This document shows, in pieces, positions 1 through 39,822 of a stretch of DNA of 39,822 nt. The position numbers and the translations under genes are program-made. Source of the stretch: Bacillus sp. ISL-55 (GTDB lineage: Bacteria; Bacillota; Bacilli; Bacillales; Cytobacillaceae). The notes beneath the pieces are model-generated. The model ran no database searches. It was not told the origin of the DNA and worked only from the letters and a program-made list of their open reading frames with translations. Location of the stretch: assembly GCF_018613155.1 (NCBI RefSeq), contig NZ_JAGGQU010000008.1, positions 156,101-195,922 on the forward strand, in the 5' to 3' direction. Numbering within the stretch: position 1 is the first letter of the stretch; the number at the start of each line of letters is the position of its first letter.

Positions 1-4
1 GAGA

Positions 5-150
5 ATAATGTGCGGATAAATCGTGAGGGAAGAGAATTATCGTCACAAAAAAGAGGATAATGTGCGGATAATCCGGTTGGTAAGGAAATTATCGTCACAA
101 AAAAGAGGATAATGTGCGGATAAATCGGTAGGGAAGAGAATTATCGTCAC
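5..150. repeat. Tandem array, 52-bp unit with inverted half-motifs (three units)
   Basis: Three units repeat with an exact 52-bp period. GTGCGGATAA is at 10, 62 and 114, and its near-inverse TTATCGTCAC is at 37, 89 and 141. Half-motif centres alternate 27 and 25 bp apart. The stretch of about 10 bases after each GTGCGGATAA varies between units. The array lies just beyond the terminator of the minus-strand tautomerase gene and may continue left of the window. The geometry matches the unrelated array at 19236-19640. Confidence 0.9.
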
Positions 151-154
151 ATAA

Positions 155-185
155 AAGAAAAAAGCCCAGAATCCTCTGAGCTTTT
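155..185 (-). terminator. Rho-independent terminator of the tautomerase gene
   Basis: Read on the minus strand, bases 185-175 pair with 170-160 (11 bp, one G-T pair) around a 4-base loop. The stem runs into a T-rich stretch. It lies 15 bases past the stop codon of the minus-strand gene. Confidence 0.85.
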
Positions 186-199
186 AGTCCATTCTCATT

Positions 200-385
200 C
201 TATTCGTCACTCAACCGCTTGCCTGCTACACCATAGTGGTTTTTCGTCATTTCCTCGATGAACACGACGACTTTTTCTTTAGGTGCGCCGGTTGTTTCGC
301 TGACAGCGTGTGTTACTTTTTCTACTAGTGCTTTCTTTTGGTCCTCTGAGCGTCCTTCAAGCATTTTTACTGTTACGTATGGCAT
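200..385 (-). CDS. ywhB: 4-oxalocrotonate tautomerase family protein, YwhB-like
   Basis: This is a small tautomerase of the 4-OT family, which uses an N-terminal proline as catalytic base for keto-enol isomerisation. It is 61 codons long, typical of the family, and begins MPYVTVKMLEGR. Once the initiator Met is removed, Pro1 and Arg11 fall at the expected active-site positions. An in-frame ATG two codons upstream (391) is rejected: it would hide the proline and sits only 2 bases from the AAGGAGG ribosome site, whereas the chosen ATG is 8 bases away. The residues resemble B. subtilis YwhB closely. The gene is divergent from ywhC and has its own terminator. The natural substrate is unknown. Confidence 0.9.
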   Translation of the reverse strand: MPYVTVKMLEGRSEDQKKALVEKVTHAVSETTGAPKEKVVVFIEEMTKNHYGVAGKRLSDE

Positions 386-478
386 GTGCATTGCCTCCTT
401 TGAATGGTTGATAGTTTATTCTAAATTGAGTTTTTCATAATTCGCAGAAATTCGCAAGTCCGGTAAAAGATTGTCTTT

Positions 479-507
479 TTCACATTCCAACGAGAATGGG
501 TTATACT
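479..507 (+). promoter_or_regulatory. Sigma-A promoter of ywhC
   Basis: TTCACA (479-484) and TATACT (502-507) are separated by 17 bp. Transcription would start near 514, downstream of the ATG at 510. This supports the GTG at 540 as the ywhC start. Confidence 0.6.
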
Positions 508-539
508 TTATGGAAAAGACAATAAAAGGGGAATGGAAT

Positions 540-1178
540 GTGAGCTTACCCTATTCGTTAGAGGAAATTCCGTATGTGGCTGCGGCGTTGATGATCGCTT
601 TCGCGGTTCATGAATTTGCGCACGCCTGGGTTGCGTATAAGTTTGGCGACCCGACCGCCCAGAGACAGGGACGATTGACGCTGAATCCAATCAAGCACTT
701 GGACCCGCTGGGAACAATCTTGATTTTCATAGCTGGATTCGGCTGGGCAAGACCGGTTCCGGTCAATCGATTCATGTTCAAAAATCCAAAGCTTGCCGGA
801 GTGCTCGTGTCGGTTGCCGGGCCAGTAAGCAATCTTATTCTGGTCTTTCTGGCATTCGCCATCTGGTACATATTTATGATGCTTGGATTGGCACCCGGGG
901 TTCCAGAGTTTTTCCTGGACTTCCTGAATATCTTTATCGGCCTGAATGCGATGCTCTTCATATTCAACCTGTTGCCGTTCCCGCCGCTTGATGGTTATCG
1001 GATCATCGAGGATCTGGCACCATCGGACATCAGGGCAAAAATGACCCAGTATGAAGCTTATGGATCGATCATTTTCTTGATACTTGTGATCACGCCCCTT
1101 GACCAATATACAATCCAGCCGATTTTCCACTATTTGATTCCGGCTGTGACCGATGGAATATACAATTTATTTTTCTGA
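540..1178 (+). CDS. ywhC: Site-2 protease family membrane metalloprotease, YwhC-like
   Basis: This is a polytopic membrane zinc protease of the M50 / site-2 protease family. HEFAH near residue 22 is the HExxH zinc motif inside the first membrane helix. NLLPFPPLDG near residue 146 supplies the conserved aspartate of the NPxxDG-type motif. Four to five hydrophobic segments are visible. The start is a GTG 8-9 bases after an AGGGGA ribosome site, giving 212 residues. The frame extends upstream (ATG at 510, 471), but the promoter at 479-507 puts those starts at or before the transcription start. The gene is followed 23 bases later by ywhD, probably in one transcript. No substrate can be inferred. 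Confidence 0.88.
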   Translation: MSLPYSLEEIPYVAAALMIAFAVHEFAHAWVAYKFGDPTAQRQGRLTLNPIKHLDPLGTILIFIAGFGWARPVPVNRFMFKNPKLAGVLVSVAGPVSNLILVFLAFAIWYIFMMLGLAPGVPEFFLDFLNIFIGLNAMLFIFNLLPFPPLDGYRIIEDLAPSDIRAKMTQYEAYGSIIFLILVITPLDQYTIQPIFHYLIPAVTDGIYNLFF

Positions 1179-1201
1179 TACATTTTAAGGAGGTTTCCAA
1201 C

Positions 1202-1714
1202 ATGGAAGAAAAAAAGGGCAAGAATATTGGCTTCAATATTATAAAAAATGACCCGATGGACGGCCATAAAGGCTTTGGAAAAGGTGTTCTCACACTTGAT
1301 AATGTTTCGCCGGTCATCATTGACGTGGATGCGGGCGAGGCAGCTGTAGAAGTTGGTGCGATGCACGCGCGCAGTGCAGTTGAGAAAGGAATCAAGTTTC
1401 TCCCTGACCGAAATGAAGTGCCTGATGCCAAGCTATATTGGGTAGTCTGGGTGACGATTGACAGGAAGGAAAAGGGTCCTTATTATGCAGGTGTCACAGC
1501 ATGCGAAATGACCGTCAACCGAGAAATCCGCCGTGGCTATAAATTGCTGCCAGAGCATGTGAACCGTCTTGATAAGTCGATCAAGCGCCATATTATTGTG
1601 GACCATATGGATGAAAAATCAAAACAGATTCTAGCAGATTTTCTGAAAAATCATGATCCGGGAATGTGGGAACGTTCTGAAGACAAGCTGAAGAGTGATT
1701 TATTAGCCAATTAA
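1202..1714 (+). CDS. ywhD: YwhD family protein, function unknown
   Basis: The 170-residue soluble protein matches the YwhD family of Bacillaceae. It has no signal peptide or membrane segment. The N-terminal half contains a GFGKGVLTLDNVSPVIIDVD stretch and the C-terminal part is Lys-rich. A perfect AAGGAGG lies 8 bases before the ATG. It follows ywhC directly and ends before a strong bidirectional terminator, so ywhC-ywhD is likely one unit. No biochemical role is known to me, and no catalytic motif can be read. Confidence 0.85.
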   Translation: MEEKKGKNIGFNIIKNDPMDGHKGFGKGVLTLDNVSPVIIDVDAGEAAVEVGAMHARSAVEKGIKFLPDRNEVPDAKLYWVVWVTIDRKEKGPYYAGVTACEMTVNREIRRGYKLLPEHVNRLDKSIKRHIIVDHMDEKSKQILADFLKNHDPGMWERSEDKLKSDLLAN

Positions 1715-1847
1715 TATATTTGGATAATTCTTCTAATAATTTGTCTAAATTGTGACATTTAACAGCAAGTGACAATATCTGGCTTGCTCAAATGCAATAA
1801 AAAAAGTAAACTGATAACAGCGTAAAACACATTTTATGCTAGGACGA

Positions 1848-1885
1848 GAAAAACCCCGGAGGCTTGCTTCCGGGGTTTTTCTTTT
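1848..1885. terminator. Strong bidirectional terminator between ywhD and pbpG
   Basis: A 13-bp perfect stem (1848-1860 with 1869-1881) of the form GAAAAACCCCGGA / TCCGGGGTTTTTC has T-rich flanks on both strands. It serves the convergent ywhD and pbpG genes. The 130 bases before it hold no gene that I can see. Confidence 0.93.
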
Positions 1886-1943
1886 GGGAAGTTTTATTAT
1901 AGTGAGATAATTGTTGTTGACACCGTATGGTATATAGGATGGT

Positions 1944-4007
1944 CTACAACCCGAAAATCCGTTTGTACCAAGGCTTCTTTTGCTTTTCCTTCTTAGGCTG
2001 TTCTTCCTTATGCTCTTCATGATCCAAATGATCTGTGCAGTATTCAGTAGGCTCTGTACCTGCAGCGAACAAGGTCAGCCTTTTTACCGGACATCCGTCA
2101 GCAGCGAGCTCGCCATTGGCAGGGTCAACATAGACGGCAACAGTCCCTTTTGCTGCCTTGAATTTTTTCGCAGGCTCATTATCAAGCGCTTTTTCCATAA
2201 AATCGAGCCAGATATTCTTCGCATAAGATTTCTCCACTGTCAGTTCAATCGGCTTGCCTTTATCGTACCCTGTCCAAACGGCTGAAACGAGCTGAGGAGT
2301 ATAGCCAATCATCCAGCTGTCCGTTTCGGTCGTCCCCGACTTAGCAGCATAAGGTCTTGTCATTTTTTTAATCAGCGTGCTGCCTGTTACGGAAGAATAG
2401 CCATTCAGCTTTTTATCAAAAATGCCTGTCAGCATATGGGTCATTACCGAGGCGAGTTCTGGCTTCAACACTTCTTCTTTTTCAGCCTTATACTCGTAAA
2501 TCACTTCACCTTTATGGTTTTCGACCCTCTTAATCAGTACGGGATCTACTTTTTTTCCCCCATTCGCCAGAATACTGTAGGCGTTCGCCATATCAATCAC
2601 CCTGACACCGGATGTGCCTAGGGCTAGCGAGGGTACGTTGTCCATATCCGTTTTGATTCCAAATCGTTTCGCCGTTTCAACGAGAGTTTCTTCCCCCAGG
2701 AACAGATGGGTTTTTACGGCGTAAACATTATCTGATAACGCCAGGGCCTGTGCCATCGTAATGTCATCTTCCGCATATTTATTGTTAAAATTATGCGGCG
2801 TATACTCTGAGCGTCCATCATCGAACAGGAACGTCGTCAGCTGGCTTTTCATTGTCGACGATGGAGTGAATCCATTCTCGAGTGCCGCATAATACAGGAT
2901 CGGTTTCATTGTCGACCCTGGCTGCCTGACAGCCTGCACTGCACGGTTGAACGGACTCTCTTCATAATTCTTGCCGCCGACAAGCGCAACCACATGGCCA
3001 TTTTTCGGATTCATCGCCACAAAGCCTGCCTGGATTTCTGAGTCGGAAGCAATCATTTTATCAATCGACTTTTCCGCGATTTCCTGCTGATCAAGATCAA
3101 GGGTCGTATAAACCCTTAATCCCCCAAGCGAAATGGTCCGATCATCAAAGTTCAACGAATTCTTTAGAGCATTCTGGACGGCATCCTGGAAGTATGGAGC
3201 CGCTCCAATCCTGGAATGTTGGTGTTCTCCGACAAGCTTCAGTTTTTCAATGCTCGCTTTTTGCGCGGCAAGTTCGGTGATATATCCGTTTGTCTTCATC
3301 GTGCTTAAAATGGTCCGCTGCCGATGCTTTGCTTTTTCCATTGAGGCGAAAGGAGAGTAAATGCTCGGTCCTTTCGGGATTCCCGCCAGCATGGAAGCTT
3401 CCGCCAGGGATAATTCCTTCGCGTCCTTGCCAAAATAATAACGGCTTGCTGCCTGGACCCCGTATGCACCATTGCCATAATAAATCGTATTTAGATAGCC
3501 TTCGAGGATCTCATCCTTGGAATAATTCATCTCAAGGCGCAAAGTGTAAAGCGCTTCTGTCGCCTTTCGTTTCCAAGTCTTATCATGTTCCAGATAAAGA
3601 TTCCTTGCATATTGCTGGGTGATCGTGCTCGCACCCTGAACCTTGGCCATCGCCTTCAAGTCAGCGATCGCAGCACCGGCAATCCGCTTATAATCAAACC
3701 CATTATGGGTAAAAAAGGTTTTATCCTCTATAGAAACTGTCGCATTAATTAAATGGGGTGAAATATCCTTGAGCGCTACCCAATAGCGCTTTTGGCCGGA
3801 ATGGCTCTCGCCGATCACCGTTCCGTCATCCGAGAAAAACAAAGTCGATTGTGGCACGGCGAGCGGAGGCGGACCCTGGAGCTTCGCATACCCGATCAGG
3901 GAAAAGTAGAGTACAGTCGCCAAAGCGAGTCCTGCAAGCCCGAAGAAAATCAAAGCACGCAAATATTTAATCGTCTTGCGAAACCGCTGGTCTGTCATCA
4001 GCTCCAT
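1944..4007 (-). CDS. pbpG: Class A penicillin-binding protein, PbpG-like
   Basis: This is a bifunctional peptidoglycan synthase of 687 residues. It has a short cytoplasmic N-terminus, one membrane anchor (about 18-38), a glycosyltransferase domain and a transpeptidase domain. The first domain shows Glu94 in SIEDKTFF, GASTITQQ near 125 and the ILEGYLN motif near 167. The second shows Ser365 in GSTMK, SDN at 425-427 and KSGT at 556-559. A Lys/Glu-rich tail ends the protein. The start was chosen because AGGAGG lies 7 bases upstream; an in-frame ATG 24 codons earlier has no such site. B. subtilis PbpG acts in spore germ-cell-wall synthesis in the forespore, and the position beside speE matches that gene. 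Confidence 0.93.
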   Translation of the reverse strand: MELMTDQRFRKTIKYLRALIFFGLAGLALATVLYFSLIGYAKLQGPPPLAVPQSTLFFSDDGTVIGESHSGQKRYWVALKDISPHLINATVSIEDKTFFTHNGFDYKRIAGAAIADLKAMAKVQGASTITQQYARNLYLEHDKTWKRKATEALYTLRLEMNYSKDEILEGYLNTIYYGNGAYGVQAASRYYFGKDAKELSLAEASMLAGIPKGPSIYSPFASMEKAKHRQRTILSTMKTNGYITELAAQKASIEKLKLVGEHQHSRIGAAPYFQDAVQNALKNSLNFDDRTISLGGLRVYTTLDLDQQEIAEKSIDKMIASDSEIQAGFVAMNPKNGHVVALVGGKNYEESPFNRAVQAVRQPGSTMKPILYYAALENGFTPSSTMKSQLTTFLFDDGRSEYTPHNFNNKYAEDDITMAQALALSDNVYAVKTHLFLGEETLVETAKRFGIKTDMDNVPSLALGTSGVRVIDMANAYSILANGGKKVDPVLIKRVENHKGEVIYEYKAEKEEVLKPELASVMTHMLTGIFDKKLNGYSSVTGSTLIKKMTRPYAAKSGTTETDSWMIGYTPQLVSAVWTGYDKGKPIELTVEKSYAKNIWLDFMEKALDNEPAKKFKAAKGTVAVYVDPANGELAADGCPVKRLTLFAAGTEPTEYCTDHLDHEEHKEEQPKKEKQKKPWYKRIFGL

Positions 4008-4039
4008 AATGCTTCCTCCTAAAAAAAGATAGATATTAT

Positions 4040-4069
4040 CAGTATGAAAAAAAACAGCAGGTTTTAAAC
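4040..4069 (-). promoter_or_regulatory. Candidate sigma-G (forespore) promoter of pbpG
   Basis: On the minus strand GTTTA (4069-4065) precedes CATACTG (4046-4040) with an 18-bp spacer. This is 4/5 and 6/7 to the sigma-G consensus. It sits just upstream of the ribosome site. The match is imperfect, and the expectation from B. subtilis helped the call. Confidence 0.4.
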
Positions 4070-4136
4070 ATAGAATCAAAGTTAATTAAATTTTTGCTTG
4101 CATTTTTGCTAGATTCAACTATACTTTTTCTGATGT

Positions 4137-4165
4137 TTGTATTTGTGATGTTGGGGAAGTATAAA
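4137..4165 (+). promoter_or_regulatory. Weak candidate sigma-A promoter of speE
   Basis: TTGTAT (4137-4142) and TATAAA (4160-4165) have 17-bp spacing. They would give a leader of about 110 bases before speE. Other weak pairs exist in this AT-rich region. Confidence 0.3.
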
Positions 4166-4281
4166 AAATAATATGAAAGCGTCATGCTTGCACACGATAA
4201 ATTTGGACAGTTCAGAAGTTCATAACCTGAAATTCGCCGCATCATAACGGAAATTTTTTTGCCGAAAGGAAGGAAGAAAAA

Positions 4282-5109
4282 ATGGGTCTTTGGTTTACAG
4301 AAAAGCAGACAGAAAACTTTGGTATCACTATGAAAGTGAACAAGACGTTACATACAGAACAGACTGAATTCCAGAAGCTTGATATGGTGGAGACAGAAGA
4401 GTGGGGCAATATGCTTCTTCTTGACGACATGGTCATGACTTCTGTTAAAGATGAGTTCGTTTACCACGAGATGGTTGCACACATTCCATTGTTCACTCAC
4501 CCAAATCCCGAGCATGTATTGGTTGTAGGTGGCGGTGACGGAGGCGTAATCCGTGAAGTGCTTAAGCACCCTAGCGTGAAAAAGGCTACTCTTGTTGATA
4601 TCGATGGAAAAGTAATCGAGTATTCTAAGAAATATCTGCCTGAAATCGCTGGCAAGCTTGATGACCCGCGTGTTGATGTCCAGGTTGGCGACGGCTTCAT
4701 GCATATCGCGGAAAGCGAAAACCAGTACGATGTCATCATGGTTGACTCTACTGAACCAGTCGGACCGGCAGTGAATTTGTTCACAAAAGGCTTCTACGCT
4801 GGAATTTCAAAAGCGTTGAAGGAAGACGGAATTTTCGTTGCTCAGTCTGACAACCCTTGGTTCAAGGCTGATCTCATCCGCAATGTACAGAAGGATGTTA
4901 AAGAGATCTTCCCGATCACACGCCTATACATTGCGAACATCCCAACATACCCAAGCGGAATGTGGGCGTTCACACTTGGCTCAAAGAAGCACGATCCATT
5001 GGAAGTAAGTGAAGACCGCTTCCACGACATCGAAACAAAGTACTACACGAAAGAACTTCACAAAGCCGCTTTCGTATTGCCTAAATTCGTTGGCGATCTT
5101 GTAAAATAA
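4282..5109 (+). CDS. speE: Spermidine synthase (polyamine aminopropyltransferase)
   Basis: SpeE transfers the aminopropyl group of decarboxylated S-adenosylmethionine to putrescine. The 275-residue length is usual for the Bacillus enzyme. An N-terminal beta domain (1-60) is followed by a Rossmann fold with GGGDGG at 83-88, VDIDGKV near 105 for the nucleoside, and VDSTEP with Asp155 as the catalytic and amine-binding residue. A GGAAGG ribosome site precedes the ATG. It is followed by speB across a 132-base gap with a moderate hairpin, so the two genes may be co-transcribed with attenuation. SpeB makes the putrescine that SpeE consumes. Confidence 0.96.
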
Positions 5110-5133
5110 TGCATTCTAGCAAAACAGACAATA

Positions 5134-5166
5134 CGGCTTCCCGGTAAATCCGGGGGCCATTTTATT
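5134..5166 (+). terminator. Moderate hairpin between speE and speB
   Basis: A GGC..CCCGG / CCGGG..GCC stem with G-T pairs and a TAAAT loop is followed by ATTTTATTG. The U-run is short, so partial read-through into speB is likely. Confidence 0.55.
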
Positions 5167-5241
5167 GTGAAAAGCGATTGAGCTATATAATTCCCGAAGT
5201 GATATGATTCGAAAAAAAACAACTTGAAAGAGGTGCTTAAT

Positions 5242-6114
5242 ATGCGTTTTGATGAAGCTTATTCTGGCAATGTGTTTATCGGCAGCCATTCTAATTATGA
5301 AGAAAGCAAGGCGGTGCTTTACGGTATGCCAATGGACTGGACAGTCAGCTACCGTCCGGGTTCACGTTTTGGACCGGCCCGCATCCGTGAGGTATCAATC
5401 GGCCTTGAGGAGTACAGCCCTTATCTTGAGCGCGAGATGGCTGATCTCAACTATTTCGATGCAGGAGATATCCCGCTGCCTTTCGGGAATCCGCAGAAGA
5501 GCATAGACCTGATTGAAGAATACGTGGACAAACTTCTGGCTGATGAGAAATTCCCGCTTGGAATGGGCGGCGAGCATTTGGTATCTTGGCCAGTCATGAA
5601 GGCAGTCGCGAAAAAATATGATGACCTTGCCATCATTCACTTTGACGCACATACGGACCTGCGTGAACACTATGAAGGCGAGCCCTTGTCCCATTCAACG
5701 CCAATCCGCAAGATTGCTGAGAAAATTGGACCGAAAAATGTTTACTCATTCGGAATCCGCTCTGGCATGAAAGAAGAATTCGATTGGGCGAAGGAAGTGG
5801 GCTTGCATATTTCCAAATTTGAAGTCCTTGAGCCTTTAAAGGAAGTATTGCCTAAGCTTGCTGGCCGTCCTGTATATGTGACGATCGACATTGATGTACT
5901 TGATCCTGCACACGCGCCTGGAACAGGAACAGTCGACGCTGGCGGAATAACGTCCAAGGAACTGCTTGCATCAATCCATGCAATCGCAAATTCTGGCGTG
6001 AACGTAGTTGGAGCAGACCTGGTAGAAGTAGCGCCAATCTACGATACATCCGAAATGACAGCCAACACAGCAAGCAAAATCATCCGTGAAATGCTGCTTG
6101 GGTTTGTAAAATAA
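5242..6114 (+). CDS. speB: Agmatinase
   Basis: Agmatinase hydrolyses agmatine to putrescine and urea and belongs to the ureohydrolase family with a binuclear Mn centre. The metal ligands are all visible: His112 (GMGGEH), Asp135, His137 and Asp139 (FDAHTD), and Asp216 and Asp218 (TIDIDVLD). Starting at the ATG after AAAGAGGTG gives 290 residues, the length I recall for B. subtilis SpeB. A GTG-like start six codons upstream overlaps the ribosome site and is less likely. The C-terminus LLGFVK also matches. It forms the arginine-agmatine-putrescine-spermidine route with speE. Confidence 0.96.
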   Translation: MRFDEAYSGNVFIGSHSNYEESKAVLYGMPMDWTVSYRPGSRFGPARIREVSIGLEEYSPYLEREMADLNYFDAGDIPLPFGNPQKSIDLIEEYVDKLLADEKFPLGMGGEHLVSWPVMKAVAKKYDDLAIIHFDAHTDLREHYEGEPLSHSTPIRKIAEKIGPKNVYSFGIRSGMKEEFDWAKEVGLHISKFEVLEPLKEVLPKLAGRPVYVTIDIDVLDPAHAPGTGTVDAGGITSKELLASIHAIANSGVNVVGADLVEVAPIYDTSEMTANTASKIIREMLLGFVK

Positions 6115-6125
6115 AACTCTTTACT

Positions 6126-6157
6126 GCTCTCTTTTTAAAAAGGGGGCGTTTTTTTTT
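6126..6157 (+). terminator. Terminator of speB
   Basis: GCTCTCTTTTT pairs with AAAAAGGGGGC using two G-T pairs, then runs into nine or more T residues. Confidence 0.8.
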
Positions 6158-6227
6158 GCGAAAAAATTAATGACCTGTTACTAATAGTTACCTTCATAGG
6201 AAGGAATATTCTGAATAATATAGAAAA

Positions 6228-6250
6228 TATAATGATTATGTAAGTAATCA
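6228..6250 (+). promoter_or_regulatory. atoE -10 element with overlapping operator-like palindrome
   Basis: TATAAT (6228-6233) lacks a good -35 at normal spacing. The perfect palindrome TGATTA-N6-TAATCA (6233-6250) begins on its last base and covers the expected transcription start. A regulator bound here would block initiation; which regulator is unknown. Confidence 0.45.
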
Positions 6251-6270
6251 CTAAAAAGGAGGTAAAAAGG

Positions 6271-7590
6271 ATGAAAACATTGGTTTCTTTTTTCAACCGC
6301 ATCATGCAACGATATTTGCCTGATCCGTTTCTATTTGTCATCATCTTAACTTTTGTTGTATTTGGATTAGGCCTTATTTTTACCGACAGCGGTCCATATC
6401 AGATGGTTCAGCATTGGGGCGGCGGATTCTGGGGCTTGCTGACGTTCTCGATGCAGATGGTGCTTGTCCTGGTTACAGGTCATGTGCTGGCGAGCAGCAA
6501 TGTCTTTAAGAAGGGACTCGGAGCACTTGCTTCACTTGCTAAATCTCCAGGACAGGCGATCGTCATTGTCACGGTTGTATCCATGATTGCCAGCTTGATT
6601 AACTGGGGATTTGGGTTGGTCATTGGAGCTCTGTTTGCCAAGGAGCTGGCGAAAAAGGTTAAAAACGTGGATTACAGGCTGTTAATTGCAAGCGCTTACG
6701 CTGGGTTCATCGTCTGGCATGGCGGTATTTCCGGTTCAATTCCACTGACAATCGCGACGGAGGGACACTTCTCGCAGGATTTAATCGGCATTATCTCGAC
6801 AGATCAGACGATTTTTGCCAACTTCAATCTTTTCATTATCTTAATCTTGCTTCTTGTATTGCCGGTTGTTAACCGCCTGATGATGCCATCGAAGGATCAA
6901 ACAGTGACGGTCGACCCTGTATTGCTGGAGAATGACGTACAGGCTGCCGCCCTCGAGCAGGGAGCAATGACGCCTGCCGAAAAGCTTGAGAACAGCAGGA
7001 TTGTTTCCTTGCTGACAGGTATTTTTGGACTTGTGTTTCTATTTTATTATTTTGCTGCAAATGGATTTAAGCTGAATCTTGATATCGTCAACTTCCTGTT
7101 CCTGTTCCTCGGCATCCTGTTCCATGGAACGCCAAAGCGTTTCCTCGAGGCGGTAGTGAACGCGGTAAAAGGAGCAAGCGGGATCATCATCCAATTCCCT
7201 TTTTACGCGGGAATCATGGGGATGATGACGGCATCTGGCCTGGCTGCCGTCATGTCAGAAGGATTCGTATCGATCTCAAATGAATTCACATTCCCATTCT
7301 TCGCCTTCCTGAGTGCGGGATTGGTCAACTTCTTCGTTCCATCGGGCGGAGGACAGTGGGCAGTCCAGGCGCCAGTCATGCTTGAAGCAGCCCAGACCCT
7401 TGGAGTATCCATCCCGAAAACAGCAATGGCCGTTGCCTGGGGCGACGCATGGACCAACCTGATCCAGCCATTCTGGGCATTGCCTGCTCTGGCGATTGCC
7501 GGACTCAAGGCAAAAGACATCATGGGATACTGTGTGTTGACTCTGATTGTTTCTGGAGTTCTTATCTCGGTTGGAATGCTATTTTTCTAA
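6271..7590 (+). CDS. atoE: Short-chain fatty acid transporter, AtoE family
   Basis: This 439-residue membrane protein has about ten to twelve hydrophobic segments and matches the short-chain fatty acid transporter (AtoE) family. Recognisable parts are the N-terminal RYLPDPFLFVIILT, the YAGFIVWHGGISGSIPL loop, and the C-terminal FVPSGGGQWAVQ and WGDAWTNLIQPFWALP. A hydrophilic loop lies near 205-240. Members carry acetoacetate, butyrate and similar acids; the actual substrate here is inferred. AAAAAGGAGG lies 9 bases before the ATG. It is monocistronic, with its own terminator and an operator-like palindrome at the promoter. It could feed the acyl-CoA block at 13-25 kb. Confidence 0.9.
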   Translation: MKTLVSFFNRIMQRYLPDPFLFVIILTFVVFGLGLIFTDSGPYQMVQHWGGGFWGLLTFSMQMVLVLVTGHVLASSNVFKKGLGALASLAKSPGQAIVIVTVVSMIASLINWGFGLVIGALFAKELAKKVKNVDYRLLIASAYAGFIVWHGGISGSIPLTIATEGHFSQDLIGIISTDQTIFANFNLFIILILLLVLPVVNRLMMPSKDQTVTVDPVLLENDVQAAALEQGAMTPAEKLENSRIVSLLTGIFGLVFLFYYFAANGFKLNLDIVNFLFLFLGILFHGTPKRFLEAVVNAVKGASGIIIQFPFYAGIMGMMTASGLAAVMSEGFVSISNEFTFPFFAFLSAGLVNFFVPSGGGQWAVQAPVMLEAAQTLGVSIPKTAMAVAWGDAWTNLIQPFWALPALAIAGLKAKDIMGYCVLTLIVSGVLISVGMLFF

Positions 7591-7601
7591 ATAGGAGATT
7601 T

Positions 7602-7630
7602 AAGGAGGAGCTGGTTGCTTCTCCTTTTTA
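7602..7630 (+). terminator. Terminator of atoE
   Basis: AAGGAGGAGC (7602-7611) pairs with GCTTCTCCTT (7617-7626) with one G-T pair, then six T residues. The repeat element at 7632 starts immediately afterwards. Confidence 0.88.
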
Positions 7631-7631
7631 C

Positions 7632-7751
7632 TGGAAAAAATCATGGGTAATTTCCAGTTTGCGAATAAATGGTGGTTTTTTGCGAATAAACCAGCTGTTT
7701 TGCGAATAAACGAGTTTTTTTTGCGAATAAACTTCGATATTTGCGAATAAA
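7632..7751 (+). repeat. Post-terminator element: 25-base TGG..CCA inverted repeat plus five phased TTGCGAATAAA copies
   Basis: Bases 7632-7656 begin TGGAAA and end TTTCCA. TTGCGAATAAA then recurs at 7659, 7680, 7700, 7721 and 7741, a spacing of 21, 20, 21 and 20 bp. The intervening 9-10 bases differ. No coding potential is seen. Confidence 0.9.
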
Positions 7752-7811
7752 AACAATGCTATTCGAAAAAAATCATGAGTGTTGCCTATCAATAGCCCAA
7801 ATTCCGGTCAG

Positions 7812-7847
7812 AAAATAAAAACTGGACAGCCAAATCGCCATCCAGTA
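7812..7847 (-). terminator. Terminator of the DUF1540 gene
   Basis: On the minus strand ACTGGA..GGC pairs with GCT..TCCAGT and is followed by TTTTTATTTT. It lies directly after the stop codon at 7855. Confidence 0.85.
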
Positions 7848-7854
7848 CCCTCAC

Positions 7855-8007
7855 TTACATCTTTTCGAATGTATCACAAATGGTTTCACGTTCATTTACT
7901 GCTTGTTTTCCGGAGTTCGCGACCACAAGGATTGAATCGGCAACACATTGATCGCCTTCAGCCCAATATTTGCAGTTTTCTACTTCGCATTTTACTTCGA
8001 TTTTCAT
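7855..8007 (-). CDS. DUF1540 family small cysteine-rich protein
   Basis: A 50-codon gene is read on the minus strand. It starts at an ATG 8 bases after a perfect AAGGAGG and ends before its own terminator. The protein begins MKIEVKCEVENCKYW and carries four cysteines at 7, 12, 21 and 44 in the C-x4-C-x8-C-x22-C layout of DUF1540, with the family's YW and CDTF residues. The cysteines suggest metal binding, which is inference. It is soluble with no signal peptide. The complete signals (ribosome site, family motif, terminator) make it a secure gene despite its size. Function is unknown. Confidence 0.88.
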   Translation of the reverse strand: MKIEVKCEVENCKYWAEGDQCVADSILVVANSGKQAVNERETICDTFEKM

Positions 8008-8118
8008 GTATGCCACCTCCTTAAAAGGTTTTAATAATCAATACCCGCTTTGGTGTTGAGCTAATCCTATAGGCTGATTTTTCCTGCCGCTAAATGAACA
8101 TGCAACTTCCTGCGAACC

Positions 8119-8147
8119 TTGCACTTTCAAAGGAGAATATTTATACT
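8119..8147 (+). promoter_or_regulatory. Sigma-A promoter of ywiB-argS
   Basis: TTGCAC (8119-8124) and TATACT (8142-8147) are separated by 17 bp. A second TATAAT at 8156 has no -35 partner. Confidence 0.7.
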
Positions 8148-8237
8148 TATAAAGTTATAATGAAGATAGAAAAGCGTCAGCGACATGGTTAGAACGGATA
8201 ATGCGCTGATGCTGGATAAGAAAAGGGCGTGTTAACG

Positions 8238-8681
8238 GTGTCTAGTAAACCCGCTGATCAGATTCCTGTCAAGGTGACGGTTAAAACGGCGATTTACAGT
8301 GGCAAAGAGAAGGAAACTTTTGAATTGACCACTTTTGGCCGATACTATAAAAAGGCGAACAGCTCTTACCTCCAATATGATGAAGTGATGGAGGAAGGAG
8401 ATGTCCATACGACGGTTAAAATATCAGGGGATGAAGTGCTGATTTTGCGCAGCGGTGCGATCAAGATGAGGCTTCTTTTTCTGCTGAATAAAAAAACTCC
8501 GGGCAATTATCAGACCCAATATGGGCTGCTGCAGACTTCTGCGCTCACGAAGCGGCTCGATACTGATTTTAACGAGACAAAGCAGGAGGGCCATGTGGAC
8601 TTGCTGTATGATATGGCAATACAGGGCGCGACTGCAGGTACATACCATTTGACGATCAATTATAAGGAGGAAGGCAAATGA
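8238..8681 (+). CDS. ywiB: DUF1934 beta-barrel protein, YwiB-like
   Basis: The 147-residue protein belongs to DUF1934. Its fold resembles lipocalin/calycin barrels, and its role is not established. Visible family features are [38 protein letters not shown] and the closing TYHLTINY. Two GTG starts compete. The one at 8238 has AAGGG 10 bases upstream and is preferred; the one at 8229 nearly touches that site. It ends inside the argS start (ATGA overlap), so translation of argS is probably coupled. The same ywiB-argS pair occurs in B. subtilis. Confidence 0.85.
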
Positions 8682-10348
8682 ATATAGTTGAACAGGTTCA
8701 ATTGAAGCTGAAGGAAGAAATCAAGCAGGCGATCATCAAAGCTGGCCTAGCTGAGGAAGCGCAAATTCCGGCCGTTATTTTAGAGACGCCTAAGGAAAAA
8801 GCGCACGGGGATTACTCGACGAATATGGCGATGCAGCTTGCGCGCGTGGCGAAGAAGGCGCCTCGCCAGATTGCGGAGCAGCTGATCGAGAACTTCGATA
8901 AAAGCAAGGCATCCATCGAGAAAATTGAAATCGCCGGACCAGGCTTCATTAACTTTTACATGGATAACAGCTATTTGACGGACTTGATTCCGGCAATCCT
9001 TGAAGCAGGCGATAATTATGGTGAATCGAATGTAGGAAATGGCGAGAAGATCCAGGTCGAGTTTGTTTCTGCCAACCCGACTGGCGACCTTCACCTTGGC
9101 CATGCGCGCGGCGCGGCTGTCGGTGATTCGCTGTGCAATGTGCTTGCCAAGGCTGGATATGATGTATCCCGTGAATATTACATCAACGACGCTGGGAACC
9201 AGATTAACAATTTGGCTCTTTCTGTTGAGGCTCGCTACTTCCAGGCGCTAGGCATGGACAAGCCGATGCCAGAGGATGGCTATCATGGAGCAGATATCAT
9301 CGGAATCGGGAAAACCCTCGCTGAAGAGTTCGGCGATAAGTATGTGAATGTTCCGGACCAGGAGCGCTTTGATGCTTTCCGTGAGTACGGCTTGAAATAT
9401 GAGATGGAAAAGCTGAAGCAGGACCTTGAGAACTTCCGTGTTCCATTCGATGTTTGGTATTCTGAAACTTCTCTATATCAAAATGGCAAAATCGACGTGG
9501 CACTAGATGCACTGCGTGCGAATGGCCATATCTATGAAGAGGACGGCGCGACTTGGTTCCGTTCATCAGAGCTCGGCGATGACAAGGACCGCGTGCTGAT
9601 CAAACAGGATGGCTCTTACACGTACCTGCTACCGGATATTGCTTATCATAAGGATAAGCTTGAGCGCGGTTTTGAAAAGCTGATCAACATCTGGGGAGCG
9701 GACCATCACGGTTATATCCCTCGTATGAAGGCAGCGATTGAGGCACTTGGCTACGGACGCGACGCGCTTGAAGTTGAAATCATCCAGCTCGTTCATCTCT
9801 ATAAGAATGGCGAGAAGATGAAGATGAGCAAGCGAACTGGTAAGGCTGTCACAATGCGTGACTTGATCGATGAAGTTGGCCTGGATGCAGTCCGTTACTT
9901 CTTCGCGATGAGAAGCGCGGATACTCACATGGATTTCGACCTTGATTTGGCCGTATCCCAGTCTAATGAAAACCCAGTATTCTACGCACAGTATGCACAT
10001 GCCCGTATCAACAGCATCCTGCGTTCTGCGGCAGAGCAAGGCTTGATTTTTGACATCGAGGCAGACTTCAAGCATGTCCAATCTGAAAAAGAAATCGACC
10101 TGCTGAAAAAGCTTGGCGAATTCCCGCTGGCTGTTGCTGAAGCAGCACAAAAGCGCATGCCACATCGAATCTCTAACTACATTTTCGAATTGGCATCCGT
10201 ATTCCACAGCTTCTACAACGCTGAAAAAGTATTGGATCTCGACAATAAAGAGAGAACAGTGGCCCGCCTGTCACTGATCAAGACAGCACAGATCACATTG
10301 AAGAATGCATTTGAGTTGATTGGGGTTTCGGCTCCCGAGAAGATGTAA
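8678..10348 (+). CDS. argS: Arginyl-tRNA synthetase
   Basis: This class I aminoacyl-tRNA synthetase charges tRNA-Arg. Its 556 residues equal the Bacillus length I recall. An N-terminal additional domain (1-110) precedes the catalytic domain with HLGH at 139-142 (the HIGH motif) and KMSKRTG near 383. The C-terminal alpha-helical domain binds the anticodon. The ATG overlaps the ywiB stop by 4 bases and has AAGGAGGAAGG upstream. A strong terminator follows 12 bases after the stop. Confidence 0.98.
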
Positions 10349-10360
10349 GTAGAAAATAGT

Positions 10361-10392
10361 GAGACCCAGCCGAAAATGGCTGGGTCTCTTTT
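10361..10392 (+). terminator. Terminator of argS
   Basis: GAGACCCAGCC (10361-10371) pairs perfectly with GGCTGGGTCTC (10378-10388), followed by four T residues. Confidence 0.93.
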
Positions 10393-10396
10393 GAAT

Positions 10397-10554
10397 TGGA
10401 AAAAGTACAGTGTAATTTCCAATTCGCTATAAAAAATTGATTTTCGCTATATAAACGATATTTTCGCTATAAAAAAGATTTTTTCGCTATATAAATAAAA
10501 TTTTCGCTATAAAATGAATTTTTTCGCTATAAAAATTGTTTTTTCGCTATAAAA
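10397..10554 (+). repeat. Post-terminator element: 25-base TGG..CCA inverted repeat plus seven TTCGCTATA copies at exact 20-bp period
   Basis: Bases 10397-10421 begin TGGAAA and end TTTCCA; pairing extends outward to AATTGGAAA / TTTCCAATT. TTCGCTAT then starts at 10423, 10443, 10463, 10483, 10503, 10523 and 10543, exactly 20 bp apart. The 10-11 bases between copies are AT-rich and variable. Confidence 0.93.
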
Positions 10555-10576
10555 TCGGATTTGGGCCCGGCGGGAA

Positions 10577-11536
10577 TTAAGTCTTCCACTCCAATACAGC
10601 TCCGCCAATCCGTTTCACTCCGCGGATCTTCGCCAAATCCTCGACCAGTTTTAGCGCAGCTTTGTCTTTCTCTTTCGCTTCAATCATGAAATCGACATCC
10701 TGGCCGATGCCCCGCAGTATATCAATCAATGGCATGATGAATTCTGAGTCAACATAATCTGCGTGTGATCGATACGCTTTTTCCGATTTCGGCGAGGAGA
10801 TATGAATTTTAGGCTTCAGGCCGGTCCGTTCCCAGGTCGCAAAACCGGCAGGAAGCAGCGTTTCCAAAGCTCCCTCACAAAGATTCGCCATATGATGGTG
10901 ATAATCGAACATAAATGGCACGTCTTCTTTTAAGCAGGCAGCGAGGGTTTCTTCTGCATTGTACGTTTTATCATCATTTTCAAGTGTGGTGATTTTCTTG
11001 ATATGTTCTGGTAGCCTGGCGAAGTTTTCATGGAAACGAATAATGGTTTCTTCTTTATTCCCATAGGCACCGCCAATATGGATATTGATAATTGCTTCAT
11101 TTTCCAGTCCCATCGCTTCGAGCATTCCGTAGTGGTATTCCATGTCCAAAATCGCATTAGCGGTTACTTCCTCTCTTGGCGAGGTGAACAGCGTGAATTG
11201 GTTCGGGTGGAAGCTCGTCCGCAGCCCATGTTTCTTAACCAGGTCCCCGATTTCCAGCCACTTTTCGCGAAAAGGAGTGACATAATCCCATTTCACTTCA
11301 GGGTGGGTGGCCAGCGGCGCGATCGAGCTTGAGAATCGATACAAGGGAATATCATGGGCGATATTGTAGTGGATCATCCGTTCCGTATTCACGAGGTTCT
11401 GATAAGTAACAGAAAGCAGCTTTTCATGCCGCTCCTCTTTCCCGAGCTGTCCATAACGTGCAAATGTGAGTGCCTTTGACGGGGAAGCATCCCATAGGCT
11501 GATGGCAGTGGATACATAACCCAGCCGAATGAACAT
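10577..11536 (-). CDS. uvsE: UV DNA damage endonuclease
   Basis: UvsE (YwjD in B. subtilis) nicks DNA 5' of pyrimidine dimers and 6-4 photoproducts, starting an excision repair route independent of UvrABC. The 319-residue sequence fits the TIM-barrel UvdE family. FHPNQF, INIHIGG, TLENDD, FDYHHH and HISSP carry the metal-binding His, Glu and Asp residues. AAGGAGG lies 8 bases before the ATG. It is downstream of the cardiolipin synthase gene on the same strand across a 240-base gap, the same pair as in B. subtilis, where spore expression is known. I could not identify its promoter. Confidence 0.93.
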
Positions 11537-11617
11537 ATAAAACCTCCTTCATCCGGAAGAGGTCTAACTAACTCCGGTTTTATTTGTTATAGAAAGTCTG
11601 TTTTCGTAAGGATTGTT

Positions 11618-11643
11618 GTTAAAATCCTAAAGCCGATTTTAAC
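11618..11643. repeat. Perfect 9-bp inverted repeat between cls and uvsE
   Basis: GTTAAAATC and GATTTTAAC flank 8 bases. No T-run follows on either strand, so a terminator is unlikely. It could be an operator or an mRNA hairpin in the uvsE leader. Confidence 0.5.
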
Positions 11644-11776
11644 GTATGATATCCGTTTTGCAGGTCGGTATTAAGTTTGCATGCTCTTTTCTCATAATAA
11701 GCTTCAACTTTACGAAGGAATATAGGTAATAAAGTACCATTTTGTCTTCAATAGCAACAAGGTTTGAGAAAAGAGC

Positions 11777-12976
11777 CTATAGAAAAAATGATATCGTTCT
11801 TGCCGCGGTTTCTTTGATTGACAAAAATATATTGGCTCGGCTGAAGTCAGACAGTGAAACCTTACGCGAATCCAGAAGATCTTCTGTCAAAATATGTTTA
11901 ACCTTTTTAATAAAAGCTGGATCATAAACTAAGCAATTCAATTCATAATTCAAAAACATGCTTCTTTTATCAAAATTCGCGGTTCCAATATCACAAATAT
12001 TGTCATCAATAATCATGACTTTTGCATGATAAAATCCCTTCAAATACTGGTATACATCAGCTCCCTCCTTGAGAAGTGAACGTAAATACCTGTATGAAGC
12101 CTCTTTTACAAGGATATGGTCAGACTTGTATGGCACAAGAACCGTAACCGAAACACCTCGGCGGATTGCAGCCTGTAAATGGTCAAAGACCTTTTTACTA
12201 GGGATGAAATAGGGTGTGCCAATGACAAGGGATTGCTGTGCCTCACTGATTAAAGTAACAATTAAATCCTGTAATGAATCTCCTTCAGTTGGGACAAGCT
12301 GCTGGCGGATAGATCCCTTTTTCAATTCGGGGAAATAAGCCTTGTCTTGCAGGAGATTAATTTTCTTCGCGCGATGCCAGTCATGTAGAAATTCCTCCTG
12401 CAGGTCAACAATTCCTTCACCAGTTAATTTCAAGTGATAATCCCGCCAGGGTGATAGCTTTGGATCACGGTCATTATACTCATTACCGATATTGAAGCCG
12501 CCAAGAAAACCGATATGTCCATCGATGACAGATATTTTGCGATGGTTGCGGACCTGGGATGAATAGAACAAGAATGGAAACTTAGGTATATGCGAGAATG
12601 CGAACTCGACTCCGGCAGCCTTCAAGGACTGGATAGTTTTTCGTTTTAAGTTGCTCCCAATCCAATCCACAAGCAGTCGAACCTCAACACCCTCCTGAGC
12701 TTTTTCCTTTAATAGCGACACAAACTCGTGGCTGATTTTATCATCTTTGACAATATAAAATAAAATATGAATATGCTGCTTTGCTTTTTTAATTTCAGAA
12801 AATAAATCCTCAAATAGTTCAGGGCCCTTCGCGAAAATTTCCAGGTCGCTTCTTCTATCGGGAAAAACACATTTCCTTGCCTTTGCAAGATGCTGTTTCC
12901 GTCCGAGCATAAAATCCACAGTGACCCACAGGGCAAGCCCGGCTATTATCCAAAATAAGCTCCATCCAATTCCCAT
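11777..12976 (-). CDS. ywjE: Cardiolipin synthase, YwjE-type phospholipase D superfamily
   Basis: This membrane enzyme joins two phosphatidylglycerols into cardiolipin. It has one N-terminal membrane helix (about 5-24) and two phospholipase D HKD motifs: His145, Lys147 and Asp152, then His317, Lys319 and Asp324. Its 399 residues match the minor cardiolipin synthase YwjE rather than ClsA, which has two N-terminal helices. AAGGGAG lies 10 bases before the ATG. It sits between fadF (divergent) and uvsE, as in B. subtilis. A sporulation role is inference from that family. Confidence 0.9.
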   Translation of the reverse strand: MGIGWSLFWIIAGLALWVTVDFMLGRKQHLAKARKCVFPDRRSDLEIFAKGPELFEDLFSEIKKAKQHIHILFYIVKDDKISHEFVSLLKEKAQEGVEVRLLVDWIGSNLKRKTIQSLKAAGVEFAFSHIPKFPFLFYSSQVRNHRKISVIDGHIGFLGGFNIGNEYNDRDPKLSPWRDYHLKLTGEGIVDLQEEFLHDWHRAKKINLLQDKAYFPELKKGSIRQQLVPTEGDSLQDLIVTLISEAQQSLVIGTPYFIPSKKVFDHLQAAIRRGVSVTVLVPYKSDHILVKEASYRYLRSLLKEGADVYQYLKGFYHAKVMIIDDNICDIGTANFDKRSMFLNYELNCLVYDPAFIKKVKHILTEDLLDSRKVSLSDFSRANIFLSIKETAARTISFFL

Positions 12977-13009
12977 AGCGTTTCGGCTCCCTTAAAAAAA
13001 TAATAAGAA

Positions 13010-13145
13010 AATTCCTGCTCACTTCGAGCAGTGTCCAGCTCCAGTTCCTTTCCAGAAATGTTTCGGTACCCCGATGAAATCTTCACCGGCAGGCCCTTAA
13101 CATGCTTGTCTGGTCTGATCAAGGCGCGTCTGCATTTCATATTAT
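13010..13145 (-). other. Intergenic leader upstream of cls, possible degenerate dispersed repeat
   Basis: The 350-base gap between the divergent cls and fadF genes holds, besides the fadF promoter, a minus-strand stretch with a small hairpin (TGCTC / GAGCA near 13020-13036). The text resembles repeat remnants I associate with Bacillus genomes. An open frame of 72 codons crosses it (12946-13164), but it lacks a ribosome site and runs into cls. I see no gene here. Confidence 0.3.
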
Positions 13146-13226
13146 TTTTGCCGAAAACATTCAATATATGTTAAATTCCTTTAAAAGAGGAAGTGTAAAC
13201 AATTTTCAGAAATGAAAGGAAATGAG

Positions 13227-13254
13227 TTGACTGAATGCTCATTCATTATATAAT
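13227..13254 (+). promoter_or_regulatory. fadF promoter with overlapping FadR operator
   Basis: TTGACT (13227-13232) and TATAAT (13249-13254) have 16-bp spacing. Between and over them lies TGACTGA-ATGC-TCATTCA (13228-13245), matching the Bacillus FadR palindrome TGAATGA-N4-TCATTCA at 13 of 14 positions. Binding would block RNA polymerase; long-chain acyl-CoA would relieve it. Confidence 0.82.
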
Positions 13255-13327
13255 GTAGTTAAAGGTATATTCAGAAAATTTGTTTGGTTAAAAATTTTCA
13301 TCCAAAAATCAGCATCGAAAGGGGTAA

Positions 13328-15448
13328 ATGATTTTTATGAACGGTCTGCTATGGATTAATCTTATCGCGTTCTTACTTGTAACCGCTTACGCCGTCAGCT
13401 TGTTTGTATACGTGGTAAAGACGAGAATTGAGTACATCAAGCTTGGCAAGAAATCAGAGTTTGATGATGATATCAAGGACCGCTGGAGAAGAATCCTTGT
13501 CCATGTATTTGGCCAGAAAAGGCTTTTGAAGGACAAGAAAAGCGGTGCAATCCACGTTATGTTTTTCTATGGATTTCTTCTTGTACAGTTCGGGGCAATT
13601 GATTTTATCTGGAAAGGAATCAAGCCTGGCTCGCATTTGCCATTAGGCCCGTTATATCCAGGTTTTACATTTTTTCAGGAGCTCGTTACGCTGACAATTC
13701 TTGTAGCGGTAGTATGGGCTTTTTACCGCCGCTATGTTGAAAAGCTTGTCCGCCTGAAGCGCGGCTTCAAGAATGGGCTCGTATTGCTGTTCATCGGCGG
13801 ATTGATGCTTTCTGTATTGCTCGGAAACGGGATGGGCATGATCTGGCACGGCCATGAGGGAACATGGACTGAACCGGTCGCATCTCTTATTGCGGCAGCA
13901 TTCAGCGGAATTCCTGAAGCGGCTGCCATCACGATTTTCTATATCGCATGGTGGATTCATTTGCTGTTCTTGCTTGCGTTCCTGGTATATGTACCACAAT
14001 CCAAGCATGCTCACTTGATCGCCGGTCCAGCCAATGTTTATTTAACAAGGGTTGATTCACCAGGAAAGATTACAAAGATCGATTTTGAAGATGAAACACA
14101 GGAAACATTCGGTGCCGGTAAAATTACTGATTTCAATTATGAACAGATGATCGACTTTTATGCTTGCGTAGAATGTGGACGCTGTACGAATATGTGTCCG
14201 GCAACAGGCACTGGAAAAATGCTGTCGCCAATGGACTTGATCGTCAAGCTGCGTGACCATTTGACGCTTCACGGCGCAGCGGTTACATCCAAGCAGCCAT
14301 GGGTGCCGACTTTTGCTTTTTCAAACACTAAGGGCAACCAGCTCGCTTTGGCAGCTGCCGGCCAGGGCGCGAATGAAGCTGCAGCAGGCCTCGCATACAG
14401 CCCAAGCATGATCGGCGATGTCATCACAGAAGAAGAAATCTGGGCATGTACAACTTGCCGTAACTGTGAAGACCAGTGTCCAGTCATGAACGAGCACGTG
14501 GATAAAATCATCGACCTCCGTCGTTATCTAGTTTTGACTGAAGGTAAGATGGACGCTGATGCACAGCGCGCGATGACGAATATCGAGCGCCAGGGCAATC
14601 CTTGGGGCTTGAACCGTAAGGAAAAAGAAAACTGGCGCGAGCTTCGCGACGATGTAGTCATTCCTACGGTAAAAGAAATGAAAAAGGCAGACGAAGAATT
14701 CGAATACTTATTCTGGGTTGGCGCGATGGGTTCATTTGACAACCGCAGCCAGAAGATTGCCCTTTCATTCGCTAAGCTATTGAATGAAGCAGGCGTCAAG
14801 TTCGCGATCCTTGGAAACAAGGAAAAGAACTCCGGCGATACACCGCGCCGCCTTGGCAACGAGTTCCTATTCCAGGAACTTGCGACAAAGAATATCGAAG
14901 AATTCGAGAAAAATGAAGTGAAGAAGATCGTGACGATTGACCCTCACGCATACAATATCTTTAAGAATGAATATCCTGACTTCGGTTTTGAAGGTGAGGT
15001 CTACCACCATACTGAACTTCTTGCACAACTCGTGAAAGAGGGAAGGCTGACTCCAAAGCATGCAGTGAACGAAATGATCACTTTCCACGATTCCTGCTAC
15101 CTTGGACGCTATAACGAAGTATATGACGCACCGCGTGATATCCTCAAGGCGATTCCTGGTGTGGATCTGAAGGAAATGGAACGCAACCGCGATACAGCAA
15201 TGTGCTGTGGCGCTGGCGGCGGCTTGATGTGGATGGAAGAAGAGACAGGACACCGGATCAATGTATCCCGAACAGAACAAGCACTTGCAGTAAACCCATC
15301 CGTTATCAGTTCCGGATGCCCATACTGCCTGACAATGCTATCTGACGGAACAAAAGCGAAGGAAGTAGAAGAAAACGTCGATACACTAGACGTAGCCGAA
15401 CTACTTGAAAAATCCGTTTTCGGAGAAATTAAACCGCTTGTATCATAA
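13328..15448 (+). CDS. fadF: Membrane iron-sulfur oxidoreductase of fatty acid oxidation, FadF
   Basis: This 706-residue protein is thought to pass electrons from acyl-CoA dehydrogenase/ETF to the respiratory quinone pool. The N-terminal 225 residues hold about five to six membrane helices. Two ferredoxin-type 4Fe-4S sites follow: Cys280, 283, 286, 290 and Cys374, 377, 380, 384. Two CCG (heterodisulfide reductase-type) domains close the protein, with HDSCYLGR, CCGAGGG and SSGCPYC. The ATG at 13328 is 5 bases from AAAGGGG; an ATG three codons later is also possible. It is controlled by the FadR site at its promoter. In B. subtilis acdA follows directly; here a thiolase block intervenes. Confidence 0.93.
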   Translation: MIFMNGLLWINLIAFLLVTAYAVSLFVYVVKTRIEYIKLGKKSEFDDDIKDRWRRILVHVFGQKRLLKDKKSGAIHVMFFYGFLLVQFGAIDFIWKGIKPGSHLPLGPLYPGFTFFQELVTLTILVAVVWAFYRRYVEKLVRLKRGFKNGLVLLFIGGLMLSVLLGNGMGMIWHGHEGTWTEPVASLIAAAFSGIPEAAAITIFYIAWWIHLLFLLAFLVYVPQSKHAHLIAGPANVYLTRVDSPGKITKIDFEDETQETFGAGKITDFNYEQMIDFYACVECGRCTNMCPATGTGKMLSPMDLIVKLRDHLTLHGAAVTSKQPWVPTFAFSNTKGNQLALAAAGQGANEAAAGLAYSPSMIGDVITEEEIWACTTCRNCEDQCPVMNEHVDKIIDLRRYLVLTEGKMDADAQRAMTNIERQGNPWGLNRKEKENWRELRDDVVIPTVKEMKKADEEFEYLFWVGAMGSFDNRSQKIALSFAKLLNEAGVKFAILGNKEKNSGDTPRRLGNEFLFQELATKNIEEFEKNEVKKIVTIDPHAYNIFKNEYPDFGFEGEVYHHTELLAQLVKEGRLTPKHAVNEMITFHDSCYLGRYNEVYDAPRDILKAIPGVDLKEMERNRDTAMCCGAGGGLMWMEEETGHRINVSRTEQALAVNPSVISSGCPYCLTMLSDGTKAKEVEENVDTLDVAELLEKSVFGEIKPLVS

Positions 15449-15484
15449 AGCTTTCTGTTAAAGCTCAATAGTTATTTGGAAAAC

Positions 15485-15617
15485 CTGTTGATTGTAGTGG
15501 AGGGCGCGAAGACTCCTGCGGGAGCATGGGTCAGGGGAGACCCCGCAGGAGTGAAACGACGAGGAGGCTCCCCGAGCCACCCGCGGAAAGCGAAGCGCCT
15601 GGAACGGAAATCAACAG
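15485..15617. repeat. Dispersed structured repeat, copy 1
   Basis: This 133-bp element is bounded by CTGTTGATT (15485-15493) and AATCAACAG (15609-15617), which pair perfectly. Inside, CTCCTGCGGG (15513-15522) pairs with CCCGCAGGAG (15542-15551), and GGCTC-ccc-GAGCC forms a third hairpin. A closely similar copy is at 31095-31229. The GC content is well above the surroundings. Similar sequence is, to my recollection, common between genes in Bacillaceae. Confidence 0.92.
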
Positions 15618-15651
15618 CCTTGTTTAAAGGAAAAAGGATACTTAAAACATG

Positions 15652-15727
15652 AATAGTAGAAGTTGACTCACAGTAAAAATTCGACATAAGACAGAATTTT
15701 TAGCAAAGTGTTTCAATTTCTACTATT
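15652..15727. repeat. 76-bp nested palindrome
   Basis: AATAGTAGAAGTTGA (15652-15666) pairs with TCAATTTCTACTATT (15713-15727), 15 bp with one G-T pair. TAAAAATTC (15674-15682) pairs with GAATTTTTA (15694-15702), and CAC / GTG lie between the two stems. No T-run follows. Confidence 0.8.
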
Positions 15728-15750
15728 TTTAAAGTAAAATGAATAGTATG

Positions 15751-15764
15751 ATAAAGCGCTTACA
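15751..15764. promoter_or_regulatory. Candidate cre (CcpA) site upstream of the thiolase operon
   Basis: ATAAAGCGCTTACA matches the palindromic cre consensus TGAAAGCGCTTTCA at 11 of 14 positions, including the central AAAGCGCTT. It is about 160 bp before the thiolase start. Carbon repression would fit a fatty acid degradation operon. Confidence 0.5.
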
Positions 15765-15838
15765 TTATTCTTCAGCAAAAAACCACCTTAGAACCTCACA
15801 ACAAAACAACTGCTTGCTTATTTTTTTTAGACGAGTTT

Positions 15839-15856
15839 CGAGCGAGCGTTCAGTCA
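15839..15856. promoter_or_regulatory. Weaker FadR-like site upstream of the thiolase gene
   Basis: CGAGCGA-GCGT-TCAGTCA has the 7-4-7 layout of the FadR box and matches 10 of 14 half-site bases. It lies 65-80 bp before the start codon. I could not place a convincing promoter beside it. The local TetR protein is an alternative binder. Confidence 0.4.
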
Positions 15857-15920
15857 ATCAAAAAAGACTGGATTGAGATCTATTTTTCATTTTCCAAAAT
15901 TAATAGATTGAAAGGGAGAG

Positions 15921-17114
15921 ATGACATTGGGGAAGACAGTCATTTTAGCAGGAGCTAGAACACCATTTGGCAAACTTGGCGGAGCTTTGAGCGGATTCAC
16001 AGCTAGCCAGCTTGGCGGAATCGCGGTAAAAGAAGCAATGGCACGAGCGGAAGTAAAGCCGGAAGAAATCGGTGAGGTCATTCTAGGCACAGTATTGCAG
16101 GGAGGCCAGGGACAGCTTCCTTCACGCCAGGCTGCAAGAGAAGCTGGAATCCCGTGGGAAGTCAAAACGGAAACAATCAATAAGGTTTGTGCATCAGGCA
16201 TGCGGAGCTTGACGCTCGGAGACCAAATCATCCGCGCAGGAGATGAGGAAGTCATTGTAGCCGGCGGTATGGAGTCAATGAGCAACGCGCCATATATTCT
16301 TCCGAAAGCACGATGGGGCTTCAGGATGGGCGACGGCCAGGTGAAGGATTTGATGATCCATGATGGACTGACTTGCAGCTTCAAGGGAGTCCATATGGGC
16401 ACTTACGGAAATGAAGTAGCGAAAGAATATGAAATCAGCCGCCAGGAACAGGATGAATGGTCATATCGCAGCCACCAGAGAGCGATTGAAGCGATAGAAT
16501 CAGGCAAGCTTGCGGAGGAAATCGTTCCGGTTGAAGTGCCGCAGCGCAAGGGAGACCCTATTTTGGTCCAGCATGATGAAGCACCAAGGAAGGATACATC
16601 AGTTGAAAAGCTAGCCAAGTTAGGTCCAGTTTTCAATTCTGATGGCACGATTACTGCGGGGAACGCACCGGGAATTAATGACGGCGCGGCAGCCCTCGTG
16701 CTGATGAGCGAAGAGCGCGCACAGCGTGAAGGCAGGACACCGCAGGCAGTCATCCTTGGGCATGCAGCCATCGCAACAGAAGCGAAGGATTTCCCGAAGA
16801 CACCTGGAATTGTCATCAATGAGTTATTGAAAAAGACCGGAAAGTCGCTGGAAGAAATCGATCTCTTTGAAATCAACGAAGCTTTTGCTGCAGTCGCATT
16901 GACGAGTGGACGCATTGCGAACCTTGATCCGGAAAAGGTCAATGTGAACGGCGGTGCGGTTGCCCTTGGCCATCCTATCGGAGCAAGTGGGGCACGCATC
17001 ATCCTTACTTTGATGCATGAACTGAAGCGCCGCGGCGGCGGGGTCGGCATTGCGGCGATCTGCTCGGGCGGCGGCCAGGGCGATGCAGTGATGATTGAGG
17101 TTCCGAAGCAGTAA
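15921..17114 (+). CDS. Acetyl-CoA acetyltransferase (thiolase)
   Basis: Thiolase condenses two acetyl-CoA or cleaves 3-ketoacyl-CoA. The 397 residues show the nucleophilic Cys90 (NKVCASGM), His351 ([16 protein letters not shown]) and the acid-base Cys381 (CSGGGQGD). The ATG at 15921 is very close to AGGGAG; a TTG two codons later (15927) has 8-base spacing and would give the N-terminus MGKTVIL, so it may be the true start. It opens a run with hbd and an acyl-CoA dehydrogenase. Members of this clade are often named acetyl-CoA acetyltransferase, but chain-length preference cannot be read. Confidence 0.92.
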
Positions 17115-17132
17115 GGATTTTGACAAAAGACG

Positions 17133-17156
17133 GGAGGGCAAGACACATTGCCCTCC
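17133..17156 (+). other. Intercistronic hairpin between thiolase and hbd
   Basis: GGAGGGCAA pairs perfectly with TTGCCCTCC around a 6-base loop. No T-run follows, so it more likely affects mRNA processing or stability than termination. Confidence 0.5.
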
Positions 17157-17186
17157 ATAGCAATGAATTTTATAGGAGGAGATAGA

Positions 17187-18038
17187 ATGAGTGTGAAAAA
17201 AATCATGGTAATTGGCGCGGGACAAATGGGCTCTGGTATCGCCCAGGTATGCGCGCAGGCAGGATACGATGTATTTTTGAACGACCTGAAGCCAGAATTT
17301 GTTGAACGCGGACTTTCCGGCATCAAGAAAAACCTTGGCCGCCAGGTAGACAAAGGGCGAATGACTGCTGAACAGCTTGATGTGATTGTCGGAAGAATTA
17401 CTTCCTCTTCAGACCTGCAGGATGCCAAAAATGCAGACCTAGTCATTGAAGCAGCAGTTGAAAACATGGACATCAAGGCAAAGATCTTTGCCCAGCTTGA
17501 TGAAATTGCACCTGAACACGCCATCCTTGCTTCCAATACATCATCCTTGCCAATCACCGAAATTGCTGCAGCGACAAAGCGTCCTGAAAAAGTCATCGGC
17601 ATGCACTTCATGAATCCAGTGCCAGTCATGAAGCTTGTTGAAATCATCCGTGGATTGGCGACAGCTGATGAAGTTTATCAAACAATCGAAGACATCACAA
17701 AAACATTGGAAAAAGTTCCTGTTGAAGTGAACGACTTCCCAGGCTTCGTTTCCAACCGTATTCTGATGCCAATGATCAATGAAGCAATCTACACATTGTA
17801 CGAGGGAGTAGCGTCCAAGGAAGCGATCGACGATGTCATGAAGCTAGGCATGAACCACCCAATGGGACCGCTGACTCTTGCAGACTTCATTGGCCTTGAT
17901 ACTTGTCTCTACATTATGGAAACACTTCACGAAGGCTTTGGTGATGACAAATACCGCCCATGCCCACTATTAAGGAAATATGTAAAAGCAGGCTGGTTAG
18001 GCAAAAAATCAGGCCGTGGCTTCTACACTTACGAGTAA
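17187..18038 (+). CDS. hbd: 3-hydroxybutyryl-CoA dehydrogenase
   Basis: Hbd interconverts acetoacetyl-CoA and 3-hydroxybutyryl-CoA with NAD(P). The 283-residue protein has the N-terminal Rossmann motif GAGQMGSG (9-16), the catalytic His in [11 protein letters not shown], Asn in SNTSSL, and the C-terminal dimer domain with [16 protein letters not shown]. The ATG follows TAGGAGGAGATAGA; 13 in-frame codons upstream overlap the hairpin and lack a site. It lacks a fused hydratase domain, so it is the stand-alone C4-type enzyme. It lies 72 bases after thiolase and 57 before the next gene, in one operon. Confidence 0.95.
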
Positions 18039-18095
18039 GAATTTTTCGTGAATCGTCCTTACATAAATTTTGTCTGGACGTGGGGAGGGTTAAGA

Positions 18096-19226
18096 ATGAA
18101 TCTGAGATTTACAGAAGAGCAGGAAATGATGCGCAAAATGGTGCGGGATTTCGCGCAAACCGAAATCGCTCCATTTGTTGAAAAAATGGAAGATGGCGAG
18201 TTCCCGAGGGAGATTTTAAAGAAGATGGGTGAGCTTGGCCTGATGGGAATCCCGGTACCTGAAGAATATGGCGGTTCGGAGATGGATTTCATCTCCTACA
18301 TCATCGCGATCCATGAAATATCAAAGGTCAGCGCCACGGTCGGCGTCATCCTTTCTGTCCATACTTCAGTCGGAACGAACCCGATCTTGTATTTTGGTAC
18401 AGAAGAGCAAAAGAAAAAATATGTACCTAAGCTGGCTGCAGGCGAATACCTCGGCGCATTCTGTCTGACAGAACCAAGTGCCGGCTCGGATGCTGCAAGC
18501 CTGAAAACAAGGGCCGTCAAAAACGATGGATACTATGTGTTGAACGGCTCGAAGGTGTTTATCACGAATGGCGGCGAAGCGGATGTGTATATCGTTTTCG
18601 CTTCTACTAATCCCGAAGCAGGTCCAAAAGGCGTTTCCGCTTTTATCGTCGAAAAAGACACACCGGGCTTCATCGTCGGCAAGGATGAGCACAAAATGGG
18701 CCTTTACGGCTCACGCACGGTCCAGCTGACATTTGAAGACATGAAGGTGCCAGAAGAACACCTGCTTGGCCAGGAAGGTGAAGGATTCAAGATCGCGATG
18801 AGCAACCTTGACTCTGGTCGTATCGGCATCGCCGCTCAGGCTCTTGGAATTGCTGAAGCTGCATTAGAAGCGGCGACTGACTACGCAAAAGAAAGAGTCC
18901 AGTTCGGCAAGCCAATCGCTGCCCAGCAAGGCGTCGGCTTCAAGCTGGCTGATATGGCAACATCGGTCGAAGCTGCGAAACTATTAATCTATCGCGCAGC
19001 ACAATTACGCTCAGAAGGACAAAAGTGCGGAATCGAAGCATCCATGGCAAAGCTGTTCACATCACGCACAGCAGTAGAAGTCACCACAGAAGCCATCCAG
19101 GTCTTTGGCGGCTACGGTTACACAAAAGACTATCCAGTCGAACGCTACTTCCGCGACGCCAAAGTAACCGAAATCTACGAGGGTACGAGCGAGATACAGA
19201 AGATTGTTATTAGTAAGCAGTTGTAA
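18096..19226 (+). CDS. Acyl-CoA dehydrogenase, short-chain (butyryl-CoA) type
   Basis: This FAD enzyme forms the alpha-beta double bond of acyl-CoA and passes electrons to ETF. The 376 residues include [14 protein letters not shown] (FAD and substrate loop), FITNGG, the [22 protein letters not shown] signature and the catalytic Glu362 in [16 protein letters not shown] lies 7 bases before the ATG; a frame open 16 codons earlier is not needed. It is clearly paralogous to the gene at 19750 but differs in many positions. Its place after thiolase and hbd suggests butyryl-CoA; branched substrates are possible given icmF nearby. Confidence 0.92.
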
Positions 19227-19235
19227 GCCTTTATT

Positions 19236-19640
19236 GTGACAGGTTTACCCTCGGAAGCCAGAAAGCTGTCAAGAAAAGCCCGGAATCGTGACAGGTTCGG
19301 GTGCGGAAGCCGAAAAGCTGTCAAGAAAAGCCCAGAATCGTGACAGGTTTGGATGCGGAAGCCGGAAAGCTGTCAAGAAAAGCCCGGAATCGTGACAGGT
19401 TTGGCAGTGAAAGCAGAAAAGCTGTCAAGAAAAACCCGGAATCGTGACAGGTTTGGCGTCGGAACCCGAAAAGCTGTCAAGAAAAGCCCGGAATCGTGAC
19501 AGGTTTGACAGTGGAAGCCGAAAAGCTGTCAAGAAAAGCCTGGAATCGTGACAGGTTTGAGTGTGGAAGCCAAAAAGCTGTCAAGAAAAGCCCGGAATCG
19601 TGACAGGTTTGGCTGCGGAAGCCGGAAAGCTGTCAAGATA
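19236..19640 (+). repeat. Tandem array of eight 52-bp units with inverted half-motifs
   Basis: GTGACAG starts at 19236 and recurs every 52 bp to 19600 (eight times). CTGTCA starts at 19266 and recurs every 52 bp to 19630 (eight times). The extended half-motifs TGACAGGTTT and AAAGCTGTCA are near-inverse and their centres alternate 27 and 25 bp. About 7 bases after each GACAGGTTT vary between units and the rest is nearly constant. This fills most of the 523-base gap between the two dehydrogenase genes. There is no terminator between the upstream stop codon and the first unit. Confidence 0.95.
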
Positions 19641-19749
19641 ACACCTGCTTTCGGGCTGTACACAAAATAACAGCGAAAAAAGGTCGCCATCAAGTCGAAT
19701 GTAACAGCTACCTATATAAATAAACTAAATAGTAACGGAGGAAACAATA

Positions 19750-20889
19750 ATGAATTTTCGATTATCCGAAGAACATGAAATGATCCGAAAAATGGTCCGT
19801 GATTTTGCGAGGAATGAAGTGGCTCCTACAGCTGCAGAGCGTGATGAAGAGGAACGCTTTGACCGCGAGATTTTTGACAAGATGGCTGAACTTGGCCTGA
19901 CTGGAATTCCATGGCCGGAAGAGTACGGCGGAATTGGCTCCGACTATCTTGCATACTGCATCGCAGTTGAGGAACTGTCCCGTGTTTGTGCGTCGACAGG
20001 CGTTATGCTGTCCGCACACACCTCTCTTGCTGGCTGGCCGATCTTCAAGTTCGGAAACGAAGAGCAGAAGCAAAAATACCTGCGCCCGATGGCTGAAGGA
20101 AAGAGCATTGGCGCATACGGCCTGACTGAGCCAGGAAGCGGTTCGGATGCAGGTGCGATGAGAACGACGGCAAAAGAAGACGGAGATCATTATGTGCTTA
20201 ACGGATCAAAAATCTTCATCACAAATGGCGGCGTAGCGGATATCTATGTGGTATTCGCATTGACTGACCCGTCCAGCAAGCATAAGGGTACGACTGCATT
20301 CATCGTCGAAAGCGACTTCGCTGGATTCTCTGTCGGCAAGAAGGAGAAAAAGCTCGGCATCCGTTCATCTCCTACAACGGAAATCATTTTTGAAGATTGC
20401 CGAGTGCCAAAGGAAAACATCCTGGGCGAAGTTGGCGAAGGATTCAAAATCGCAATGATGACGCTTGATGGCGGCCGTAATGGAATCGCTGCACAAGCTG
20501 TCGGAATCGCACAGGGCGCTCTTGATGCTGCAGTAGATTATGCAAAAGAACGCCAGCAATTCGGCAAGCCAATCGCGGCGAACCAGGGCATTGGCTTCAA
20601 ACTGGCTGATATGGCAACATCTGTTGAGGCTTCAAGACTATTAACCTACCAGGCGGCATGGCTTGAGTCTGAAGGTCTTCCATACGGCAAGGAGTCTGCG
20701 ATGTCCAAACTGTTTGCCGGCGACACAGCAATGAAGGTCACAACTGAAGCTGTACAGGTATTCGGCGGCTACGGATACACGAAGGACTATCCGGTTGAAC
20801 GCTTCATGCGCGACGCGAAAATCACGCAAATCTATGAAGGAACACAGGAAATCCAGCGTCTGGTTATCTCCAGGATGCTGACGAAATAA
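19750..20889 (+). CDS. acdA: Acyl-CoA dehydrogenase AcdA
   Basis: This is the likely orthologue of B. subtilis AcdA: 379 residues, beginning [20 protein letters not shown] and ending [11 protein letters not shown], with the same [12 protein letters not shown] and [10 protein letters not shown] segments I recall from that protein. The FAD loop [12 protein letters not shown] and catalytic Glu363 (IYEGTQEIQ) are intact. GGAGG lies 8 bases before the ATG. It is separated from the preceding paralogue by the 52-bp array, so it may have its own promoter, though none is clear. The tetR and icmF genes follow with 12-base and overlapping junctions. Confidence 0.93.
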
Positions 20890-20901
20890 CAAGGCGGGTA
20901 G

Positions 20902-21561
20902 ATGTTGATGAAAAAGCGAGAAGTGCAGGCGTCGGTAAAAGATGAGCGACTTGTGAAAAAAAGACGCGACCAGATGATCAAAGGGGCCGTTACCCTTTTT
21001 AAGCAGAAGGGCTTCCACCGCACGACGACCAGAGAGATTGCCCGGGCTTCAGGCTTTAGCATCGGCACTCTTTATGAATATATCCGCACGAAGGAAGATG
21101 TGCTTTATCTTGTCTGTGACAGCATTTATGACGAGGTTCGCGACCGCCTTCAGGAAAATCTCGATACCAATCAGGGGACGCTTGAGAGCCTGAAGGTAGG
21201 GATTGCGAATTACTTCAAGGTTATGGACGACCTGCAGGATGAAGTGCTCGTCATGTATCAGGAGGTAAAGTCACTGACAAAGGATGCACTGCCTTACGTG
21301 CTGAAAAAAGAGATTGAAATGGTGGGGATGTTTGAGGATGTCATCCAGCGCTGCGTCGAAAATGGCGAGCTTGATTTGGATGAAAAACATGTGAAAATCA
21401 TTGCCCATGATATTTTCGTCCAGGGGCAGATGTGGGGATTCCGCCGCTGGGCGCTGCAAAAACTGTATACACTCGAAGAGTATACAGAGCTTCAGACCGA
21501 ACTGCTTTTTAAGGGGATCAAGGGGTCGGAAATGAAATTAGGAACAGGGGGAACAAAATGA
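20902..21561 (+). CDS. TetR/AcrR family transcriptional regulator
   Basis: The 219-residue protein has a TetR DNA-binding domain at about 20-70 ([45 protein letters not shown] is spread over that stretch). An all-helical ligand domain follows. It is not the B. subtilis FadR (YsiA), which I remember as shorter and different. Its place between acdA and icmF suggests that it controls this acyl-CoA block, perhaps in response to an acyl-CoA; that is inference. Either the ATG at 20902 or one two codons later could start it. Its TGA overlaps the icmF ATG (ATGA), so the two are translationally coupled. Confidence 0.88.
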
Positions 21562-24500
21562 GTATGCAGGAAACGTATAAGCCAAAGAACCATATTCGCT
21601 TTGTGACAGCTTCAAGCTTATTTGACGGCCATGATGCCTCAATCAATATTATGCGCAGGATTATCCAGGCAATGGGTGGCGAGGTAATCCACCTTGGACA
21701 TAACCGCTCCGTTGAGGAGGTCGTCAATGCCGCGATCCAGGAGGATGCACAGGGAATCGCGATTTCTTCCTATCAAGGCGGTCACGTTGAATATTTTAAG
21801 TATATGTATGATCTTTTAAAGGAAAAAGGCGCTTCCCATATCCGTATTTATGGCGGTGGCGGTGGTGTCATCATTCCGCGGGAAATAAAAGAGCTTCATG
21901 AATACGGGATTGCCAGGATTTTTTCTCCAGAAGACGGCAGGAAATATGGCCTCAACGGCATGATCGAGCAGATGATCAAGGAATGTGATTTCCCAACCGT
22001 AACTCCAGAAGGCGTCGAGGAGATCGAAAAGCTTGAGGCTGGAGACCCGAATGCCGTTGCTAAGCTGATCACTCTTGCCGAGCAGCATGTTGGTTCCGAA
22101 AAAGAGACAGCAGCCGCAGTGGAAACATTGATGGAAAAAGTGAAAACTATGACAAAGCAGGTTCCTGTAGTCGGGATTACCGGTACAGGCGGCGCAGGAA
22201 AAAGTTCACTGACCGATGAATTGATCAGAAGATTCATCAATGAGATTCCTGAAAAGCGGGTAGCGATTTTATCAGTCGACCCTACTAAACAGAAAACAGG
22301 CGGAGCACTTCTCGGCGACCGCATCCGCATGAACGCGATCTTCTCTCCACGCGTTTACATGCGCAGCCTGGCAACAAGACAGTCAAGATCGGAACTGTCG
22401 CTGGCAATTAAAGATGCGATTGATGTTGTCAAAGCAGCAGGCTTCGACCTCGTCATCGTCGAAACAAGCGGGATCGGACAGGGCAATGCTGGAATCACCG
22501 ACGTGTGCGATGTTTCGATGTATGTGATGACAAGCGAATTCGGAGCGCCGTCACAGCTTGAAAAAATCGACATGATTGATTATGCAGACCTGATCGTGAT
22601 TAACAAATTCGAACGCAAAGGCTCTGAGGATGCAAAGCGCCAGGTGCAGAAGCAGTATCAGCGCAGCCATCTGTTCTGGGATAAAGAATTGGATGAAATG
22701 CCTGTCTACGGCACGATCGCCAGCCAATTCAACGACCCGGGTACAAACGCACTTTTTGCAGCTTTGGTCAATAAAATCAATGAAAAAGCAGGAACAAATT
22801 GGACGACATCTTTCTCTACAAACGCAGTAGTTGAAAAACAGAATGTCATCATTCCAAATGACCGCCGCTATTACCTGCGGGAGATTTCCGAAACGGTCCG
22901 CGGCTATCATAAGCTTGCTGCAGAGCAGGCAGACCTTGCACGCAGATTGTTCCAGTTAGAAGGGACGATCGAGGCGGTAAAAGAAAGTGGATGTAACAGC
23001 GAAGTGCTATCTACTCTTCAGGTGTTAAAGGAAGAAGCAGAGAAAAAGCTGACGCCAGAATCGAAACATATTATCAAAAACTGGGAAGCGTTGAAGGAAA
23101 AGTACAGTGCAGACCAGTTCGTAACGAAAATTCGCGATAAGGAAATTGTCACTGAGTTAAGGACGAAGAGTCTTTCAGGTTTGAGCATCCCTAAAGTGGC
23201 ATTGCCGAAGTACAAGGATTACGGAGAGATTTTGCGCTGGGTATACCTTGAGAACGTACCAGGAAGTTTCCCGTATACTGCGGGCGTTTTCCCGTTCAAA
23301 CGCGAAGGTGAGGATCCAAAGCGCCAGTTTGCTGGTGAAGGGACACCGGAACGGACGAACCGCCGCTTCCATTACCTGTCCAAGGATGACAATGCAAAGC
23401 GATTGAGCACAGCATTTGACTCCGTTACTTTATACGGCGAAGATCCTGATTACCGCCCGGATATTTACGGTAAGGTCGGCGAGAGCGGCGTCAGCGTTTG
23501 CTCGCTTGATGACATGAAAAAGCTGTATGCAGGCTTTGATCTTTGCCATCCATCAACATCTGTGTCGATGACAATCAACGGTCCGGCGCCGATCATCCTG
23601 GCAATGTTCATGAACACGGCAGTTGACCAGCAGGTAGAAAAGAAAGAACAAGAGCTTGGCCGCAAGCTGAATGACGAAGAGTTCGCACAAGTAAAGGAAA
23701 TGACATTACAAACAGTACGCGGAACGGTGCAGGCAGATATCTTAAAAGAAGACCAGGGACAGAATACTTGTATCTTCTCTACTGAATTCGCGCTAAGAAT
23801 GATGGGCGATATCCAGCAATATTTTATCGACGAGAAGGTTCGAAACTATTATTCTGTTTCGATTTCCGGCTATCATATTGCCGAAGCTGGCGCGAACCCG
23901 ATATCCCAGCTGGCCTTCACGCTTTCAAATGGCTTCACGTATGTTGAATACTATTTGAGCAGAGGCATGAACATCGATGATTTTGCGCCAAATCTGAGCT
24001 TCTTCTTCTCAAACGGCCTTGATCCTGAGTATTCCGTGATCGGCCGTGTTGCCCGCCGTATCTGGGCGACTGTAATGAAGAACAAATACGGTGCAAATGA
24101 GCGAAGCCAGAAGCTGAAGTATCATATCCAGACATCTGGACGTTCACTTCATGCGCAGGAAATCGACTTCAACGATATCCGTACGACGCTTCAGGCTTTG
24201 ATGGCATTGCACGATAACTGCAACTCGCTTCATACAAATGCATATGACGAAGCCATCACAACACCGACGGAGGAATCTGTCCGCCGCGCGATGGCCATCC
24301 AGATGATCATCACGAAGGAGCACGGATTGACAAAGAACGAGAACCCGCTCCAGGGCGCATTCATCATTGAAGAGCTGACAGATTTAGTAGAAGAAGCAGT
24401 CCTTCAGGAATTTGAACGGATCAATGACCGCGGCGGCGTACTTGGTGCAATGGAAACACAGTACCAGCGCGGAAAAATCCAGGATGAGTCGATGTACTAC

Positions 24501-24824
24501 GAGATGAAGAAGCATTCAGGAGAGCTGCCGATCATCGGTGTGAACACATACCTGAATCCAAATCCTCCATCAGAGGAAGAAATCGACAAAATGGAGCTGG
24601 CACGTGCAACGAAAGAAGAGAAAGAAACCCAGATTCAAAACCTTGAGTCCTTCAAAGATAAAAACAAAGATCAATCCGAAGAAGCACTTCAGCGCCTGAA
24701 AGATACAGCAGTAAGCGGCGGCAATATTTTTGCCGAACTAATGGAAACCGTCAAATACGCAAGCCTCGGACAAATAACCCGGGCACTATACGAAGTAGGC
24801 GGCCAGTTCCGCAGGAATATGTAG
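21558..24824 (+). CDS. icmF: Fused isobutyryl-CoA mutase IcmF
   Basis: IcmF is an adenosylcobalamin-dependent mutase interconverting isobutyryl-CoA and n-butyryl-CoA, with its own G-protein chaperone in one chain. The 1,088 residues show the fused order: a B12-binding domain (about 12-150, His25 in FDGHDA as cobalt ligand), a MeaB-type GTPase (P-loop GTGGAGKSS near 208-216, SVDPT, NKFERKG as the base-specificity motif), a linker (about 460-570) and the mutase barrel (570 to end). GGGGGAAC lies just before the ATG. It links valine or branched-chain acid breakdown to the C4 enzymes upstream. Some IcmF proteins also act on isovaleryl/pivalyl-CoA. It requires B12; no B12 gene or riboswitch is in the window. 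Confidence 0.96.
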
Positions 24825-24928
24825 GGTACTGATTTTTCAAAAAAGAAGGAACCAGAGTTTAAAAACAAAAACGATGGTGTATAAGGGTAGGACGTGGCAT
24901 TAGAGCTTTTTCAATGGATCTAGATTGG

Positions 24929-24972
24929 GCAAGGTGGCTTGTAGGAAAACTATAAGCCATCTTGCATTTTGT
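24929..24972 (+). terminator. Long hairpin after icmF, likely terminator
   Basis: GCAAGGTGGCTTGTAG (24929-24944) pairs with CTATAAGCCATCTTGC (24950-24965), 16 bp with two G-T pairs and a 5-base loop, then ATTTTGTT. It lies 105 bases past the icmF stop. The rest of the 339-base gap to 25164 holds nothing I recognise; a 73-codon minus-strand frame there has no ribosome site. Confidence 0.65.
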
Positions 24973-25163
24973 TATGCTCTTTTCGTAAACTAACATTAAC
25001 CTATCAATAATCATTACTAGCCATGATCCAGCTTCTAAGAAGAGAGTACGAATATGAGATGAGATTTGGTTCAAAAACAACTTTTATAGAAGTTTTCATA
25101 TCTTTTACCAAATAATCTTATATAATCTAGATATCAGCGAATACATACGACCTACTTCAGGAT

Positions 25164-25379
25164 GTGAAATGTGTGAGATCGGTGTTATTAACGGCAGGGG
25201 CTGTTATGGCAGCAGCAGCAATGTATTATCTTTACCAGCGACAGCTCGGGGCGATATCTTTTTTCATTCTTTCGATAGTCTTCTTTTTCCTGGCTTATGC
25301 CCAGCTTAAAAAGAGAAAAGGGACTGGCAGCAGGAAAGCAGATAACGAAAGCGAAAAAAGGCGAGAAAAGGACAGATAA
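25164..25379 (+). CDS. Small membrane protein, unknown
   Basis: An open frame of 71 codons starts at GTG (25164, or a second GTG at 25173 with AGGA 10 bases upstream). It encodes two hydrophobic stretches (about 7-22 and 29-46) and a highly charged Lys/Arg/Glu tail, typical of small bitopic or hairpin membrane proteins. Amino acid composition and length argue for a real gene, but the ribosome site is weak and I recognise no family. It precedes rpoE by 117 bases. Confidence 0.5.
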   Translation: MKCVRSVLLTAGAVMAAAAMYYLYQRQLGAISFFILSIVFFFLAYAQLKKRKGTGSRKADNESEKRREKDR

Positions 25380-25496
25380 AACTGGCATAAAGGTTTAGAA
25401 TTTGTTTATAATGTAGAATATGCATTCTGGGATAATTTCCTTGTTTTCGGACGCAAGGCCGGGTAAGGCCTGGAATAGAGAAAGGAAGTGCGAAGG

Positions 25497-26063
25497 TTGA
25501 GTTTAAAACAATACTCAAAAGAAGAGCTTCAAGAAATGTCAATGATTGAAGTTGCCTATGAAATTTTAAAAGAGAAAAAGCAGGCTGTTACATTTCAAGA
25601 ACTTATGGCAGAGATCAGGAAGGTCATGAAATTTGACGAGGCCGAAGTAACTGAAAAAATGGTTCAGTTCTATACAGATATAAATATAGATGGACGCTTC
25701 ATGTCCCAGAGCGAAAGCCGTTGGGGACTGCGCGTTTGGTATCCTGTTGACCAAATCGAAGAAGATAATGTCACGACAGTCAAGCCGAAGAAGAAGAAAG
25801 CCAAGAAGGCTGTCGATGAGGATGACCTCGATCTTGACGAGTTCGATGAAATCGATGAGGAAGATCTTGACTTCGATGATGACATCGACGAATTTGATGA
25901 AGATGACGACGATGATGCTCTCGATGATGACGATGATGATGAAGACTTCGATGAAGATATTGAAGACACTGATGACTTCGACGACGAAGATGAGTTATTA
26001 GAAGACGAAGAAGAAGATCTTCCACTCGAAGACGAAGACGCGGAAGAAGACGAAGAACTGTAA
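25497..26063 (+). CDS. rpoE: DNA-directed RNA polymerase delta subunit
   Basis: RpoE (delta) is a small polymerase subunit of Firmicutes that speeds polymerase recycling and helps promoter selection. The 188 residues comprise a folded HARE-HTH domain (1-90, with QFYTDINIDGRFM and WGLRVWYPVDQ), a basic KPKKKKAKKA bridge near 100-110, and a very acidic Asp/Glu tail of about 75 residues. The start is the TTG giving MSLKQYSKEEL, with AAAGGAA 10 bases upstream; an in-frame GTG three codons earlier almost touches that site. The tail makes the DNA a GAT/GAC/GAA-rich low-complexity stretch with spurious open frames. Confidence 0.95.
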   Translation: MSLKQYSKEELQEMSMIEVAYEILKEKKQAVTFQELMAEIRKVMKFDEAEVTEKMVQFYTDINIDGRFMSQSESRWGLRVWYPVDQIEEDNVTTVKPKKKKAKKAVDEDDLDLDEFDEIDEEDLDFDDDIDEFDEDDDDDALDDDDDDEDFDEDIEDTDDFDDEDELLEDEEEDLPLEDEDAEEDEEL

Positions 26064-26071
26064 TTAACGGC

Positions 26072-26100
26072 TTGACTTTTAATAGGACCGGCTGTAGAAT
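26072..26100 (+). promoter_or_regulatory. pyrG promoter with GGGC initiation site
   Basis: TTGACT (26072-26077), 17-bp spacer and TAGAAT (26095-26100). Seven bases past the -10, the predicted start at 26108 reads GGGCTCC. B. subtilis pyrG starts with GGGC and adds extra G residues when CTP is low. Confidence 0.85.
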
Positions 26101-26147
26101 ACTTTTTGGGCTCCTTAAAAAAGGACGATTATGTAAAACAGCTACTA

Positions 26148-26186
26148 AACGCTCCCCATACTATGTATGCGGGGCGTTTTTTTTAT
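26148..26186 (+). promoter_or_regulatory. pyrG attenuator (CTP-responsive terminator)
   Basis: AACGCtCCCCATAC pairs with GTATGcGGGGCGTT and is followed by eight T residues, 40 bases into the leader. The upstream strand carries the pyrimidine run GCTCCCC. By analogy with B. subtilis, a 5' poly-G tail made by reiterative transcription at low CTP would pair with that run and prevent termination. It may also end rpoE transcripts. Confidence 0.8.
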
Positions 26187-26272
26187 TTTGTCCAGAAACC
26201 CCCAGACAAACAGGTTTGCATCATAAACTGCAGGCCAATGACATCGTTAAAAATTTTATTAATAAATCAATT

Positions 26273-27921
<1,649 letters not shown>

Positions 27922-27937
27922 TAGACGTGAAAATAGT

Positions 27938-27968
27938 AAAAAGCCGGTGAATTTTCACCGGCTTTTTT
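27938..27968. terminator. Bidirectional terminator between pyrG and ywjG
   Basis: AAAAAGCCGGTGA pairs with TCACCGGCTTTTT around a 4-base loop, with A and T runs on the flanks. It serves both convergent genes. Confidence 0.93.
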
Positions 27969-28014
27969 GTGGTTATATGGATTTTTGACAGAGCAAGTTG
28001 GGTCAAAGCACCGG

Positions 28015-28536
28015 TTAATACTCCTCTAAAATTTCCTCAATCGTGAATTTCAAGCCGAAGTAAATGTATAATGCGGCGATGGAAGTAGGATAGCCGACTC
28101 TGTTTCCCAGTTCGTCTGGAAGGAGTCCTTTTTTTAATCTCAAATCAATGTGCACGTCAGCCATAGTATCCAGTCCTGAAAGTTCATTTTCACCGCGGAC
28201 AGTGGAGATGGCCACGAATGGAATTCCTTTTTCCTGTAAATCATGCGCTGCTTCAACAGCCTCTTTGTCGTCTGCATACCGGCTTACAATCAGAACGCGG
28301 TCAGCAGCCTCAAGCTCGACGTCCTCTGTTAAAATCGCAGCAGCTTGCAATGGTTCCTCGCCATAAACCGCTTCAAGGGCTACAGCCTGCATCTCCTTAG
28401 CACCAAAAATATAAACAGTTCCCTCGCCAGCTGCAGCCTGTGCAAGCAGGCGAGCTCCGTCCTCTATCGAAAATTCTTCTTTTTCCTGAAGTCTGTTGAA
28501 CAAACCTGTCAGCTGTGTCGAAAACATTTTTAACAT
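28015..28536 (-). CDS. ywjG: DUF2529 family protein, YwjG-like
   Basis: The 173-residue cytosolic protein belongs to DUF2529. The middle reads like a sugar-isomerase-type alpha/beta fold: GTVYIFGAKEMQAVALEA, DRVLIVSRYADDKEAVEAAHDLQEKGIPFVAIST, then ADVHIDLRLKKGLLP are the main strand-helix stretches (listed as separate parts). CGGAGGTG lies 7 bases before the ATG. It stands on the minus strand between pyrG and spo0F as in B. subtilis. Function is unknown. Confidence 0.85.
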   Translation of the reverse strand: MLKMFSTQLTGLFNRLQEKEEFSIEDGARLLAQAAAGEGTVYIFGAKEMQAVALEAVYGEEPLQAAAILTEDVELEAADRVLIVSRYADDKEAVEAAHDLQEKGIPFVAISTVRGENELSGLDTMADVHIDLRLKKGLLPDELGNRVGYPTSIAALYIYFGLKFTIEEILEEY

Positions 28537-28597
28537 AAGAGCACCTCCGTTTTTGCCAATACTGATTATAAAGTACTACAATGAAAAGGAAAAAGCA

Positions 28598-28606
28598 TCT
28601 GTCGAA
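28598..28606 (+). promoter_or_regulatory. Spo0A box upstream of spo0F
   Basis: TCTGTCGAA matches the 0A box core TGTCGAA fully. It lies 20 bp upstream of the sigma-H -35 element, a usual place for Spo0A~P activation of spo0F. Confidence 0.65.
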
Positions 28607-28625
28607 AAATAAGTTTGAAAATATG

Positions 28626-28654
28626 GGAGGAATTTCAAGCTTTTTAACGAATTG
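28626..28654 (+). promoter_or_regulatory. Sigma-H promoter of spo0F
   Basis: GGAGGAATT (28626-28634) and AACGAATTG (28646-28654) are separated by 11 bases. They match the sigma-H consensus RnAGGAwww-N11/12-RnnGAATww at all but the last base. Confidence 0.78.
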
Positions 28655-28734
28655 TGTAAATGGGGATAAGACGAAACCACGTCCTGGATATACATATTTA
28701 CAATATACTACATTTATTAGGGGGAAGAGGCGGC

Positions 28735-29103
28735 ATGAAAGAAAAAATACTAATTGTAGACGACCAGTTTGGCATCAGAATTCTACTTAATGAAGTGCTG
28801 CAAAAAGAAGGTTATCAAACATATCAAGCTGCTAATGGCGTCCAGGCCCTGGATATCGTTAAGAAGCATCCACCAGATCTAGTTCTTTTAGACATGAAGA
28901 TCCCTGGTATGGATGGAATTGAAATTCTAAAAAGAATGAAGGTAATCGATCCGGACATCCGCGTCATCATCATGACCGCTTACGGCGAACTCGATATGAT
29001 CCAGGAAGCAATGGATCTCGGTGCGCTGACCCACTTCGCAAAACCATTCGATATTGATGACATCCGCGCAGCAGTTAAAAAATATTCGCAAACCGTTTCG
29101 TAA
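28735..29103 (+). CDS. spo0F: Sporulation response regulator Spo0F
   Basis: Spo0F is a single-domain receiver in the phosphorelay that carries phosphate from the sporulation kinases to Spo0B and on to Spo0A. The 122 residues show the acidic pocket Asp9-Asp10, phospho-acceptor Asp53 ([11 protein letters not shown]), Thr81 (IIMTAYGE) and Lys103 (HFAKPFD). There is no output domain. The ATG follows GGGGGAAGAGG; the frame is open 25 codons further up, but that part covers the promoter leader. Sigma-H and Spo0A control are readable upstream, closing the usual positive loop at the onset of sporulation. Confidence 0.97.
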
Positions 29104-29123
29104 TTGTATACACATTACATAGA

Positions 29124-29158
29124 AATGTCCTCTCGAATTTCCGGAGGGCATTTACTTT
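29124..29158 (+). terminator. Terminator of spo0F
   Basis: AATGTCCTC (29124-29132) pairs with GAGGGCATT (29144-29152) with one G-T pair, followed by TTACTTTTA. Confidence 0.75.
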
Positions 29159-29278
29159 TAAAAAGCAGGTAAAAATCGAGTTTCCAGACTAGTGAAATTA
29201 TTGGTAACGCTTGCTTTATAGCATTTTTATGACACTTTCAAAAACAAGGCTTGAACAATGGTAATTCTGATTTTCTTT

Positions 29279-29287
29279 TGGTATGAT
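29279..29287 (+). promoter_or_regulatory. Extended -10 promoter of fbaA
   Basis: TGG-TATGAT is an extended -10 element. No good -35 is present at 17-18 bp. The leader would be about 125 bases. Apart from this and the spo0F terminator, the 317-base gap shows nothing else. Confidence 0.5.
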
Positions 29288-29420
29288 ACTTATGAATTCA
29301 ACAGGATCATTCGTTTTGATGAATGCCATCTCGGGTACATAATCAACAGCGGAGAAGGAAAACCTTTAAAATGGTAGCATTGTCAAAATGAAAATTGATC
29401 ATAAAGAAGGAGGAAAAAAT

Positions 29421-30278
29421 ATGCCTTTAGTTTCAATGACTGAAATGCTGAAAAAAGCAAATGCGGAAGGCTACGCAGTTGGGCAATTTAACTTAAATAA
29501 CCTTGAATTTACTCAAGCGATCCTTCAGGCTGCAGAAGCTGAAAAATCGCCAGTTATCCTTGGTGTTTCCGAAGGTGCTGCACGTTACATGGGCGGCTTT
29601 AAAACAGTAGTGAAAATGGTAGAAGGATTGATGGAGGACTATAAAACAACAGTTCCAGTCGCAATCCACTTAGACCATGGTTCAAGCTTCGATAAGTGTA
29701 AAGAAGCGATCGATGCAGGTTTCACATCTGTCATGATCGATGCTTCACACGGTCCTTTCGAAGAGAACGTTGAAATCACTTCAAAAGTGGTAGAATACGC
29801 TCACTCAAAAGGTGTTTCTGTTGAAGCTGAACTAGGAGTAGTTGGCGGACAGGAAGATGATGTCGTTGCTGATGGCGTTATCTATGCTGACCCTAAAGAA
29901 TGTGAAGAACTTGTTCAGCGCACTGGCATCGACTGCCTGGCTCCTGCACTTGGTTCTGTACACGGCCCTTACAAAGGCGAACCAAACCTTGGTTTCAAGG
30001 AAATGGAAGAAATCAACAAGACTGCTGGCGTACCATTAGTATTGCACGGCGGAACTGGAATCCCTACAAAAGATATCCAGAAGTCCATCTCATTTGGAAC
30101 TGCTAAAATCAATGTTAACACTGAAAACCAAATCGCTTCTGCTAAAGCAGTTCGTGAAACTCTTGCTGCAAAGCCTGAAGAATATGATCCACGTAAATAC
30201 CTTGGACCAGCTCGCGACGCGATTAAGGAAACAGTAATCGGCAAAATGCGCGAATTTGGTTCTTCTAATAAAGCGTAA
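29421..30278 (+). CDS. fbaA: Fructose-bisphosphate aldolase, class II
   Basis: FbaA cleaves fructose 1,6-bisphosphate to the triose phosphates in glycolysis and runs backwards in gluconeogenesis. The 285-residue TIM barrel has Zn-ligand histidines in HLDHGSS and in VHGPYKGEP and VLHGGTGIP, and the phosphate-binding KINVNT. GGAGGA lies 7 bases before the ATG; 11 in-frame codons upstream are not needed. It shares this neighbourhood with glpX, the gluconeogenic phosphatase. Confidence 0.97.
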
Positions 30279-30302
30279 TAGTATTAAAATTTTGTTATAA
30301 TT

Positions 30303-30331
30303 AAAACCGCCTTACAATAAGGCGGTTTTTG
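30303..30331 (+). terminator. Terminator of fbaA
   Basis: AAAACCGCCTT pairs perfectly with AAGGCGGTTTT around a 5-base loop and ends in T residues. Confidence 0.92.
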
Positions 30332-30378
30332 TCCATTTATATCAGACTGAAAATTTTGTCGACTGGAGGCGTTTACAA

Positions 30379-31026
30379 ATGAAGTTTTTTATCGATACTG
30401 CCAATATGGAAGAAATTCGCGAGGCATACACTCTGGGGATTCTATCCGGTGTCACAACAAACCCATCGCTTGTGGCAAAAGAAAAGAATGTAAAGTTTGA
30501 AGACCGCTTGAAGGAAATCACTGAACTGGTTCCTGGTTCTGTCAGCGCAGAAGTCATCGCGCTAGATGCAGAAGGCATGATCAAAGAAGGAAAAGAGCTG
30601 GCAGCAATCGCTCCAAACATCACAATCAAAGTTCCAATGACCCCAGAAGGGCTGAAGGCCGTTTCCGTATTCTCAAAAGAGGGAATCAAGACGAACGTAA
30701 CACTTGTCTTCAGCGCAAATCAAGCATTGCTGGCAGCAAGAGCGGGCGCTACATATGTATCACCATTCCTTGGCCGCCTGGATGACATCGGCCATAACGG
30801 ACTCGACCTGATTTCAACGATCGCCGACATCTTCACCATCCACGGCATCGAAACAGAAATCATCGCCGCGTCCATCCGCCATCCACAGCACGTAACAGAC
30901 GCAGCACTAAGAGGCGCACACATCGCAACAGTACCATACAAAGTCATCCAGCAAATGTTCAACCACCCACTAACAGACAAAGGCATCGAAGCATTCCTGA
31001 AAGACTGGGAATCTCGCGGACAGTAA
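30379..31026 (+). CDS. tal: Small transaldolase / fructose-6-phosphate aldolase family protein
   Basis: The 215-residue TIM-barrel protein belongs to the TalC/FSA subfamily (YwjH in B. subtilis). Lys84 (ITIKVPMT) forms the Schiff base and Asp6 lies in FIDTAN. Family members transfer dihydroxyacetone units (transaldolase) or cleave fructose 6-phosphate; Bacillus members are usually considered transaldolases. TGGAGG lies 10 bases before the ATG. It follows fbaA by 100 bases, separated by a terminator, so some read-through or its own promoter is required. Confidence 0.93.
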
Positions 31027-31094
31027 TTGTTTCTATAGGAAATATGTAATTTATTTGTTGGCTCTGTTATCACCCCAACTGATTTTGTTAAGTC

Positions 31095-31229
31095 CTGTTG
31101 ATCGTAGTGGAAGGCGCGAAGACTCCTGCGGGATCAGCAAGTAATTGGGAGACCCCGCAGGCGTGTTAACGCCGAGGAGGCTCCCAGACTGCCCGCGGAA
31201 AGCGAAGCGCCTGGAACGAAGATCAACAG
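31095..31229. repeat. Dispersed structured repeat, copy 2
   Basis: This 135-bp element is similar to 15485-15617. Ends CTGTTGATC (31095-31103) and GATCAACAG (31221-31229) pair perfectly, with outer TGTTAA / TTAACA pairs added. Inner CCTGCGGG (31125-31132) pairs with CCCGCAGG (31154-31161), and GGCGT-gtta-ACGCC forms a hairpin absent from copy 1. It lies in the 513-base gap between the transaldolase and murA genes. Confidence 0.92.
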
Positions 31230-31346
31230 CCTTGGTTAACAGAGCTATAGAAAAGCCTAGCATTTGTTCAACAAAAATATAGTTTTGGCCGACGAGGTCA
31301 AGTAAGTTTAGGAAGTTTTACCCAATTTAAACTTTTTTGCATTTTA

Positions 31347-31376
31347 TTACATGAAATTGTGAATATCGTGTAAACT
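31347..31376 (+). promoter_or_regulatory. Candidate sigma-A promoter of murA
   Basis: TTACAT (31347-31352) and TAAACT (31371-31376) have an 18-bp spacer. This leaves a leader of about 155 bases before murA, in which I see no strong structure. Confidence 0.4.
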
Positions 31377-31539
31377 AAAGGAATAGAAAACTCCCGGAAT
31401 CTGAGTATTTTTAATGGAAAAATGTTCCTTATTGATTTCGGTAATTTAAATCTAAGTAGAGCCTATATCGGTCTTAGCTGTAAAAAGTTTGCAACTCCAG
31501 CTTGACCTTAATACATCACGGCTTAGAAGGGAGTCAAAA

Positions 31540-32826
31540 ATGGAAAAGCTTAAGATTGCAGGCGGCTATCCTTTAAAAGGGACTGTTCGGGTCAGCGGTG
31601 CGAAAAACAGCGCTGTGGCCTTGATCCCAGCAACGATTTTAGCTGAATCGCCTGTGACCATTGAAGGTTTGCCGGATATTTCCGACGTTCATATGCTCAA
31701 GGACTTGATGGAGGAGATCGGCGGTTCTGTTGAATTCTCGAACAATGAAATGACGGTAGATCCGTCTTCCATGATTTCCATGCCTTTGCCGAATGGAAAA
31801 GTGAAAAAGCTGCGAGCTTCATACTATTTAATGGGAGCGATGCTGGGCCGTTTCAAAAAGGCTGTCATCGGACTGCCGGGCGGCTGCCATTTGGGCCCAA
31901 GGCCGATTGACCAGCATATAAAAGGATTCGAAGCGCTTGGTGCCAGCGTGACAAACGAACAGGGTGCGATCTATCTGCGTGCCGACGAGCTTCGCGGGGC
32001 TAGGATTTATCTTGATGTCGTAAGCGTTGGGGCAACCATCAACATCATGCTTGCTGCTGTCCGGGCAAAAGGGCGCACAATCATTGAAAATGCGGCAAAA
32101 GAGCCGGAAATCATTGATGTAGCGACCTTGCTCACAAATATGGGAGCGAAAATCAAAGGCGCAGGTACGGATGTCATCCGGATCGATGGTGTCGACGAGC
32201 TTCACGGCTGCCGCCACACGATCATTCCTGACCGCATCGAAGCAGGGACGTACCTGATTCTTGGTGCTGCCATTGGTGAAGGTGTAACAATTGATAATGT
32301 CATTCCACAGCATATTGAGTCACTTGTGGCCAAGCTGAAGGAAATGGGTGTCCATATTGAAGCAAGTGACGAGCAAATTTATGTCGCACCAACTGAGCGA
32401 TATAAAGCAATCGATATTAAAACACTTGTTTACCCTGGTTTCCCAACCGATCTGCAGCAGCCATTCACAGCACTGCTTACACGGGCAGAGGGTTCGAGTG
32501 TCGTAACAGATACGATTTATGGTGCCCGCTTCAAGCATATCGACGAGCTTAGAAGAATGAATGCCAATATTAAAGTCGAAGGCAGGTCGGCAATCATCAG
32601 CGGCCCTGTTAAGCTGCAGGGAGCTAAGGTTAAGGCTAGTGACCTCCGCGCAGGAGCTGCACTTGTCATTGCCGGACTGATGGCAGAAGGTGTCACCGAA
32701 ATTACTGGTGTCGACCATATCGACCGCGGCTACAGCCATATCGTTGAAAAGCTAAATGGACTAGGTGCCACAATTTGGCGTGAAGATATGACATCTGAAG
32801 AGCAAGAAGAAGTGAAAAAATCTTAA
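31540..32826 (+). CDS. murAB: UDP-N-acetylglucosamine 1-carboxyvinyltransferase, second paralogue (MurAB/MurZ type)
   Basis: MurA adds enolpyruvate from PEP to UDP-GlcNAc, the first committed step of peptidoglycan synthesis. The 428 residues fold as two inverse alpha/beta barrels; Lys22-Asn23 bind substrate and Cys116 (GGCHLGPR) is the catalytic residue that fosfomycin alkylates. The [15 protein letters not shown] and [12 protein letters not shown] motifs are present. Low-GC Firmicutes carry two MurA genes; the location between ywjH and glpX marks this as the MurAB type. GAAGGGAG lies 6 bases before the ATG; 17 upstream codons have no site. Confidence 0.94.
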
Positions 32827-32997
32827 AAAGTATAGTACAATAGAGCTGTACAATACAAATAGTGGTGCTAATGAATATCGGAATCGCGAAATAGTATAAC
32901 TTATTTAACTATCGAGCAGCTAACTATGGCAGGATTAAAGTTTCTTATCTTAAGCAGATCCAGAGACATGATCGACTAACGAGGAGAAAGTTGATTT

Positions 32998-33036
32998 ATG
33001 GAAACGGATTGGCTGATAGGAACATCTTTTCGGTAG
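32998..33036 (+). CDS. Possible 12-codon leader peptide upstream of glpX
   Basis: ATG at 32998 is preceded by GAGGAG with 11-base spacing and encodes METDWLIGTSFR before a TAG. It ends 34 bases before the glpX start. The strong ribosome site is the only support; conservation is unknown. Confidence 0.3.
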   Translation: METDWLIGTSFR

Positions 33037-33070
33037 GCATTAGCATCTTTCATGACTAGGGGATGATCAT

Positions 33071-34033
33071 ATGGAACGTAGCTTAACGATGGAGCTTGTC
33101 CGCGTGACAGAGGCGGCGGCGCTTGCTTCAGCCCGCTGGATGGGACGCGGTAAAAAAGAAGAAGCTGACGATGCTGCAACGTCGGCAATGAGAGATGTGT
33201 TCGACACCATCCCGATGAAAGGCACAGTCGTAATCGGCGAAGGGGAAATGGACGAAGCACCGATGCTGTATATCGGCGAAAAGCTTGGGACAGGCTATGG
33301 TCCGCGTTTGGACGTTGCTGTCGATCCTTTGGAAGGAACGAACATTGTAGCGTCTGGCGGATGGAATGCCCTTGCAGTCCTTGCTGTGGCAGATAACGGC
33401 AACCTGCTTCACGCACCGGATATGTACATGGATAAACTTGCCGTAGGTCCAGAAGCGGTAGGCATGGTCGATATCAATGCTTCCGTTCTTGATAATCTGA
33501 GGGCTGTAGCAAAAGCGAAGAACAAGGATATTGAAGATGTGGTAGCAACGGTTTTGAACCGTCCTCGCCATGAACATATCATTGCCCAGCTTCGTGATGC
33601 AGGAGCAAGAATCAAATTGATCAACGACGGCGATGTAGCTGGCGCCATCAACACGGCGTTTGATACTACCGGCGTGGATATCCTGTTCGGTTCAGGCGGA
33701 GCACCTGAGGGTGTCATCGCAGCGGTAGCTCTGAAAAGCCTCGGCGGCGAAATTCAGGGTAGATTGCTTCCGCAAAATGACGCAGAGCTCGAACGCTGCA
33801 AAAAAATGGGCATCGATGTCAATAAAGTTCTCCTTATGGAAGATTTCGTCCGCGGCGACGATGCAATTTTTGCTGCAACAGGCGTAACCGATGGCGAGTT
33901 GCTAAAAGGAGTCCAGTTCAAAGGCTCTTACGGCTCAACCCATTCAGTCGTCATGCGCGCAAAATCAGGCACAGTCCGCTTCATTGAAGGACAGCACAGC
34001 CTAAAGAAAAAGCCGCATTTGGTAATGAAATAA
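33071..34033 (+). CDS. glpX: Fructose-1,6-bisphosphatase, class II
   Basis: GlpX removes the 1-phosphate of fructose 1,6-bisphosphate in gluconeogenesis. The 320-residue protein has the Li-sensitive phosphatase metal site: GEGEMDEAP near 56 and [11 protein letters not shown] near 81. Further family motifs are [19 protein letters not shown] and [21 protein letters not shown] lies 6 bases before the ATG. It is placed near fbaA, the aldolase of the same route. It is preceded by a possible mini-ORF and followed by a long hairpin. Confidence 0.95.
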
Positions 34034-34071
34034 TACCTTTTTTATAAAAGCGACTGCAAACCCTTACAACT

Positions 34072-34109
34072 CAGCTCCCTTTGCCGCATTATATAGGTAA
34101 AGGGAGCTG
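34072..34109. other. 14-bp hairpin after glpX without a T-run
   Basis: CAGCTCCCTTTGCC (34072-34085) pairs with GGTAAAGGGAGCTG (34096-34109), one G-T pair, around a 10-base AT loop. Neither flank has a T-run, so intrinsic termination is doubtful. Confidence 0.6.
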
Positions 34110-34175
34110 ATAAATAAAATGATTGATTATTTTTCCTGTTTAAGGGTAAAATGAAAATTGTTTTAATAATCTTTT

Positions 34176-34187
34176 TGATTTAAATCA
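34176..34187. promoter_or_regulatory. Perfect 12-bp palindrome in the rho leader region
   Basis: TGATTTAAATCA is self-complementary and lies about 145 bp before the rho start. It may be an operator, but AT-rich palindromes arise by chance. No clear rho promoter was found in this 298-base gap. Confidence 0.25.
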
Positions 34188-34331
34188 GACCAAACAAGTT
34201 GTATACCTTCATTTAATTCCTTCTTACAACCTTCAAAGGAAACTCATTTCTTCTTTTTCCATCCATACGCATATATTCTTAATACATTTTTTTATGGGGG
34301 AAATCGAAATATTTTAAGGCGTGGTGACATT

Positions 34332-35603
34332 ATGGAAGTAAATATTTCAAGCTTAGAAAATATGAAATTGAAAGAGCTTTATGAACTGGCAAAGGAATAT
34401 AAAGTCTCTTACTACAGCAAATTATCGAAAAAAGAACTTATTTTTGCAATACTTAAAGCTCGTGCGGAACAACAGGGTTATTTTTTCATGGAAGGTGTCC
34501 TGGAAATCATCCAGTCTGAAGGCTTTGGTTTCTTGCGTCCGATTAACTACTCGCCAAGCTCTGAGGATATCTATATCTCGGCTTCGCAGATCCGTCGTTT
34601 CGATTTAAGGAACGGGGATAAAGTATCGGGAAAAGTACGTCCTCCTAAAGAGAACGAACGTTACTTCGGCTTGCTCCAGGTTGAGGCAGTCAATGGGGAT
34701 GACCCTGAATCGGCGAAGGAAAGGGTTCACTTCCCGGGATTGACTCCGTTATATCCTGACCGCATGATGAAATTGGAGACAACTCATAAGCATGTATCAA
34801 CAAGGATCATGGATGTTATCGCTCCTGTCGGTTTTGGTCAGCGTGGCTTGATTGTCGCACCGCCAAAGGCTGGTAAGACGATGCTTTTAAAAGAAATCGC
34901 CAACAGCATCACGACAAATCATCCTGAAGCAGAACTGATTGTGCTGCTGATCGATGAGCGTCCGGAAGAGGTAACCGATATCGAACGTTCCGTTGCCGGC
35001 GATGTTGTCAGCTCAACGTTTGATGAAGTGCCTGAAAACCACATCAAGGTTGCCGAGCTTGTGCTTGAGCGTGCGATGCGCCTTGTTGAGCACAAACGGG
35101 ATGTCATCATCCTGATGGACAGCATCACTCGTCTTGCCCGTGCGTACAACCTTGTCATCCCGCCAAGCGGCCGTACATTGTCAGGTGGTATTGACCCTGC
35201 GGCATTCCACCGTCCGAAGCGCTTTTTCGGTGCTGCCCGTAATATCGAAGAAGGCGGCAGCTTGACGATTCTTGCGACAGCGCTTGTTGATACAGGATCA
35301 CGTATGGATGATGTCATCTATGAAGAGTTCAAGGGAACTGGAAACATGGAACTGCACCTTGACCGTTCGCTTGCAGAGAGAAGGATTTTCCCTGCGATCG
35401 ACATTCGCAGATCCGGAACGCGTAAAGAAGAACTGCTTATTCCGAAAGATCACCTAGACAAGCTGTGGGCAATCCGCAAATCAATGTCGGATTCACCAGA
35501 TTTCGCCGAAAAATTCCTGCGCAAGCTAAGGCTGTCCAAGTCTAATGAAGACTTCTTCGCCGTTCTTGGTGAGGAAATGAAGGGCAATAACAAGCGTTCT
35601 TAA
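34332..35603 (+). CDS. rho: Transcription termination factor Rho
   Basis: Rho is a hexameric RNA-dependent ATPase that ends untranslated transcripts. The 423 residues show the N-terminal helical domain (1-45), the OSB-fold RNA-binding domain ([17 protein letters not shown], near 54-70), Walker A APPKAGKT at 176-183, Walker B VIILMDS and the Q/R-loop [17 protein letters not shown] region. The length is typical for Bacillus, lacking the insert of actinobacterial Rho. The ribosome site (AAGGCGTGG) is unremarkable. The rpmE gene follows with its own promoter. Confidence 0.98.
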
Positions 35604-35630
35604 TTCCAAATTATGGTTGTAAAAACTAAC

Positions 35631-35659
35631 TTGAAATATACAGTTGGACTTGTTATAAT
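35631..35659 (+). promoter_or_regulatory. Sigma-A promoter of rpmE
   Basis: TTGAAA (35631-35636), 17-bp spacer and TATAAT (35654-35659). Confidence 0.82.
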
Positions 35660-35681
35660 GAGTGCAGTGTGTTTTTCCAAT

Positions 35682-35696
35682 AACGGTATAACCGTT
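35682..35696 (+). other. Hairpin in the rpmE leader
   Basis: AACGGT-ATA-ACCGTT lies in the 5' untranslated region, about 15 bases after the predicted transcription start and 50 before the start codon. Confidence 0.5.
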
Positions 35697-35746
35697 GATT
35701 ATAACTCTGTTTCGGATATGATTCAGGGCGGAAGGAGATGAAAAGA

Positions 35747-35956
35747 ATGAAATCAGGAATTCATCCAAACTACAAAACAGTTAAGGTGACTTGCGCATGC
35801 GGAAACGAATTCGAAACTGGTTCTGTTAAGAACGAGATTCGCGTTGAAACTTGCTCTGAATGCCACCCATTCTATACTGGACGTCAGAAGTTTGCTGAAG
35901 CTGGCGGACGTGTTGACCGCTTCAACAAGAAATACGGTCTTAAAAACAACCAGTAA
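35747..35956 (+). CDS. rpmE: 50S ribosomal protein L31, zinc-binding type
   Basis: L31 bridges the ribosomal subunits. The 69-residue protein has four cysteines, Cys16, 18, 36 and 39 (CAC...CSEC), so it is the zinc-containing C+ form, as opposed to the C-minus paralogue used under zinc shortage. [10 protein letters not shown] and [11 protein letters not shown] are family signatures. The second of two in-frame ATGs is chosen because AAGGAG lies 9 bases before it and directly abuts the first. It has its own promoter and terminator. Confidence 0.97.
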
Positions 35957-35976
35957 TAGTAATATAAGAAACGATC

Positions 35977-36016
35977 AAACAGGCAAGAAGCTTTGCGACT
36001 TGCCTGTTTTTTATTT
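35977..36016 (+). terminator. Terminator of rpmE
   Basis: AAACAGGCAAG pairs perfectly with CTTGCCTGTTT and is followed by TTTTATTTT. Confidence 0.93.
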
Positions 36017-36105
36017 TGCATTTTTTAAAAAAATTGCCTGTACTTTGGGTACATAAATTTATTTTTGTGAACTTTATTAATGTGTCTGGATTCAGCATCT
36101 TTTTT

Positions 36106-36114
36106 TGTTATAAT
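36106..36114 (+). promoter_or_regulatory. Extended -10 promoter of tdk
   Basis: TGT-TATAAT is an extended -10 element; the -35 is poor. Transcription would start near 36121, placing the hairpin at 36151 in the leader. Confidence 0.55.
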
Positions 36115-36150
36115 GGAAAAAGCTGAAAAAAGTGTCGAACTTTTAACCAG

Positions 36151-36202
36151 GCTTTTTTCGTACCTTTATGGCATGAAGAAGCCGTAAAAATACGAAAAAA
36201 GC
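36151..36202 (+). other. Long two-stem hairpin in the tdk leader
   Basis: GCTTTTTTCGTA (36151-36162) pairs perfectly with TACGAAAAAAGC (36191-36202). Inside, TTATGGC (36166-36172) pairs with GCCGTAA (36181-36187) with one G-T pair, leaving an 8-base loop. It ends about 27 bases before the ribosome site and has no T-run after it. Confidence 0.75.
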
Positions 36203-36242
36203 TTACTCAAATTTTGGTTTAGCGAGGAAGGAGAGGCCGACC

Positions 36243-36863
36243 ATGTACGTTATGAAACAGAGCGGTTGGATCGAATTGATCTGCGGCAGCATGTTTTCGG
36301 GTAAATCCGAAGAACTGATCCGCCGCGTGCGCAGAACTCAATTTGCCAAACAAAAAATTGCGGTATTCAAGCCTGCGATTGACAACCGCTACAGCGAAGA
36401 ATCGGTTGTATCACACAACGGAACTGCAGTTACTGCAAAGCCTATTGCCAACTCTATTGATATTTTCAAGCATATCAACCCTGAAATTGATGTTATTGCG
36501 ATTGACGAAGTGCAATTTTTTGACAATGAAATCCTGCAGGTGATCCAGCATCTTGCAGACAGCGGCTACCGCGTCATCGTTGCCGGACTTGACCAGGATT
36601 TCCGCGGAGAGCCATTCGGCCAGATGCCTGCGTTGATGGCCGTTGCAGAAATTGTGACCAAGCTTCAGGCTGTTTGTGCGGTATGTGGTTCGCCATCTAG
36701 CCGAACACAGCGTTTGATCAACGGAAAGCCAGCCTCTTATGATGATCCCGTCATTCTCGTTGGTGCATCCGAATCGTACGAACCACGATGCAGGCACCAT
36801 CATGAAGTTCCTAAATCACCAAACGAGCTTAAGATCGAGAAAACGACTGAAAGCTTAACATAA
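36243..36863 (+). CDS. tdk: Thymidine kinase
   Basis: Tdk phosphorylates thymidine to dTMP in the salvage route. The 206-residue protein is of the bacterial/human TK1 type: P-loop GSMFSGKS (15-22), Asp88-Glu89 in IDEVQFF with catalytic Glu89, and a lasso with zinc ligands Cys145, Cys148, Cys183 and His186 (CRHHH). GGAAGGAG lies 9 bases before the ATG; an ATG three codons later is a less likely alternative. It is monocistronic, with an unusual structured leader and a terminator 8 bases after the stop. Confidence 0.96.
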
Positions 36864-36870
36864 TATGTTT

Positions 36871-36899
36871 AATCCTCCCGGCAGCGGGGGGATTTTTTA
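36871..36899 (+). terminator. Terminator of tdk
   Basis: AATCCTCCCG (36871-36880) pairs with CGGGGGGATT (36885-36894) with one G-T pair, then six T residues. Confidence 0.9.
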
Positions 36900-36900
36900 T

Positions 36901-37032
36901 TGGGTTTAAAGGTAGGGGATTCCCAGATATTGGATGAACGTGCAATTACGTCATGTAATGGTGCAATTATGACAATGGACGGTGCAATTAATTTCTCCTA
37001 ACGTGCAATTATAACTCTTGAACGTGCAATTA
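36901..37032 (+). repeat. Post-terminator element: 25-base TGG..CCA inverted repeat plus five GTGCAATTA copies at exact 21-bp period
   Basis: Bases 36901-36925 begin TGGG and end CCCA. GTGCAATTA then starts at 36940, 36961, 36982, 37003 and 37024, exactly 21 bp apart, with variable sequence between. It fills most of the 304-base gap before the lipoprotein gene. Confidence 0.92.
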
Positions 37033-37167
37033 CAGTGGCTAAGTAAGAGAATAATTTTTCCAGTTGCTGATTTTTCTTGAAAAATGTTGATTCAGGAACT
37101 CAGCAATACTGTTTCAATGCATTTCAGCAGCTTTTTGGGGCAACCTAACAGCGGGAGGTGCCATAAT

Positions 37168-37617
37168 TTGAAAAAATTAATCATGTTGTTTGTGCTTGCG
37201 ATGGTTATGGTTTCAGGATGTGTCCAGGATAATACAGATTCAGTCTATGATAAGGATCAAGACCAGGCTGGCATGGACCTGAATAGGGATGATGATGGTG
37301 TCCGCGAAGGAGATGGCCCTAATTTCACGAGGGACAAGGATGACGGCATGACAATGACCGATCAGAACCCGAATTTGCTGAATACAGATAACGAAAACCA
37401 CCATAGTTTTTCACAGGATGTGCAAAAAGCGAAGGACGTCATTACTGATGTTGGCTATGAACCTGGTTCCATCTGGATCAACGGCGGCGAAATGAACGTA
37501 ACCGCACAGCTTCAAGGGCGCGTAACCCGAAAAGATCGTGAAAATGCCCAAAAGACATTGCAGGAGAAGCTGACAAGAGCCTTGCCGCGTTACGATATTA
37601 ACGTTGATATTAAGTAA
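37168..37617 (+). CDS. Predicted lipoprotein, function unknown
   Basis: The 149-residue protein starts at a TTG 8 bases after GGGAGGTG. It has a lipoprotein signal: a KK n-region, a hydrophobic stretch (LIMLFVLAMVMV) and lipobox VSGC with Cys near 17. An Asp-rich, disordered part (20-85) follows, then a small folded domain (DVQKAKDVITDVGYEPG...) ending in DINVDIK. The C-terminal domain resembles the short domain of spore lipoproteins of the YhcN/YlaJ kind, but I am not sure of that assignment. The frame is open 28 codons further upstream without a ribosome site. It lies alone between tdk and prfA with its own terminator. Confidence 0.8.
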   Translation: MKKLIMLFVLAMVMVSGCVQDNTDSVYDKDQDQAGMDLNRDDDGVREGDGPNFTRDKDDGMTMTDQNPNLLNTDNENHHSFSQDVQKAKDVITDVGYEPGSIWINGGEMNVTAQLQGRVTRKDRENAQKTLQEKLTRALPRYDINVDIK

Positions 37618-37631
37618 AATTGCAGCGCCAC

Positions 37632-37664
37632 AGCATGCTCGTACCAAGGGCATGCTTTTTATTT
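37632..37664 (+). terminator. Terminator of the lipoprotein gene
   Basis: AGCATGC (37632-37638) pairs with GCATGCT (37650-37656) and is followed by TTTTATTTAT. Confidence 0.8.
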
Positions 37665-37715
37665 ATACATAAAAGGCAGGTACAAGTCGCTTGCGCTTTT
37701 CTTGTCACAATGGCT

Positions 37716-37744
37716 TTGACTGGTTGTGTCACCTATACTATAAT
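37716..37744 (+). promoter_or_regulatory. Sigma-A promoter of prfA-prmC
   Basis: TTGACT (37716-37721), 17-bp spacer and TATAAT (37739-37744). This is close to the ideal consensus. Confidence 0.85.
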
Positions 37745-37850
37745 TAGAATGTTATGCTATGTTGAACTATCGGACCTGTTGCGGAAATACACAGGCAAGA
37801 ATAAATTTATAATCCAATTTTCAAGGCAATAAAAATAGAGGTGAATGTCC

Positions 37851-38924
37851 GTGTTTGATCGTCTTCAATCAGTTGAGGATCGTTATGAAAGATTGAATGA
37901 GTTATTGAGTGACCCGGAAGTTGTTAATGATTCCAAGAAGCTCCGCGAGTATTCAAAAGAGCAGTCTGACATCCAGGAAACAGTCATGGCTTATCGTGAA
38001 TACAAGGAAGTAAAAGAGCAGCTGACAGATGCGAAAGCAATGCTCGAGGATAAGCTTGATGCTGATATGCGTGAAATGGTCAAGGAAGAAATCTCCGAGC
38101 TTGAACCGCGCATTGAGGAGCTTGAAGCTCGCATCAAGATTCTGCTTATCCCTAAAGACCCTAATGATGACAAAAACGTTATCATGGAAATCCGCGGCGC
38201 TGCAGGCGGCGATGAAGCTGCACTATTTGCAGGCGACCTTTACAGGATGTACAGCCGTTATGCTGAATCACAGGGCTGGAAGACTGAAGTCATCGATGCC
38301 AGCACGACTGGCGTGGGCGGCTTCAAGGAAATCATTTTCATGATCAATGGGAATGGTGCTTATTCCAAAATGAAGTTCGAAAACGGCGCGCACCGCGTTC
38401 AGCGTGTTCCGGAAACAGAATCAGGCGGCCGTATCCATACTTCAACAGCCACGGTTGCATGTCTTCCTGAAGCGGAAGAAGTGGAAATCGAGCTGCATGA
38501 TAAAGATATCCGTTTTGATGCGTTTGCATCGAGCGGCGCCGGCGGACAGTCTGTTAACACGACAATGTCAGCTGTACGTCTGACGCATATTCCTACTGGA
38601 ATTGTTGTATCATGTCAGGATGAAAAATCTCAGCATAAAAACAAAGACAAGGCGATGAAGGTACTTCGTGCCCGCGTCTATGACAAGTTCCAACAGGAAG
38701 CACAGGCGGAGTATGACCAGGTTCGTAAGTCAGCTGTAGGTACAGGTGACCGCTCAGAGCGGATTCGTACGTACAACTTCCCGCAAAACCGCGTGACTGA
38801 CCACCGTATTGGCCTGACAATCCAGAAGCTTGACCAGATCCTTCAGGGCAAGATGGATGAGATCATCGAAGCGCTAATTATGGAAGACCAGTCTCAAAGA
38901 CTTGAGAGTGCGAACAATGACTAA
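37851..38924 (+). CDS. prfA: Peptide chain release factor 1
   Basis: RF1 reads UAA and UAG and triggers peptide release. The 357 residues contain the PxT anticodon-like tripeptide (VPETESGG, near 185) and the GGQ loop (GAGGQSVN, near 232), where the Gln is methylated by PrmC. The start is the GTG giving [19 protein letters not shown] lies 7 bases upstream. An ATG two codons earlier almost touches GAGGTG and does not fit the known N-terminus. The prmC start codon overlaps its 3' end, coupling the modifier to its substrate. Confidence 0.97.
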
Positions 38925-39783
38925 TGTGAAAATATTTGAAGCCCTCAATTGGGCTTCTTCTTTTTTAAAAGAACATAACCGTGAAGAGTTCGCCGGTGAA
39001 CTTTTGCTACGCCACTATTCAGGCCTGTCCCGAACGTCAATGCTCGCGATGATGCGCGATGAATTGAACGGGAAAGTGTGGACAGAGTTCCAGGCCGCTG
39101 TAAAAAGGCATGCTGCTGGCGAGCCGATTCAATATATCATTGGCTCAGAGGAGTTTTACGGCCGCCGCTTCCTTGTGAATGAGCATGTGCTTATTCCCAG
39201 GCCGGAGACGGAGGAGCTGGTTTATGGAACGCTTCAGCGTCTGGACAGGCTTTTTGCAGAGAGTGATCAAATTGACCTTGTCGATGTCGGCACCGGAAGC
39301 GGCGCGATTTCAGTTACTTTGAAACTGGAAAAACCAGCTTTGGAGGTAACGGCAGTTGACCTCTCCAAAGACGCCCTCGAGGTGGCGCGGAAAAATGCAA
39401 GCGCACTTGATGCGAAAATCGAGTTTTTACATGGAGATCTTCTTCAGCCGCTCATTTTACAGGGAAAAAAGGTTGATGCCGTCATCTCGAACCCGCCATA
39501 TATCCCGGTTGCTGACCAGGAGTGGATGTCAGATATCGTGACCGAACACGAGCCTCATCTGGCGCTTTTTGCAGGTGAAGATGGACTGGACCTGTATCGC
39601 CGGTTCATGGAGGAACTTCCACTAGTATTGAAGAAGAAGGCATTGGTCGGCTTTGAAATCGGTGCTGGCCAGGGCGAAGCAGTGCGTGGGTTACTGGAAA
39701 AAACATTCCCTCACGCCAGGGTTGAAGTTGTTTTTGATATAAATGGCAAGGACCGGATGGTGTTTGCGGAAATGGACTCCTAA
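38917..39783 (+). CDS. prmC: Release factor glutamine methyltransferase
   Basis: PrmC methylates the Gln of the GGQ motif in RF1 and RF2 using S-adenosylmethionine. The 288 residues comprise an N-terminal helical domain (1-75) and a Rossmann methyltransferase with [11 protein letters not shown] as SAM motif and SNPPYIP as the NPPY active-site motif. The ATG lies 8 bases inside prfA and has no strong ribosome site, so translation is probably coupled to prfA. A TTG five codons earlier is possible but not needed. The stop codon lies within the loop of the terminator. Confidence 0.96.
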
Positions 39784-39803
39784 AAAAGGAGTCCAATTTT
39801 TTT
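39773..39803 (+). terminator. Terminator overlapping the prmC stop codon
   Basis: TGGACTCC (39773-39780) pairs perfectly with GGAGTCCA (39788-39795); the 7-base loop starts with the prmC TAA. Seven T residues follow. Confidence 0.88.
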
Positions 39804-39822
39804 GTGAAAATGAAAACCCCGG

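Follow-up and report, generated by a model that had tools for sequence, protein, structure and literature searches.

The 39,822-nucleotide stretch of Bacillus sp. ISL-55 DNA analyzed here (the window) raises the question of what is served by a short motif, TTCGCTAT, that recurs at a rigid spacing directly behind the argS gene. The original prediction of seven TTCGCTAT copies with an exact 20-bp period, led by a TGG...CCA head that begins 4 bases beyond the T-run of the argS terminator, was borne out, and the locus could be resolved into three parts.

10361 to 10392, + strand: intrinsic terminator of argS, with its stem at 10361-10388 and its T-run at 10389-10392 (12 pairs, 8 of them G-C, in the terminator scan).
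10395 to 10424, + strand: palindromic head, with core TGG-N19-CCA at 10397-10421 and arms AATTGGAAA and TTTCCAATT; head matrix score 31.3.
10423 to 10562, + strand: array of seven units TTCGCTATAAAAATNNNATT, with a period of exactly 20 bp.

The TTCGCTAT copies start at 10423, 10443, 10463, 10483, 10503, 10523 and 10543. The array is noncoding, lying between the stop of argS (identified by Pfam) and, downstream, the end of the uvdE frame, which converges with argS; overlap with a kept open frame was observed for only 2 of 72 arrays (in L009 and L104).

Arrays of this kind are not confined to argS. In 436 kb of the source genome, at least three copies of a 7-mer at 18-24-bp steps were present at 18 places (0 in one local shuffle), three of which have 18- or 24-bp steps and are not of this kind, and the triple motif gave 30 matches compared with 0 for the reversed pattern. 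The same array was found in 41 named stretches, 40 from Mesobacillus or strains of the source genus and one from a Phormidesmis MAG. Across the order, TTCGCGGA triples occurred in 20 of 397 genomes and 4 of 135 genera, the reversed control giving matches in one genome (7). A blind lag spectrum of repeated intergenic words in three genomes showed maxima at lags 20 and 21 and their multiples, as well as at 52. Matches at lags 20, 21 and 52 numbered 33, 30 and 132 in genome G000, 15, 15 and 104 in G020, and 9, 6 and 51 in G011; the G000 sample gave 2 matches at lag 19, and none was listed at lag 22. Lag 52 was the strongest intergenic repeat signal in the three genomes; G000 and G020 also gave side peaks at 13, 39 and 65.

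Bacillus tandem repeats of constant length (20-21 or 52 nt) and variable sequence were described by Subirana and Messeguer in 2021 (PMC8161180), who counted 781 and 1886 arrays of the two lengths, with several families per species, and pointed out that 20-21 nt matches two helical turns. B. selenatarsenatis (30 arrays in the 20-21-nt range and 49 in the 51-53-nt range), B. boroniphilus and B. subterraneus, all now placed in Mesobacillus, the genus of soil bacteria to which the source genome belongs, are named there. The authors called the constant 20-21-nt repeats enigmatic and proposed a protein polymerizing on DNA, or small RNAs; no partner protein or defined ends were given. The argS array belongs to this constant-length class by its period, its several families per genome, its short conserved unit signal, its noncoding position (shared by most arrays) and its seven repeats, at least four being required. 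Furthermore, TCGCGG, the published signal for B. weihaiensis, is also one of the classes found here. Given that both appear in PMC8161180, neither the array class nor the helical idea is new, and the original statement that the element was not recognized from the literature stands for the composite and falls for the arrays. What is added here is the head, the fixed unit-1 junction, terminator adjacency, indel suppression and class replacement. The terms terminator, intergenic, hairpin, palindrom and downstream are absent from the text of PMC8161180, in which "inverted" is used once, in the introduction. No description of the composite head-plus-array element was found in the literature searched, outside which lies a 2020 J. 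Bacteriol. paper of the same authors, and relative to that literature the head is new.

REP/BIME elements of enterobacteria resemble the present element in their many copies, location at gene 3' ends and palindromes, and BIME-2 bind gyrase; their palindromes are paired, whereas here a single palindrome carries a one-sided direct-repeat array in fixed phase. Plasmid iterons are ~20-bp direct repeats in phase that adjoin an inverted-repeat operator. The element described here is instead dispersed over tens of chromosomal sites, with no rep gene beside the window copies. An iteron identity was rejected on the basis of the housekeeping neighbors of the window elements (argS, uvdE, fatty acid transporter and thymidine kinase genes) and the number of distinct head sites, 22 to 35 per genome in six complete genomes. 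A CRISPR-like array was also rejected, the filler being A/T-rich with a consensus of its own and free only at about positions 13-18.

The head proved to be an integral part of the element. When TTCGCTAT arrays were aligned on unit 1, the head abutted that unit in 66 of 70; it was also present in 7/7 TCGCCAATA arrays, 6/7 TTCGCGGAAT arrays and, by strict count, 4/5 TTTGCGAATA arrays, the fifth carrying what by eye is a shortened form. Four motif classes thus have one head in common. Head plus TTYGC was detected in 20 of 21 genomes of the genus and in 0 of 172 other genomes of the family (20/193 overall; reversed-pattern control, 0), so that the head is restricted to the genus. Carrier genomes hold 5 to 34 copies, on both strands, and G012 has none.

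The arrays used for class and unit analysis were found by exact words, which favors conserved cores, and heads found by pattern or by matrix are free of that bias. Pattern alone fetched 86 oriented heads, from which 16 wrong-strand readings of near palindromes were dropped. Of the 70 kept, 67 lead into at least two units of the four classes; inspection of the other three by eye revealed two degenerate arrays and one wrong-strand reading. The best lag was 20 or 21 on the array side of 61/70 heads, compared with lag 20 on the other side of 2/70, and the side away from the array lacked periodicity in 67/70. In a matrix scan of five genomes, arrays follow heads scoring above 28, as read from the score list, and the reversed-sequence control gave one match above 15. 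One-sidedness extends to perfectly palindromic heads: in 20 fetched stretches, none was seen by eye to have arrays on both sides. Eighteen of these stretches, with the head on both strands, have a recognizable array on one side, the opposite side bearing no more than a short GCGAAC-like stub; the head of L247 is one-stranded, and L241 and L242 each hold two separate heads with converging arrays. The perfect palindromic heads of L230 (G006) and L229 (G007) are extended to GCGAACTGG...CCAGTTCGC around a CACGTG center, again with the array on one side only.

Unit spacing was examined in the arrays of the genus, the three from outside it (L070, L071 and L138) being left out of the step and unit statistics. 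Among 341 steps in TTCGCTAT arrays, 329 are 20 bp, 7 are 19 bp and 5 are 21 bp. Arrays hold 3 to 8 units, with six in 45 of 70. Steps differed in 23 of 306 orthologous unit pairs, compared with about 303 expected from the 0.271 gaps per mismatch of intergenic flanks; the resulting suppression of indels, roughly 13-fold, is approximate because orthologues recur in these pairs, as they do in the neighbor-gene, head-covariation, terminator and other-genera counts, and because large indels would escape the unit finder; its direction is plain. In 16 orthologous pairs, mismatch was 2.3% at core positions 2-8, 10.9% at positions 9-12 and 43.4% at filler positions 13-18, with 14.0% in the flanks; these 16 were kept from 26 equal-length pairs, the homology of units in the other 10 not being clearly above that of a one-unit shift. 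Core and spacing are under selection, and spacing is held while the filler drifts, as had been claimed. Absence of such arrays elsewhere and free drift of their spacing had been named in advance as findings that would speak for chance expansion of a simple repeat; neither was obtained, given the step differences and the predominance of exact 20-bp steps. Ordinary minisatellite drift without function is therefore disfavored and highly improbable: the variation from 3 to 8 copies and the decayed copies of some species, such as that of G002 at argS, are in keeping with drift, and they are outweighed by suppressed indels, a conserved core and an obligatory head.

The rigid spacing probably serves a protein lining up on DNA. 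That a protein reads one face of the helix, as was originally suggested, is plausible, and the accompanying claim of selection on helical phase was upheld as regards spacing. With dinucleotide twist values, the twist per 21-bp unit comes to about 719-722 degrees, on two turns, and that per 20-bp TTCGCTAT unit to about 688 degrees, some 32 short of the 720 of two turns, so that it is not established that the 20-bp class is in exact helical phase. Relative to intergenic windows, the modeled curvature of the arrays ranked between the 69th and 100th percentiles (class means; TTCGCTAT, 94th-95th), and predicted curvature is high by mean in all five classes. Under a shared unit permutation, 0.3-11% of arrangements were at least as curved in the A-tract model (class medians), and up to 36% (TCGCCAATA) in the wedge model. 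Predicted curvature is thus partly a by-product of any 20-bp repeat.

Such curvature might itself be the signal, with periodic bending rather than the motif being read at a gyrase, HU or plectoneme-tip site. Head plus six units span about 146 bp, near the length of a gyrase wrap. This explanation would also accommodate the predicted curvature of all five classes and the exchange of motif classes at one site described below. According to PMC6379681, E. coli gyrase favors G/C content that varies in a 10-bp phase, and enrichment is seen downstream of operons that are transcribed; in the same paper, however, the downstream gyrase follows transcription and not sequence. The difference between core and filler mismatch (2.3% versus 43%) and the recurrence of one motif across dozens of loci argue for sequence-specific reading, and curved DNA alone is decidedly unlikely to account for the element.

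An element read in RNA was considered next to one read in DNA. Here, a read-through transcript would offer a hairpin plus regularly spaced sites to an RNA-binding protein, or would act as a small-RNA sponge, small RNAs having been considered by Subirana and Messeguer (PMC8161180). The head can form a hairpin, arrays in same-direction neighborhoods are sense to the upstream gene in 21 cases and antisense in 11, and PMC8625621 records 52-nt satellites of Bacillus coagulans in RNA-seq. The window TTTGCGAATA array folds better than shuffles (z -3.3), whereas the target TTCGCTAT array (z +1.2) and the window GTGCAATTA array (z +1.3) fold no better; given this inconsistency across the three window arrays, array RNA structure was rejected. 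The compensatory change postulated at head positions 4 and 22 did not survive comparison of 83 distinct heads, in which the pair is A-T in 67, T-T in 7, G-T in 4, A-A in 3, T-A in 2 and never G-C (69 Watson-Crick pairs observed, 66.3 expected from the columns). Even the best pair, 4-30, just outside TGG/CCA, gave 48 Watson-Crick pairs compared with 39.2 expected, a value reached in 52 of 2000 permutations. The arms of the head hardly covary, which is neutral for a DNA site. Moreover, single-stranded RNA sites do not require exact spacing, and because many elements sit behind a terminator they are expected to be little transcribed. An RNA element is consequently unlikely, and, given that the target array has no excess of RNA folding and the arms hardly covary, the rigidly spaced element is likely to be read at the DNA level.

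Comparison of orthologous sites revealed that motif classes replace each other behind a fixed head. Seven classes were present in the G000 sample, and at least two coexist in each of seven genomes having more than one classed head. One series is provided by a second element of the window, located behind a short-chain fatty acid transporter gene (Pfam).

7604 to 7629, + strand: terminator-like hairpin and T-run, read from the sequence.
7630 to 7658, + strand: second head of the same family, with its core at 7632-7656; score 43.2.
7657 to 7790, + strand: array of TTTGCGAATAAA, with five exact units (7658-7751) and two degenerate ones, in steps of 20 and 21 bp.

The original prediction of the same plan at 7632 and 36901 held at 7632, where the head is that of argS and the motif is related (TTTGCGAATAA), with 20- and 21-bp steps mixed; it failed for the head at 36901. 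At the transporter site, one and the same head precedes TTTGCGAATA in G000, G003, G011, G014 and G001, and TTCGCGGAAT in the orthologous site of G008, G016, G002, G015, G007, G006, G013, G004 and G017. On the argS tree these classes require 5 changes, at least 2 of them forced by well supported branches, and the labels are not clustered (shuffled mean, 4.3 changes); recombination between species may have moved arrays. At a second site, TCGCCAATA is found in G000, G005 and G009, and TTCGCTAT takes its place in G011, G020 and three other strains; the flanks that were measured have 80-92% identity to the G000 copy, and the tree requires 2 changes. At a third, the class of L136 differs from that of L076, L123 and L145. 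L238 is a mosaic of one TTCGCCAA unit followed by TTCGCGG units.

Such exchange could reflect an array-building or mobile system for which the head is a recognition site and which adds or replaces units without benefit to the host. Replacement of whole arrays behind a kept head, with the changes on the argS tree just given, the presence of the head on one side only and the duplication of neighboring units in some arrays are all consistent with this. Elements nevertheless occupy orthologous sites across species, and different loci have unrelated fillers but conserved cores, when recent copying would give common fillers; we regard the explanation as quite improbable. A clean empty site with a target duplication was not found: G004 is without the argS element, its intergenic DNA there being too diverged.

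The element is placed preferentially at gene ends. A terminator-like site ends within 30 nt upstream, on the sense strand, of 51 of 83 heads; such a site was seen antisense on the far side of 16/83 heads and in 76 of 1408 background windows. Both neighbors were called for 56 arrays (one of them from the Phormidesmis MAG; 16 further arrays are without a called neighbor), and in 41 of these the head-side gene is directed toward the head (21 same-direction, 20 converging); 11/56 are antisense within same-direction gene pairs. TTCGCGG arrays in three other genera have a sense terminator within 50 nt upstream at 10 of 18 distinct loci and an antisense one on the far side at 2, and three or four of the 18 sites recur in several species. 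The Mesobacillus head was found at none of the 18 (best score -16, compared with a median of 38 for real heads), and terminator adjacency is therefore wider than the head. The origin-proximal half of six complete Mesobacillus genomes contains 144 of 168 heads (22/29, 32/35, 21/25, 29/33, 21/24 and 19/22), with the origin side set by dnaA, located with PF00308, and the enrichment uncorrected for core-gene distribution. Of 151 non-palindromic heads, 95 run with the fork, and with per-genome p values of 0.08 to 0.70 no strong replication polarity is indicated.

The best reading of these data, to which we give a little less than even confidence, is a DNA-level composite protein-binding site that would set a boundary at gene 3' ends. 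In this model, a putative dimeric protein would bind the imperfect palindrome AACTGGAAAAAATC-N6-AATTTCCAGTT and initiate cooperative occupation, on one side only, of 3 to 8 adjoining units (mostly 6) of 20-21 bp; each unit presents a conserved core together with phased A/T tracts on DNA predicted to be intrinsically curved. Located downstream of terminators in the sense orientation, such a complex would form a boundary, either as a backstop for read-through RNA polymerase or as a supercoil anchor. Against a boundary stand the 32/83 heads lacking a terminator in the scan and the 4/56 arrays between diverging genes, and, with four array classes sharing one head within a genome, either several readers or a single lenient reader would be required. 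A more specific proposal, possible though doubtful, is a nucleation-and-filament system in which the genus-specific palindrome seeds one-sided protein assembly and array specificity is exchanged wholesale while head, phase and place stay. If true, it would define a class of modular boundaries for transcription or topology in bacteria, and would account for the long-noted constant 20-21-nt repeats; bacteria would then possess a sequence-programmed boundary at gene ends. If no filament forms, a new copying mechanism is still required to account for the replacement of classes at fixed sites. With a defined head, start point, terminator context and measured constraint, these enigmatic repeats are open to a simple bait experiment.

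The array near 36901 belongs to a related class without the TGG-CCA head.

36922 to 36939, + strand: upstream word of the GTGCAATTA class (CCCAGATATTGGATGAAC), distinct from the TGG-CCA head.
36940 to 37032, + strand: array of five GTGCAATTA units, with a period of 21 bp.

The proposed head at 36901 was rejected because TGG-N19-CCA occurs 14 times across the window and the GTGCAATTA class has upstream words of its own, CCA..AT.T.GGATGA, which by eye abut unit 1 in 6 of 7 arrays; TGG-N19-CCA was absent within 130 bp of either of the two other GTGCAATTA arrays examined. The GTGCAATTA arrays of the window and of L025 also have AATAATTTTTCCAG-like DNA downstream in common.

Several further features of array structure were observed. 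In L024 (13271-13440), GGTCGATATA and CGCCAATAAA units are mixed, apparently on one 21-bp register. In TCGCCAATA arrays (L015 6845-6956, L104, L156 and L228-L232), two fillers, about ATC.GATTT and GTTGTGAA, tend to alternate, and the steps accordingly switch between 20 and 21 bp; many loci contain the second filler. Two genomes of another genus (g18) have long arrays with a 20-bp period and unrelated sequence, at L070 1153-1625 and L071 1387-1756, the former changing from TTAGTTGCGGATGGCGGGAA to another unit. At gathering level, Rfam detected in the whole window only an L31-Firmicutes ribosomal leader (RF03156), at 35705-35737 and away from the array. The window also contains 52-bp tandem arrays at 1-158 (3.0 copies) and at 19236-19638 (7.8 copies), the latter between the frames 18048-19226 and 19750-20889.
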